Shown here in pieces: positions 1-64,000 of a stretch of DNA of 64,000 nucleotides. Below the pieces are notes generated by a model. That model saw only the letters and a program-made list of their open reading frames with translations, was not told the origin of the DNA and did no database searches. The position numbers and the translations under genes were made by a program. Positions within the stretch are counted from its first letter, which is position 1, and the number at the start of each line of letters is the position of its first letter. Source of the DNA: Gaiella sp. (GTDB lineage: Bacteria > Actinomycetota > Thermoleophilia > Gaiellales > Gaiellaceae); contig JAOSJZ010000001.1 of the NCBI GenBank assembly GCA_027493885.1, positions 1,178,001 through 1,242,000 of the forward strand, given 5' to 3'.

Positions 1-104
1 CTCGGCTGCCCGCCGTTCGCGCAGACGACCGCGACCTCCGCCGGCGCGCCCCAGAGCCGGGCCTCGGCGCCGCTCGAGAGCGCTACGGGGGCGGGGGTCT
101 CCAC
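1..104 (-). CDS. N-terminus of a protein running off the window edge (possible alpha/beta hydrolase)
   Basis: GTG at 102-104 on minus strand opens VETPAPVALSSGAEARLWGAPAEVAVVCANGGQP; fragment only. Confidence 0.35.
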   Translation of the reverse strand, partial: METPAPVALSSGAEARLWGAPAEVAVVCANGGQP

Positions 105-182
105 TCCGCAAACGCTACCGCCGACCCGGTCCCGACCCACGTCGGCGCGCCGTGCGGCGGGCGCTAAGGTTGTCGCGCGCCC

Positions 183-271
183 GGAGAGGTGTCCGAGCGG
201 TCTAAGGAGCGCGACTGGAAATCGCGTACGTGGTGAAAGCTGCGTCGCGGGTTCAAATCCCGCCCTCTCCG
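183..271 (+). tRNA. tRNA-Ser (GGA)
   Basis: Acceptor GGAGAGG (183-189) pairs with CCTCTCC (264-270); anticodon GGA 217-219; long class II variable arm; T-loop GGTTCAAATCC. Confidence 0.95.
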
Positions 272-280
272 TCGTGTGAC

Positions 281-312
281 GTCGGAGGGAGCCACGGGTG
301 GCTCCCTCCGAC
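281..312. terminator. Strong hairpin between tRNA-Ser and a convergent gene
   Basis: GTCGGAGGGAGCCAC / GTGGCTCCCTCCGAC near-perfect inverted repeat between tRNA-Ser and the minus-strand stop at 330. Confidence 0.7.
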
Positions 313-329
313 GCTCCCCCGGTTCGGCG

Positions 330-1250
330 CTACGCGGCGCGCTTCAGGCACTTCTCGAGCCGCTTGGCCTGAGGCTTTCCCTTGTCGTGCCCCTTCGACT
401 TGCCGTGCCCCTTGCCCTTGCCGGACGTCTGTCGCTCCGCGCACCGTTCGGCAGCGTCGCCGATCCGCTCGACGGCGGCCGCACGCGCTGTGGCGCTCTT
501 TATCCGCGCCATCGTCGAGACGCATTTACCGAAGGCGTTTGCACCGTTGTGGTTCGTGCCGTAGGCGATGCGGAACGCGTCTCGGCCCATCTCGGCTCGG
601 AGGCTCTTGCAGGCCTGCCCCGGGCTCATCCGTTGACCGGACGGCGGCTTCGGCCCCTGCGGCCCGAAGAACGTCGACCCGTTCACGATCACTCTGCGGA
701 TGTCGACCGTCTGCTCCCTGTCGGCGAACGCCCAGCCCGAGTCGACGACGAGCGAGATGCCCGTCACCTGGTACGGGCCCACCAGCGCGAGCGCGTGGGC
801 GTACGTGGAGACCTGCGTCCCGGCCTGCACCTGGCTCGTGTCGAACCGACCGTCCGTCGAGCCGATCAGGTTCCCGGACGCGAGCCAGACGTTCTGCGAG
901 CAGCCCGTGAACGACGGCGCCGGCCCGAGGTACACGAACACGTTCTTCTCGCCCGACGGCGTCTGGACACGGATCTGGAAGCGCGGCGAGCCGCCGGCGC
1001 AGTCGTCGTCGGTGACGTCGAGCTCGGTCGACAGGGTCGTGATGCTCGAGAACGTCGTCACGCCGGTGTCCGTGAACGAGGCGCCGGAGAAGTCGTTCGT
1101 CGCCGCGCCGTCACCCGTGTTCGACACGAGCCGGAGGACGCCGTCGGAAACCGTCGCGCCCCCGAAGGGCGTCGCCGTCGCGGCGAGCGCCGCGGGCACG
1201 ATCGCCACTGCGACAACGATCGCCACGGCGGCCGTGATCGGTCGTCTCAT
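330..1250 (-). CDS. Secreted protein, signal peptide, C-terminal Cys/Lys-rich domain
   Basis: N-terminal MRRPITAAVAIVVAVAIVPAALA signal-like; C-terminal ACKSLRAEMGRDAFRIAYGTNHNGANAFGKCVS and Lys/Gly tail. Confidence 0.75.
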   Translation of the reverse strand: MRRPITAAVAIVVAVAIVPAALAATATPFGGATVSDGVLRLVSNTGDGAATNDFSGASFTDTGVTTFSSITTLSTELDVTDDDCAGGSPRFQIRVQTPSGEKNVFVYLGPAPSFTGCSQNVWLASGNLIGSTDGRFDTSQVQAGTQVSTYAHALALVGPYQVTGISLVVDSGWAFADREQTVDIRRVIVNGSTFFGPQGPKPPSGQRMSPGQACKSLRAEMGRDAFRIAYGTNHNGANAFGKCVSTMARIKSATARAAAVERIGDAAERCAERQTSGKGKGHGKSKGHDKGKPQAKRLEKCLKRAA

Positions 1251-1352
1251 CGCTTCCCCTCTCGTTACGAGCCCGCACCTGTGCGCGAGCCCTTGCTCAC
1301 GTCCCGAGCCTTCCCGATCCGGGCGGGTCGGGGACGATCCCGAACGAAATCC

Positions 1353-1914
1353 TTACGACGCTGCGGCCGCCGACGACACGTAGGCCGCGACGTCCTGGAT
1401 CTGCGTCTCGGACAGCTTGTCCGCGAACGGGGGCATCGCTCCCCTGCCGTTCGTCACGAGGTCGACGACGACCGCCGCGGACGGCTTCGTCTGATCGAGG
1501 CTCGGCCCGACCGTGCCGGTCGCGCCGGCGTCCGCGAGCGTGTGACACGCCGCGCAGCCGGCGCTCTCGAAGACCTGCTTCCCGGCCTCCGCGTCTCCCG
1601 CCGCGGCGGGCGCTTCCGTCGTCGTCTCGCCGGATGTCTCGGTGCCGCTCGGGGTCTCCGTCGTCGAGCCGCCGCCCGCGGCTTCGGAGGCGTGCGCCTC
1701 CTCTACCTCCTGTGTCCCGGTCACCCACACGACCGCGCCCATCTGTGCGATGAAGAGGACGGCGGAGACGAGGATGTACGCATCGAGACGCTTCGGGAAC
1801 CCGGCGCTTCGCTTCCGGAACGAAGATCGCCGTCACGATCGCCCACGTGATGAAGCTGATGGCAACGACGAGGAGCACCGTCTTCCCCAGGCCCGTGATC
1901 GCCGCGACCAGCAT
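1353..1914 (-). CDS. Membrane-anchored c-type cytochrome (frameshifted near 1815)
   Basis: MLVAAITGLGKTVLLVVAISFITWAIVTAIFVP from one frame; removing one base of the CC at 1815-1816 joins it to KRSAGFPKRLDAYILVSAVLFIAQMGAVVWVTG...CAACH cytochrome domain. Confidence 0.75.
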
Positions 1915-1993
1915 CGCGCGGACGCTACCACGGCCCTGGAACGCACGATCGCGTGATCGACACGCCCCCCAATCGTGAATAGGGTTTCCATTC

Positions 1994-3211
1994 GTGACGC
2001 CTGCGGAGCGGCTCGACAGGTACGCACGCCTCGCGGTCGAGGTCGCCGTCAACCTCCAGCCGGGGCAGTTCCTGCGGATCTCGGCGGACCCGGAGCACCT
2101 TGCCCTCGTCCGCGCGATCGGCGCCGTCGCCTACGAGCGCGGCGCCCGGCTCGTCGAGGTCGTCTACCGCGACGCGCACCTGAAGCGCGCCCGCGTCGAG
2201 CACGCCCCCGACGACTCGCTCGACTGGAGCCCGCCATGGGCCCTGGCGCTCATCGACCACATGGTCTCCACGCGGGGAGCGACCATCACGATCACCGGCG
2301 AGGCCGAGCCCGAGCTGCTCGCCGACCTCGACCAGCGGCGGACGCAGAGGACGCGGCCGCGGCTCGCGGTCGAGAAGCTGCTCGATGCCGAGAACCGCCG
2401 GCTCGTGCAGTGGACGATCGTCGGCTGCCCGAACGAGGGGTGGGCGCGGACGGTCTTCGGCGAGCCGGACGTCGAGCGTCTCTGGGACGCGGTCATCACC
2501 GCCACCCGGCTCGACGAGCCCGACCCGGTCGCCGCCTGGCGCGAGCATGTCGCCCGGCTCCGCGAGCGCGCCGCGACGCTCGACCAGCGCGCGTTCGAGG
2601 CGATCCGGTTCGTCGGCCCCGGCACCGACCTGCGTGTCGGCCTCCCGGGGGGCCATCGCTGGCTGACCGGCGCCGAGGACACCGTCGACGGTATCCCGCA
2701 CCTCGTCAACGTCCCCACCGAGGAGGTGTTCACGACGCCCGACCGGCGACGCGCTGAGGGCGTCGTCCGATCGACGTTCCCCCTGTCGCTCGGCGGGACG
2801 ATCGTACGCGGGCTCGAGCTCCGCCTGGCCGGCGGCAAGGTCGTGGAGGTGCGTGCCGAGTCGGGCGTCGACGCGGTCCGCGAGGAGATGGCGACGGACG
2901 ACGGCGCGAGCTACCTGGGGGAAGTCGCGCTAGTGGACGGAGACTCACGCGTGCGGCAGACGGGCGTCGTCTTCTACGACACCCTGTTCGACGAGAACGC
3001 CGCCTGCCACATCGCGTGGGGCCAGGGCACCCAGGGCGCGCTCGCCGGCGGCGAGCAGATGACGGCCGAGGAGCTCGCCGCGCAGGGCTACAACGACTCG
3101 GTCGTCCACACCGACTTCATGGTCGGCGGACCCGACGTGACCGTCCTCGGCGTCGAGAACGGCGGCGCCGAGGTCCCGATCATCACCGACGACGCCTGGG
3201 TTCTCTCCTGA
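1994..3211 (+). CDS. M29-family aminopeptidase
   Basis: 405 aa ORF; RYARLAVEVAVNLQPGQFLRISADPEHLALVRAI...HTDFMVGGPDVTVLG typical of thermophilic aminopeptidase M29. Confidence 0.85.
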   Translation: MTPAERLDRYARLAVEVAVNLQPGQFLRISADPEHLALVRAIGAVAYERGARLVEVVYRDAHLKRARVEHAPDDSLDWSPPWALALIDHMVSTRGATITITGEAEPELLADLDQRRTQRTRPRLAVEKLLDAENRRLVQWTIVGCPNEGWARTVFGEPDVERLWDAVITATRLDEPDPVAAWREHVARLRERAATLDQRAFEAIRFVGPGTDLRVGLPGGHRWLTGAEDTVDGIPHLVNVPTEEVFTTPDRRRAEGVVRSTFPLSLGGTIVRGLELRLAGGKVVEVRAESGVDAVREEMATDDGASYLGEVALVDGDSRVRQTGVVFYDTLFDENAACHIAWGQGTQGALAGGEQMTAEELAAQGYNDSVVHTDFMVGGPDVTVLGVENGGAEVPIITDDAWVLS

Positions 3212-3277
3212 GCGAGCCGCGCGGAGTACCTCGGGGCGCCGCCCGCCCGGAGCACCTCGAGGCCGCGCGCCGGCGCC

Positions 3278-3334
3278 GAGATCACCAGGCAACAGTCTGT
3301 TGGGGAGATCACCAAGTAAACAGTCTCTTGCAAG
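3278..3334. promoter_or_regulatory. Two imperfect copies (27-bp spacing) of GAGATCACCA..AACAGTCT.TTG upstream of tRNA-Val
   Basis: 3278 GAGATCACCAGGCAACAGTCTGTTGG and 3305 GAGATCACCAAGTAAACAGTCTCTTGC; contains palindromic core CAACAG-T-CTGTTG. Confidence 0.5.
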
Positions 3335-3372
3335 GGCGACTGCCGATCGTCGGGTAGCCTTGGCGTCCTCCC

Positions 3373-3444
3373 GGGCGCATAGCTCAGCGGGAGAGCGCTC
3401 GCTTCACACGCGAGAGGCCCCTGGTTCGATCCCAGGTGCGCCCA
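3373..3444 (+). tRNA. tRNA-Val (CAC)
   Basis: Acceptor GGGCGCA (3373-3379) pairs with TGCGCCC (3437-3443); anticodon CAC 3405-3407; GGTTCGATCCC T-arm. Confidence 0.95.
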
Positions 3445-3752
3445 TCCCCGCGGGTTCCGGGGCCGCTTCAGCACGCGCCACTTGCTCCGAGCGACGCGGC
3501 TCGTCACCTCCGGTGGCAGCCTCCGCGTCGTCGACGGCGCCGGTCGACCTTCCTCGCCCGCGCGGGGTGCGTGTGGTCGCGTTGGAGCAGGAGCTGCACG
3601 CGGAGCTCCTCGGCTCCGGGGCGTGGGTGACGTCGTGCCTTGTGAGACGCACTTCACCACGTCGAGCGTCGGCCGAGCTGTCGCCGCCTGCGGGGAAGCG
3701 GCAGCCGGGAGCTTGGTCCGCAGCCGCCGCGGGACGCGTCGGCTCGCGCGGC

Positions 3753-4052
3753 CTACCGGGCGCCGGTGGCCGCCTTGCGCTGCGGCCTCCGCAGCGCCTG
3801 CCCCGGGTCGCGAACGCACTTGGTCGTACCCGACCGGAGGACGACCACCTCGCACGATCGTGCCGGGCTCGACGACCTTGCGAGCGCGGGAAGCGCGACG
3901 AACCACACGGTCGCGGCCGCTAGCGCGACGACGAGGAGGAGAAGGAGCGGGAGCGCGCCGCTCGGCGCGCGCGACGCCTCCTTCGCGACGGTTGCCTCGG
4001 GCAGGCCGTACGCAACGCTGGGGGAAAGCCGGGTGGGCTGCCGCATGTCCAT
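3753..4052 (-). CDS. Small single-TM/secreted hypothetical protein
   Basis: 99 aa; hydrophobic ALPLLLLLVVALAAATVWFVALPALA followed by SCEVVVLRSGTTKCV. Confidence 0.45.
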   Translation of the reverse strand: MDMRQPTRLSPSVAYGLPEATVAKEASRAPSGALPLLLLLVVALAAATVWFVALPALARSSSPARSCEVVVLRSGTTKCVRDPGQALRRPQRKAATGAR

Positions 4053-4307
4053 GTTCCTCCGCAGTGGGACGCCAGAGCTTCCCCCCGTGTATCGGCTTTC
4101 CGCCGTTCCGGCATGAGACGCTCACTCGAGGGAGAGCCGCCCTGCCGAGAGTCGGCCTCAACCTCCGAGGGACACGCTCGTGGGACGGCGGCGCGGGCCG
4201 CCGGTCAGAACCCGCCCGCGGCGTCGCGATCTCCGAGACGTAGCGCGCCCCGACGAGCCGGGTGTACCAGGCGGAGAGGCGAGGCCGCAGCGGCCACGCC
4301 GGCCGCG

Positions 4308-4550
4308 TCAGCCGCGCTGTCCGACCGGAGCCGCCGTCCCCGCGGGCTCGCCGCCCCGGGGTGGCTGCGACACGTGGTGGAGGACGGGGAGCGGCGGCGT
4401 CCGTCGGCGGAAGAGCAGCGGGACGCGAGGGCGCACCCGCCGCGAGAGGTCGGGATCGACGAGCACGAGCTCGGGTGTGATCCGTCGCAGCTCGTCGACG
4501 CGATGACCGGAGGTGCTCGCCGCAGAGCCCATCGTGAGCTCTATCGGCAC
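4308..4550 (-). CDS. Hypothetical protein with DEL..I(T/S)PELVLVDP motif
   Basis: RVDELRRITPELVLVDPDLSRRVR closely resembles DELSGISPELVLVDPELARLVR at 5780-5840. Confidence 0.45.
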   Translation of the reverse strand: MPIELTMGSAASTSGHRVDELRRITPELVLVDPDLSRRVRPRVPLLFRRRTPPLPVLHHVSQPPRGGEPAGTAAPVGQRG

Positions 4551-4586
4551 CTGACCGGCGCGACTTGAGGCCGCGGGCCGCGGGCC

Positions 4587-5869
4587 TCAGACGGTCAGCT
4601 TCGCCTGCACGACCGCCTGCGTCGCGCGGCCGCTCTTCGTCACGGGCCAGACGTACCAGCGGTACGCGCCCGGTGTGAGCGTCACGGTGCGTCCCTGGTA
4701 GCGCCAGGTGGGACCGAGCTCGAGCACCGGCTCCTTCGTCTCCCGCACGAGGACGCGCTCTGCGCCCCTGAAGAGCTCCACGTGGTATCCGATCGCGCCC
4801 TCGACCGGCGCCCAGGCGAAGCGGCGCGCCGCGGGCGGCGCCCCCGGGGCCGTCGCGGGAACTGCCTTCGCCGTCTTCGGCGTCGGCCTGGGGGCGGCGG
4901 GAGGGGTCCTCGGCTGCGTCGCCGTGCGTGTCTTCGGCGCCGCAGGAGCCTTCGGCTCGGCGGAGGTCGTCGGCTTGGGCGAAACGCCTGCTGCCGCCTT
5001 CGGCGTCGCTCGGGCCTTGGGCTTCGGCGTCGGGCTCGGCTTCTTCGTCGCGCTCGCCGAGGGTCTTGCCGGAGACGGCGCCGTCCGCACGGCGGGCTTC
5101 GGCTTCGGCTTCGGCTTCGGCTTCGACGCGGGCTGCCGGGCGCGCGGGGCCGGGCTCTTCGCCTGCGGGCCCGCGACCGTCTGCGACGTCTCCGATGGTC
5201 CGCCCGTGAGCTGGAGGAGCCCGAGCACGGCCGCCGAGGCAACGGCGATGCCGCCGAGCAGCGCGAGGACGCGTCGTCCCTTCCGAGCCGGGCGCGACGC
5301 ACGGACAGGGCGGGGAGCCGCGGAGGTCCGCTTGACGGGATGCGGCATGACCGGCTCGGCTGTCGAGCCGAGCGCGTGGGGCGCGGATCGCGCCCGTTCC
5401 GGAAGCGCCGTCGCGGTCGAGCGGCGCGCGGGCTCCGCGAGGGGAGGCGGGATCTCCGGCCGCAGTGAAGTGACGGCGCGTGCGGGCTCGGCATCGACGA
5501 TGCGCTCGGAGAGCTCCGCTCCGGTCGTCGCCGCCGGCGGCGCGCCCGCGCCTGCCGGGGGCGGGGACTGCGCCGGGGGCTCGCGACCGGCTCGGCGTCG
5601 ACCACCGGCCCGGACTTCCGTTCCGCGGCTGCCGGTGGCCCGCCGGGCGCCGGCCGGGGCACGATCGCCGGCTCGGCGGCGGGGGCCGGGACGAGGCGCA
5701 GCGTCGACGCTCGTCGCGGACGCGGCAACGCGGGCGCGCCGAGCGGCGGCTCGCGATCGCGCACGAGCCGGGCGAGCTCGGGGTCGACGAGGACGAGCTC
5801 GGGGCTGATCCCGGAAAGCTCGTCGTCCGCGTCGTCACCGGGGGGATGTCCGCGACGGACCTCATCCAA
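4587..5869 (-). CDS. Membrane protein with ISPELVLVDP N-terminus, TM, Pro/Lys-rich linker and FN3-like C-terminus (frameshifted near 5575)
   Basis: N-part MDEVRRGHPPGDDADDELSGISPELVLVDPEL in one frame, C-part ...VLALLGGIAVASAAVLGLL..(KP)n..RFAWAPVEGAIGYHVELFRGAERV in another; adding one base to G5 run 5575-5579 joins them. Confidence 0.65.
5095..5126. repeat. GGCTTC x5 tandem hexanucleotide encoding (KP)n linker
   Basis: Direct inspection. Confidence 0.9.
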
Positions 5870-5908
5870 TCTTCATCGGCCGGGCTCGGCCTCCGCTTGA
5901 CGAGCGCC

Positions 5909-8224
5909 CTATCGTACAGGCCTCGGACGCCGCGCATCGGCACGCCCGGCGTCACCGGCGAGCAGAGCGTCCAGGGCGGCAGGGCTCAGCGGAAGCCGCC
6001 TCACGCCCGCCCCGAACGAACCGAGCGCGTCCGCCACCGCGTTCGCCACCGCCGCGCCGACGCCGACGACGCCCGCCTCACCGGCTCCCTTCACGCCGAG
6101 CGCGTTCGTCGTCGCCCATCCGTCCAGAAGCTCGATGCGGAGCCTCGCCGGAACGTCCGCGCAGCCCGGGAGGAGATAGTCGAGGAACGAGAGCGACAGC
6201 AGCTGGCCGTCCTCGTCGTAGCAGAGCTCCTCGAGGAGCGTCACCCCGAGCCCGTGCACCGCGCCGCCGCGCACCTGGCCGAAGACCGACGGCGGGTCGA
6301 GCGGGCGGCCGCAATCGCACGCGAGCGCGAGCTCCTCCACCGTCACGATGGCGCAGGCAGGATCGACGGAGACCAGGGCGACGTCACCCCCGAACCCGAA
6401 CGTCGGCTGCGGATCCCGGTGCACTCCCGAGGCCGTCAGCCCGTCGAGCTCGCTCCAGGCGACGAAGCGGCCGTCGGCCTCGAGACCCGCGTCCACGAGC
6501 GCGACGTCCCCTGGAGCGACCCCGCAGCGCTCGGCGACAGCCTGCCGCGCCTCCGCTGCGAGCAGCTCGCAGCCCACGCGCACGGCGTTGCCGACGAAGA
6601 TCGTCAGCCGGCTCGAATACGTGCCCGCAGTCCGCACCGAGCCCCGTGCCTCACCCGAGACGACGTCCACCGACTCGCCCGGCACCCCGAGCGTCTCCGA
6701 CACCACCAGACGGACGGTGCGCTCGAGCCCCTGGCCGACCTCGCTCGCGGCCGTCTCGACGACGACGCGTCCGTTGCGAACGCCGACCCCGACCTGCTCC
6801 TCGCCACCGAGCCCCGAGTGGGCGACGAAGAGCCCGAGGCCGACCCCGACGAGCTCGCCGCGGGAGCGGCGCAGGTCGCGCCGAGCACGCAGCTCCTCGA
6901 GCCCGCTCCCGGCGACGAGCCTCTCGAAGAACGCGGGGAAGTCGCCGTCCGCGTACACGAGATTGTGGGCGTCGCCCCCGAAGCGCCTGGTGAACGGCAT
7001 CGCGCTCGCCGGGACGAGGCTCCTGCGACGCACCTCGGCGGGGTCGACCCCGACCCGGGCGGCGGCGATGTCGATCGCGCGCTCACGCGCGAACGTCGAC
7101 TCGAGCGCGACCGGCGCGCGCACCGACCCGACGGGTGTCTTGCTCGTCGCCCAGCCCGTCGCGACGATCGACGTCGCGTCCCAGCGGTAGGGGCCCACCA
7201 GCTCCTCGATCGCGAGCAGCGCCAGGCGGCCGCCGTTGCCGCGCGCGTAGGCACCCAGGTCGAGATCGACCGCGGCGGCGAGCGCGAGCAACCGGCCGTC
7301 GCGGGCGAGCCCGAGCCGGAGACGCCAGCGCAGCTCCGGCGCGTGGTTGATCGCCACGAAGTGCTCACGCCGGTCCTCGATCCAGCGCACGGGCCGCCCG
7401 GTCACGCGCGCGGCCCAGGGAATCAGGAAGTCCTCCGGGTAGACCTCGCCGCGAACGCCGAACATGCCGCCGACACTCACCCTGTGGCAGACCACGTCCT
7501 GCTCGTCGAGCCCGAACCACGAGGCTAGGACGTCGCGGTTGAACGAGACGAACTTCGCCGCCCCCCAGAGCTCGAGGCGCCCTCCTCCGGGAGACCACGC
7601 GGCCACGAGACCCCTCGTCTCGAGCGGGAGCCCCGTGTGGCGACCGGTGCGGAGCTCCTCCTCGACGACGACCGCGGCTCTCTCGAGGATGCGCTCCACC
7701 TCGCCCCGCGCCGTCTCGTAGCGGCAGAGGACGTTGCCCTCGGGGCGGTCGAATAGCCGCTGCTCCGCCCCCGGTCCCGGCACGAGCACGGGCGGCAGCG
7801 GGTCGATCTCGACGACGACGTGCTCGGCCGCGTCCTCCGCGGCGGCCGCATCCTCCGCGACCACCACGGCGACCGGCTCGCCGACGTACCGCACCCGACC
7901 GGCGGCGAGTACCGGCTGCACGGTCGCCGCCATGCCGGGGCGCTCGAAGCTGCGGATCGGAATCACCGTCGGGCGCGGGAGCTCCGCTGCCGTGAGCACG
8001 GCGCGCACCCCGGACATACGACGGGCTCTTGCCGCGTCGACGGCGAGGAGCCGTCCGTGTGCCTCGTGGCTCCGCACGACGACCGCCGCGAGCGCCCCGG
8101 GCACGTGGACGTCGCCGACGAAGAGCCCTTCCCCGGTCAGGAGCTCCGTTCCGTGCGGCGGCGCGCTCGGCACGCGCACGCCGACGTGCTCCCGCGGCAG
8201 CACGGCGGCGTCCGTCACGAGCAC
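5909..8224 (-). CDS. Molybdenum hydroxylase large subunit (xanthine dehydrogenase/aldehyde oxidase/CO dehydrogenase family)
   Basis: 771 aa; YVGEPVAVVVAE, RPVRWIEDRREHF, GGEEQVGVGVRNGRVVVETAASEVGQGL, VKGAGEAGVVG. Confidence 0.85.
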   Translation of the reverse strand: MLVTDAAVLPREHVGVRVPSAPPHGTELLTGEGLFVGDVHVPGALAAVVVRSHEAHGRLLAVDAARARRMSGVRAVLTAAELPRPTVIPIRSFERPGMAATVQPVLAAGRVRYVGEPVAVVVAEDAAAAEDAAEHVVVEIDPLPPVLVPGPGAEQRLFDRPEGNVLCRYETARGEVERILERAAVVVEEELRTGRHTGLPLETRGLVAAWSPGGGRLELWGAAKFVSFNRDVLASWFGLDEQDVVCHRVSVGGMFGVRGEVYPEDFLIPWAARVTGRPVRWIEDRREHFVAINHAPELRWRLRLGLARDGRLLALAAAVDLDLGAYARGNGGRLALLAIEELVGPYRWDATSIVATGWATSKTPVGSVRAPVALESTFARERAIDIAAARVGVDPAEVRRRSLVPASAMPFTRRFGGDAHNLVYADGDFPAFFERLVAGSGLEELRARRDLRRSRGELVGVGLGLFVAHSGLGGEEQVGVGVRNGRVVVETAASEVGQGLERTVRLVVSETLGVPGESVDVVSGEARGSVRTAGTYSSRLTIFVGNAVRVGCELLAAEARQAVAERCGVAPGDVALVDAGLEADGRFVAWSELDGLTASGVHRDPQPTFGFGGDVALVSVDPACAIVTVEELALACDCGRPLDPPSVFGQVRGGAVHGLGVTLLEELCYDEDGQLLSLSFLDYLLPGCADVPARLRIELLDGWATTNALGVKGAGEAGVVGVGAAVANAVADALGSFGAGVRRLPLSPAALDALLAGDAGRADARRPRPVR

Positions 8225-8296
8225 GCCCCACCGGGTACCTCACCGAGCCGGTGTCTCACCGCCGCGATCGTACGTCGCCGGCGCGGCGAGCTGCGC

Positions 8297-9262
8297 CTAC
8301 GGGGCCGTCGCCGCCTCGAGCCGGCCGTCGACCGCGTCGCGATCGACGTCGGGGCCGAGCCCGATGAAGACGAGCTCGGTACGCGGGGTGTCGCCGTTCC
8401 ACGGCCCCAGCGGACGGATCTCGACGCGGCGCCCGACGACGTGCGCGACGACCCGCTGCCCCGGTGCCTCGACGAGCCGCACGAACCCCTTCGCACGGAA
8501 CACGTCCGCCGGAAGCGATCCGAGCACGGCCCGGAGCGGGCCGTAGCGAAGCGGCTCGTCGCTCGTCCAGGCCCAGGTCGCGATGCCGTGCGCGTGCCCG
8601 TGCTCATCCCCCGCGCGCGCCCCCGGCGCCGCGGCCCCTCCCACGCCGAGCACGAGCTCGAGCGGCACGCGCCCGAACGACGCCTCGACGATTCGCGCGG
8701 CCGGATACGTCAGCCGGCCCCGTACCGTCGCGAGCTCGGCGGTGGAGACGAGGTCCGCCTTGTTGAGCACGATCACGTCCGCGGCCGCGAGCTGGCGTCG
8801 CGCGAGCTCGAGGCCCTGCGGCGGGATCTCGTCCACCGCGGCCGCGTCGACGAGCGTGACGACGCCGTCGACGCGCGCCAGGCGCCGCACGTGCTCGTCG
8901 CGGAGCGCGACGAGCAGCCGGCCAGGGTCGGAGACGCCGCTCGCCTCGACGAGGACGCGCTCGGGCGGGTAGGACGCCTCGAGCACGCCGACGAGTTGCG
9001 AGACGAGATCGGCGCCGATCGTGCAGCAGACGCAGCCGTTGTCGAGCGTGATCGTGGTGGCGTCCCTGCTCGCGATCAGGCGACCGTCGACGTCGATCGA
9101 GCCGAAGTCGTTGACGAAGACGGTCACCCGCTGCCCGTGGTCGGCGGCGAGGACGTGGTTCAGGAGCGTCGTCTTCCCCGAGCCGAGGAAGCCGGCCAGC
9201 ACCGTCACGGGGACGGGTGCCGCCGGCTCCGAGGCCGCTACGGCGACGGTCTCCGGTTCCAC
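8297..9262 (-). CDS. CobW/COG0523-family GTPase (metallochaperone-like)
   Basis: GFLGSGKTTLLNHVL, DNGCVCCTIGADL, NKADLV; His-rich DEHGHAHG; GTG start 9260-9262. Confidence 0.9.
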   Translation of the reverse strand: MEPETVAVAASEPAAPVPVTVLAGFLGSGKTTLLNHVLAADHGQRVTVFVNDFGSIDVDGRLIASRDATTITLDNGCVCCTIGADLVSQLVGVLEASYPPERVLVEASGVSDPGRLLVALRDEHVRRLARVDGVVTLVDAAAVDEIPPQGLELARRQLAAADVIVLNKADLVSTAELATVRGRLTYPAARIVEASFGRVPLELVLGVGGAAAPGARAGDEHGHAHGIATWAWTSDEPLRYGPLRAVLGSLPADVFRAKGFVRLVEAPGQRVVAHVVGRRVEIRPLGPWNGDTPRTELVFIGLGPDVDRDAVDGRLEAATAP

Positions 9263-9912
9263 ACGACGACCTGGTACGAGCGCCAGAGGTACGTGACCGG
9301 AACGGTCACCACGTGAACGAGCCGCGTGAACGGGAAGAGCGCGATCAGGGCGAAACCGAGCACGGAGTGGATCTTCACGACCGCGGGCAGCACGGTCATC
9401 GTCCCCGGGTCGGGCTGGAGCTTCACGAGCGAGTGGAGCCACGGCACCGCGGTGTGCATGTACCACTCCGAGCCCCAGCGGTACGCGAGCGCGATCCAGA
9501 TCCCGAGCACGACCTGCACCGCGAGCACGGCGAGAAGCAGCCAGTCCGCCGGCGTGGTCACCGCCATGATGCGCGGGAACGCGAAGCGACGGACGACGAG
9601 CACGACGAGGCCGCCGAGCGCGAGCACCGAGAGCGAGAGCCCGATCACCTCGAGCGTGTAGAGGCGGTTGGGGTCGGTCACGAGCGCCGACCACGGGTCC
9701 CAGAGCACGAGCGCGAGAACGTGCGCAGCGAGGATCGCGAGGATCCCGTAGTGCCAGAACACGGAGCCCCAGAAGAGCGTCTTCGACTCGAGGAACTGGG
9801 ACGACTGGCTCGAGTACGAGAAGCGGTCGGAGCGGTAGCGCGCGATGCCGCCGAAGACCGCGACCGCGACGGTCAGGTACGGGATGACGACGAAGAGCAG
9901 CGTGTTCCACAT
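9238..9912 (-). CDS. narI: Respiratory nitrate reductase gamma subunit
   Basis: MWNTLLFVVIPYLTVAVAVFGGIARYRSDRFSYSSQSSQFLE; multi-TM NarI; last in narGHJI order. Confidence 0.93.
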   Translation of the reverse strand: MWNTLLFVVIPYLTVAVAVFGGIARYRSDRFSYSSQSSQFLESKTLFWGSVFWHYGILAILAAHVLALVLWDPWSALVTDPNRLYTLEVIGLSLSVLALGGLVVLVVRRFAFPRIMAVTTPADWLLLAVLAVQVVLGIWIALAYRWGSEWYMHTAVPWLHSLVKLQPDPGTMTVLPAVVKIHSVLGFALIALFPFTRLVHVVTVPVTYLWRSYQVVVWNRRPSP

Positions 9913-9925
9913 GGCGTGCCTCCTT

Positions 9926-10596
9926 CTATCCGCAGGTCGCCCTGTCGATGCCGAGGCTGTCCCGGTCGCGCATCCACTCACGCTCGCTCTCGAGCTCGAG
10001 TGGATCGACGACGGCATGCGGCCTCGCCGCCCGCAGCGCCAGCTCGAGCGCGCCCAGGACCGTGCGATACGCGGTCTGGGGCTCGAGGGGACCCTCCGCG
10101 CGCGGCCCGCCCGGCAGCGCGGAGATCCGCGCGAGCGCCGGGAGGATCGCGTCGTCGAGGAGCTCGCCGGCGAGCTCCTCGTCGTCGCAGACGGCGAGGA
10201 ACGAGAGGAGGACGACGAGGTGGTCGGCGAGCTCGCCGCCGTCGGGCTCGAAGCCCGCGGCGCGGAAGCGGCGCCGCAGCTCGACGATGAACGCGCCGCG
10301 CTTGTGGCTCTCCTCGAACAGGTAGTGGCCGACGTACGGGTAGCACGTGGGCTGCGAGCGGGCGAGCGTGTCGAGGTCGAAGGTGCGCGTGTAGGCCTCC
10401 TGGAGCTCGCCGAGCCCGGTCGTCGCGACGAGCGCGCCGAAGGCGTCGAGCAGCGCCTCCGCCTCGGAGCTCCACTCGCCGGCGGCCTTCGCGGCCGTCC
10501 GCACGTCCCCGCCGGGAGGCACGACTGGGTACGTGAGGACGGCCGCGAACGCCCCGGCGAGCCCGGCGACCTCGGTCGGCCTCGCCACGAGCTCGC

Positions 10597-10600
<4 letters not shown>
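9926..10600 (-). CDS. narJ: Nitrate reductase assembly chaperone
   Basis: YPYVGHYLFEESHKRGAFIVELRRRF; GTG start overlaps narH stop. Confidence 0.9.
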
Positions 10601-12123
<1,523 letters not shown>

Positions 12124-12146
12124 ACTGCTCCTCTCCGCCGCGCCGC

Positions 12147-15797
<3,651 letters not shown>

Positions 15798-15801
15798 GGT
15801 T

Positions 15802-16645
15802 TCATCCCTCCCTGGCACTCGAGACGAGCGGCCTGCGTACGCCCGTGAGGCGCCGCCGCCAGAAGACGAGCGCCGCGAGCACGATCAGCACGGCGAGGCC
15901 GACGGAGAGCCCGATCAGCTTTCCCGCGGCGCCCGCGGTTCGCTCCTGCGTCGGCGCGGCGGCGAGGAACGCGACGAGGTCGGCGCGCTCTCCTACGGTC
16001 AGCGGCTTGCCGGCGAAGATCGGCGCCATCGTCGGGAAGGTCATCGCCTCGAGAGAGGAGCCGAGCCCCTGCGCGCCGCCGTACTTCTCGTACGAGCCGG
16101 TGAGGTCGGGCCCGAGCGCGCCGCCGCCGAGGGCGCCGACGCCGGCCACCGAATGGCAGGAGAGACATGCGGGCCCCCGGCCGAGAGCCGCTCCGCGCCC
16201 GTGAACAGATGCTTGCCGCGCTCGGCGTCTCCCCGGGGGCGGGAGCCGGAGCGGGCGTCGGCGCTGGAGAGGGGGTCGGCTTCGGCGCGGGGGCCGCCTG
16301 GTAGCCCAGGAAGGCGAGGAGCGGGCCGATCTGGGCATCTGTGACGCCGACGTCGGGCATCGGCGTGCCGTACTCGTCGACGAGCTTCTTCGCGATCGGG
16401 TCGCCCGAGGCGATCACGTCCTGCGGCGCGAGGATGAACCTCTCCGCCCAGTCGCGGTCGACGCGGTCAGGGAGGCCGGCGAGATCGGGGCCGACGAGCT
16501 TGCCTCCGCCGATCGAGTGGCAGCCTGCGCAGAGGCTGTCGAACACCGCCTTCCCCTCGTCGGCGGCCGCGGTGGCGGATCCTGCCGGGATCGAGGCGCC
16601 GAGCAGCACGAGCCACGCGACGAGGAGAAGGCGAGCTCTTCCCAC
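15802..16645 (-). CDS. Diheme c-type cytochrome with C-terminal TM anchor (two frameshifts)
   Basis: First heme CAGCH in frame of ORF 15794-16645, second CLSCH in frame of ORF 15802-16338; one missing base near 16231-16239 and one at C5 16174-16178 give continuous ..[33 protein letters not shown].. Confidence 0.8.
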
Positions 16646-16680
16646 CAGCGCGACGCTATCCAGGCCCCGGCACGGGAACG

Positions 16681-16696
16681 TGATTAGATTTGATCA
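16681..16696. promoter_or_regulatory. TGATY-N6-GATCA box 1, upstream of cytochrome c-narGHJI
   Basis: TGATTAGATTTGATCA, 36 bp upstream of the 16645 start. Confidence 0.6.
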
Positions 16697-17932
16697 GGCT
16701 CGGGCCTGCCGGCCCGCGATGCCGCCGACGAGCTCGGCCGGCGCCGTCCGCACGAGCCAGACGGCGAGCACGAGGCACATCACCACGAAGACGAGCAGGC
16801 CGACGAACCCGTACGTGTAGGTGCCCTCCACGTCCTTGACGAGGCCGACGAAGATCGGCGGGAAGAACCCGCCGAGCCCGCCCGCGGCGCCGACGATGCC
16901 GCCGGCCGACCCCGCGTCGGCCGGGAACTCCGTCGGCACGAGCTTGAAGACGGCACCGTTGCCGATACCGAGGAAGGTGCCGAGCGTGAGGCACGCGATC
17001 GTGACCGGGACGATCCGCGGGCTGGTCGCGATCGACGCCAGCACGGACGCGTCGACCGCGATCCCGGCGAACATCAGGATCAGCACCGGATAGGCCCCGA
17101 AGTGGTCGGAGAGCCAGCCGCCGACGGGGCGCGCGACCGTCGCCGCGATGATGAACCCGGCCGCGCGCGCCGAGGCGTCTCCCTTCGAGAAGTCGAACCA
17201 GTCCTGCAGCAGGGTCGGAAGCAGGAACGCCATCGCGACGAAGCCGCCGAAGGTGATGAAGTAGAAGAACGCGAGCCGGTAGAGGCGCCACCCGGAGCGG
17301 AGCACCTCGCTGTAGCGCGTCGGGGGCGCCGTCCGCGGCGCGTCCCGCGCGAGCGTGGCGAACCCGGCCGCGCCGGCGAGCAGCGCGGCGGCCGTCACCC
17401 AGCCGAGCGTGGGCCTCCCCCACGCCGACGCGATCGCCGGCCCGCCGAAGAACACGATCGCGGTGCCCGCGTTCCCGACGCCGAAGACCCCGAGCGCGAG
17501 ACCCTGCCGCTCCCGCGGGAACCATCCGGACGAGAACGAGACGCCCACCGCGAACGAGGCGCCCGAGACGCCGAGCAGGAGGCCGACCGCCAGGAGCGTC
17601 CAGTACGAGTCAGCGTAGCCGAAGAGGACGCTCGGCACCGCCGCGAACGCGAGCAGCACCGTGAACACGAGGCGGCCCCCGTAGCGGTCGGCGAGCACGC
17701 CGACGGGGATCCGCGCGAGCGATCCGAGCACGACGGGTATCGCCGTGAGGAACAGCGCCTCCGTGTAGCTCAGGTCGAGGTCGTTCTTGAACGTCTTCGC
17801 GAACGGCGCGATCAGGCTCCACGAGGCGAAGCAGAGCGCGAAGGCGGCGGTCGCGAGCGCGAGGTTCCAGCCGGGGAGCGCGGGGAAGCGCGTGCCCCCC
17901 TCGGGGCGGGTCGACGCGCGCGCCTCGCTCAT
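16694..17932 (-). CDS. narK: Nitrate/nitrite MFS transporter
   Basis: WNLALATAAFALCFASWSLIAPFAKTFKNDL, RIPVGVLADRYGGR, GNGAVFKLVPTEFP; start MSEAR (alternative 17941). Confidence 0.92.
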   Translation of the reverse strand: MSEARASTRPEGGTRFPALPGWNLALATAAFALCFASWSLIAPFAKTFKNDLDLSYTEALFLTAIPVVLGSLARIPVGVLADRYGGRLVFTVLLAFAAVPSVLFGYADSYWTLLAVGLLLGVSGASFAVGVSFSSGWFPRERQGLALGVFGVGNAGTAIVFFGGPAIASAWGRPTLGWVTAAALLAGAAGFATLARDAPRTAPPTRYSEVLRSGWRLYRLAFFYFITFGGFVAMAFLLPTLLQDWFDFSKGDASARAAGFIIAATVARPVGGWLSDHFGAYPVLILMFAGIAVDASVLASIATSPRIVPVTIACLTLGTFLGIGNGAVFKLVPTEFPADAGSAGGIVGAAGGLGGFFPPIFVGLVKDVEGTYTYGFVGLLVFVVMCLVLAVWLVRTAPAELVGGIAGRQARA

Positions 17933-17967
17933 GCGGCACATGGTTCCGTGCGCCCGCACGAGCGTGG

Positions 17968-17983
17968 TGATCGAATGTGATCA
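17968..17983. promoter_or_regulatory. TGATY-N6-GATCA box 2, narK/CBS divergent promoter
   Basis: TGATCGAATGTGATCA, roughly central between starts 17932 and 18021. Confidence 0.65.
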
Positions 17984-18020
17984 CGCGCCGCGGCGTCGTC
18001 GGCGCAAGCCTCCCAGAACG

Positions 18021-18440
18021 ATGGCCACGATGGTCCACCTCACCCGCACCGAGGTCGCGGAGCTCCCGGTCTCCGAGATCACGATCACGGGGAAGACCGT
18101 GCAGGCGGGCGTGACCGTCGACGACGCGCGGCGCGCGTTCGCCTCGAGCGCGGTCCAGGTGGTGCCCGTCCTCGAGGGCGCCCGCTACCTCGGCGCGGTC
18201 GACCGCGGCACGATCGAGGCCGCCGACGGAGGCGCCGCGCTCTCCTCGGTCGCGCAGGCGCTCGTTCCCCAGGTGCTGGAGGGGGAGCGCGCGGGGGACG
18301 CGCTCGCGGCCCTCGACGCGCACGGCGCCACGCGGCTCGTGGTCGTCGGCGAGGACGGCCGCTACGTCGGCATCGTCTGCCTGCGCGGTGACCGCGAGCG
18401 ACTGTGCATCGACGCAGCGCGGCTCCGCGTCCTCGCCTGA
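18021..18440 (+). CDS. CBS-domain pair protein
   Basis: VVPVLEGARYLGAVDRGTIEAA ... GATRLVVVGEDGRYVGIVCL. Confidence 0.8.
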   Translation: MATMVHLTRTEVAELPVSEITITGKTVQAGVTVDDARRAFASSAVQVVPVLEGARYLGAVDRGTIEAADGGAALSSVAQALVPQVLEGERAGDALAALDAHGATRLVVVGEDGRYVGIVCLRGDRERLCIDAARLRVLA

Positions 18441-18456
18441 GACGCGGGTACCGGCG

Positions 18457-19023
18457 TCAGAGGAGCTGCCGGCGGCGTCCCTCGGCGATCGCCGCGAGCT
18501 GCGAATGGCAGCGGAGCCCGACGAGGATGCCGCGGATGTGGTTGCGCACGGTGACCTCGGCGAGGCCGAGCTCCTGGGCGATCACCTTCGCCGGCTTCCC
18601 CTCCCCGAGCAGGCGCAGCACCTCGAGCTGGCGCGCCGTCAGGGGTGTTCCCTCCGTCCCGGGGTCCTGCGCGACCTCCTCGCCGTTCCGGAGCAGGTGG
18701 ATCACGATGGGCCCGTCGGGGTCGCAGTCGAGCAGCGAGATCGTCGACATGCCGATCCGCTTCCGTCCGGACGCGGTGCGGATGAGGACGTGCCGGCACG
18801 GCACCGGCCAGCCCTCGCGGGCGAGCCGCGCGCCCGAGCAGCCGGCATGGCAAACGAGGTCGCCGCGGTCCGTGACCGCCCCGAGCAACGCCCAGCAGGG
18901 CCGGCCGACCGCATCCTCGGCCTTCGTCCCCGTGAGGCGCTCGAGCGCCTCGTTCCACGTGCGGACAAGCATGTCCGGCCCGAAGGAGAAGACCGCGTCG
19001 CCCGATCGCGGAGTGGCGAGCAT
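18457..19023 (-). CDS. PAS-domain LuxR-type transcriptional regulator with four clustered Cys
   Basis: PAS-like MLVRTWNEALERLTGTKAEDAVGRPCW; C-x14-C-x3-C-x13-C; HTH LTARQLEVLRLLGEGKPAKVIAQELGLAEVTVRNHIRGIL. Confidence 0.88.
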   Translation of the reverse strand: MLATPRSGDAVFSFGPDMLVRTWNEALERLTGTKAEDAVGRPCWALLGAVTDRGDLVCHAGCSGARLAREGWPVPCRHVLIRTASGRKRIGMSTISLLDCDPDGPIVIHLLRNGEEVAQDPGTEGTPLTARQLEVLRLLGEGKPAKVIAQELGLAEVTVRNHIRGILVGLRCHSQLAAIAEGRRRQLL

Positions 19024-19038
19024 GATCCACTTTGATCA
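19023..19038. promoter_or_regulatory. TGATY-N6-GATCA box 3, at start codon of PAS-LuxR gene
   Basis: TGATCCACTTTGATCA. Confidence 0.6.
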
Positions 19039-19124
19039 CGGCGGCCCAATCGCGTCGTCCGTGATTTCCCGCATCGCGGTTGCGGGTTTCTACGGATGTG
19101 GCTCGGTCGGGCTGCGCGGCTGCT

Positions 19125-19370
19125 ACCGTCGGGTCGCCCGGTCGCGCTAGGTGGGGAGTCAGCGGTTCCCTGAACCCGAAATCCGCTCCAGCGGGACCGA
19201 ACGCCGTCCGAGGGCGGCGGTCACGGGCATGGGTCATCGACACGTGGCGTTGACGGTCGGGTCCCGCGCACTGGGAGCGTTCGAACCGCGTCAGGTCCGG
19301 AAGGAAGCAGCGCTAAGGACTCCCTCCCAGGTGCCGCGGCACCGCCCGGCCCGAGCAGGCGGCGGCGACA
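19125..19370 (+). ncRNA. ffs: SRP RNA, large bacterial type (ends approximate)
   Basis: S-domain GTCAGGTCCGGAAGGAAGCAGC at about 19292-19313; Alu-like GCTAGGTGGGGAGTCAGCGGTTCCCTGAACCCGAAATCCGCT; upstream of dnaX. Confidence 0.88.
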
Positions 19371-19478
19371 CCACCCGGGATCGCCTGCACGACGACGGAG
19401 CGCGCGACCGGGCGCTACGCTCGATCGGCGTGGGACTCCTGTACGGAGGCCCACGCCGATCGTTCCGCTGACAGCCGC

Positions 19479-19967
19479 CTAGCTGCAGATGCTGTCCGCG
19501 GCGTGCTCGTTGTTCTTGATGTCGATGTGACTCGCGAGCAGGAGGATGTCCGACTCGCTCGTGCTGAGGAGCGCGCTATTCACGAGGCCCACGTATTCGG
19601 CCACGGTGTACTGCTCGCCGTCCGCGCCAAACGCACCCGAGAACTGCGTCCAATATACGCCCGGGCCCTGCACGGTGTAGTTGAGCCACCCGGCGACCGC
19701 AGCCCGCAGCAGAATCTTCTGCTTCGCGAGGAGCGTGGAACCACCGCCGTAGCTGAGCGCCTCAAGCAGCGAATCACCGGCGACCGACGCCGGAGCCGAT
19801 GCGAACACGGAGGCGACGGTTGCCTCCTCGTTGTAGAGCTCGAGCTTTACTGCCCGATTCTTCCAGAAGCCCGGCGTGCAGCCGTTCGCCATCGCGGGTG
19901 TGGCCGCGAACGCAGCCACGACCGCGAGAATGAGCGTCAGGCCCAGCAGGGCAATAGACCGCCTCAT
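19479..19967 (-). CDS. Secreted protein with CTPGFWKN motif
   Basis: Signal peptide MRRSIALLGLTLILAVVAAFAATPAMA followed by NGCTPGFWKNRAVKLELYNEE. Confidence 0.85.
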   Translation of the reverse strand: MRRSIALLGLTLILAVVAAFAATPAMANGCTPGFWKNRAVKLELYNEEATVASVFASAPASVAGDSLLEALSYGGGSTLLAKQKILLRAAVAGWLNYTVQGPGVYWTQFSGAFGADGEQYTVAEYVGLVNSALLSTSESDILLLASHIDIKNNEHAADSICS

Positions 19968-20128
19968 ATGATCCTCCCCCCTTCTCGTTGCACTCCACCC
20001 CGGCCTAGGGTACCCGGCGGGCACCCAGACCAGTCCCCACTGACCCATCGTATACCGCATCGCAGGGAGTGCAAGCGACGATGTGCAGACAGCGTCGTCG
20101 TGACCTCATCGAGCGTTTATCGTCGTGG

Positions 20129-21748
20129 GTGGTGACCGCCCTCTACCGCACCTACCGCTCGCTCGATTTCTCGCAGGTCGTCGGCCAGGAGGCGGTCGTG
20201 CGCACGCTGCGGAACGCGATCGAGCACGACCAGGTGCGCCAGGCCTACCTCTTCGCCGGCCCGCGCGGGACCGGGAAGACGTCGATGGCCCGCATCCTCG
20301 CCAAGGCGTTGAACGCAGAGGGCGGGCCGAACGCCGACTTCGACCCGACGACGCCGATCGCCCGCGCGATCGCAGCCGGCACCGCGCTCGACGTCGTCGA
20401 GATGGACGCCGCCTCCCAGCGCGGGATCGACGAGATCCGCGAGATCCGCGAGCGCGCGATGCTGCAGCCGGCACAGGGGAGCTACAAGGTCTACATCGTC
20501 GACGAGGCGCACCAGCTGACCAAGGAGGCCTGGAACGCGCTCCTCAAGCTGATCGAAGAGCCGCCTCCGCATCTCGTCTTCGTCTTCTGCACGACGGAGC
20601 TCTCGAAGGTGATCCAGACCGTGCGGTCGCGCTGCCAGACCTTCGTGTTCCAGCGTCCGCGCCTGCAGGAGATCGTCACCGTGCTGCGCCGGGTCTGCGA
20701 GGGAGAGGGGATCGACGCCCCCGACTCGGCCCTGTCGCTCGTCGCGCGCGGCGCGAGCGGGTCGTTTCGGGACGCGATCTCGACGCTCGACCAGCTGTCG
20801 GCCGCCACCGGGAAGAAGATCTCGGTGCAGGACGTTCTCCAGCTCGGCAACGCGGTAGAGGAGGACACGCTCTTCCGCCTCTGCGACACGATCGTCGACC
20901 GGGACGTCGCGGGCGCGCTCGTGCTCGTCGAGGAGATCGCAGAGCGGGGCCAGGACCTGGCGCAGCTGACGCGCGAGCTGCTCGAGCACCTTCGCCACCT
21001 GCTTCTCGTCCAGCACCTCGGTCACGTCCCCGAGTCGCTCCCTCTCACCGAGGAGTCGAGCGAGCGCCTGCGCGAGCAGGCGAACCAGCTGCCGGAGCCG
21101 TCGGTCGTGAGGCTGATCGACCTCCTCGCCGTCGTGATCGAGGACGAGCGCCAGGGCGGCGACCCCCGCCTGCCGCTCGAGCTCGCGCTCGTCAAGGTGA
21201 CGCGCCCGCAGGCCGATCTCGCGCGCGAGTCGCTTGTCCATCGGGTCGAAGTGCTGGAATCCAGGGTGCATGCCGGTGCTCCCGCCGCGGAGTCGTGGGG
21301 CCCCTCCCCCGTTCCCGCGCCCGCGGCGGGCCCGGCACCTCACGAGGCGGCTCCCCCGCCGGCGGGGCCGCCGGCGCAGGAGCTGACCTTCGACCAGGTC
21401 CACGACGCCTGGGCGAGGAGCGTGCTCCCGGCGGTCAAGGAGCGCTCGATCCCCGTCGCCTCGCTGCTCGTCGAGGCGACCCCGTCCTCGCTCGAGGACG
21501 ACACGCTGACCCTCTCGTTCAAGTCGAGCGCCGACTTCCACCGCGCCCTCGTCGACGACCCGAAGAACCTCACGGTGGTGCGCGACGCGCTCTACGAGGT
21601 GACGGGCCGGCGGCTCGCGGTCGTCACGACCGTCGGCGAGGTCGATAGCGGCGCGGACCACCACCGGGAAGGGCCCGCGGGCGAGCAGGAGCTGATCGCG
21701 CTCCTGAAGACCGATCTCGATGCAACCGAAGTGGAGGAATCCCCGTGA
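20129..21748 (+). CDS. dnaX: DNA polymerase III subunits gamma/tau
   Basis: VVGQEAVVRTLRNAIEHDQVRQAYLFAGPRGTGKTSMARILAKALN; VYIVDEAHQLTKEAWNALLKLIEEPPPHLVFVFCTTE. Confidence 0.97.
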   Translation: MVTALYRTYRSLDFSQVVGQEAVVRTLRNAIEHDQVRQAYLFAGPRGTGKTSMARILAKALNAEGGPNADFDPTTPIARAIAAGTALDVVEMDAASQRGIDEIREIRERAMLQPAQGSYKVYIVDEAHQLTKEAWNALLKLIEEPPPHLVFVFCTTELSKVIQTVRSRCQTFVFQRPRLQEIVTVLRRVCEGEGIDAPDSALSLVARGASGSFRDAISTLDQLSAATGKKISVQDVLQLGNAVEEDTLFRLCDTIVDRDVAGALVLVEEIAERGQDLAQLTRELLEHLRHLLLVQHLGHVPESLPLTEESSERLREQANQLPEPSVVRLIDLLAVVIEDERQGGDPRLPLELALVKVTRPQADLARESLVHRVEVLESRVHAGAPAAESWGPSPVPAPAAGPAPHEAAPPPAGPPAQELTFDQVHDAWARSVLPAVKERSIPVASLLVEATPSSLEDDTLTLSFKSSADFHRALVDDPKNLTVVRDALYEVTGRRLAVVTTVGEVDSGADHHREGPAGEQELIALLKTDLDATEVEESP

Positions 21749-22065
21749 AGCTCGACATGAACGCGTTGATGAAGCAGGCCCAGCAGATGCAGGAGCAGAT
21801 GGCGCGTGCCCAGGAGGAGGCGAAGAACGAGCTCGCCGAGTCCTCGGCCGGCGGGGGCATGGTCACCGTCAAGGCAAACGGTGCCGGGCAGCTCGTCGAG
21901 ATCAGGATCGACCCGCGCGCGATCGACCCGGACGACCCGGAGCTCCTCGCCGACATGGTGCTCGCGGCCGCGAACGAGGCGCTCCGCGCCGCCGCACAGG
22001 CCGTGGAGGCGAAGCTTCGCGGCCAGCTGCCCGATTTGGGCGCACTCGGCCTGCCCGGGATGTAG
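21745..22065 (+). CDS. YbaB/EbfC nucleoid-associated protein
   Basis: MKLDMNALMKQAQQMQEQMARAQEE...VTVKANGAGQLVEIRIDP. Confidence 0.95.
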   Translation: MKLDMNALMKQAQQMQEQMARAQEEAKNELAESSAGGGMVTVKANGAGQLVEIRIDPRAIDPDDPELLADMVLAAANEALRAAAQAVEAKLRGQLPDLGALGLPGM

Positions 22066-22068
22066 CAC

Positions 22069-22106
22069 CCGCGACCGGCGCTGCTACGCGCCGGCAGTCG
22101 CGGAGC
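22069..22106. terminator. Hairpin between convergent ybaB and DUF2254 genes
   Basis: CCGCGACCGGCGC tgcta GCGCCGGcaGTCGCGG. Confidence 0.6.
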
Positions 22107-23316
22107 GGTACGCCGCCTCGAGCCGCGCCCCCTCGTCTCCGCGTCCGGCCTCGCGGGCGGCTCGCACGACCGCGTCGACGGCCCGCCCCACCGCGGCGGA
22201 CGTCCGCGGGGCACCGGCCGCATGGTGTGCGATCTCCACGAGGGCCGACGCGTCACGGTCGAGGGGCAGTGGCGCGAGCACGACCTGCACGCCGTCCCGC
22301 TCGACGAGGCGCCGCCGCCGCGGGAGCGAGGCGTCCTCGACGAGCGCCGTTCGCACGTACGCGACGCACGTCACGGCGGTCGTCGGGTCGTTGATGCCCG
22401 GGGAGAGCGCACGGATCGCGATGTCGGCGAGCTGACGGACGCCGAAGCCCGGGTCGTCCCGCAGGTCGCGCTCGTTGGCGACGTGCAGGCCCGCGAGCAC
22501 GGCGTCGGCGACCGCAACGCCGTCGAGGCCGCTCTCGATGTCCCACCACGCCTCGGCGACGGGCTCGTCCGGGACGACGAGGTCGCCCGGCTGCGCGAGC
22601 AGCGCGACGCGCGCTCGCGCCGCCGCCAGGCGCCGCGTCATCGCCGCGACATCGATCCCGCGAAGGTACCCGGCGCGCGACACGTGCACCGGCAGGGACG
22701 GGCCTCCGGCGAGCCACGCCCGCACCAGGCGCTCGGCCGCCACCTGGTCGGAGCCGTGGTCGCCCTCGCTCGCTCGCGCAAGCTCCGCGTGCGTGTCCGC
22801 TCCGATCCGCCCGGCGAGGTTCGACACCTGGATCAGCTTCGCCACGTGGTCGATGAACGCCAGGAGCACCACGAGCGACGTCAGCGCGAGGAGAATCGCG
22901 AGCGAGACGGCGAGCGACGGCACGAACGCGTCCGGCTCGCTACGTACCGACCGCAGGACGAGGAGCGCATAGGCAAAGACGCCAACGAACGCACCGGCGG
23001 TGAGCTGGGTGATGCGATCGGCGAGGAACCCTCGGAGAAGGCGCGGGCTGTACTGGGACGAGGCGAGCTGCAGCACGACGACCGTGAGCGAGAACGTGAG
23101 GCCTGCCACGGTCACGAACGACCCGGCGATCGCGGCCAGCACGTCCCGCGCGGCCGCCGGGCCACCCCCGAGGCCGAAGCCGACGTCCGTCGCGCCCAAC
23201 ACGTGGTCGACCTGGATCGCGACGAACGCAAGCGCGACGAGCGCGGCGACGATCAGCCCCGGGAAGAGCCAGAGGCCGCTTCGTAGATCGCTCCACCGCT
23301 TTCGCGGCCGCTCCAC
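22084..23316 (-). CDS. DUF2254 predicted membrane protein
   Basis: GTG start [77 protein letters not shown]. Confidence 0.88.
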
Positions 23317-23339
23317 TCGCAGGGTCCTAGCACCTCGAC

Positions 23340-23868
23340 GGGACGGGGCTTCCGCCGACGCTCGATCTGCTCGAGGTGGACGCGGCGCTCGGGCGCGTCG
23401 CAGCGCCGTAGGGAGCCGGGTCGCGCTCGCACACGGCAGCTCCGGGCTCGCGAGCCTCCAACTCGAGGTGCTTCGCCCGGTCAAGCCGATGCTCGCCCGG
23501 AGAGCGGACGACGTCTCCGAGGCGCTCCGGCGGACGAGCCCGGCGGCGATCGAGTGGAAGCTCGACGGCGCGCGCCTCCAGGTGCATCGCCTGGGGGACG
23601 AGGTCCGCGCGTTCACCCGGAGCCTCGCCGACGTGACGGACCGCGTCCCCGAGGTCGCTGACGCGATGCTCCGGCTGCCCATCGAGCGGATCGTTCTCGA
23701 CGGGGAGGTGATCGCCCTGCGGCCCGACGGAAGGCCGTATCCGTTCCAGGTGTCGATGAGCCGCTTCGGGTCGGGCGCCGGAGACATCGCCCTCTCCCCC
23801 TCTTCTTCGGCTGCCTGCACTCCACGCCGGCGCGTAGCGGGCCATGTCCGCCGTGGGCGGCTAACGTG
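23340..23868 (+). pseudogene. ATP-dependent DNA ligase remnant
   Basis: Short [22 protein letters not shown] then stop, then [18 protein letters not shown]...[25 protein letters not shown]...[11 protein letters not shown] with nucleotidyltransferase K-x-DG motif; OB-fold part missing; extra frameshift at C5 23796-23800. Confidence 0.75.
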
Positions 23869-23873
23869 ACGGC

Positions 23874-24462
23874 GTGCTGAGCCCCGCCGTGGACAACCTC
23901 GTCGCGCAGCTCACGCGGCTGCCGGGGATCGGCACGCGGACGGCGCAGCGGCTCGCGTTCCACATCCTCTCCGCGCCGGCAGACGAGGCGAACGCGATCG
24001 GCGAGGCGATCGCCGACGTGAAGGCGCGGGTCCGTCCCTGCCCGGCGTGCGGCAACCTGACCGAGGAGGAGCTCTGCGGCGTCTGCTCCGACCCGCGCCG
24101 CGACCGCACGGTGATCTGCGTCGTCGAGCAGCCGGTCGACGTCCTCTCGCTCGAGCGGACGCACGAGTACCGCGGCCTCTACCACGTGCTCGGGGGCGCT
24201 GTCGCCGCTCGACGGCGTCGAGCCGGGCGACCTGCGCATCCAGCTCCTGCTCGAGCGCGTGAACGGCGACGGGGTCGAGGAAGTCGTGCTCGCGACGAAC
24301 CCGACGATGACCGGCGAGGCGACCGCTGCCTACCTCGCCGACCGGCTGCGCGACCGGGTGGCGGTGACCAGGCTAGCCAGCGGGCTTCCCGTCGGCGGCG
24401 ACCTCGAGTACGCCGACGAAGTCACGCTCGGCCGCGCGCTCGCGGGCCGTCGGCCTGCCTGA
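23874..24462 (+). CDS. recR: Recombination protein RecR (frameshifted near 24192-24198)
   Basis: [45 protein letters not shown] then other frame [44 protein letters not shown]. Confidence 0.93.
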
Positions 24463-24480
24463 TCGGTCGGCGTCCGACTC

Positions 24481-24669
24481 TCAGTCGGACACCTGCGGGT
24501 CGCGACCCGGCAACCCGAACGTCCAGCGACGGAGTCGCGCCTTGCGCTGCCGCTCGGCTTCGTCCCACGCCGCGAGCCGCGCAGCTCGTCGCTCGACCAT
24601 CTCGCGGAACTGCCGGCTCGTCTCACGAGCCTGGCGCCACTCCTCGGGGTCAATCTTCCTCTTCGCCAT
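24481..24669 (-). CDS. Small basic hypothetical protein (62 aa)
   Basis: MAKRKIDPEEWRQARETSRQFREMVERRAARLAAWDEAERQRKARLRRWTFG. Confidence 0.55.
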   Translation of the reverse strand: MAKRKIDPEEWRQARETSRQFREMVERRAARLAAWDEAERQRKARLRRWTFGLPGRDPQVSD

Positions 24670-24760
24670 GCTCGATCTCGAGCTCCTCCATGATCTGGTC
24701 GAGCTTCCAGTCCATCCGCATGATCATCGCTAGAAGCGAGTTCGATTCTTCCCGCGACAT
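24650..24760 (-). CDS. Small acidic hypothetical protein (36 aa)
   Basis: MSREESNSLLAMIMRMDWKLDQIMEELEIEHGEEED, overlaps downstream 62-aa ORF by 20 nt. Confidence 0.45.
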   Translation of the reverse strand: MSREESNSLLAMIMRMDWKLDQIMEELEIEHGEEED

Positions 24761-24887
24761 CGGCGGCGGATCGGAACCTCGACGGAACATTGCATCTCAT
24801 GGTGCCAGTGCGCCCGAGGCGCGTCGAGATGGCCGTTGTAGCCACGTCCCACATCGAGAGGTCGGTCTCGGCTAGAAAGAAGGCGTC

Positions 24888-25856
24888 ATGACGACGCAAT
24901 CCCGCATCGGCATCGTCGGAGCGACAGGAGCCGTCGGCACGGTGACGCTCGGCCTGCTGGCCGAGCGCGGCTACGACAACGTGCGCGCGTTCGCGTCGGC
25001 CCGCTCGGCCGGCTCGCGCATCGCGTTCGGCGAGGGCGACCTCCTCGTCGAGGAGGCGACCCCCGAGGCGCTCGGCGCGGGAGACGTCGACCTGTTCCTC
25101 TTCTCGGTCGGCACGTCCGCGAGTCGCGAGCTCGTCCCGGTCGCGTCCGCGGCCGGGGCGATGTGCGTCGACAAGTCCTCGGCCTACCGCCTGGTCGACG
25201 GCTACCCGCTCGTCGTGCCCGAGGTGAACGGCGCCCGCGCGCTCGAGGCGCTCGAGCGCGACCGCATCGTCGCCAATCCGAACTGCTGCACGATCCCGCT
25301 CACCTGCGTGCTGAAGCCGCTCCACGAGGAAGCCGGGCTCGCCCGGGTGCGCGTCTCGACCTACCAGTCCGTCTCCGGCGCGGGCGCGCAGCGGATGGAC
25401 GCGCTCGCGCACGAGGACCCTACGCGGCACGACCTGGTGATGGACTGGACCTGGGAGGGGGACGATTCGGACGAGGAGGCGAAGCTCCGGGCCGAGACCC
25501 GCAAGATCCTCGAGCTGCCCGAGCTCCCGCTCTCCGCGACGTGCGTGCGCGTTCCCGTGATGGTCGGGCACTCGGAGGCAGTCTGGGTCGAGGTCGAGCG
25601 GCCGCTCTCGCCAGACGAGGCGGCCGAGCTCCTCCGCGACGCCCCGAGCGTTCGCGTCCTCGACCTCCCGTCCTTCCCGACCCCGGCGGCCGCGGCAGGC
25701 GAGGACGAGGTGCTCGTCGGCCGGATCCGTCGCGACACGGCCGCCGAAAACGGCATCGCGCTCTACCTCTCGAGCGACAACCTCCGCAAGGGCGCGGCGC
25801 TCAACGCGATCCAGATCGCCGAGCTCTTGCTCGAGGGCGTCGCAGCGCAAGCCTGA
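24888..25856 (+). CDS. asd: Aspartate-semialdehyde dehydrogenase
   Basis: IGIVGATGAVGTVTLGLLAERGY; VANPNCCTIPL; STYQSVSGAG. Confidence 0.96.
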   Translation: MTTQSRIGIVGATGAVGTVTLGLLAERGYDNVRAFASARSAGSRIAFGEGDLLVEEATPEALGAGDVDLFLFSVGTSASRELVPVASAAGAMCVDKSSAYRLVDGYPLVVPEVNGARALEALERDRIVANPNCCTIPLTCVLKPLHEEAGLARVRVSTYQSVSGAGAQRMDALAHEDPTRHDLVMDWTWEGDDSDEEAKLRAETRKILELPELPLSATCVRVPVMVGHSEAVWVEVERPLSPDEAAELLRDAPSVRVLDLPSFPTPAAAAGEDEVLVGRIRRDTAAENGIALYLSSDNLRKGAALNAIQIAELLLEGVAAQA

Positions 25857-25859
25857 CGT

Positions 25860-26480
25860 CTACGGGCGCGGCACGGGCGCCGGGGCCGGGGCGAACGCCT
25901 CCTGGACGACGCGGAGGACCTTCGCGCGACGCCCCTCCTCGATTGGGACGAGCCCGCCGAGCTCCATCCGGCAGAGCTCGACCCGGCCCTGGGAGCGAAC
26001 GGTGACGAAGCCGAACTCGTCGAGGAAGTCGCGCGGAAAGACCGTGCGGTGCACGAGAAAGCGCTCTTCCACGGACTCGCCCTCGGGGTAGCGGTACGCG
26101 AACGCCTCGAGCGCCCTCGCACCGCGGTCGCGCGACTCTCCGATCGCGGCGAGGAGGAGCGACTTCTCGATCCATTCGGCGCCGTCCCGGACGAGGTAGG
26201 AGCACGTCACGAGCACGGCGTCGTCCGAGGCCGGCCCCGCGGGCAGGTCCGCGGCGCGGGGAAAGAGATGCGACGGCCCGTACTGCATCGAGCCGAGGAG
26301 GCGTCCGCTCTCGTCGAGGTAGATCGTGCCCCACTCGCCGAACTCCTCCTCCGCCCGCTCCGTCCAGCGCTCCTTCGACGCGGTGCGATTCCCTCGCGAC
26401 TGCCACCACACGCAGCCGCGGCACACCGAGGGCGCGTCGCCGATCGTCGTGCGGGTGAGGCCCGAGACGCCCCCGTGCAT
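25860..26480 (-). CDS. GNAT-like/hypothetical protein
   Basis: CRGCVWWQSRG...EEEFGEWGTIYLDESGRLLGSMQYGPSHLFPRAADLP. Confidence 0.6.
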   Translation of the reverse strand: MHGGVSGLTRTTIGDAPSVCRGCVWWQSRGNRTASKERWTERAEEEFGEWGTIYLDESGRLLGSMQYGPSHLFPRAADLPAGPASDDAVLVTCSYLVRDGAEWIEKSLLLAAIGESRDRGARALEAFAYRYPEGESVEERFLVHRTVFPRDFLDEFGFVTVRSQGRVELCRMELGGLVPIEEGRRAKVLRVVQEAFAPAPAPVPRP

Positions 26481-26782
26481 CAGTCCTCGGTCGCTGCGAC
26501 GCCGACGACGACGACGTCGACCGTCACGGATGGAAGCCGGGCGGTGCGTCTCAGGTACTCGCTCACGCGCCGCTGTACCTCCGCGGCGACGTCCGGCGCG
26601 ACAGCGCCCCACTCGACCGCGAGCTGCAGCTCGACGGACGTCGCTCCGTCCTCGTCTGCGACGCGGACTCCCCGGTGCCGCCGCGGGCCGCCGACGAGCT
26701 CGTGCACGCCCCCGACCTGGCGCGCGGCGTCTGCGGCGTACGACGCCAGCACCTCGTGCGAGATGACGGCATGGCCCTCCAT
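26480..26782 (-). CDS. Asp23/Gls24-family protein
   Basis: ISHEVLASYAADAARQVGGVHELVGG...VELQLAVEWGAVAPDVAAEVQRRVSEYL. Confidence 0.8.
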   Translation of the reverse strand: MEGHAVISHEVLASYAADAARQVGGVHELVGGPRRHRGVRVADEDGATSVELQLAVEWGAVAPDVAAEVQRRVSEYLRRTARLPSVTVDVVVVGVAATED

Positions 26783-26792
26783 CCGGCTCAGT

Positions 26793-27608
26793 CTAGATCG
26801 CCCGCCTCAGCACGAGCTCTGTCACCTCGGGTCGCGCGAAGAACCTGAACGGAACGAACGTCGTCCCCGTCCCGGGCGACACGTGCATAACGCCTGCGGG
26901 CGTGCGGTAGAGGCCCGCGACGAACGGGGCGCGCGGATGGGCGAGCGTGACTCGGCGGCCGGGCAGTGGCAGGCAGATCTGTCCCGCGTGGAGGTGACCG
27001 GCGAGGATGAGGTCGAACGATCCTGGAGACACGCGATCGATGATCCCCGGGAAGTGGCAGAGGAGCAGTCGGAACGTCGCACGCTCGTCGGGCAACGCAT
27101 CCGGGCGGGAACGCCTCTCCCGGTAGGAGTCGGGCCCGACGCCCACGATTGCGCACCGCTCGCCCGCGAGCTCGAGGACGATTGCCTCGTCCGACAGAAG
27201 CCGCGTGTGTTCGAGATCGCGGAGCTCCGCCGCCCTCGAGAACGGATCGCGAGTGACGGCAACGTCGTGATTCCCGAGCACGACAAAGGGGCGCTCGAGC
27301 CGCGCGAGCAACGCCCGCAAACGCCGCTCGCCCCGAGGATGCGAGACGAGATCGCCGGTGATGCAGACGACCCCCGGACGGCGTCGCGCGACCCAGCGTG
27401 CAGCGCGCTCGCTTGCCCGGCTCCCCCGCGAGAGCGGCGCGCCGAGGTGGAAGTCCGAGAGATGCGCGATCCGCATCCCGTCGAGCGCTTCCGGCAGGCC
27501 CCGAAGCGGCACCTCGAGCACGCGCGTCCGCAGCCACCCGGCCTCGAGCCACCCGTAGAGGAACAGCCCAGCCGCACCCGCGGCGAGGACGGCGGCAGCG
27601 CTCAGCAT
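26793..27608 (-). CDS. Metallophosphoesterase
   Basis: MRIAHLSDFHLG, ITGDLVSHP, VVLGNHDV, LAGHLHAGQ. Confidence 0.92.
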   Translation of the reverse strand: MLSAAAVLAAGAAGLFLYGWLEAGWLRTRVLEVPLRGLPEALDGMRIAHLSDFHLGAPLSRGSRASERAARWVARRRPGVVCITGDLVSHPRGERRLRALLARLERPFVVLGNHDVAVTRDPFSRAAELRDLEHTRLLSDEAIVLELAGERCAIVGVGPDSYRERRSRPDALPDERATFRLLLCHFPGIIDRVSPGSFDLILAGHLHAGQICLPLPGRRVTLAHPRAPFVAGLYRTPAGVMHVSPGTGTTFVPFRFFARPEVTELVLRRAI

Positions 27609-27654
27609 CGCGCGGGGGCACCTCCCTCAGCCACGGCCGCGCAGCGGATGGGAC

Positions 27655-28536
27655 CTACAGCGCGAGCTTCTCGAGCACGGGCTGCATCGAGACGACGTGC
27701 CGCTTGAAGCGGAGCTCCGCGTCCTCGAGGCCCGCGGCGACGCCGATCAGCTGCGAGAGGTGGAAGATCGGCATCTGGAAGTCCTTCCCGGTCTGCTTCT
27801 TCAGCTTCGACTGCCACGCGTCGAGCGAGAGGTGGCAGAGCGGGCAGGGGGTGACCATCGCGTCGGCGCCCGCCTCCTTCGCCTGCTCGATCGGCTGGAT
27901 CAGCTCGGCGAGCGCAGTCTCCTCGCGGGCCTGGATGATCGGGAAGCCGCAGCACTTGATCTTCGCCGGGTAGTCGATCGCCTCGCCGCCGCAGGCGGCG
28001 ATGATCCGCTCGAGCGAGTCCGGCTTGTCGGGGTCGTCGAAGCCCATCAGCTTCGAGGGGCGCAGGATCTGGCAGCCGTAGAAGGGCGCGATCCTGAGAC
28101 CGCGGAGACCCTTGTGCGCGACCTCCTGCAGCTTCCCGAAGCTCTCGCCCGCGACGAGCCAGAGGAAGTGGACACAGTCGACGTCCTGCTCGTAGCGCGG
28201 CACGCCGACCTGCTCGAGGTTGTCGTTGACGCGCTCGCGCAGGGCGGCGTCGTTCAGCAGCTGGTGGTTCGCCTGACGGAGGTTGAGCGTGCAGACGTTG
28301 CAGACCGTCATCAGCGTGTCCGCCCCGGTCGCGGCGGCGTAGGAGAGGATCCGCGCGTTCAGGTGGAGGTAGTAGTCCGGCTCGGCCTCGTGGATGTCGC
28401 CAGCGCCGCAGCACGTGACGGACTCCAGCTCGATCAGCTCGTAGCCGACCTTCGGCGCGAGCGCCTGGGTGGAGATGTCGAGCTCCTTGGCGGAGAGGCT
28501 CGCGAGACACCCCTTGTAGTAGGCGACCTGCTTCAC
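27655..28536 (-). CDS. HdrB/CCG-domain subunit of type E-like succinate dehydrogenase
   Basis: Two complete Cys-rich CCG motifs: VTCCGAGD..CNVC and IKCCGFP..CPLC; adjacent to sdhAB. Confidence 0.88.
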   Translation of the reverse strand: MKQVAYYKGCLASLSAKELDISTQALAPKVGYELIELESVTCCGAGDIHEAEPDYYLHLNARILSYAAATGADTLMTVCNVCTLNLRQANHQLLNDAALRERVNDNLEQVGVPRYEQDVDCVHFLWLVAGESFGKLQEVAHKGLRGLRIAPFYGCQILRPSKLMGFDDPDKPDSLERIIAACGGEAIDYPAKIKCCGFPIIQAREETALAELIQPIEQAKEAGADAMVTPCPLCHLSLDAWQSKLKKQTGKDFQMPIFHLSQLIGVAAGLEDAELRFKRHVVSMQPVLEKLAL

Positions 28537-29624
28537 GTGGCGGGCTCCTCGTCGGGAAGGTAGGGCTTCGGGAACGATCTCGGGTCGTCGTAGGGGTGGC
28601 TCGGGCCGTCGACCGACTCGCCGTGGTGCGCGAGGTGCATGAGCGCCTTCTCGCCCTGGACGATGCCCGCCGCGCCGCTGCGTCCCTGGTCCGTGACAAG
28701 GTCGAAGAGGGCGCGCGACTCGCCGATGTCCGCCGCGACGTGCGGCGGGAAGGGCAGCGGGATCTTCCCCTTAGGCAGCAGCGACATCGCGAACTTGATC
28801 TCCTTGATCGCCTTGACGACGCCCTGCGTCTTCGGCACGAGCTCCGTCTCTCGCAGCCAGCCGGTCGTCTTGGCGGAGGTGACGAACCACTTCGCGTGCC
28901 TCGCGCCCATGTCGCGGTCGATGCCCGCCTTCATCGCCTCGGCGCCGAGCTTCGCGATCGCGTCGCGCGGGTCGACGCCCTTGGGGCAGCGCTCGTTGCA
29001 GAAGTAGCAGCGCGTGCAGTCCCAGATCCCGTGCTCCTCGCTGTAGCGCTCGAGCCTGTCGATCGTGGCGCCGTCGCGCGCGTCGCCGACGAAGCGGAAG
29101 CCCTTCGCGAGCGCCGCCGGGCCGAGGAAGTCCGGGTCGGACTCCATCGAGTTGCACTCGGAGACGCAACAGCCGCAGTTGATGCAGAGGGACTCCTTGT
29201 GGATCATGTCCATCTGCTCCTGCGCGACGACGTTCTCCTTCTCGGTGGCGCGATCGAGCCGCGGCTCGAGGTACGGCTGGACGGCGCGCATCTTCTGCCA
29301 GAAGGGATCCATGTCGACGACGAGGTCCTTGACGATCGGCAGGTTCCCCATCGCGGAGACCACGGGGACGTGACCGTCGGCGACGACGTCCGCGATCCGC
29401 GTCTTGCAGGCGAGCACGGCGCCGCCGTCGACACGCATCCCGCAGGAGCCGCAGATCATCATCCGGCAGCTCTTGCGGTAGGCGAGCGAGCCGTCGAGGC
29501 GGTCCCTGACGGCATCGAGGGTGTCGAGGAGCGTCGCTTCCTCGGTGACGTCGACCTCGTACGGCCGGAGCGCCCGCTCGCCCGTCGAGGTGTCGTAGCG
29601 CCAGATCTTCAGCTCGACCTTCAC
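28533..29624 (-). CDS. sdhB: Succinate dehydrogenase/fumarate reductase iron-sulfur subunit
   Basis: SCRMMICGSCGMRVDGG, CINCGCCVSECN, CTRCYFCNERCPKGVDP. Confidence 0.93.
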   Translation of the reverse strand: MKVELKIWRYDTSTGERALRPYEVDVTEEATLLDTLDAVRDRLDGSLAYRKSCRMMICGSCGMRVDGGAVLACKTRIADVVADGHVPVVSAMGNLPIVKDLVVDMDPFWQKMRAVQPYLEPRLDRATEKENVVAQEQMDMIHKESLCINCGCCVSECNSMESDPDFLGPAALAKGFRFVGDARDGATIDRLERYSEEHGIWDCTRCYFCNERCPKGVDPRDAIAKLGAEAMKAGIDRDMGARHAKWFVTSAKTTGWLRETELVPKTQGVVKAIKEIKFAMSLLPKGKIPLPFPPHVAADIGESRALFDLVTDQGRSGAAGIVQGEKALMHLAHHGESVDGPSHPYDDPRSFPKPYLPDEEPAT

Positions 29625-29754
29625 GCGGGCCTGGATTCGTCGAGTTTGCGGGCTTCCCTGGGGCACCCCAACCCACCACCCGCTGCCAATTCTATCGGCC
29701 TCGTTGCCAGACAATGCAACGAAAGTGTGCCGACTCCGTGCCAACTCCGTGCCA

Positions 29755-31455
29755 TCAGTACGACCTCACCATCGGCTCCCACTTGGTCATACGCACCTCG
29801 CGGTAGGAGAGCTGCGGTGCGCCGTCGACCCACGTCGTGATCGAATGCTTCATGAAGTTCTCGTCGTCGCGCTCGGGGAAGTCCGAGGGGCGCGAGTGCG
29901 CGCCGCGCGACTCCTTGCGGACGACGCCCGCCTGGAGCATGCAGGCGGCGAGATCGAGCAGGTAGCCGAGCTCGATCGCCTGGGTCAGGTCGCTGTTGAA
30001 GACCGTCCCCTTGTCTTCGATCACGACGCCGCGCCCGTAGCGGTGGCGCAGCTCGTCGATGATTCCTACCTGCCTGTCCATCTTGTCGGGGTAGCGGAAG
30101 ACGCCGAAGTTCTCGAGCATCGACTGCCCGAGCTCGTCCCGGATCTGCCAGGGACGCTCCCCCTGCTCGACTGCGAGCAGCCCGTCCACCCACGCCTCGG
30201 CGTCGGCGCGGGCGGTCTCGGCGCGACCGTTCGCCGCCGCGGTGCGCCCGAGTGCGTACTCCGCCGCGTGACGGCCGGCACGGCGCCCGAAGGTGATCGT
30301 CTCCATCAGCGAGTTCCCGCCGAGGCGGTTCGCTCCGTGGACGGAGACACACGCAACCTCGCCGGCCGCGTAGAGGCCCTCGAGGGGCGTCAGGCCCCAC
30401 TCGTCGGTCTCGACGCCGCCCATGTGGTAGTGCGCACCCGGTCGCACGGGGATCGGCGCGAAGATCGGGTCGACGCCGGCGTACGTCATCGCGAGCTCGC
30501 GCGACCCCGGCAGCTTGTTCAGGATCTTCTCCGGCCCGAGGTGGCGCAGGTCGAGCATCACCGACCCGTTGACGCCGCGGCCGGCCTCGATCTCGGTCGT
30601 CTCGGAGCGCGAGACGACGTCGCGCGATGCGAGCTCGAGCGCGTTCGGGGCGTAGCGCTTCATGAAGCGCTCGCCGTCCTTGTTCAGCAAGTAGCCGCCC
30701 TCGCCGCGACAGCCCTCGGTGATGAGGATCCCCGAGGGGTACATCGTCGTCGGGTGGAACTGCATGAACTCCATGTCCTTGAGCGGCAGCCCCGCCCGCA
30801 GCGCCATCGCCATCCCGTCGCCGGTACAGGCGTACGCGTTCGTCGTCGCGCGGAAGAGGCGGCCGGCCCCACCCGTCGCGAGGATCGTGGCCGACCCCGT
30901 GACGGCCTTCACGCCCCCGTGGAGCAGATCCCAGCAGATGACGCCGGTACAGCGGCCGCCGTCCTCGACGAGCCGGAAGGCGAAGTACTCCTCGAAGACG
31001 ACGAGCCCTTCGCTCATCCGCCTCTGGAGCTGCTCGTACAGCACCTGGATCAGCACGTGACCCGTGATGTCCGCCGAGTACACGGTCCGCGGCGAGCCGG
31101 CGGCGCCGAACGGGCGCTGGTCGAGCTTGCCCTCCGCGTTGCGAGAGAAGACGCAGCCCCAGCCCTCGAGCTGGTAGATGTCGCCCGGCGCCTCCCGCGT
31201 GAAGATCTCGATCGCGTCCTGATCGCCGAGGTAGTCCGAGCCCTTGACCGTGTCGAAGGCGTGCGTCTCGGGGCTGTCCTCGGCCTTGTTCCCGAGCGCG
31301 GCGTTGATGCCTCCCTCTGCCGCGCCGGAGTGGCTGCGGGTCGGGTGGAGCTTCGAGACGACTGCCACCCGCGCGCCGGCGTCGTGGGCCTCGATCGCAG
31401 CCCGCATGCCGGCGCAGCCGGCGCCGACGACGAGCACGTCGAAGGAAACGTCCAT
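29755..31455 (-). CDS. sdhA: Succinate dehydrogenase/fumarate reductase flavoprotein subunit
   Basis: DVLVVGAGCAGMRAAIEA, RSHSGAAEGGINAAL, HPTTMYPSGILITEGCRGEGG. Confidence 0.96.
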   Translation of the reverse strand: MDVSFDVLVVGAGCAGMRAAIEAHDAGARVAVVSKLHPTRSHSGAAEGGINAALGNKAEDSPETHAFDTVKGSDYLGDQDAIEIFTREAPGDIYQLEGWGCVFSRNAEGKLDQRPFGAAGSPRTVYSADITGHVLIQVLYEQLQRRMSEGLVVFEEYFAFRLVEDGGRCTGVICWDLLHGGVKAVTGSATILATGGAGRLFRATTNAYACTGDGMAMALRAGLPLKDMEFMQFHPTTMYPSGILITEGCRGEGGYLLNKDGERFMKRYAPNALELASRDVVSRSETTEIEAGRGVNGSVMLDLRHLGPEKILNKLPGSRELAMTYAGVDPIFAPIPVRPGAHYHMGGVETDEWGLTPLEGLYAAGEVACVSVHGANRLGGNSLMETITFGRRAGRHAAEYALGRTAAANGRAETARADAEAWVDGLLAVEQGERPWQIRDELGQSMLENFGVFRYPDKMDRQVGIIDELRHRYGRGVVIEDKGTVFNSDLTQAIELGYLLDLAACMLQAGVVRKESRGAHSRPSDFPERDDENFMKHSITTWVDGAPQLSYREVRMTKWEPMVRSY

Positions 31456-31509
31456 CGCTTGGAACCTATCGGATGCCGGCCTCCGGGCGACCGGGCAACC
31501 GGCGACCGC

Positions 31510-31542
31510 GGTGCCGCGCCCCATGGCCTGGGGCGCGGCACC
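31510..31542. terminator. 13-bp perfect hairpin downstream of Ig-repeat gene
   Basis: GGTGCCGCGCCCC atggcct GGGGCGCGGCACC. Confidence 0.75.
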
Positions 31543-31554
31543 ACCCGGTGCACC

Positions 31555-33429
31555 CTAGGGCTGGTAGCCGGACACGAGACAGGGTCCGGCCGTGGAGATC
31601 AGCACGTCGCCGGGCTTCCACGTCCCGAAGCCGTCGCTACCGGACTTGGTGGCGACGACCCGCACCTCGATCGTGAACGGCTGCGTGTACGCCGTGACCA
31701 CGCGGCCGGTGTCGTACTCCCACCACGCCGTCCAGGGCGCCTCGCCCGAGCCGAGGACGGGCTTGCCCCAGTATCGATCCGCGTTCCCGACCGGAACCCC
31801 GTCGACGGCGGCGCGGGTGTCCTTGCCGTTGAGGAAGCCCTTGATCTGACTCTCGGTCTTCGTCCCCCACCCCATCCGCAGCACGAGCCGGCTTCCGTAC
31901 GGCACGCCGATCGAGTGGTCGCCCACGCAGTTGAAGTAGACGTTCGTCACGAACGGCGTCCCGCCGGGATCCCGGGGCGGCGTCCCGAGCTTGGCGACCA
32001 CGGACACGGGCGCCTGATCGCAACCGGACGTCGTCCCGTTGTTGTCGGCGTCGCCGGAGTACACGGCCTGCCATCGCCACGTCCCCGCCGAGGGCGCGAC
32101 GTAGCCGGTGGAGGTCGACGCCGCGCCGTCGGCCACGTTCGCCTCCTCGATGTGCGCGGGCAGCCCCGAGCAGGTCGGGTCGTCCGGCCGGTAGAGGCGG
32201 AAGGAGACCCGCCCAGCCGGCGTGTACCCACCCTGCACGAGCGTGAACGCCTGCAGCCTGGCCCCCGTCTGCGCCGTCGTCGGTACCGCGGCCGGGAAGA
32301 CCGTCGGCGACGCCTTGCCCACGCCGAGAGACAACTGCCCGCACCACGTCGAGGCGGGGTTGTTGTAGGCGTCACCCGGATAGGCCACCGTCACCCGCCA
32401 CGTGCCGACGCGTGTCGGTGTGAACGTGGTGGCGAACGACCCGTACGCGTCCATCGTCGGGCTCTGGCTCCCCGCGGGGGAGGAACAACCCGGATCGTCC
32501 GGTGAGAAGAACCTGACGGTGACCGTCCCCGCCGGCTGGTAGCCGGAGCCGAGCTGGCCGCTGACGGTGACGTCCTCGCCGATCACGACGCTGGTCGACG
32601 AGAGGCCCGCCCAGATGGACGGCGACGCCTTGCCGACCTCGACGGACGTGGCGCCGCACGCGAGTGACACGGCGTTGTTGTTCGCGTCTCCCGGGTAGTC
32701 GACGCGGTAGCGCCACGTCCCGAGCTGGTCGGCGGGGCCGAAGGACGACCAGATGCTCACGTAGCCGCCGTACCAGACGAAGTCCTGCGTCGCAGCGGGC
32801 GCTCCCGAGCAGGTCGGGTCGCTCGGGCGATACAGGCGGACAGTCACGGACCCTGTCGGCTGGAACCCGGCCCACCCGTAGCCGTTCGCGTACAGGGTGG
32901 AGCCGATCGTCGCCGATCCGGAGGGCCAGAGGTAGATGGACGGTGTTGCCTTCGTCACCGTGACGGGCTCCTCGGAGCACCCGCTCGTGGCCGGCTCGTT
33001 GCCGTCGTCGCCTGAATAGAGCACCTTCCAGTGCCACGTGCCGGCGGTGTCGACCTGCGAGTAGCCCGAGTCGTAGTCGCCGTCTCCGTTGACGCTCGAC
33101 GCCCAGCTGAACGCGGGGCTCGAGCACGTGAGATCGGCAGGCCGGTACAGCGAGAAGGTGAGCGTTCCCGTCGGCGCGTTGCCGCCGGAAAGCGTCGCCC
33201 GGTCGAAGACGTACGAGCCGAGCGGTGCCTCGGCAGGTTGCGGAGCCGTGGTCAGCGTCGGCTGCGCCTTCGGGCACGGTTCGCCGTACGGCTGGTACTG
33301 ACAGTCGCCCGCCGCGACGGCGGGGCGGCCACCGTCGAGGACGAGCATCGTGACCGCGACTCCCAGCAGGGCGGCGAGGAACCAGATTGCCGCCCGGCGT
33401 CTCGACGCGACTCGATTCGTGCTGGACAT
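31555..33429 (-). CDS. Secreted protein with tandem Ig-like repeats
   Basis: Signal-like N-terminus; about four repeats of P(T/A)G(T/S)(L/V)T(F/V).(L/F)(Y/F).P.D.(T/G)CS...GTW.W.V.Y.GD..NN....C. Confidence 0.9.
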   Translation of the reverse strand: MSSTNRVASRRRAAIWFLAALLGVAVTMLVLDGGRPAVAAGDCQYQPYGEPCPKAQPTLTTAPQPAEAPLGSYVFDRATLSGGNAPTGTLTFSLYRPADLTCSSPAFSWASSVNGDGDYDSGYSQVDTAGTWHWKVLYSGDDGNEPATSGCSEEPVTVTKATPSIYLWPSGSATIGSTLYANGYGWAGFQPTGSVTVRLYRPSDPTCSGAPAATQDFVWYGGYVSIWSSFGPADQLGTWRYRVDYPGDANNNAVSLACGATSVEVGKASPSIWAGLSSTSVVIGEDVTVSGQLGSGYQPAGTVTVRFFSPDDPGCSSPAGSQSPTMDAYGSFATTFTPTRVGTWRVTVAYPGDAYNNPASTWCGQLSLGVGKASPTVFPAAVPTTAQTGARLQAFTLVQGGYTPAGRVSFRLYRPDDPTCSGLPAHIEEANVADGAASTSTGYVAPSAGTWRWQAVYSGDADNNGTTSGCDQAPVSVVAKLGTPPRDPGGTPFVTNVYFNCVGDHSIGVPYGSRLVLRMGWGTKTESQIKGFLNGKDTRAAVDGVPVGNADRYWGKPVLGSGEAPWTAWWEYDTGRVVTAYTQPFTIEVRVVATKSGSDGFGTWKPGDVLISTAGPCLVSGYQP

Positions 33430-33440
33430 CTGTTCCCTCC

Positions 33441-34800
33441 TCAATCGGTGGTGTCCGTTGGTGGCACTGGCGATCGGACGAGCAGGACAGCGGCGCAACC
33501 CAGGCCCGCGAGTGTGACGACGGGCATCTCCCAGTCCCAGTCGAGGCCGGCGTGGACCGCGAAGACGGCGAAGCCCGCACCTGCCACCGCCGCAACCGGA
33601 TCGCTGCGCTGGCGGATCGCCGCCGAAATCGGAATCGCCACGAGAGCCAGGACCAGGGCCAACCCCACGGGCCCGAGCTCGGAGAGCGTCTCGGCGTAGA
33701 CGCTGTGCGCGTCGCGTACGAACAGCCCATCCGGCCCGCGCCGCTCCCACGTCAGGTGGAAGCTCCCCGCCCCGCTCCCGAGCAGCGGTCGGGAGCCCGC
33801 TTCCTCCAGCGCCGCCCGCCAGTACGCGGTGCGCAAGCTCGAGGTCGTGTCGACCGGTTGGAGCACGGCGAGCGTTGTCGCGGCCACCAGGGCCGTGAGG
33901 CCGACGGCGGCCAGAGCGACCCTCGCGGGTGCCCTGGCCCGGTCGGCGACGAGCGCCGCGCTCGCCCACGTGCCCGTCGCGATGAGGACGAGCCAGGTCC
34001 CTCCGGCGTCCGTCCAGACCGCGACAGCCCACGCGGCACCTCCGAGCAGGAGAGCCGTCAGCGCCCGCAGTAGTGTCCCCGGCCGTGCCCCGCCCGGAAC
34101 GAGCGCGACGAGCACCGCGAGCCCGGCTGCCAGTGCGAACGCCCCGCCGCGGCTACCGCTCAGCCCGAGGACGAGCACGAGGAGGGCGGCCGAGCCGCGC
34201 AGCACCCGTCCCGCAACACCCGGACGCTCGAGCCCCACCCCGATGACGACTCCGAGCGCCGCCAGGACGCCGAGGGCGTTCGGGTACCCCACCGGCTCCT
34301 CGAGGAGCGTGCCGTAGAAGCGGTCGACGACCGCTCCCGACGCCGCCCGCATCCCGATCGCGACGGCCGCGAGCACCGAGATGCCGCCTGCGAGCCCGAG
34401 CAGCAGGGCCCGTCGCCGGGCATGGTCCGGAACCAGGAGCAGTGCGGCCAGGGCGCACACGTAGAGCACCGACCGGCGGGCCTCCTGGCCCACCAGCGCT
34501 CCGGGAACCGCCCAGCTCGCCGAGAGCGCCGTCCACGAGAGCAGGGTCGTGAGGCAGCCCGAGCGCGGCGATCCCGCCTCGCGACAGGCCGCCGCCGTGC
34601 AACGCCCCCAGCGCCGCGACCGCGGCGAAGGCGAGCGTCAACGCGGTCGAGCTCCGCCCGTAGTAGCCGCCGTCGGTGAAGCCGACCGACAGCACGAGAG
34701 ACACACCGAGGGCGCCGGTCGAGACCGCGCGCAGGTCGAGGCGCAGCGCGCCACGGAGCGCAAGCAGGCGAGCGGATGCGTGCGTTGCCGACCCGGTCAT
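33441..34800 (-). CDS. O-antigen ligase-like multi-TM protein (frameshifted near 34558)
   Basis: N-part MTGSATHASARLL..AALG and C-part CLTTLLSWTALSASWAVPGALVGQEARRSVLYV..; LSGSRGGAFAL, HSVYAETLSELGPVGL typical. Confidence 0.82.
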
Positions 34801-34992
34801 CGTCGGCCAAGCGTCGGTGATCGCGCTAACCGTCCGCTACTGTAACTCGCGGTTCACACCTCCGTTCCCGCCGTGCTGGCGGGCTGGAGCGGGGGCGTGA
34901 CGGACAGCGCGCTGCACCGCCCGTCGGCCCTGCGCTCGGCCGGCCGGTCGACCCCGCCGGCCGCATTCGTCGTGGACGCGCGGCGGGAGTGT

Positions 34993-36585
34993 CTAGCGCG
35001 GCCCGGCCGCGGCAACCGCGGGGTCCGCGTCCGCGGCGAACTTCGCCGTGAAGTTCTCCCGGAACATCGTCGCCAGCTCCCGTGCCTTCGCGTCGTAGGC
35101 CTCCGGATGGGCCCACGTCGAGCGCGGCACGAGAAGGGCGGTGTCGACACCCGGCACCGAGACGGGGACCTCGAAGCCGAAGACCGGGTCGACGCGATAC
35201 TCGACGTCGTGCAGCAAGCCGGAGAGCGCCGCCGCGAGGAGCGCGCGTGTTGCCTTGATCGGCATGCGATGGCCCTCGCCGAACGGGCCGCCCGTCCAGC
35301 CCGTGTTGACGAGCCAGACGTGGGCGTCGTGCTCTGCCAGCTTGCCGGCGAGCATCCGCGCGTAGACGCCGGGGCGCTGCGGCAGGAACGGCGCGCCGAA
35401 ACACGTCGAGAACGTCGGCTGCGGCTCGGTGACGCCGATCTCCGTGCCCGCCAGCTTCGCGGTGAACCCCGAGAGAAACCAGTACTGCGCCTGCTCACGC
35501 GTCAGGCACGCGATCGGCGGGAGGATGCCGAACGCGTCGGCCGTGAGGAAGACGACATTCCGCGGGTGGCCCGCCATCTTCGAGGGGTGCGCGTTCGGGA
35601 TCTGCTCGAGCTCGTACGCGGCGCGCGTGTTCTCCGTCTTGGAGTCGTCGTCGAGGTCGACGATGCCCCGCTCGTCGACGGTGACGTTCTCGAGGATCGT
35701 CCCGAACGTGCGGGTCGTGCGGAAGATGTCGGGCTCCGCTTCTGGCGAGAGGCGGATCACCTTGGCATAGCACCCGCCCTCGACGTTGAAGACGCCGTTC
35801 GTCCCCCAGCCGTGCTCGTCGTCGCCGATCAGGCTCCGGGACGGGTCGGCGGAGAGCGTCGTCTTGCCCGTCCCCGAGAGGCCGAAGAACACGGCGACGT
35901 CCCCGTCCGGCCCGACGTTCGCCGAGCAGTGCATCGGGAACACGCCCTCGAGTGGCAGCCGGTCGTTCATCACCGTGAAGATCGACTTCTTGATCTCGCC
36001 GGCGTAGAAGGTTCCACCGATCAGGACCTCCGTCCGCCCCGGGTGGAGGACGACGAACGTGCCTGTCCGCGTGCCGTCGGCCTCGGGATCGGCCTCGACG
36101 GCGGGCGCGTGGAGAACGAGCGCCTGCGGCTCGTGACCGTCGAGCTCCTCGGGGTCCGGGCGGATGAACATGGTCTTCGCGAAGAGCGCGTGGTACGGGC
36201 TCTCCGTGACGACGCGTACGCCGATCCGATGCTCGGGGTCCGCGCCCGCGAACGCGTCGACGACGTAGAGCCGCTTCTGTGCCGACAGGTAGTCGACGAC
36301 CTTCTGCCGCAGGCCGTCGAAGCGGCGCTCCTCGAGCGGCTGGTTGACGTCGCCCCACCAGATCCGCTCCTCCGAGGCGGCCTCGCGCACGACGAACTTG
36401 TCCTTCGGGGAGCGGCCGGTGAAGCGACCCGTGTCGACGACGAGCGGCCCGCCCTCGGCGAGCCGGTCGTGCCCGCGCCGCAGCGCGTCGGTGTAGAGCT
36501 GCGCGGTCGTCGGGTTGCGGACGACGTCCCCGGACGGCGCAATCCCGTGCCGCTCGAGTTCCGTCTCCGTGCTGGTCGCGGTCAT
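34993..36585 (-). CDS. pckA: Phosphoenolpyruvate carboxykinase (ATP)
   Basis: [35 protein letters not shown]. Confidence 0.97.
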
Positions 36586-36698
36586 GATCTGTGGGTCTCC
36601 CTGATAGCTCGGCGGGCAAACGGTACTCGCGGCCGGCTGACATGGCACTCTCAAGGGGCTTGTGTGCCTCCGATCCACGGGCATAGTGAGGTCGGACA

Positions 36699-37638
36699 TG
36701 GAGCCGCCGGACCACGACCACAAACCACTGCGTCCCGGCGACCTGGTCGAGGTGCGGCCCGCCGCCGAGATCCTCGCGACGCTGCACGACGGAGCGGTCG
36801 ACAGCGTGCCGTTCATGCCCGAGATGCTGCCGTTCGTCGGAAAGCGGTTCCGCGTCGCCCAGCGCGCGGAGAAGATCTGCGACCTCGTGGGGCCGGGTGG
36901 CAGCCGACGGATGCGGAATGCCGTGTTCCTCGAGAACCTCCGATGCGACGGGAGTTCACACGGTGGATGCCAGGCGGAATGCCGCTTCACTGGAAGGAAT
37001 CCTGGCTGCGCCGCGTGGAGGAGGCGGGGCTCCCATCGGCCGGCCCGGCGCCCGACGACGCGACCCGAGCGCTCGCAGAAACAGCGCTCGTAGCAACGAG
37101 GCCGCACGGCTGGAACGGAGCGGAGGAGACATTCCGCTGCCAGGCGACGAACGCCTTCATCGCCACGGAGCCGCTCCCCGGCAGGGATCCGGGTCAGTAC
37201 GTCCGCGAGGTGCGAAGCGGCAACGTGGGACTCTTTCGGCTGCTCCGCATCCTCGCTCGCGGCGCCTGGTGGAGCATCGGACGCAGGCTGGGGGTGCGGG
37301 AGCACCTTCCCGTTCCCCGCGAGGGAGCGGCGACCCAGCCAATGACCCTCGACCTGCAACCGGGCGAGCTGGTGGAAGTCCGGTCGCCGGCAGAGATCGG
37401 CCCCACCCTCGACGATGCCGGCTTCAATCGCGGGCTTCTCTTCACTCCCGAGATGCTCGCCTCGTGCGGTCGGCGCGCACGGGTGCACAAGCGCGTCGAA
37501 CAGATCATCTCCGAGCGAACCGGGAAAATGCTCCACCTGAAGAACGACTGCATCATGCTCGAGGGGATCGTCTGCACGGGTGAGCGCACACCCGGAATGT
37601 GGTTCTGCCACCGCGACTCGTATCCGTTCTGTCGATAG
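36699..37638 (+). CDS. Cys-rich protein with two tandem related domains (frameshifted near 36985)
   Basis: [52 protein letters not shown] and [53 protein letters not shown] in different frames. Confidence 0.75.
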
Positions 37639-37679
37639 GCGTGGCTCAAGCGTGTCGAGCCGCGAGAGCCGAACGACGA

Positions 37680-39528
37680 TCAGCTCGGCGTCGGCACGAC
37701 GTCGCCGACGTCCGTATCCCGGAGGACGAGCGACGCGTAGCGGCCGCCGAGGGCGAGCAGCTCCTCGTGCGTGCCGCGCTCGACGACGCGGCCGCGGTCG
37801 AGCACGACGATCTGGTCGGCGTCGCGGACGGTGGAGAGCCGGTGCGCGATCGCGATCACGGTGCGCCCCTCGGCGAGGCGCTCCAGAGCGTCCTGCACCG
37901 CCCGCTCGGTCTGCGTGTCGAGCGCCGAGGTTGCCTCGTCGAGGACGAGGATCGGCGGGTTGCGGAGAATCGTGCGCGCGATCGCGATCCGCTGCTTCTC
38001 GCCGCCCGAGAAGCGGTAGCCGCGCTCGCCGACGACGGTCTCGTAGCCGTCCGGGAGCGAGGCGATCAGGTCGTGGATCCGGGCCGCGCGCGCTGCCTCC
38101 TCGATCTCCCCCGTCGGTCGCCTGGGGCCTGGCGAAGCGGAGATTCTCGCGCACCGACGCGTGGAAGAGATACGTCTCCTGCGCGACGACGCCGACCGCC
38201 TCGGCGAGCGCGTCGAACGTGAGGTCGCGCACGTCGAGCCCGTCGATCGTGACCGTGCCCTGCGTCGCGTCGTAGAGCCGCGCGACGAGGTAGGCGCAGG
38301 TCGTCTTGCCCGAGCCCGTCTCGCCGACGAGGGCGGTCTTCGTCCCGGCGGGGACGGAGAACGTGACGTCCTCGAGCGTCCACGAGCCTGGCTCGTAGCC
38401 GAACCAGACCTCGTCGAAGGCGACGTCCCCGCGGGGACGTCCGATCGCCCGCCTGCCCTCGACGATGTCGACCCGCTGGTCGAGGTACTCGAAGATCCGG
38501 TCGAAGAGCGCGAGCGAGCTCTGTACCTCGAGCTGGACGCCGAGGAGGTTCCCGATCGGGAAGAACAGGCGCGTCTGCAGGGTCGTGAAGGCGACGAGCG
38601 TGCCGATCGTGATCGCGCCGGAGCCCCGCTCGATCGTCCAGCCGGCGAAGAGGTAGACGAGCGCCGGCATCACGGCGAACGTCGTCTGGATCGCGGCCAT
38701 CATCCAGCGGCCCGTCATCCGGCTGCGCACCTCGAGGCCCGCGAGCCGCTGCGACTCGGTCTCGAACCGCCCGGCGAGGTCGGCCGAGCGGCCCATCGTC
38801 TTTCCGAGCAGGATCCCCGACACCGAGAGCGACTCCTGGACGATCGAGGAGACGTCGGCGAGCGAGGCCTGACGCTCGGCGGTGACCTTCCTGCGCTGCT
38901 CCCCGACGCGCTTCGTGAGCCACACGAAGAGCGGCAGCAGCGCGAGCGCGAACGCGGCGAGGCGCCAGTCGAGAAGCACCATCGCGACGACCGTCGCAAG
39001 GACCGTGGTCACGTGGGAGAGGACCGACGTCGCGGTCGACGTGACGACGTTCTCGATCCCGCCGATGTCGTTCGCGATGCGGCTCTGCACCTCGCCCGTG
39101 CGGGTGCGCGTGAAGAACGCCAGCGAGAGGCGCTGCAGGTGGCGGTAGACGGACGTTCGCAGGTCGTGCATCACCGCCTGGCCGACGAGGTTCGTGAGCA
39201 GCGTCTGCCAGACGCCGAGCACGCCGGTCACGATCGGGATCGCGACCATGCCCGCGACGAGCGCGGTGAGAAGCCCGAGCCGGACGGCCGCCTCCCCGGT
39301 TGCGGGGTCGACCCGGATCGCCGTGTCGAGCACCTCCTTGAGCAGGAAGGGCGAGACGACGCCCAGGCCGGCCGAGACGAAGATGAGCCCCGAGACGAGA
39401 CCGAGGCGGGCCCGGTACGGCCGGAACAGCCGGATGATCCGGCGGAGGTTCGCCTTGCGGACGGCCGGGTCGGCAGGACGCTCCGGCGCCTCCAGGGACA
39501 TGAAGGCGTCGAAGCGGTGACCGGGCAC
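37680..39528 (-). CDS. ABC exporter, fused TM-ATPase (frameshifted at 38108-38112)
   Basis: TM region then [32 protein letters not shown]; removing one base gives [67 protein letters not shown]. Confidence 0.93.
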
Positions 39529-39578
39529 GGCTTGAGTGTGCCTGACACCCTCTCCCACACCGGCGGGGGAAAGCGGGT

Positions 39579-40174
39579 CTAGGACTGGCTCAACGCCTCG
39601 ATCGAGGCACGAACGCGCGCGGTCAGCTCTTTCGTCGCGGGGATCGTCGGGCTCGTTCGCTCCACGAGGATCGGCGGGCCGACGACCACGCGCACGCTCG
39701 CGCGGCGCGGGATTCTCGTGCCGGGCCGGAGCGCGTGGGCGGCGCCGACGATCGCGACGGGGACGAGCGGCGCCCCGGTCGTCAGCGCGAGGCGCGCCGC
39801 GCCGCGCTGCCACGGACGGTCGGCAGGCCCGAGCACGGTTCCCTGGGGGAAGATCGCCACCGCGGCGCCCTCCTCGAGCGCGCGGGCGGCGGCGGCGACC
39901 GCGCCGAGGTCACCGCGGCTCCGCTCGACGGGGATCCCCCGAGCCCCTCCACGAGCCGCCCCACGAGCCGGTACCTCCAGAGCTCTCGCTTCGTCAGGAA
40001 GCGGAGCGGCCGCTCGATCGCAACCCCGAGGAAGAACGGATCGGTGACCGAGTCGTGATTGGCGACGACGATCGCGGGGCCGCTGGGGACGTTCTGCTCG
40101 CCCTCGATCCCAAGACGCCAGACGGCGCGGATCGCCGGCGCCAGGATCGCTCGGACGGTGCCGTAGAGCGTCAT
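39579..40174 (-). CDS. plsC: 1-acyl-sn-glycerol-3-phosphate acyltransferase (frameshifted at 39936-39940)
   Basis: [13 protein letters not shown] ... other frame [35 protein letters not shown]. Confidence 0.85.
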
Positions 40175-40752
40175 CGGCGCGGGCAGGCGCGGATCAGGCG
40201 GGCGGTCTCCTCCGCCCGGCGCGCGTACCCTTCGGGCGTGCCGTGGACCGCGTCCCGGGCGAGGAGCGAAGGATTCTCCGCGACCATCAGCGCCCATTGC
40301 ACGAGCCGCACGTTCGGGTTCTGCGAGCGGGCCTCCTGCAGGACGAGGTCGAAACCGGTGCGGCCGGTTCCGTCGCGGACGATCGTCGCCCAGACGAGGC
40401 AGCGATCCGGCCCGATGATCTCGACCGCCTCGGCCACGAGCCGGCGAAACTCGCCTTCCGAGCCGTCGGGGTCGTTCGTCCCCAGGCTGACCACGACGAC
40501 GGGGGCGAGGCGTCCGCCCAGGCGGCGCAGCTCGTCGATCCCCTCCGGCGTCGCGCGGCCGACCCGGTCGTGGGCGTCGAGGTGCCAGCCGGGCAGCTCG
40601 TTTGCGAGGTACGGCTCGATGCCGACGTTGAGCGAGTCGCCGACGAGGGTCACCGAGCCGCTGTCGTGCGCGGACCCGTCGCCGTCCCGCGTCACGGCGA
40701 CGGCGGCGATGCCGGCGGCGAGCACGAGGGCGAGAGCGAGGGAGCGTCGCAT
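40171..40752 (-). CDS. SGNH/GDSL-like hydrolase, secreted
   Basis: VTLVGDSLNVG, VVVVSLGTNDP, DAVHGTPEGY. Confidence 0.8.
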   Translation of the reverse strand: MRRSLALALVLAAGIAAVAVTRDGDGSAHDSGSVTLVGDSLNVGIEPYLANELPGWHLDAHDRVGRATPEGIDELRRLGGRLAPVVVVSLGTNDPDGSEGEFRRLVAEAVEIIGPDRCLVWATIVRDGTGRTGFDLVLQEARSQNPNVRLVQWALMVAENPSLLARDAVHGTPEGYARRAEETARLIRACPRR

Positions 40753-40789
40753 GGGCAGGCGTGGCGGGGGCGGACGAGAAACGGTAGTC

Positions 40790-41626
40790 GTGGACACGGC
40801 CGTCGCGGTGGAGCGGTTCCTCTCGAGCCCGGCGCTGTCGGACGCGACGCGGCGCGCCTATGCGGCCGACCTGCGCGACTTCTCGAGCTGGCTCCACGGC
40901 CAGGGGCTCGAGCTCGACGACCTGGACGTCCGCGTGCTCGCGTCCTACACGGCCGAGCTCGGGCGTGCGCGCCGGGGTCTTGCTCCCACGACGATCGCGC
41001 GGCGGCTCTCCGCAGTCCGATCACTCGCACGGCATGCGCTCGGGCCCGGCCGTGTGCCGGAGGCGACACTCGCGCCGCGGCGGCCTCGGCGCCTGCCCGA
41101 GGCGCCGCGAGCCGGTGAGATCGAGGGGATGGTCGCCCTCGCCGCGGCCGGCGAGGACGCGCTCGCGCTTCGGAACGCCGCGCTGATCGAGCTCGTGTAC
41201 TCGTGCGGACTTCGCTCCGCGGAGGCGGTGGCGCTCGACCTCGGCGACGTCGACCTCGACCGCGAGCAGCTCCACGTGCGGGGGAAAGGCGGCAAGGAGC
41301 GTCTCGTCCCACTCGGCGAGGAGGCCGCCTGGCGGGTCGCACGCTGGCTCCACGACGGGCGCCCGGCCCTCGCCCGGGGCGCGTGCGACGCCCTCTTCGT
41401 CTCGGTCCGCGGCAGGCGGCTCGACACGAGCGTGCTCCGGCGGCTGCTTCCCCACCCGCACCGTCTCCGGCACGCCTACGCGACGCACCTCCTCGAGGGC
41501 GGCGCCGATCTCCGGACGATCCAGGAGCTCCTGGGGCACGCGTCGCTTTCAACGACGCAGATCTACAGCCACGTCGACGCCCGGCGCCTGCGCAAGGTCT
41601 ACAACCGCGCTCACCCGCGGTCGTAG
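40790..41626 (+). CDS. Tyrosine recombinase (XerC/D-like)
   Basis: CGLRSAEAVALDLGDVD, HPHRLRHAYATHLLEGGADLRTIQELLGHASLSTTQIYSHV. Confidence 0.92.
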   Translation: MDTAVAVERFLSSPALSDATRRAYAADLRDFSSWLHGQGLELDDLDVRVLASYTAELGRARRGLAPTTIARRLSAVRSLARHALGPGRVPEATLAPRRPRRLPEAPRAGEIEGMVALAAAGEDALALRNAALIELVYSCGLRSAEAVALDLGDVDLDREQLHVRGKGGKERLVPLGEEAAWRVARWLHDGRPALARGACDALFVSVRGRRLDTSVLRRLLPHPHRLRHAYATHLLEGGADLRTIQELLGHASLSTTQIYSHVDARRLRKVYNRAHPRS

Positions 41627-41641
41627 CCTGTCCGGGCAACC

Positions 41642-41875
41642 GGTGTCAGACACCGATTTTGTCAAGGGGCGAACCGTGCCGAGTGTGTGCCGAACGCTCC
41701 ACAGCCTCTAGCCCTGTGCTGATGCGCTCTGCGAAGGGGCGGCGTGTCAGGTCGACGGGGCGCTCGCCCCTCCACGACCGCGCGAAGGCGAGGGGATACG
41801 GCGGGTTTCTCTCTGTGGAGGGATCGGCACACACTCGGCACACCTCGGGCTTGACAGACAGCCGTGTCTGACACC
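41642..41875. mobile_element. MITE-like element with 63-nt imperfect terminal inverted repeats
   Basis: Left arm 41642-41704 GGTGTCAGACACC...CGTGCCGAGTGTGTGCCGAACGCTCCACAG; reverse complement of 41813-41875 is GGTGTCAGACACG...TGTGCCGAGTGTGTGCCGATCCCTCCACAG. Confidence 0.65.
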
Positions 41876-41937
41876 GCCCACAGCCCCCTGACCGGCGCAG
41901 GAGGGTGCCCGGCGCCGCCGAATCGGGTCCCGCCGCG

Positions 41938-42852
41938 ATGAGCGACCGCCACGACCCCGACGTCGAGAGCTTCCTGCTCCTCCTCGCGGCCCGCCGCTCG
42001 CCGCGCACCGTCGACGCGTACCGGCGCGACCTCGCGGCGTTCGCCGCAACCGTCGACCACCCCGTCGGGGAGGCGACCACCGCGGAGATCGAGGCCTGGC
42101 TCGCCTCGATGCGCGCCGACGGGCGAGCGCCCGCGACGATCGCGCGGCGACTGGCCGCAGTGCGCGCGTACCTGCGCCACCTGACGCTGATCGGCACGCG
42201 CGCCGACAACCCCGCAGCGGCGATCGCAGGGCCCCGCCGTCCGCGAACCGTCCCGCGCACGCTCTCCCCCGCGGAGGCCGAGCGGCTCGTCGAAGCCGCG
42301 AACGGGACGTCGCCCCGCGCGATGCGCGACCGCGCGCTCGTCGAGCTCCTCTACGGCGCGGGCCTCAGGGTCTCCGAGGCGGTCGGGCTCGTGAAGGCGT
42401 CGATCGACCTCGAAGGGCGTATCGTCCGCGCCGCCGGCAAGGGCGGCAAGGAGCGGCTCGTGCCTCTCGGCCGTCCGGCTGCGGAGGCCCTGCGGCGCTA
42501 CCTGGCGCTCGGACGACCGCACCTCGACCGCCGCCATCGTCCCGACCTCTTCCTCAACGCGCGCGGCGGTGCGCTCACGCGCGCGGGCGCGTTTCTGATC
42601 CTGCGCCGGCTCGCCGACCGCGCGGGCCTCGAGCCCGGCCGCGTGCACCCGCACCTCCTGCGCCACTCCTTCGCGACCCACCTCCTCGAGGGCGGCGCCG
42701 ACCTCCGCAGCGTCCAGGAGATGCTCGGCCACGCGGACGTCTCGACGACGGAGCGCTACACGCACGTCTCCGACCGCCACCGCCGCGAGGCGTACTTCCG
42801 CGCGCACCCGCACGCGCGGCGGCGCAGCGAGCGGGCACCGGACGCGGGCTAG
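41938..42852 (+). CDS. Tyrosine recombinase (XerD-like)
   Basis: GAGLRVSEAVGLVKASIDLEGRIVRAAGKGGKERLVPLG, HPHLLRHSFATHLLEGGADLRSVQEMLGHADVSTTERYTHVS. Confidence 0.94.
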   Translation: MSDRHDPDVESFLLLLAARRSPRTVDAYRRDLAAFAATVDHPVGEATTAEIEAWLASMRADGRAPATIARRLAAVRAYLRHLTLIGTRADNPAAAIAGPRRPRTVPRTLSPAEAERLVEAANGTSPRAMRDRALVELLYGAGLRVSEAVGLVKASIDLEGRIVRAAGKGGKERLVPLGRPAAEALRRYLALGRPHLDRRHRPDLFLNARGGALTRAGAFLILRRLADRAGLEPGRVHPHLLRHSFATHLLEGGADLRSVQEMLGHADVSTTERYTHVSDRHRREAYFRAHPHARRRSERAPDAG

Positions 42853-43904
42853 CCGCGGGGACGCGGGGCTTGGCCTCGGCCTCGCCTCTCCTCGTTCTCG
42901 TGCGACGCAAGCGCAACGAGCGTTTCGGCAGTCTCCTCGCCCGGGTCGAGAAGCGTGACGTGCCCGAGCTTGCGCCCTTCGCGCTCGTCCTTGCCGTAGA
43001 GATGGACATGGGCAGCGGGCAACCCGAGCAGCTCGACGAGCGGCGGCACGAACCCGACCAGGTTCACCATCGCGCAAGGTGCCCGGAGCTCCGTCGAGCC
43101 GAGCGGGAGCCCGAGGATCGCCCGTAGGTGGTTCTCGAACTGGCTCGTCCCGGCGCCCTCGATCGTCCAGTGCGCCGTGTTGTGGACGCGTGGGGCGAAC
43201 TCGTTCGCGAGGAGCCTGCCACCGACGTCGAAGAGCTCGACGGCGAGCACGCCGACGTAGCCGAGCGCGTCCATCAGGGACGCGCAGATCGCCTCTGCCT
43301 CCCGCTTCGGCGCGTCGGCCGCGGGAACGCGCGTCACCCGCAGGATCCCGTCGCGGTGCACGTTCTCGCCGACCGGCCAGAACCGCGTCTCGCCGTCCGC
43401 GCCGCGGACGCCGACGATCGAGAGCTCGCGGTCGAAGCGGACGAGCTCCTCGGCCAGCCCGTCCTCGCCGAGCGGTTCCGGCACCTCGACGAGCCGCTGC
43501 CCCTTGCCGTCGTAGCCGAGCCGTCTCGACTTGACGAGCGCCGGCAGCCCCGTCTCCTCCAGCGAGCCGAACCGAGCCGTCGGGATCCCGAGCGAGCGGA
43601 AGAGCTCCTTCTCGCGGAGGCGGTCCTGGCCCTGCTCGAGCGCCGCCGGCCCAGGCACGGCTCCGACCCGCACCGCCGCCTCGACCGGGACGTTCTCGAA
43701 CTCGTAGGTGACCACGTCGGCTCCGCGCGCGAGCGCGTCGAGCGCCGCAGGATCGTCGTAGTCGCCGACGACGAGCTCGCCGACGCGGCCGGCGCACGCT
43801 TCCGGCGATGGGTCGAGAAACCGGAACGAGAGGCCGAGCGGGATCCCCGCGACGCCGAGCATCCGCCCCAGCTGCCCGCCGCCGATGCAGCCGACAGTTG
43901 TCAT
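42849..43904 (-). CDS. purK: 5-(carboxyamino)imidazole ribonucleotide synthase
   Basis: TVGCIGGGQLGRML, VVTYEFENVPVEA, NEFAPRVHNTAHWTIEG. Confidence 0.96.
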   Translation of the reverse strand: MTTVGCIGGGQLGRMLGVAGIPLGLSFRFLDPSPEACAGRVGELVVGDYDDPAALDALARGADVVTYEFENVPVEAAVRVGAVPGPAALEQGQDRLREKELFRSLGIPTARFGSLEETGLPALVKSRRLGYDGKGQRLVEVPEPLGEDGLAEELVRFDRELSIVGVRGADGETRFWPVGENVHRDGILRVTRVPAADAPKREAEAICASLMDALGYVGVLAVELFDVGGRLLANEFAPRVHNTAHWTIEGAGTSQFENHLRAILGLPLGSTELRAPCAMVNLVGFVPPLVELLGLPAAHVHLYGKDEREGRKLGHVTLLDPGEETAETLVALASHENEERRGRGQAPRPRG

Positions 43905-43905
43905 C

Positions 43906-43928
43906 GCTTGCAACAGTCTGTTGCAAGC
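43906..43928. promoter_or_regulatory. Perfect 11-bp-arm palindrome at purK start
   Basis: GCTTGCAACAG-T-CTGTTGCAAGC. Confidence 0.7.
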
Positions 43929-43935
43929 ACGTGGT

Positions 43936-44040
43936 GACTCACGCCGGGGGAGTTCGGACTCACGCCGGGGGAGCCCCGACCCACACCGGAAGAGTCGTGA
44001 CTCACGCCGGAAGAGTCGTGACTCACGCCGACGGATCGGC
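43936..44040. repeat. Five tandem 21-nt repeats between purE and purK
   Basis: Units at 43936, 43957, 43978, 43999, 44020; consensus GACTCACGCCGGRRGAGTCGT. Confidence 0.9.
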
Positions 44041-44532
44041 TGGGTCGGCCGGATCGGGGCTCTCGAGCACGGCCTGTGTCTGCGCGGCGCGGAAGCGCCG
44101 CAGCCGGTCGGCGAGCGCGGTGTCCGAGCCTGCGAGGATCGCCGCCGCGAGGAGCGCGGCGTTGACGGCGCCGGCGCGCCCGATCGCGAGCGTCCCGACC
44201 GGGATCCCGGCGGGCATCTGCACGATCGAGAGCAGCGAGTCGATGCCGGAGAGCGCCTTCGACTCGACCGGCACGCCGAGCACGGGAAGCGCGGTCTTGG
44301 AGGCGGCCATCCCGGGCAGGTGCGCGGCCCCGCCGGCGCCGGCGATCAGGACGCGCAGCCCGCGCGCCTCGGCCGACGAGGCGTACTCGAACAGAAGGTC
44401 GGGCGTCCGGTGCGCGGAGACGACACGCTGTTCGAAGGGGATCCCGAGCCCCTCGAGCGTCTCCGCGGCATGCCGCATCGTCTCCCAGTCGGAGCGCGAG
44501 CCCATGATCAGGCCGACCAGCGGCGTCGCCAT
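44023..44532 (-). CDS. purE: N5-carboxyaminoimidazole ribonucleotide mutase
   Basis: [40 protein letters not shown]. Confidence 0.96.
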
Positions 44533-44546
44533 CAGCGCCCGCGCCC

Positions 44547-45047
44547 CTACCGCGCCCGCGCCTTCTTGACCAGGGCGGCGGCGACGGCGCGCGCGGCCTC
44601 GCGCACGTCGCGATCGGTCTCGTCGTCGCCCGCGACGCCCTCGAGGAGCTGGATCGTCCCTCGGTCGGGCGTCCCGTTCCGCAGGCAGAGGATCGCGAGA
44701 CGGCGCACCGCGGGGTTCGGGTCGCGCATCGCGAGCTCGTTGAGCGCGGGCCGGTAGCTGTTGACGTCGCCGGGATGGTCGGCCGAGAGCGTGGTCAGCG
44801 CGATGAGCGCCGAGCCGCGTGCGGCGGCGCTCTCGTCCTCGAGCCCGCGGCGCAAGAGCTCGAGCTTCTGGCGGAAGCGGAACTGGCCGACGGCGCGGAA
44901 CGCCCGGCCGCGGACACGGTAGTCGGCGTCCCGGGCCGCCGCCTCGAGCTCGTCGTCCCACTGCGAACGGAGCGTCGCGAGCTCCCGCTCGTTGCCGGGC
45001 TCGCGTGCGAGCGCGTCGGCGCGGGCGGCTGCCTCGGCGAGCTCCAT
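44547..45047 (-). CDS. HEAT-repeat-like protein
   Basis: [49 protein letters not shown]; start overlaps stop of citrate synthase. Confidence 0.7.
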
Positions 45048-46129
45048 CAGACCGCCGAGAAGGAGCGGGCGCCGGGCCCGACGTAGCGGGCCGACGGCCG
45101 CACCAGCCGGTCGAGCCGCTTCTGCTCGAGGATGTGGGCCGACCAGCCGGCCGTGCGCGAGCAGGCGAACATCGCCGGCGCGAGCTGGGGCGGCACGTCG
45201 GCGACGTCGAGCACGACGGCCGACCAGAACTCGACGTTCGTCGCGAGCACGCGGTCCGGCTTGCGGGCATGAAGCTCGGCGAGCGCGACCCGCTCGACCT
45301 CCTCCGCGACCTCGAACCGCGGTGCGCCGAGCTCCCGCGCGGTGTGCCGGAGGAGCCGCGCCCGCGGGTCCTCGGCGCGGTAGACACGGTGGCCGAAGCC
45401 CATCAGCCGCTCGCCTCGGTCGAGCAGGTCGGCGACGTACCGCTCGACAGACGGAGCCGCCGCGGCACCGTCGAGCAGCGGCAGGACGCGAGCCGGCGCA
45501 CCGCCGTGGAGCGGCCCCGAGAGCGCGCCGACCGCCGACGACAGCGCCGCCGCGCAGTCTGCGCCCGTCGAGGCGACGATCCGGGCGGTGAAGGTCGAGG
45601 CGTTGAGCCCGTGCTCGGCGGTGCAGATCCAGTAGGTGTCGATCGCCTCGACGTGCTTCGGGTCGGCCTCCCCGCGCCACTCGAGCAGGAACCGCTCGGC
45701 GGTCGTCTCACCCTCGGCGACGACCGCGCGATCGACGCGGTCGCTCCGGCCGTCCGCGAGCCGCGCCGACTGGGCGCACACGGAGATCAGCGTCGCCGAG
45801 ACCCGGCGGAGGTCCTCTCTCGCCTGGTCATCCGAGAGGTCGATCAGCTTCTCGAGCCCCCACTCGCCGCCGAGCCGCGACGTCGCGGTCTGGAGGTCGG
45901 ACGGCGTGTGACCCGTGAGGTCGCGCGCGAGGTACTCCTCGGACGGCGGCAGGCCGGGCTCGGGCGCCTCGTCGACGAGGAGCCCCCAGACCTGCTCGAA
46001 GGGCACGCCGCCCACGAGCTCCTCGATGGCGACGCCGCGGTAGCGGAGCGCGCCGCCGTCGCGGTCGGGCTCGGCGATCTCGGTCTCGAAGGCGACGACG
46101 CCCTCGAGGCCCGGCTTGAACTCGGTCAT
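45047..46129 (-). CDS. Citrate synthase
   Basis: [60 protein letters not shown]. Confidence 0.93.
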
Positions 46130-46212
46130 CGCGCTCCTCTCCGGGGGTGTACCGCCCTCGCCCGGACGGTACCTACCAGGTGTTCGGCGGAGTGTCACTA
46201 TCCTCACGCCCG

Positions 46213-47292
46213 ATGGCGTACACGGTGACACTCGTCCCGGGCGACGGAACGGGCCCCGAGCTGACCGAGGCGACTCGCCGCGTCCTTGAGGCGACCGGGG
46301 TCGAGCTCACCTGGGACGTGCAGCAGGCGGGGGTCGACGTGATGGAGAGCGCAGGGACTCCCCTGCCGCCCGGGACGCTCGACTCGATCAAGCGGAACGG
46401 CGTCGCCCTGAAGGGCCCGATCACGACGCCGATCGGGACGGGCTTCCGCTCGGTCAACGTCGCTCTGCGCCACGAGCTCGGGCTCTACGCGTGCGTCCGG
46501 CCGTGCAAGAGCTACGCCGGCGTGCGGTCGCGCTACGAGGGCGTCGACATCGTGGTCGTCCGCGAGAACACGGAGGACCTCTACGCGGGGATCGAGTTCG
46601 AGTCGGGCACGGACGACGCGCGCGCCGTGATCGAGTTCCTGAACGCGCGCCAGCCGAAGCAGATCAGCGCAACCTCCGGCATCTCGATCAAGCCGCTCAG
46701 CCCGGAGGGCTCGGAGCGGATCGTCCGCTACGCCTTCGACTACGCGCGCGCCAACGGGCGCCGCCGCGTCTCCTGCATCACGAAGGCGAACATCATGAAG
46801 CACACGGACGGGCTCTTCCTCGCGGTGTTCCGCGAGGTCGCGAAGGACTACCCGGAGATCGAGGCGTGGGAGACCCTCGTCGACGCTCTCTGCATGGGGC
46901 TCGTCCAGCGCCCCGAGGAGTTCGACGTGCTCGTTCTCCCGAACCTCTACGGGGACATCATCTCGGACCTGACCGCCGGCCTCGTCGGCGGCCTCGGTGT
47001 CGCGCCCGGAGCGAACATCGGCACCGGGGCGGCCGTCTTCGAGGCGACGCACGGCTCCGCGCCGAAGTACAAGGGCCAGAACAAGGTCAACCCCACGGCG
47101 ATGATCCTCTCGGGGAAGCTCATGCTGGAGCACCTGGGCGAGCGCGACGCGGCCAGGCGCCTCGAGGACGCGGTCGCCGCGGTGATCGCCGAGGGGAAGA
47201 GCGTGACGTACGACCTGAAGCCGACGCGGGACGACCCCACCGCGGTCGGGACCTCGGAGTACGCGGACGCGATCATTGCGCGGCTCGGCTGA
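46213..47292 (+). CDS. Isocitrate/isopropylmalate-family dehydrogenase, likely NAD(P)-isocitrate dehydrogenase
   Basis: [70 protein letters not shown]. Confidence 0.92.
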
Positions 47293-47305
47293 CGCCGAGC
47301 CGCGC
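47278..47305. terminator. Perfect 12-bp hairpin containing the idh stop codon in its loop
   Basis: GCGCGGCTCGGC-TGAC-GCCGAGCCGCGC. Confidence 0.75.
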
Positions 47306-47323
47306 CTAGGCCAAGGAGACAAC

Positions 47324-48260
47324 GTGAACGGTAGGAAGAAGGTCACCGTCGTCGGAGCGGGGAACGTGGGCGCGACCTGCGCGCTCGAGCTGGCCCGGCG
47401 CGACTACGCGGACGTCGTCCTCGTCGACATCGTCCCGAACTTCGCCGCCGGCAAGGCGCTCGACATGAACCAGATGGGCTCGATCACGGGCTTCGAGCCG
47501 ACCGTCGTCGGGAGCGAGCGCTACGACGAGACGAAGGGGTCCGACGTCGTCGTGATCACCGCCGGGCGCCCCCGCTCGCCCGGGATGAGCCGCGACGACC
47601 TCGTCACGACCAACGAGGCGATCGTCGCCTCGGTGACGAAGGAGGTCGTCCGTCGCTCGCCGAAGAGCGTGATCGTCGTCGTCTCGAACCCGCTCGACGC
47701 GATGTGCCACGTCGCGCAGGCCGTCTCGGGCTTTCCCAAGGAGCGCGTCGTCGGCATGGCCGGGATCCTCGACACGGCACGCTTCTCCGCGTTCATCGCC
47801 TGGGAGACCGGCTCCTCCGTGAAGGACGTCCAGGCGATGGTGCTCGGCGGCCATGGCGACCAGATGGTCCCGGTGGTGTCCGCCACGACCGTCGGCGGCG
47901 TCCCGCTCGAGCAGCTGACGACGAGGGGGAAGATCGCGAAGATGGTCGAGCGCACCCGGAAGGGCGGCGGTGAGATCGTCGGCCTGCTGGGGACATCGGC
48001 GTGGTACGCGCCAGGCGCGGCGGCCGCGCAGATGGTCGACGCGATCTGCCTCGACCAGAAGCGTGTCCTTCCCTGCACGGCGCTGCTCGAGGGCGAGTAC
48101 GGCGTCGACGGCCTCTACATGGGCGTCCCCGTGCGCCTCGGCGCCGCCGGGGTCGAGGAGATCGTGAAGCTCAAGCTGGGCCCGCAGGAGAAGAAGATGC
48201 TCCGCGAGTCGGCGGCGGCCGTGCGCGAGGTCGTCGGGGGTGCTGACGACGACCGCGTAG
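47324..48260 (+). CDS. mdh: Malate dehydrogenase (3-prime frameshift at 48236-48240)
   Basis: VTVVGAGNVGATCALELARRDYADVVLVDIV, GGHGDQMVPVVSATTVGG; deleting one G gives REVVGVLTTTA-stop. Confidence 0.95.
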
Positions 48261-48329
48261 GCTCGCACGGTCCGGCGCGGCTCGGCGCTTCATCCGGCCT
48301 GAACACCCACCCGGGTAGCCTTCGCCGCC

Positions 48330-49076
48330 ATGGACCTCGGGCTCGCGGGAAGGACTGCGGTCGTCGGCGGTGCCTCCTCCGGCATGGGCCTCGCGATCGC
48401 CGAGGCCCTCGCCGCCGAGGGGGCGAACGTCGCGATGTTCGCGCGCCGGCGCGACCTGCTCGAGCGCGAGGCCGAGCGCCTGGGCGCGCTCGCGGTCCAG
48501 GGCGACCTGACGATCCCGCAGCACCTCGAGCGGCTCGTGCAGGCAACTGTCGGCGCGTTCGGCGGCATCGACGTCCTCGTCCTGAACGGCGGCGGCCCGC
48601 CGGCGGGAGCGGCGGTGACGATGACGGCCGAGGCGGTCGAGGACGCGGTCGCCCTTCTGCTCACAGCGCACGTCACGCTCGTGGGGCACTGCCTGTCGCA
48701 CCTACGCGAGAGCGGCCGCGGTCGCATCGTCGCGATCGAGTCGTCCTCGGTGCGCGAGCCGCTCCCGAGCCTCGCGCTCTCGAACGCGGTACGACCGGGT
48801 GTGGTCGGGTGGCTCAAGACCCTGGCTCGCGAGCTCGGCCCGGACGGGATCACGGTGAACACGATCGCGCCCGGGTCGATCGACACGGACCGCCTCCGCT
48901 CGCTCCGCGGCCCGGACGGGCCGCCGGCCTCCGAGCTCGAACGGATCCCGGCGCGCCGGCTCGGAACGCCGGCCGAGATCGCGGCCGTGGTCGCCTTCCT
49001 CGCCTCCGACCGGGCTAGCTACGTCACGGGCGCGGTGATCCCGGTCGACGGCGGCCTGACGCGCGGCCTGCTGTGA
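48330..49076 (+). CDS. Short-chain dehydrogenase/reductase
   Basis: AVVGGASSGMGLAIAEALAAEGANVAMFARR; YVTGAVIPVDGGLTRG. Confidence 0.92.
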   Translation: MDLGLAGRTAVVGGASSGMGLAIAEALAAEGANVAMFARRRDLLEREAERLGALAVQGDLTIPQHLERLVQATVGAFGGIDVLVLNGGGPPAGAAVTMTAEAVEDAVALLLTAHVTLVGHCLSHLRESGRGRIVAIESSSVREPLPSLALSNAVRPGVVGWLKTLARELGPDGITVNTIAPGSIDTDRLRSLRGPDGPPASELERIPARRLGTPAEIAAVVAFLASDRASYVTGAVIPVDGGLTRGLL

Positions 49077-50081
49077 GAGGCTCGACCTCCCGCTGGCTCG
49101 CCCTCTCGGGCGCGGCCCTCCTCGCGGCCGTGCTCTTCCTCCTCGCCACGCTCCCGAGCGGCGACTACCTGTTCGTCCCGAACGGGGCACATCCCGTCGC
49201 CGCGAAGGTCGAGGTCGAGGGGAAGGTCGCCGACGACGGGTCCGGCGGCATCTACTACGTCGACGTCACGGTGCGCAAGGTGCGCTGGCTCGAGCAGCTC
49301 CTGCCGTTTCTACGGCCCGACGGCGCGTCGCTCGTCCCCGCGCACGCCGTCACCGAGCCGGGCGAGTCGTTCAAGGACCGCATCGCCGAGGCGCGCGTCG
49401 AGATGGACCGTTCGGAGCGCGTCGCAGCGGCGGTCGCGATGCGAGCGGCGGGCCTCGACGTCCAGACGTCGCCGCGGGGCGTGCTCGTGGAAGCGGTCGC
49501 CGCCGACACTCCCGCCGCGGACGTGCTCTCGAGCGGCGACAGCATCGTCGCGATGGACGGCGCCGGAACGACGACCGTCGCCCAGCTCCTCGCTGCGACG
49601 AAGCGGCTCGAACCCGGCGACCGGGCGAGCCTTCGCATCCGCCGTGACGGCAAGGTGATCGAGCGGACGGTTCGCACGATCGCCGCCCCCGGCGACGAGA
49701 CGCGGGCGATCATCGGCATCCGGGTCTCGCAGGATGCGAAGATCCGGCTCCCGGTCGCCGTCGACATCGACCTGGGCGACGTCGGCGGCCCGTCGGCGGG
49801 CCTGCCGTTCGCGCTGCAGATCTACCAGGAGCTGGGGCACGACGTCGACCGTGGCCGCCGGATCGCCGCGACGGGGGAGATCGAGCTCGACGGGGGATCC
49901 GGTCGGTCGGGGGATCAAGCAGAAGACGTACGGGGTGCGCTCGTCCGGCGCGGACGTGTTCCTCGTCCCGGCTGGGGAAAACGCGGCCACCGCCCGCCGC
50001 TATGCAGGGGGCTTGCGCGTGATCCCTGTGGAGAGTTTTGAACAAGCGTTGCGCGCGTTGAAAACATTCCCGCAAAAATAG
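49073..50081 (+). CDS. PDZ/Lon-like membrane protease, YlbL type (frameshifted at 49892-49896)
   Basis: PDZ region then DVGGPSAGLPFALQIYQELG; deleting one G gives IELDGDPVGRGIKQKTYGVRSSGADVFLVPAGE. Confidence 0.9.
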
Positions 50082-50220
50082 TCGATTTCCAGGAAGTTTG
50101 CCCGATAGGGCGACACGCGCAAAATGCGGAGATTTCGTCGGGCGGGGGCTTGCCAGGACCGGCGTGCGCGGACAGAATGCCCGCTGTTCAGCAGGGGAAT
50201 CGCGGGCAGCAGAGGGGTTC

Positions 50221-50406
50221 GTGAGCAAGCGCGGCGTCTCGACATGTGAGGATTGCTACTTCCGGCGCGAGGGCCTGTGCGCTCTTCCCGGGAACACTCC
50301 GTGCCCCACCTTCCGCGCCGCGACGGGGCGGCTCGCACCGCCGACCCAACCCCGCCTCGTCCTGCTGGCGCCGGTACCGCAGGTCGCACACGCCGCGAGC
50401 GCATAG
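50221..50406 (+). CDS. Small Cys-rich protein
   Basis: VSKRGVSTCEDCYFRREGLCALPGNTPCPTFR. Confidence 0.6.
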   Translation: MSKRGVSTCEDCYFRREGLCALPGNTPCPTFRAATGRLAPPTQPRLVLLAPVPQVAHAASA

Positions 50407-50415
50407 GATCGGCGC

Positions 50416-50646
50416 ATGAGCGACGCGCCCGACAGGCCCCGGGCGATCCCCTGGAAGCTCGTGCTCTGGGTCGCGATCGCGCTGTACGCACTCGCCGTCC
50501 TGCTCCTCAACGACGACAAGCAGTCGGTCGACTTCGTCTTCTTCACGGTCAACACGCGGCTTCCGTGGCTGATCCTGCTCAGCATGGCGCTCGGAGCGGC
50601 GCTCGCCCTGATCGGCCCGCGCTGGTGGCGGAGCCGCAAGCGCTAG
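50416..50646 (+). CDS. LapA/DUF1049-like small membrane protein
   Basis: IPWKLVLWVAIALYALAVLLLNDDKQSVDFVFFTVNTRLPWLILLSMALGAAL. Confidence 0.82.
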   Translation: MSDAPDRPRAIPWKLVLWVAIALYALAVLLLNDDKQSVDFVFFTVNTRLPWLILLSMALGAALALIGPRWWRSRKR

Positions 50647-51721
50647 AGCAGCCTGGCGAGGATGCGAACGCCTTCGGCGATCCGTTCGGGCGGCTCGTAC
50701 GAGAACGCGAGCCGGGCCGAGCTCTCGCCGCCCGCCCCGGCGAAGAAGTCGGTGCCCCGCACGAAGGTGACCCCGGCCTCGGTCGCGCGGCCGAGGAGCT
50801 CGCCGGCGTCGACGCCGCCCCCGAAGTCGACCCAGAGGAAGTAGCCGCCTTCGGGGCGGCTCCACTTCGCAGCGCCCGCGAGCTCCGCGTCGAGCGCCCC
50901 GAGCATCGCATCGCGCTGGCCCCGCAGGATGTCGCGCACGCGGTCGAGGTTCGGGTGGAATCCCTTCCGCTCGAAGAGCTCGTGGACGATCGCCTGCGGC
51001 AGGAGCGGCGGCGAGATGTACGTCGAGACCGCCCGCTCGTCGAACGCTCCGACGAGCGCCTCGGGGACGACGAACCAGCCGACCCGTAGCCCGGGGGCCA
51101 CGGTCTTCGAGAACGACGACGTGAGCGTCACGTGCGTGCCCCCTCGAGCACGTGGAGGCGCGGAGGCGCCGTGCCCTCGTAGCGGACGAGGCCGTAGGGA
51201 TCGTCCTCCAGCACGTCGAGGCCGTACGCGCGCGCGAGCTCGACGATGCGGATGCGGCGTTGCTCGCCGATCGTGCGGCCGCTCGGGTTCTGGAACGTGG
51301 GGATCGTGTAGAGGAACGAGATCTCGTGGCCGCGCTCGAGCTCTGCCTCGAGAGCGTCCGGGACGAGCCCCTCGTCGTCCATCTCGAGCGCCACGACGTC
51401 GATGCCTTGCCAGCGCAGGAGCTTCAGCGGGCGGTCGTAGGTCGGGCCCTCGACCAGCACGCGCCCCGGCCTGCGCGCGAGCTGGACGGCGGCGTAGAAG
51501 ACGAAGCCCTGCAGACCACCCGTGGTCAGGAAGATCCGCGCCGGGTCGACGTCGTGGCGACGGGCGAGCACGTCGCGCAGCGGCCCGTAGCCACCCCCCG
51601 CTCCATACGAGAGGATCGTCGTCCCGTCGCGGGCGAGCGCGACGCGCGCGCAGTCCGCAACGAGCTCGGGGTCGAGGCACGAGGGCGACGGCGCGCCGCG
51701 GGCGAACGAGATCGGGGCCAC
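50643..51721 (-). CDS. PLP-dependent aminotransferase, MocR/2-aminoadipate type (frameshifted at 51139-51143)
   Basis: ILSYGAGGGYGPLRDVLARR, YTIPTFQNPSGRT and, in other frame, HVTLTSSFSKTVAPGLRVGWFVVP. Confidence 0.9.
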
Positions 51722-51930
51722 GGATCGAGCCTACCGGCGGCCGGACGCTGCGGTCATGCCAGGCGTTCGGACGCGTCCGGAAAGGGCATGGCTCGTGGCG
51801 GCGGCCGACGCCGCTGCTACCCTTCGTCCTACGGTCGGCCACGGTGGCCGGCCCGTGAGATCCGCTTCGTTCGACTCCTCCCGGGCTCGAAGGTCGTAGG
51901 TCTCGAGCCGTTTCACAACACAGGAGTCGC

Positions 51931-53124
51931 ATGTCCCAGAACACGTTCGCCGCGCTCGGCGTGAGCGCGGAACTCCGCGCCGCACTCGAGGCACGCGGCA
52001 TCGAGAGCCCTTTCCAGATCCAGACACGGGCGATCCCGCCGGCGCTTGCCGGCACCGACCTGCTCGCGAAAGCCCCGACCGGCTCGGGGAAGACGCTCGC
52101 CTTCGCAATCCCGCTCGTCGAGCGAGCCCCGCTCGACGACGCGCGCCCGTCTGCGCTCGTGCTCGTGCCCACGCGCGAGCTCGCGGTGCAGGTCTCGGAG
52201 GAGATCGGGAGCCTCGCCGGCGCACGGAGCCTCTCGGTCGCAACGGTCTACGGTGGCGTCGCGCTGCGCCCCCAGGCAAACCGCGCCCGTGACGCACACG
52301 TCATCGTCGCCACGCCGGGGCGTCTCCAGGACCTGATCGACCGGAGGCTCGTCACGCTCGACGCGGTCGAGATCCTCGTGCTCGACGAGGCCGACCGGAT
52401 GCTCGACATGGGCTTCAAGCCGCAGGTCGACCGGATCGTGAAGCGCCTCCCGCGCGAGCGGCAGACGATGTTCTTCTCCGCGACGCTCGACGGCGACGTC
52501 GGCGAGCTGGCGCGCTCGTACACCCAGTCCCCGGCGCACATCGAGGCCGAGCTCCAGAGCCATCACGCGCCGGGCGAGGTCGACCACCACTTCGTCCCGG
52601 TCACCGCCGACACGAAGGTCTCGACGCTGGTCGAGCTGCTCTCGTCCGAGCGCGGGCTCGCGCTCGTCTTCGTCCGCACCAAGCGCGGCGCCGACCGTCT
52701 CGCCCGCAAGCTCGTTCAGCAGGGCGTCAAGGCCGTCGCGATGCACGGCGATCTCACCCAGGGGCAGCGGCAGCGGGCGCTCGAGCGGTTCGAGTCGGGG
52801 CACGTGACCACCCTCATCGCGACGGACGTCGCCGCCCGCGGCCTCGACCTCGACGACGTCACGCACGTGATCAACTTCGACCCGCCCGAGGACGGCAAGG
52901 CCTACACGCACCGCGTCGGCCGCACCGGCCGCGCGGGCCGCTCGGGCACCGGCGTCACGCTCGTGCTGCCCGAGCAGCAGGCGGACATGAGCCGCGTCGC
53001 GCGGCTGAACGGCCAGCACGAGACGTTCGCCTCGACCGGCATGAAGACGGCCGCGCCGCGGCTCGTCTACTCGTCGCGGCGGAGGGGCTCCTGGGGCCCG
53101 ACGAGGCCGCGCCGGAAGATCTGA
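51931..53124 (+). CDS. DEAD-box RNA helicase
   Basis: APTGSGKTLAF, PTRELAVQ, LDEADRMLDMGF, FFSATL, HRVGRTGRAGRSG. Confidence 0.97.
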   Translation: MSQNTFAALGVSAELRAALEARGIESPFQIQTRAIPPALAGTDLLAKAPTGSGKTLAFAIPLVERAPLDDARPSALVLVPTRELAVQVSEEIGSLAGARSLSVATVYGGVALRPQANRARDAHVIVATPGRLQDLIDRRLVTLDAVEILVLDEADRMLDMGFKPQVDRIVKRLPRERQTMFFSATLDGDVGELARSYTQSPAHIEAELQSHHAPGEVDHHFVPVTADTKVSTLVELLSSERGLALVFVRTKRGADRLARKLVQQGVKAVAMHGDLTQGQRQRALERFESGHVTTLIATDVAARGLDLDDVTHVINFDPPEDGKAYTHRVGRTGRAGRSGTGVTLVLPEQQADMSRVARLNGQHETFASTGMKTAAPRLVYSSRRRGSWGPTRPRRKI

Positions 53125-53128
53125 GCGC

Positions 53129-53470
53129 CTACTCGAAGTAGGTGTCGTCGTGCGAGTACGGCGGCGCGCACATGCACAGCAGGCGCGCGCCGTCGGCTCC
53201 CGCGACGAGCTCGTGCCACGCACCGGGCGGGATCACGACTGCGTCCCCGGCGACGACGTCGCGCGACTCGCCGTCGACCTCGAGCACCCCGCCGCCGGCA
53301 GTGAGGAGGTAGATCTCCTCGGTCACGGCGTGGTAGTGGCGCTGCGTCGCCCGGCCGGGCCCGAGCGATGCCTCGGCCAGTGACTGCACTGCCGTGTGGT
53401 GGAGCTCCCGGATCGTCGAGCCGTCCTTCGTCGTGAACGGCTCGGCGGCGGCGATGGAGCGCAGGTCCAC
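53129..53470 (-). CDS. Cupin-domain protein
   Basis: RHYHAVTEEIYLLTAGGGVLEVDGESRDVVAGDAVVIPPGAWHEL. Confidence 0.9.
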   Translation of the reverse strand: MDLRSIAAAEPFTTKDGSTIRELHHTAVQSLAEASLGPGRATQRHYHAVTEEIYLLTAGGGVLEVDGESRDVVAGDAVVIPPGAWHELVAGADGARLLCMCAPPYSHDDTYFE

Positions 53471-53480
53471 GCGAAGGATG

Positions 53481-53924
53481 CTACGCGTCGTCCCCGGCCC
53501 GCTCGTCGGCGACCCCGCTCGCGGCGGCGAGCGCCTGCTCGATGCGCTCGAGCCGTGCGGAGACCTCCTCACGCGCCAGGCGGTCGCGCTCGGACTGCTC
53601 GGCCTGCACGCGGGCGACGAAGGCGGAGACGATCAGCGAGGCCGCGATCGGGATCGCGCTCACGCCCGCGACCATGAGCAGCGACCCCACGATCCGACCC
53701 GGCGTGGACGTCGGGACGACGTCGCCGTACCCCGTCGTCGTCACGGTCGTGATCGCCCACCAGAGAGCGTTGCGGAACGTCCCGATGCCTGGATCGACGA
53801 GCCGCTCGAAGATCGCCGCCACGAGGGCGAGGGACATCGTGACGACCGCGACCATCCAGATCGCGCGCAGGATCGTGAGCTCCTGGAGGCCACGCTCGAT
53901 CCGCTCTTCAAGGCGTCGTCGCAC
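53481..53924 (-). CDS. Two-TM potassium channel
   Basis: FRNALWWAITTVTTTGYGDVVPTSTPGRIVG selectivity filter. Confidence 0.9.
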   Translation of the reverse strand: MRRRLEERIERGLQELTILRAIWMVAVVTMSLALVAAIFERLVDPGIGTFRNALWWAITTVTTTGYGDVVPTSTPGRIVGSLLMVAGVSAIPIAASLIVSAFVARVQAEQSERDRLAREEVSARLERIEQALAAASGVADERAGDDA

Positions 53925-53961
53925 GACTCAGGAGTTCGCCCGCACGGCGTCGCTCCCTGCG

Positions 53962-54684
53962 TCAGTCGACGATGCGGAGCGACACCGTCAGAAGCTCCCA
54001 GGCGCTGACCGCGGTCACCACCACGAGGACCGCGGGCACCGCGACCGCGGCGACACGAGCCACGACCCGGTCGAGGCGGGCCGTCCGGAGTGCGAGCGCG
54101 CCGGCCGCGACCACCGCGGCGAAGACGAGCGCAACGGTGCCGGCGAGGGCAGCGACGCAGAGGCCGACCCCGAAGCGCCGATCGCCCCAGGGCTCCCCGC
54201 CGCTCCACCGCTCGACGAGCAGGACGACGACCGCGGCGGCGGCACCGGGAAGGAGCACGAAGAGCGCCACGGCGAGCACCGCGGGCTCGAGGAACGTGAA
54301 GTCGACGCCGTCCTCGTGGACGATGTTCGCCCCTCCGAGCGCAGCCGCGAAGGCCGACCACAGCGGCAGCCTGAGCCGCGCGGGGATCCCGCCTCTGAGC
54401 GCCGCATAGAGCACGCCGTTGATCCCGCCCAGCATCGCCATGGCGAGCACCAGCTGGACCGTGTCGAGCGAGACGACGCCGATCTCGAAGCCGTCGTCGG
54501 AGGTCATCCCGATCACGACGTCGGGCGACGTGAGCCGGAGCAACAGCATCGCGAGCCGGCCGCCGACGCCGCCCACCAGAGCTCCGGCGACGGCACCGGC
54601 TGCGGCGCCGACGAGCACCCACCACGCGACGCTCCGCGCATCCGTCGCAACCCTCCTCGAGCCTCGTGCAGCTGCTGCCTCCAT
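53962..54684 (-). CDS. Multi-TM membrane protein
   Basis: 240 aa with several hydrophobic segments. Confidence 0.7.
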   Translation of the reverse strand: MEAAAARGSRRVATDARSVAWWVLVGAAAGAVAGALVGGVGGRLAMLLLRLTSPDVVIGMTSDDGFEIGVVSLDTVQLVLAMAMLGGINGVLYAALRGGIPARLRLPLWSAFAAALGGANIVHEDGVDFTFLEPAVLAVALFVLLPGAAAAVVVLLVERWSGGEPWGDRRFGVGLCVAALAGTVALVFAAVVAAGALALRTARLDRVVARVAAVAVPAVLVVVTAVSAWELLTVSLRIVD

Positions 54685-54692
54685 GAATGGGA

Positions 54693-54704
54693 AGATATAT
54701 ACCT
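54693..54704. promoter_or_regulatory. AT-rich near-palindrome in divergent PadR promoter
   Basis: AGATATATACCT. Confidence 0.4.
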
Positions 54705-54732
54705 ATCCGCAGGGATCTGCAAGACTGCGCCT

Positions 54733-55071
54733 GTGCGACGGAAACCGGGTGCCCTCGTCCCCCTCGAGCGCGCGATCCTCGAGCTCGCCGCGGCGCGCGG
54801 GGGCGGTCCCTTCCACGGGTTCGAGCTCGCCAAGGCGCTCGCGAACGCGAGCCGGTCGCGCACGCTCACCGCGCACGGGACGCTCTACAAGGCACTCGCG
54901 CGGCTCGCCGAGCAGGGCCTGCTCGAGAACGAGTGGGAAGACCCCGACACGGCCCTGCGGGAGGGCCGGCCGCGGCGGCGCCTCTACCGGCTCACCGGCG
55001 CCGGAGCCCGCCGTATCGCCGAGGAGCAGCGCCACACACCCGAGCCACGACCGAGGGCCGCGCTCGCGTGA
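54733..55071 (+). CDS. PadR-family transcriptional regulator
   Basis: FHGFELAKAL..TAHGTLYKALARLAEQGLLENEWED...GRPRRRLYRLTGAGARR. Confidence 0.9.
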   Translation: MRRKPGALVPLERAILELAAARGGGPFHGFELAKALANASRSRTLTAHGTLYKALARLAEQGLLENEWEDPDTALREGRPRRRLYRLTGAGARRIAEEQRHTPEPRPRAALA

Positions 55072-55664
55072 GCGCCACGCGCATCGTGCTCTGGTGGGTC
55101 GACCGGTACACCGCCGGGGTGCCGCACGCCGCGCGCGAGGAGCGCCGCTCGGAGATCGAGAGCGATCTCTGGGAGCAGCGTGCCGCATCGACCGGCGGGC
55201 TCGGCGCCGAGCTCGCCGTCCTCTCGCGCTGGGCTCGCGGCATTCCCGCCGACCTCTCGTGGCGGCGGTCGCGACGCCGTGGCCGCCGGCTGCCGTCGGC
55301 ACGCGCCGCAGTGCGCGTCGCCGCCTGGTCGCTCGCGGCGCTCGCCTACCTGTTCCTCGTCGGCGTGCACGGCTACAACGCGACGGCGCTCGTCGGCTTC
55401 GACTTCTACGGCGGTGACTGGGCACCCGGCGACGTCGTCGAGTACGCGCGGATCAGCGCGATGCTGCTCGCGCTCCTCCTCGCCGGCGGCGTGCTGCTCC
55501 GGCCCTGGCCGCGACTCGCCGTCGCGCTGCTCGGAGCCGCGACGCTCGGCGCGTGCGTCGCGTTCTGGTGGGCATCGCCGATCTACGGGCCGACCGGCGT
55601 CGCGGTCGTGGCCGGCGCGGTCGCCATTGCCCGCGGTCAGCGGGTCAGCTCGGCGGCCAGCTGA
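55068..55664 (+). CDS. Membrane protein translationally coupled to PadR gene
   Basis: GTG overlaps PadR TGA; several hydrophobic segments. Confidence 0.75.
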   Translation: MSATRIVLWWVDRYTAGVPHAAREERRSEIESDLWEQRAASTGGLGAELAVLSRWARGIPADLSWRRSRRRGRRLPSARAAVRVAAWSLAALAYLFLVGVHGYNATALVGFDFYGGDWAPGDVVEYARISAMLLALLLAGGVLLRPWPRLAVALLGAATLGACVAFWWASPIYGPTGVAVVAGAVAIARGQRVSSAAS

Positions 55665-56506
55665 GCGGTCTCGGTCGGCGTCGTGCCGACACGGATCCCG
55701 CGCTCCTCGAGCGCCGTCTTCTTGGCCGCCGCGGTTCCCGACGAGCCGGAGATGATGGCGCCCGCGTGCCCCATCGTCTTCCCGGGCGGGGCGGTGAACC
55801 CCGCGATGTAGGCCACGACCGGCTTCGTCATCTCCGTCTCGATGAAGTCCGCCGCCTTCTCCTCCTCGTCGCCGCCGATCTCGCCGACCATGACGACGTA
55901 CTTCGTCTCCGGGTCGGCCTCGAAGAGCGTCAGGACGTCGATGAACGACGACCCGACGATCGGGTCGCCTCCGATGCCGACGATCGTCGAGTTCCCCAGT
56001 CCCATCTGGGTGAGCTCGTGGCCGATCTGGTACGTGAGCGTGCCCGACCGCGAGACGAGGCCGATCTCGCCGGGCGCGAAGATCTCGGCGGGGATGATCC
56101 CGACGTTCGCCTTGCCGGGCGAGAGCGCACCCGGGCAGTTGGGCCCGATCAGGCGGACGTCCTGCGAGCGGATGTACGCGTGGATGCGCAGCATCTCGTG
56201 CGCGGGGACGCCCTCGGTGATCACGATCACCGTGTGGACGCCCGCGTCCACCGCCTCGTAGATCGCGTCCGCCGCGAACGGCGCGGGGACGAAGATCATC
56301 GACGTGTTCGCGCCGAGGTCGCGCACGGCGTCCGCGACGGTGTCGAGTACCGGCACGCCCTCCACGTCCTGGCCGCCCTTCCCGGGCGTGACTCCGGCGA
56401 CGAGGTTCGTCCCGTAGGCACGGTTCCGCAGGCCGTGGAAGCGCCCTTCGGAGCCGGTCAGCCCCTGGACGACGAGCCGCGTCTCGGTGTCCACGAAGAT
56501 CGCCAT
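55637..56506 (-). CDS. sucD: Succinyl-CoA ligase alpha subunit
   Basis: RLVVQGLTGSEGRFHGLRNRAYGTNLVAGVTPGKGGQ, IGPNCPGALSPG. Confidence 0.96.
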   Translation of the reverse strand: MAIFVDTETRLVVQGLTGSEGRFHGLRNRAYGTNLVAGVTPGKGGQDVEGVPVLDTVADAVRDLGANTSMIFVPAPFAADAIYEAVDAGVHTVIVITEGVPAHEMLRIHAYIRSQDVRLIGPNCPGALSPGKANVGIIPAEIFAPGEIGLVSRSGTLTYQIGHELTQMGLGNSTIVGIGGDPIVGSSFIDVLTLFEADPETKYVVMVGEIGGDEEEKAADFIETEMTKPVVAYIAGFTAPPGKTMGHAGAIISGSSGTAAAKKTALEERGIRVGTTPTETAQLAAELTR

Positions 56507-57150
56507 CAGGCCCCCGCCGCCGCGCGGATCGCGAGCTTGTCGAGCGTCAGCGTGCCACCGGCGACGCGCTCGCCGAGGAGCGCTTCGACGTGTGCCGCCT
56601 CCTCGCCCGCGCAGCCCGTCCGCAGAAGCCACGAGGCGAAGTCGAACGTGTGCCGGACGAGACGGGCCTCACGGACCGCAAGGCCGGCGCCCTCGAGGAA
56701 CGCGCGCCACTCCGCCTCGGTGTAGTTGCGCACGTGCGAGGGGTCGCGAAGCGCCTCCGCCTGCTCGACCTCGTCGCCCATGAAGACGGTGTCGACGACG
56801 AGGACGCGGTCGCAGCTGACGCGCGCCATCTCGGCCACCGCGGCGGCGAGGTCGGCGAAGTGGTGCGCAGCGGTGCGGCACGCGACGACGTCGAAGGCGC
56901 CGTCGGCGAAGGGAAGCGACTCGGCGCGGCAGATCACGTCGGGGTGCATCCCGGGCGCCGGGTCGCACGTCACGACCTGGAGCCCGGCCTCGCGCAGCCG
57001 TCGGGCGACGTGCCCGCCGCCGGTCGCGACGTCGAGCGCGGTCCGCGCGCCGCCCGCCCAGGCGACGAGCTGCTCGAGATCGGCTCCCTCGCGATGCGCG
57101 TCCGACTCGACGTACGCGTCCGCGCGCGCGCTCCAGTCGATCGAGGTCAT
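56506..57150 (-). CDS. Class I SAM-dependent methyltransferase
   Basis: ALDVATGGGHVARRLREAGLQVVTCDPAPGM; inserted between sucC and sucD. Confidence 0.9.
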   Translation of the reverse strand: MTSIDWSARADAYVESDAHREGADLEQLVAWAGGARTALDVATGGGHVARRLREAGLQVVTCDPAPGMHPDVICRAESLPFADGAFDVVACRTAAHHFADLAAAVAEMARVSCDRVLVVDTVFMGDEVEQAEALRDPSHVRNYTEAEWRAFLEGAGLAVREARLVRHTFDFASWLLRTGCAGEEAAHVEALLGERVAGGTLTLDKLAIRAAAGA

Positions 57151-58289
57151 GCGGCCAGCTCCACTGCGAGCTTCGCCGCCTCGAGCATCGTCGGCGAGAC
57201 GCGCAGGTTCGCCGGTGCCGCGTCGGCGAGGATGCGCCGGCCCTCGTCGGCGTTCGTCCCGTCGAGCCGGACGACGATCGGTAGGTCGAGCGGCATCTCG
57301 CCGAGCGCCTGGAGGATGCCGCGCGCGACCTCGTCGCAGCGCGTGATCCCGCCGAAGATGTTGAAGAAGATCGCCTTCACGTGCGGGTCCTGCACGATCA
57401 CGGAAAGCGCGTCGACGACGCCCTGCGCGTCTCCCCCGCCGCCGAGGTCGCAGAAGTTCGCGGGCCGGCCGCCGGCGAACGTGACGACGTCGACGGTGGA
57501 CATCGTCAGGCCGGCGCCGTTGCCGAGCACGCCGACGTCGCCGTCGAGCTTCACGTACGTGACGTGCTTCTCGCGCGCCAGGGCCTCGAGCGGATCGGCG
57601 GCTTCGCGGTCGCGCATCCCGGCGACGTCCGGGTGCCGGAAGAGGGCGTTGTCGTCGACCGTGAACTTCGAGTCGAGCGCCTTGACCTCGCCGTCGGACG
57701 TCACGATCAGCGGGTTGATCTCGCAGAGCATCGCGTCGAAGCCGACGAACGCCTCGTGCAGCTTGCCGACGATCGCGGCGATCTGCTTCTGCTCGGAGGG
57801 GTCGGTCACGCCGCCGCCGTAGACGAGCCGCCGCGCCTGCCACGGATGGAAGCCTTCGAGCGGGTCGACGCGGAGCCGGACGAGCGCCTCGGGGCTCTCC
57901 GCCGCCACCTGCTCGATGTCGACGCCCCCCTGCGTCGTGAACATGTAGAGCGCCTGCTTCGCGCTCCGGTCGAACGTGAGCGAGAGGTAGTACTCCTTCG
58001 CGATCTCCGAGGCCTCCTCCACCCAGAGCTTCCGTACGACGTGGCCGCGGATGTCGAGCCCGAGGATCTCCTTCGCGCGCTCCTCCGCCTCGTGCGCGGT
58101 CGCCGCGAGCTTGATCCCGCCCGCCTTGCCCCGCCCGCCCGTGAGGACCTGCGCCTTGACCACGACCGGGCCGCCGAGCACCTCCGCCGCCTGGCGGGCT
58201 TCGCCCGGGGTGGTCGCAAGTCGCCCGGCGGAGACGGGGATCCCAACCCGGCCGAAGAGCTCCTTGCCCTGGTACTCGTAGAGGTCCAC
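57147..58289 (-). CDS. sucC: Succinyl-CoA ligase beta subunit
   Basis: VDLYEYQGKELFGRVGIPVSAGRLATTPGEA, FNIFGGITRCDEVARGI. Confidence 0.97.
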   Translation of the reverse strand: MDLYEYQGKELFGRVGIPVSAGRLATTPGEARQAAEVLGGPVVVKAQVLTGGRGKAGGIKLAATAHEAEERAKEILGLDIRGHVVRKLWVEEASEIAKEYYLSLTFDRSAKQALYMFTTQGGVDIEQVAAESPEALVRLRVDPLEGFHPWQARRLVYGGGVTDPSEQKQIAAIVGKLHEAFVGFDAMLCEINPLIVTSDGEVKALDSKFTVDDNALFRHPDVAGMRDREAADPLEALAREKHVTYVKLDGDVGVLGNGAGLTMSTVDVVTFAGGRPANFCDLGGGGDAQGVVDALSVIVQDPHVKAIFFNIFGGITRCDEVARGILQALGEMPLDLPIVVRLDGTNADEGRRILADAAPANLRVSPTMLEAAKLAVELAA

Positions 58290-58374
58290 GCCGCGCGGCA
58301 GGCTATCGAACAACCGGCGCGCCGCGGGTCGGCACCTGCGCGGGGGCCGCTCGAGGCTGTGCGAGCATGACCGG

Positions 58375-58947
58375 GTGCAGCGCCCACTCGCCGTCCTGGT
58401 GGCGCTCGGCGCCGGCGCGCTCGCGGTCGGGTGTGGCGCGTCGCCCGTCACGCCCCCGCCGGTCGTGGCAGCGCCGCCCCAGGCCGCCGAGCTGGCCTGG
58501 AACGAGCGGTCTCCCGCGACCGGGCCCCACCTCGTCTTCCGGGTGCGCCGGTTTGCCGTCACGGCCCAGGGCTGGGAGGCGGATGTCGAGGTCGAGAACC
58601 GCACCACCGTCACCTGGGAGCTGGCGACAGACCGGGTGGCGGTCGGCCAGTCGTTCGGGATCATGCTGTTCGCCACCGACGAGCTCGCCGAGCTGGAGGA
58701 GCGAAACCGCAGCGGCGACCTCCCGGGTCTCCGCGCGGCACAGTCGTTCGTCCCGGAGCTCGCAGCGACGCTCACCCCCGGCGCCTCGTGGCGCGGCACG
58801 ATCTCCGCCCACGGCAATCTGGCAGCCGGCCGCTACGTCCGCGTCGTCTTCGGCCCGCTCGTCGCCGATGGCAGCCCGCCGGCCGGGATGCCGGCGCGAT
58901 TCGTCTGGATCACCGACCACGCGTACCGGTTGCGCGCCCGGCCCTGA
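58375..58947 (+). CDS. Lipoprotein
   Basis: Lipobox-like ALAVGCGAS after short hydrophobic leader. Confidence 0.75.
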   Translation: MQRPLAVLVALGAGALAVGCGASPVTPPPVVAAPPQAAELAWNERSPATGPHLVFRVRRFAVTAQGWEADVEVENRTTVTWELATDRVAVGQSFGIMLFATDELAELEERNRSGDLPGLRAAQSFVPELAATLTPGASWRGTISAHGNLAAGRYVRVVFGPLVADGSPPAGMPARFVWITDHAYRLRARP

Positions 58948-58975
58948 GCCCGCGCTCGCGCGTGAAGCGCCGCGC

Positions 58976-59377
58976 TCAGGGCGCCATCACCGGCAGCTCC
59001 GCGAACGCGCGCCCATAGAAGCCGCGGTCGCGCGTCAGCAGGCGGTCGGCGCGACGGAGTGCATGCGCGGCGACGAGAAAGTCGGACACGATCCGCTCCC
59101 GCGTTCCGCCCCGGCGGCGATATGCACGCCAGGCTTGGCGGGCGGGCGCCGCCGCCTCGTCGTCGAGCGGATCGAGCCCGAGCCCGATGCGGCCGAACGC
59201 CCCGGTCGCCGCCGACCCCGACGGAAACCACGCCGCCGTCTCGGCCCACACGATGTCGCACGCGACGATCGCGCCCTCCTGCCGTGCCCGGCCGAGCGCG
59301 GCTGCCGACGACGGGCCGTGCACGCGGTCGGCGGTGAAGACGTCGAGCAGCACGCTCGTGTCGACCGCCGTGATCAC
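58976..59377 (-). CDS. PIN-domain toxin (VapC-like)
   Basis: MITAVDTSVLLDVF ... DIVWAETAAWF ... SDFLVAAHALRRADRLLTRDRGFY. Confidence 0.9.
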   Translation of the reverse strand: MITAVDTSVLLDVFTADRVHGPSSAAALGRARQEGAIVACDIVWAETAAWFPSGSAATGAFGRIGLGLDPLDDEAAAPARQAWRAYRRRGGTRERIVSDFLVAAHALRRADRLLTRDRGFYGRAFAELPVMAP

Positions 59378-59604
59378 CGTTCTCCGGCGCGGCCTCGCAC
59401 CTCTTCGACGAGCGCATCGACCGGGCGGTCGATGTCGATGATCCCGTAGACAGCTGCGATCACATCCTCACCACGGGCCTTGGACGCGATCAGCGTGCCT
59501 GCCTCCTCCCGGAACTCGAGCACGGCGCCGGGAGCTATTCCGAGCCGATCGCGGAGCGGCTTGGGGATCGTGACCTGTCCTTTCTCGGAGACCACTCCCT
59601 TCAT
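59374..59604 (-). CDS. AbrB/MazE-type antitoxin
   Basis: MKGVVSEKGQVTIPKPLRDRLGIAPGAVLEF; overlaps PIN start. Confidence 0.9.
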   Translation of the reverse strand: MKGVVSEKGQVTIPKPLRDRLGIAPGAVLEFREEAGTLIASKARGEDVIAAVYGIIDIDRPVDALVEEVRGRAGER

Positions 59605-59752
59605 ACTTAGAGCGTAGGAATTCCTACCCATCGTGTCAGCGACGGGCACGAGCCGCGACCGGAACGTCGTGGCGCGCCCCGAGCCGAGGTCGACGACCCT
59701 GAGACGTCCGGCGGGAGGCTCGGCACGACGTCCTCGACGGGCTCCGCAACGG

Positions 59753-61546
59753 TCACTCGCCGTCCGGGTCGGCGACGAGGCAGAGCAGCTGCCCGCTCGT
59801 CACCCCGGCGCCCGGCGTGACCGCCAGCTCCCGGACGACGCCGACGCGCGGAGCCACGATCTCGTTCTCCATCTTCATCGCCTCGACCACGAGCAGGAGC
59901 TGTCCGGCGTCGACCGCGTCGCCCTCGGCGACGGCGACCTTGAGCACCGTCCCCTGCATCGGGCTGAGGACGGCGCCGTTCGCCCCCACCGCCGCACCGG
60001 AGCCTCCTCGCTCGCGCCGCCGGCGCCCCAGTCCGGCCCACGGCGGCTCGGTGACGTGGAGCCGGACGTCGAACGAGCGGCCGTCGACCTCGACGCCGAC
60101 GATCCGGGGAACCGTGGGCAGGACACCGTCCGGCCCGCGTGTCATGCTAGTTGTCTTGTGAGAGAACGGTTCCTCCAGCTCGTCCGCGCGCTTCGCAAGC
60201 TCTTCGGACTCGACGACGCCCTCGCAGGTCTCTCCGCAGACGAAGCACGGATGCTCGAGCAGGGCGCGGTGGAAGCCGAGGAGCGTCCGCGGGCCCTCGA
60301 TCCTGAACTCCGCGAGCGCCCGCAGCATGCGCGCGATCGCGCGCTCGCGATCGACGTCGTGGACGATGAGCTTCGCGATCATCGGGTCGTAGAGGCCGCT
60401 GACCTCGTCGCCCGCCTCGACGCCGGAGTCGACGCGGACGCCGGGGCCGGCCGGCTCTCGATACGCGGTGATCCGGCCCGGCGCCGGCAGGAAGCCCTTC
60501 GCCACGTCCTCGGCGTTGATGCGGCATTCGATCGCGTGGCCCCGGAGCACGACGTCCTGCTGCGCCAGCGAGAGCGGCTCCCCCGCGGCGACGAGAATCT
60601 GCTCGCGAACGAGGTCGAGCCCCGTGACCGCCTCGGTCACCGTGTGCTCGACCTGGATGCGCGTGTTCATCTCCATGAAGAAGTACTCGCCCTCCGGGGT
60701 CAGGAGCCCCTCGACGGTTCCCGCCGAGCGGTAGCCCGCGGCCCGCGCTGCATCCACCGCGATCTGGCCGATCCGGGCGCGCAACGCGTCGTCGACGGCG
60801 GGCGAGGGCGTCTCCTCGACGAGCTTCTGGTGGCGGCGCTGGATCGTGCAGTCGCGCTCGCCGAGGTGGATCGCGTTGCCGTAGGCGTCTGCGAGCACCT
60901 GGACCTCGACGTGGCGCGGATCCTCGAGGTACCGCTCGACGTAGACCGCCGGGTCGGCGAAGTACTTCTCCCCCTGCCGGGTCGCCGCCTCGAACGCACG
61001 CTCCGCCTCGTCGGGCCCGCGCACGATCTCCATGCCCTTGCCGCCGCCGCCCGCGGCCGCCTTGAGGATCAGCGGGTACCCGATTTCGTCGCCGAGGGCG
61101 TTGACCTCTGCGGGGCTGCCCACGGGGTCGACGGCACCGGGGACGATCGGAACGCCCGCCTCTTGCATGATGCGGCGGGCGGCGGTCTTCGTTCCCATCA
61201 GCTCGATCGCGTCCGGCGGAGGCCCGACCCACGTCAACCCCGCCTCCTCGACCAGCCGCGCGAACGCGGCGTTCTCGGCGAGGAAGCCGTAGCCGGGGTG
61301 GATCGCTTCGGCGCCGGCGCGAAGCGCGGTCTCGACGATGATGTCGCCGCGGAGGTAGCTCTCCGCCGCCGGCCCCGGGCCGACGAGGTACGCCTCGTCG
61401 GCCGCCCGGACGTGGGCGCGTCCCCGGTCGACCTCCGAGTAGACGGCGACACAGCCAATGCCGAGCTCCCGCAGCGTGCGGAAGACACGGATCGCGATCT
61501 CGCCCCGGTTCGCCACGAGCACCTTCGAGAAGGGAGGCATGCACAC
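59753..61546 (-). CDS. Acyl-CoA carboxylase alpha: fused biotin carboxylase and BCCP
   Basis: FSKVLVANRGEIAIRVFRTLRELG, AAAGGGGKGM; C-terminal VEAMKMENEI biotinylation motif. Confidence 0.96.
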   Translation of the reverse strand: MCMPPFSKVLVANRGEIAIRVFRTLRELGIGCVAVYSEVDRGRAHVRAADEAYLVGPGPAAESYLRGDIIVETALRAGAEAIHPGYGFLAENAAFARLVEEAGLTWVGPPPDAIELMGTKTAARRIMQEAGVPIVPGAVDPVGSPAEVNALGDEIGYPLILKAAAGGGGKGMEIVRGPDEAERAFEAATRQGEKYFADPAVYVERYLEDPRHVEVQVLADAYGNAIHLGERDCTIQRRHQKLVEETPSPAVDDALRARIGQIAVDAARAAGYRSAGTVEGLLTPEGEYFFMEMNTRIQVEHTVTEAVTGLDLVREQILVAAGEPLSLAQQDVVLRGHAIECRINAEDVAKGFLPAPGRITAYREPAGPGVRVDSGVEAGDEVSGLYDPMIAKLIVHDVDRERAIARMLRALAEFRIEGPRTLLGFHRALLEHPCFVCGETCEGVVESEELAKRADELEEPFSHKTTSMTRGPDGVLPTVPRIVGVEVDGRSFDVRLHVTEPPWAGLGRRRRERGGSGAAVGANGAVLSPMQGTVLKVAVAEGDAVDAGQLLLVVEAMKMENEIVAPRVGVVRELAVTPGAGVTSGQLLCLVADPDGE

Positions 61547-61562
61547 GTATTCTCCCCGAACC

Positions 61563-62108
61563 GTGACGGTGCCCGACCAGTTGACGCTCGCGCGAGCGCT
61601 CGCGGTTCCCGTCGTGATCGTGCTCTTCGCCTGGGACTTCCAGGACCACCTCTACTGGGCGACCGGCGTGTTCGTCCTCGCGATGGCGACCGATCAGGTC
61701 GACGGCTGGCTCGCGCGCCGCCTCGACCAGACCTCCGCGTTCGGCTCGTTGCTCGACCCGATCGCCGACAAGGTGCTGGTGCTGGCGGCATTCGTGATGC
61801 TCGTCGCGGAGGGCGTCGCGCCCGCGTGGATGATCGCGGCGATCGTCGCCCGCGAGGTCGCGGTCTCGGGACTCCGGCTGGCGGCGATCGAGCGGGGAGT
61901 GGTGATGGGCGCCCGCGACCTCGGCAAGCTGAAGACGTGGGCCCAGACGCTGGCGGCGACCCTCGCGGGCCTCCAGGCGGCGGGCGCGTGGGATGCCGAC
62001 GTCGCCTGGTGGGCGCTGCTCCTGGCGACGATCCTGACGTGGGTCTCGGGCCTCGACTACGCCCGCGTCGCACCGCGCGTGCTGCGCGGCGGGCGCGTCG
62101 CCTCGTAG
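61563..62108 (+). CDS. pgsA: CDP-diacylglycerol-glycerol-3-phosphate 3-phosphatidyltransferase
   Basis: PDQLTLARALAVPVVIVLF; DQVDGWLARRLDQTSAFGSLLDPIADK. Confidence 0.93.
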   Translation: MTVPDQLTLARALAVPVVIVLFAWDFQDHLYWATGVFVLAMATDQVDGWLARRLDQTSAFGSLLDPIADKVLVLAAFVMLVAEGVAPAWMIAAIVAREVAVSGLRLAAIERGVVMGARDLGKLKTWAQTLAATLAGLQAAGAWDADVAWWALLLATILTWVSGLDYARVAPRVLRGGRVAS

Positions 62109-62275
62109 GCGGCCGGCCGCGGGCGGTCGCCAGGGGCCCGGTCGAGCGCATCCTCGAGCCCGGCGCGCCACCAGCCCGATACGGTGCCCGACGCCGCCAG
62201 CGCGGCCACTGCGACCGCACGCGTCACGGCCAGCTGCTCGAGCGGGCCGGCATCCGGTGCGAGCTCGATGTCCAC
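62057..62275 (-). CDS. Small hypothetical protein
   Basis: 72 aa MDIELAPDAGPLEQLAVTRAVAVAALAAS. Confidence 0.4.
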   Translation of the reverse strand: MDIELAPDAGPLEQLAVTRAVAVAALAASGTVSGWWRAGLEDALDRAPGDRPRPAAYEATRPPRSTRGATRA

Positions 62276-62293
62276 GGTGCCACGGTACCGCGA

Positions 62294-63327
62294 TCAGAGC
62301 GGGAGGAGCCTCGCCGCGGTCGCCTTGAAGGAGGCGACAACGATCTCACCCTCCCGGAGACCGAGTCGCGATGCGGATCCGCTCGTGATCTCGGCGGCGA
62401 GCGGGCCGACACGGAGGCGGACGCGGTTGCCGAGCTCGACGAGCGACACGATCGGTGCACGCACGTGGTTGACCGCCGTGTCCGCAGGCGTCTCGCGGGC
62501 GATCGAGACTTCCCACGGATAGATGCTGAGCGCGACCCGACCCTGCCCGTGATCGGTCGACCAGGCCGTGATCCCCGCATCGAGGCTGATCTCGGTCAGC
62601 CCGTCGCGTCCCGGCGCCGCGGTCCCGGGCAGGAGGGTCGCGCCCGTGAAGCTCGCGACGAACGGATCTGCCGGGGCCGCGACGAGACCGGAAGGCGTCC
62701 CTTCCTGGAGAATCCGGCCCTCGACGATCACGCCGACCCGGTCGGCCAGCGCAGCGGCATCTTCGAAGTCGTGCGTCACGAGCACGGTCGGGATCGCCAG
62801 ACCGGCCAGGAGCTCGTACAACTCGGCGCGCACGGCGGCGCGGGTGTGTGCGTCGAGCGCCGCCAGCGGCTCGTCGAGCAGGAGCACGGCCGGGTCGCGG
62901 GCGAGCGCGCGCGCGAGGGCGACGCGCTGGCGCTCGCCCCCGACAGATCCGCGACTCGCGCGTGCCTGAGGTGGGCGATCCGGAATCGCTGGAGCAGCGT
63001 CTCGACGTCGAGGCGCCTGCCCGCGCCGAAGCGCACGTTGCCCGTCACGTCGAGGTGCGGGAACAGCGCGTACTCCTGGAACAGGTAACCGACGCGCCGC
63101 CTCTCGGGCGGCAGGTCGATACGCCTGCTCGTGTCGAGCCACGTCTCGCCGGTGACGGCAATCCTGCCTTCCTCGGGCGTGAGCAGCCCGGAGATCGCCC
63201 GGAGCACCGTCGTCTTGCCCGCGCCTGACGGGCCGACGAGCGCGAACGTCGCGCCGGAGCCGACGCTCAGCTCGACAGCGGCGACGAAGCTACGGAGGGA
63301 ATGGGTGAGCTGGAGCTCGAGCGCCAT
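62294..63327 (-). CDS. Molybdate/tungstate-type ABC transporter ATPase with TOBE-like domain (frameshifted at 62937-62941)
   Basis: [21 protein letters not shown]; adding one base gives [35 protein letters not shown]. Confidence 0.88.
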
Positions 63328-63986
63328 CGTGTGATCAGCTTGACGGACAGCAGGGTGGCGGCGCTCGTCGCGACCAGCACCGCGCTGATCGCAAGGGCGA
63401 CGTCGAAGTCGAGGTCGAACTGCTCGTAGATCGCGAGCGACAGCGTCTGCGTGACACCCTGCAGCGACCCGGCGAACATGATCGTGGCGCCGAACTCGCC
63501 GAGGCCGCGCGCGAACGCCAGCGCCGCCCCCGCCCCGAGCCCGCCGGCGGAAAGCGGGAGCGCCACGCGTAAGAAGACGCCTCCCGGGCCCGCGCCGAGG
63601 GTGCGCGCCGCGCCCGGCAGTGTCGGGTCGAGCGCCTCGAAGGCCGAGACCGCCGTCCGTACGTAGAACGGGCTCGCCACGAAGGTGACTGCGAGGACGA
63701 CCGCGAGCTTGTTAAAGGCGACGTCGATCCCGAGCGCGTCGAGCGTGCCTCCCAGCAGCCCGAGACGGCCGAACGCGGCCAGCAGCCCGATGCCCGCCAC
63801 CGCCGGAGGTAGGACGAGCGGCAGCTCGATCAGCGTGACCACGAGGTCCCGGAGGCGCGAGCGCCGCGTCGCGGCCCAGTACGCCGTCGGCGTGCCCAGG
63901 AGCAGAATCAGCCCGAGCGCGATCAGGTTCGTCTCGAAGGTCACGACGAGCGCGTCCTTGGCGACGTCGCTCCGCAAGGCCGACAC
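63267..63986 (-). CDS. modB: Molybdate-type ABC transporter permease (5-prime end may lie outside window)
   Basis: [67 protein letters not shown]. Confidence 0.88.
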
Positions 63987-64000
63987 CAGCTCGCCCGGAG

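Follow-up and report, generated by a model that had tools for sequence, protein, structure and literature searches.

A 16-bp palindrome recurring in the promoters of an actinobacterial nitrate respiration cluster is a predicted operator of the neighboring PAS-LuxR regulator

Which protein reads the three copies of a 16-bp palindrome found in one nitrate respiration cluster, and what would it do there? The cluster lies in the window (the whole stretch of 64,000 nucleotides that was analyzed), and its order along the forward strand is cobW, narI, narJ, narH, narG, narC, box 1, narK, box 2, the CBS gene, and a PAS-LuxR regulator gene with box 3. The initial annotation had reported a 16-mer at each of the three box positions, and all three were located there (Table 1). 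The two cytochrome c domains of narC occupy separate frames in the window (a 283-amino-acid frame, 15794-16645, and 15802-16338), while in the homologs from L098 and L043 both domain matches share one frame; the split is either a true frameshift or an assembly error.

Table 1. Coordinates of the genes, boxes and predicted promoter elements of the nitrate cluster in the window
Feature	Position	Strand	Remarks
cobW-family GTPase gene	8297..9193	-	Downstream of narI; also kept in L076 and L078
narH, narJ, narI	9238..12140	-	narH and narJ assigned from their position and from L042 homology; inner boundaries approximate
narI	9238..10017	-	PF02665
narG	12147..15818	-	PF00384, PF01568; 79-84% identity to this copy in L043, L078 and L076
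narC, cytochrome c	15794..16645	-	Gene 1 of the nar operon; start GTG 16645
Predicted -10 of nar, TAGCGT	16653..16658	-	22 nt from box 1; 7 nt before GTG 16645
Box 1, TGATCAAATCTAATCA read toward the nar operon	16681..16696	-	Matrix score 26.0; predicted operator of narC-narGHJI
narK, nitrate/nitrite MFS transporter	16694..17932	-	PF07690; TIGR00886 below curated cutoff
Degenerate -10 of narK, AACCAT	17940..17945	-	22 nt from box 2; 7 nt before ATG 17932; 2/3 consensus bases
Box 2	17968..17983	.	Matrix score 22.4; predicted common operator of narK and the CBS gene
Degenerate -10 of the CBS gene, AAGCCT	18006..18011	+	22 nt from box 2; 2/3 consensus bases
CBS-domain protein gene	18021..18440	+	Ortholog adjoins the regulator in L078 and L098
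PAS-LuxR one-component regulator gene	18457..19023	-	188 aa; PAS and LuxR HTH; proposed box reader
Box 3, TGATCAAAGTGGATCA	19023..19038	-	Matrix score 21.1; final A is base 1 of the regulator ATG

When TGAT-N6-TGATCA was searched with up to one mismatch, the 64-kb window yielded six matches on both strands, all of them the three boxes; 0.48 were expected from shuffles, and none of 100 dinucleotide shuffles reached six. TGATY-N6-RATCA occurred at 11 places in the 3.29-Mb genome, 3 of them within the nar cluster stretch, and TGATCA-N4-TGATCA with up to one mismatch at 7, of which 3 fell inside one 2.4-kb stretch of the window. A symmetric matrix trained on eight sites, all from other genomes (L042, L043, L071, L077 and L098), ranked the boxes as the top three sites of the window, the next best scoring 11.6. 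Under an independent-base model, 0.14 places with scores of 21 or more would be expected in the whole genome. The recurrence is real and beyond chance, and the three copies would constitute a DNA switch.

The consensus of the initial annotation is valid as a one-strand reading; written symmetrically, it becomes TGATCA-N4-TGATCA, whose center is A+T-rich (TGATCAAWTYTGATCA). Its further claim that the first two boxes are equally spaced from their start codons, at 36 bp, was borne out, a 35-nt gap separating each box from the narC GTG or the narK ATG. As for box 3, the regulator cannot start further upstream, because the first three bases of the box form an in-frame TGA.

The regulator combines, in one chain, a PAS-type fold followed by a GerE HTH, an architecture seen alike in the domain matches, the structure model and the fold search, which places it among PAS-LuxR one-component proteins. 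In Pfam, GerE was matched at 5.8e-12 (the LuxR HTH spanning residues 127 to 179) and PAS_9 at 1.7e-5, slightly under the curated cutoff, and no Response_reg match, as a receiver domain before the HTH would give, was obtained for the protein. All of 13 orthologs had Cys43, Cys58 and Cys62, and conservation of these residues was at least 90% among 22. The structure model (mean pLDDT, 92.4) was closest in fold to EL222 and VqmA, with low sequence identity (18 to 24%), and its PAS part also resembled the heme PAS domains of FixL. Fe-S, heme and thiol redox chemistry are candidates for the signal. The PAS-LuxR proteins of L042, L043, L076 and L078 were 39 to 52% identical to the window copy, versus 79 to 84% for NarG, so that the regulator evolves far more quickly than NarG. 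An HTH-only LuxR protein is encoded divergently from the PAS-LuxR gene in L098 (9605-9895) and L093 (5483-5959), its HTH being 46 to 62% identical to that of the window regulator.

To follow the box across genomes, orthologs of the PAS-LuxR protein were searched in whole genomes and GTDB contigs. Conservation upstream of orthologous nar operons, a check proposed by the initial annotation, was found where the regulator was present (the window, L043 and L098). Thus, the cytochrome c-narGHJI promoter carried a box in all three genera in which both promoter and regulator could be read; all nar promoters that combine a strong box with the regulator belong to a single family, where they represent these three genera. 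The nar cluster of genome G034 (L042/L043) has two regulator copies, with two boxes in the divergent gap between regulator copy 2 and narC and a third upstream of copy 1. In G121 (L098), boxes precede narC (483), a gene with a DGC domain (9100) and the regulator (9933). Regulator genes were boxed also where the fetched stretch contained no nar genes, as upstream of the regulator in L071 and L077. In L083 the box again lies on the regulator start. Over 19 nontraining loci, the window excluded, enrichment of the box upstream of the regulator gave a combined p of ~1e-10, a value obtained from shuffles that keep base composition alone and do not correct for relatedness among loci.

Two held-out loci from another family of the phylum extended this pattern. 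In L226, boxes scoring 28.9 and 22.9 stand next to the regulator; in L225, AGGTCAAATTTGACCA (16.5) separates the regulator from a narK-narGHJI operon whose NarG belongs to a lineage other than that of the window. One held-out box precedes a universal-stress-protein-like gene. No box was found upstream of the 49 to 52% identical regulator in six genomes of one genus (g11), nor upstream of that in several distant relatives. A deltaproteobacterial PAS-LuxR gene is closely followed by two box-like palindromes 22 bp apart (L108, 9585 and 9607).

Nar loci lacking an adjacent regulator (L192 and L194 to L204, including L198, the second nar cluster of the same genome) served as the control. The nar promoter of L204 falls off its contig, leaving 11 readable promoters; in these loci no box scored above 16, and no weaker match above 10 lay at the promoter. 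G066, the source of control locus L202, encodes a regulator homolog elsewhere in its genome. The narG of L198 is split over frames (matches at 8000-9604 and 9603-11534). The suggestion of the initial annotation that the PAS-LuxR protein is probably in control is thus supported, the box being conserved with the regulator and absent from the readable nar promoters that lack an adjacent copy.

The position of the boxes relative to putative -10 elements was similarly constant. Among 18 boxes, TANNNT occurred 22 nt away in 5 cases and 23 nt away in 2, with no more than 2 cases at any other offset; its background in the window was ~0.0005 per position. The arrangement box-N22-TAGCGT was present at narC in the window, L043 and L098, which represent three genera, and box-N22-TANNNT at regulator copy 2 of L043 (TAATGT) and the DGC gene of L098 (TAGTCT). 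At the ctaA box a weaker hexamer, TTGAAT, occupies N22 (2/3 consensus bases). A search of ten genomes with the combined box-N22-TANNNT pattern returned eight matches, including narC twice, regulator copy 2 and, in G034, a corrinoid-protein-like gene with a 5' leader. The remaining four are probably due to chance, since controls gave 0 to 2 matches per strand and genome. No -10 element was found at N22 of box 3 in either direction, and TANNNT was absent from N22 of, among others, the DGC-DtxR, FAD enzyme and PALP enzyme boxes of the same genome.

In leaderless actinobacterial genes, TANNNT lies ~12 bp before the start codon (PMC3160421). TAGCGT of narC is at -13, and the weaker hexamers of narK and ctaA are in the same place. 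As TAGCGT follows the box after 22 nt and precedes the start codon by 7 nt, leaderless transcripts are predicted, and the box would be centered at about -42.5. An operator centered near -41.5 or -42.5, at a fixed distance from the -10 element, characterizes class II activator promoters, and box-N22-TANNNT was found at nar in three genera and at two other promoters. The equal 36-bp spacing is accordingly explained by the box-N22-TANNNT geometry combined with leaderless placement of the -10 element.

Further sites were sought in the same genome by a pattern search followed by matrix scoring, which covered places within two mismatches of the consensus and gave a list that may be incomplete. Boxes scoring at least 19 preceded ctaA (24.0), a hemerythrin gene (20.2), a DGC-DtxR-FeoA gene (19.7), the genes of a FAD enzyme (26.5) and a PALP enzyme (22.6), and an NfeD/unknown gene pair (19.3); another (19.2) lay in or before a peptidase frame, and a small frame situated upstream of a COX1 gene was preceded by a weaker site (16.2). 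In L098, too, a DGC-domain gene is boxed. The initial annotation had named a genome-wide matrix scan as a check on its proposal, and the strong matches fell at gene starts or ends, with the exception of the one in or before a possible frame. The predicted regulon is not, however, as purely local as it envisaged, scattered sites also preceding ctaA, the hemerythrin gene, the DGC-domain regulator and others. Taking all 11 TGATYN6RATCA places as the regulon was rejected, and L001, L002, L007 and L008 were dropped (G+C-rich centers, scores of 15 or less). Upstream of a FAD/BBE enzyme, overlapping boxes form TGACCATCGATGATCAGATCTGATCA with three half-sites 10 bp apart (G000:C1:1124537-1124562; L208, 6537-6562). 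In L098, a box at 11831 (19.5) precedes a multicopper oxidase/cupredoxin gene, possibly NirK-like.

We consider, with a probability of roughly 0.8, that the boxes are operators of the neighboring PAS-LuxR protein, which would activate nar in class II fashion and limit its own synthesis. A dimer would bind the 16-bp palindrome with one HTH per half. The box would stand in for the -35 element at narC-narGHJI, narK/CBS and ctaA, ending 22 nt before a TANNNT-type -10 element, so that the bound regulator could recruit RNA polymerase to the predicted leaderless start. Autorepression is proposed because box 3 covers the regulator start codon, where the bound protein would probably restrict its own production. 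The three-cysteine PAS domain is probably a direct sensor of low oxygen, redox state or a nitrogen oxide, with no kinase involved.

It is unlikely that the PAS-LuxR protein acts from the boxes as a repressor of nar, one that would block the -35 region until released by a signal. Box 3 does occupy a repressor-like position over the start codon of the regulator, and operators over -35 elements can repress; however, the fixed N22 to the -10 element at independent promoters is what a class II activator needs, whereas the position of a repressor site would be less constrained.

A different reader is less probable still. The 5-6-5 layout of TGATC-N6-GATCA equals the CRP layout TGTGA-N6-TCACA, CRP/FNR-family proteins are common class II activators of nitrate respiration, and one CRP-family protein is encoded elsewhere in the genome. 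Yet it is the one clear member of the family, no box occurs in the 3.5 kb around its gene, and in different genera the box accompanies PAS-LuxR, none having been found at the examined nar promoters that lack PAS-LuxR beside them. The FNR spacing is also missing: an FNR/DNR site needs TTGAT-N4-ATCAA, but all three boxes read TGAT-N8-ATCA, with GAT and ATC 8 bp apart, as the initial annotation had noted in setting them apart from the canonical form. We therefore regard a CRP/FNR-type reader as improbable. The least probable candidate is a NarL/DosR-type two-component response regulator or an HTH-only LuxR protein. Near the ctaA box lies a gene for a response regulator that carries a LuxR HTH (L207, 6323-6958), and L098 and L093 encode the HTH-only proteins divergent from PAS-LuxR; however, neither type was recognized around the nar cluster of the window, and from genome to genome it is PAS-LuxR that constantly neighbors the box. 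The OsdR/DevR box, a 16-mer resembling AGGGCCGATCGGCCCT (PMC5069765), was rejected as a match, since the boxes have no G-run half.

Under the PAS-LuxR reading, nitrate respiration of deep-branching and poorly cultured Actinobacteria would be controlled by a single protein whose operator, regulon and promoter geometry are specified, and the matrix and spacing rule can be used for regulon finding in metagenomes. More tentatively, and with somewhat less than even odds, the protein may represent a widespread new PAS-LuxR class in which three cysteines, perhaps holding Fe-S, would directly sense oxygen or nitrogen oxides and which would drive leaderless class II promoters of nitrate respiration and linked respiratory genes through the box; relatives in other phyla (e.g., Acidobacteria, L104) would recognize that box as well. 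Titles and abstracts in a limited open-access literature gave no match for a described PAS-LuxR nar regulator or for a nar regulator in Thermoleophilia.

Control of nitrate respiration is known chiefly from FNR, NarXL, NreABC and DosR-type systems. FNR and DNR use a palindromic box near -41.5 of class II nar and narK promoters; the predicted placement here is nearly the same, but the spacing and the regulator fold differ. In Thermus, the regulators DnrS and DnrT are described as encoded beside a mobile nar operon (PMC6282519), and the likeness, drawn from description rather than sequence, is one of gene neighborhood, a regulator adjoining nar. NreB of staphylococci, going by a title cited in PMC8139620, binds an oxygen-labile 4Fe-4S cluster; it appears similar in linking a cysteine-bearing PAS domain to nitrate respiration, but it is a histidine kinase that works through a response regulator of its own, whereas here one protein carries three conserved cysteines. 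OsdR of Streptomyces and DevR (DosR) of mycobacteria are LuxR-HTH proteins that recognize a 16-bp palindrome, govern hypoxia regulons and control nar (PMC5069765, PMC8139620). They share with the present system an actinobacterial LuxR-HTH regulator, a 16-bp palindrome and, given the held-out box, a link to a universal-stress-protein-like gene, but they are response regulators phosphorylated by kinases and their box is of the AGGGCCGATCGGCCCT type. EL222 (LOV-LuxR) and VqmA (PAS-LuxR), like the regulator, join an N-terminal PAS-type sensor to a C-terminal LuxR/GerE HTH; EL222 senses light and VqmA the autoinducer DPO, whereas the protein described here has a three-cysteine PAS domain and predicted targets in nitrate respiration.
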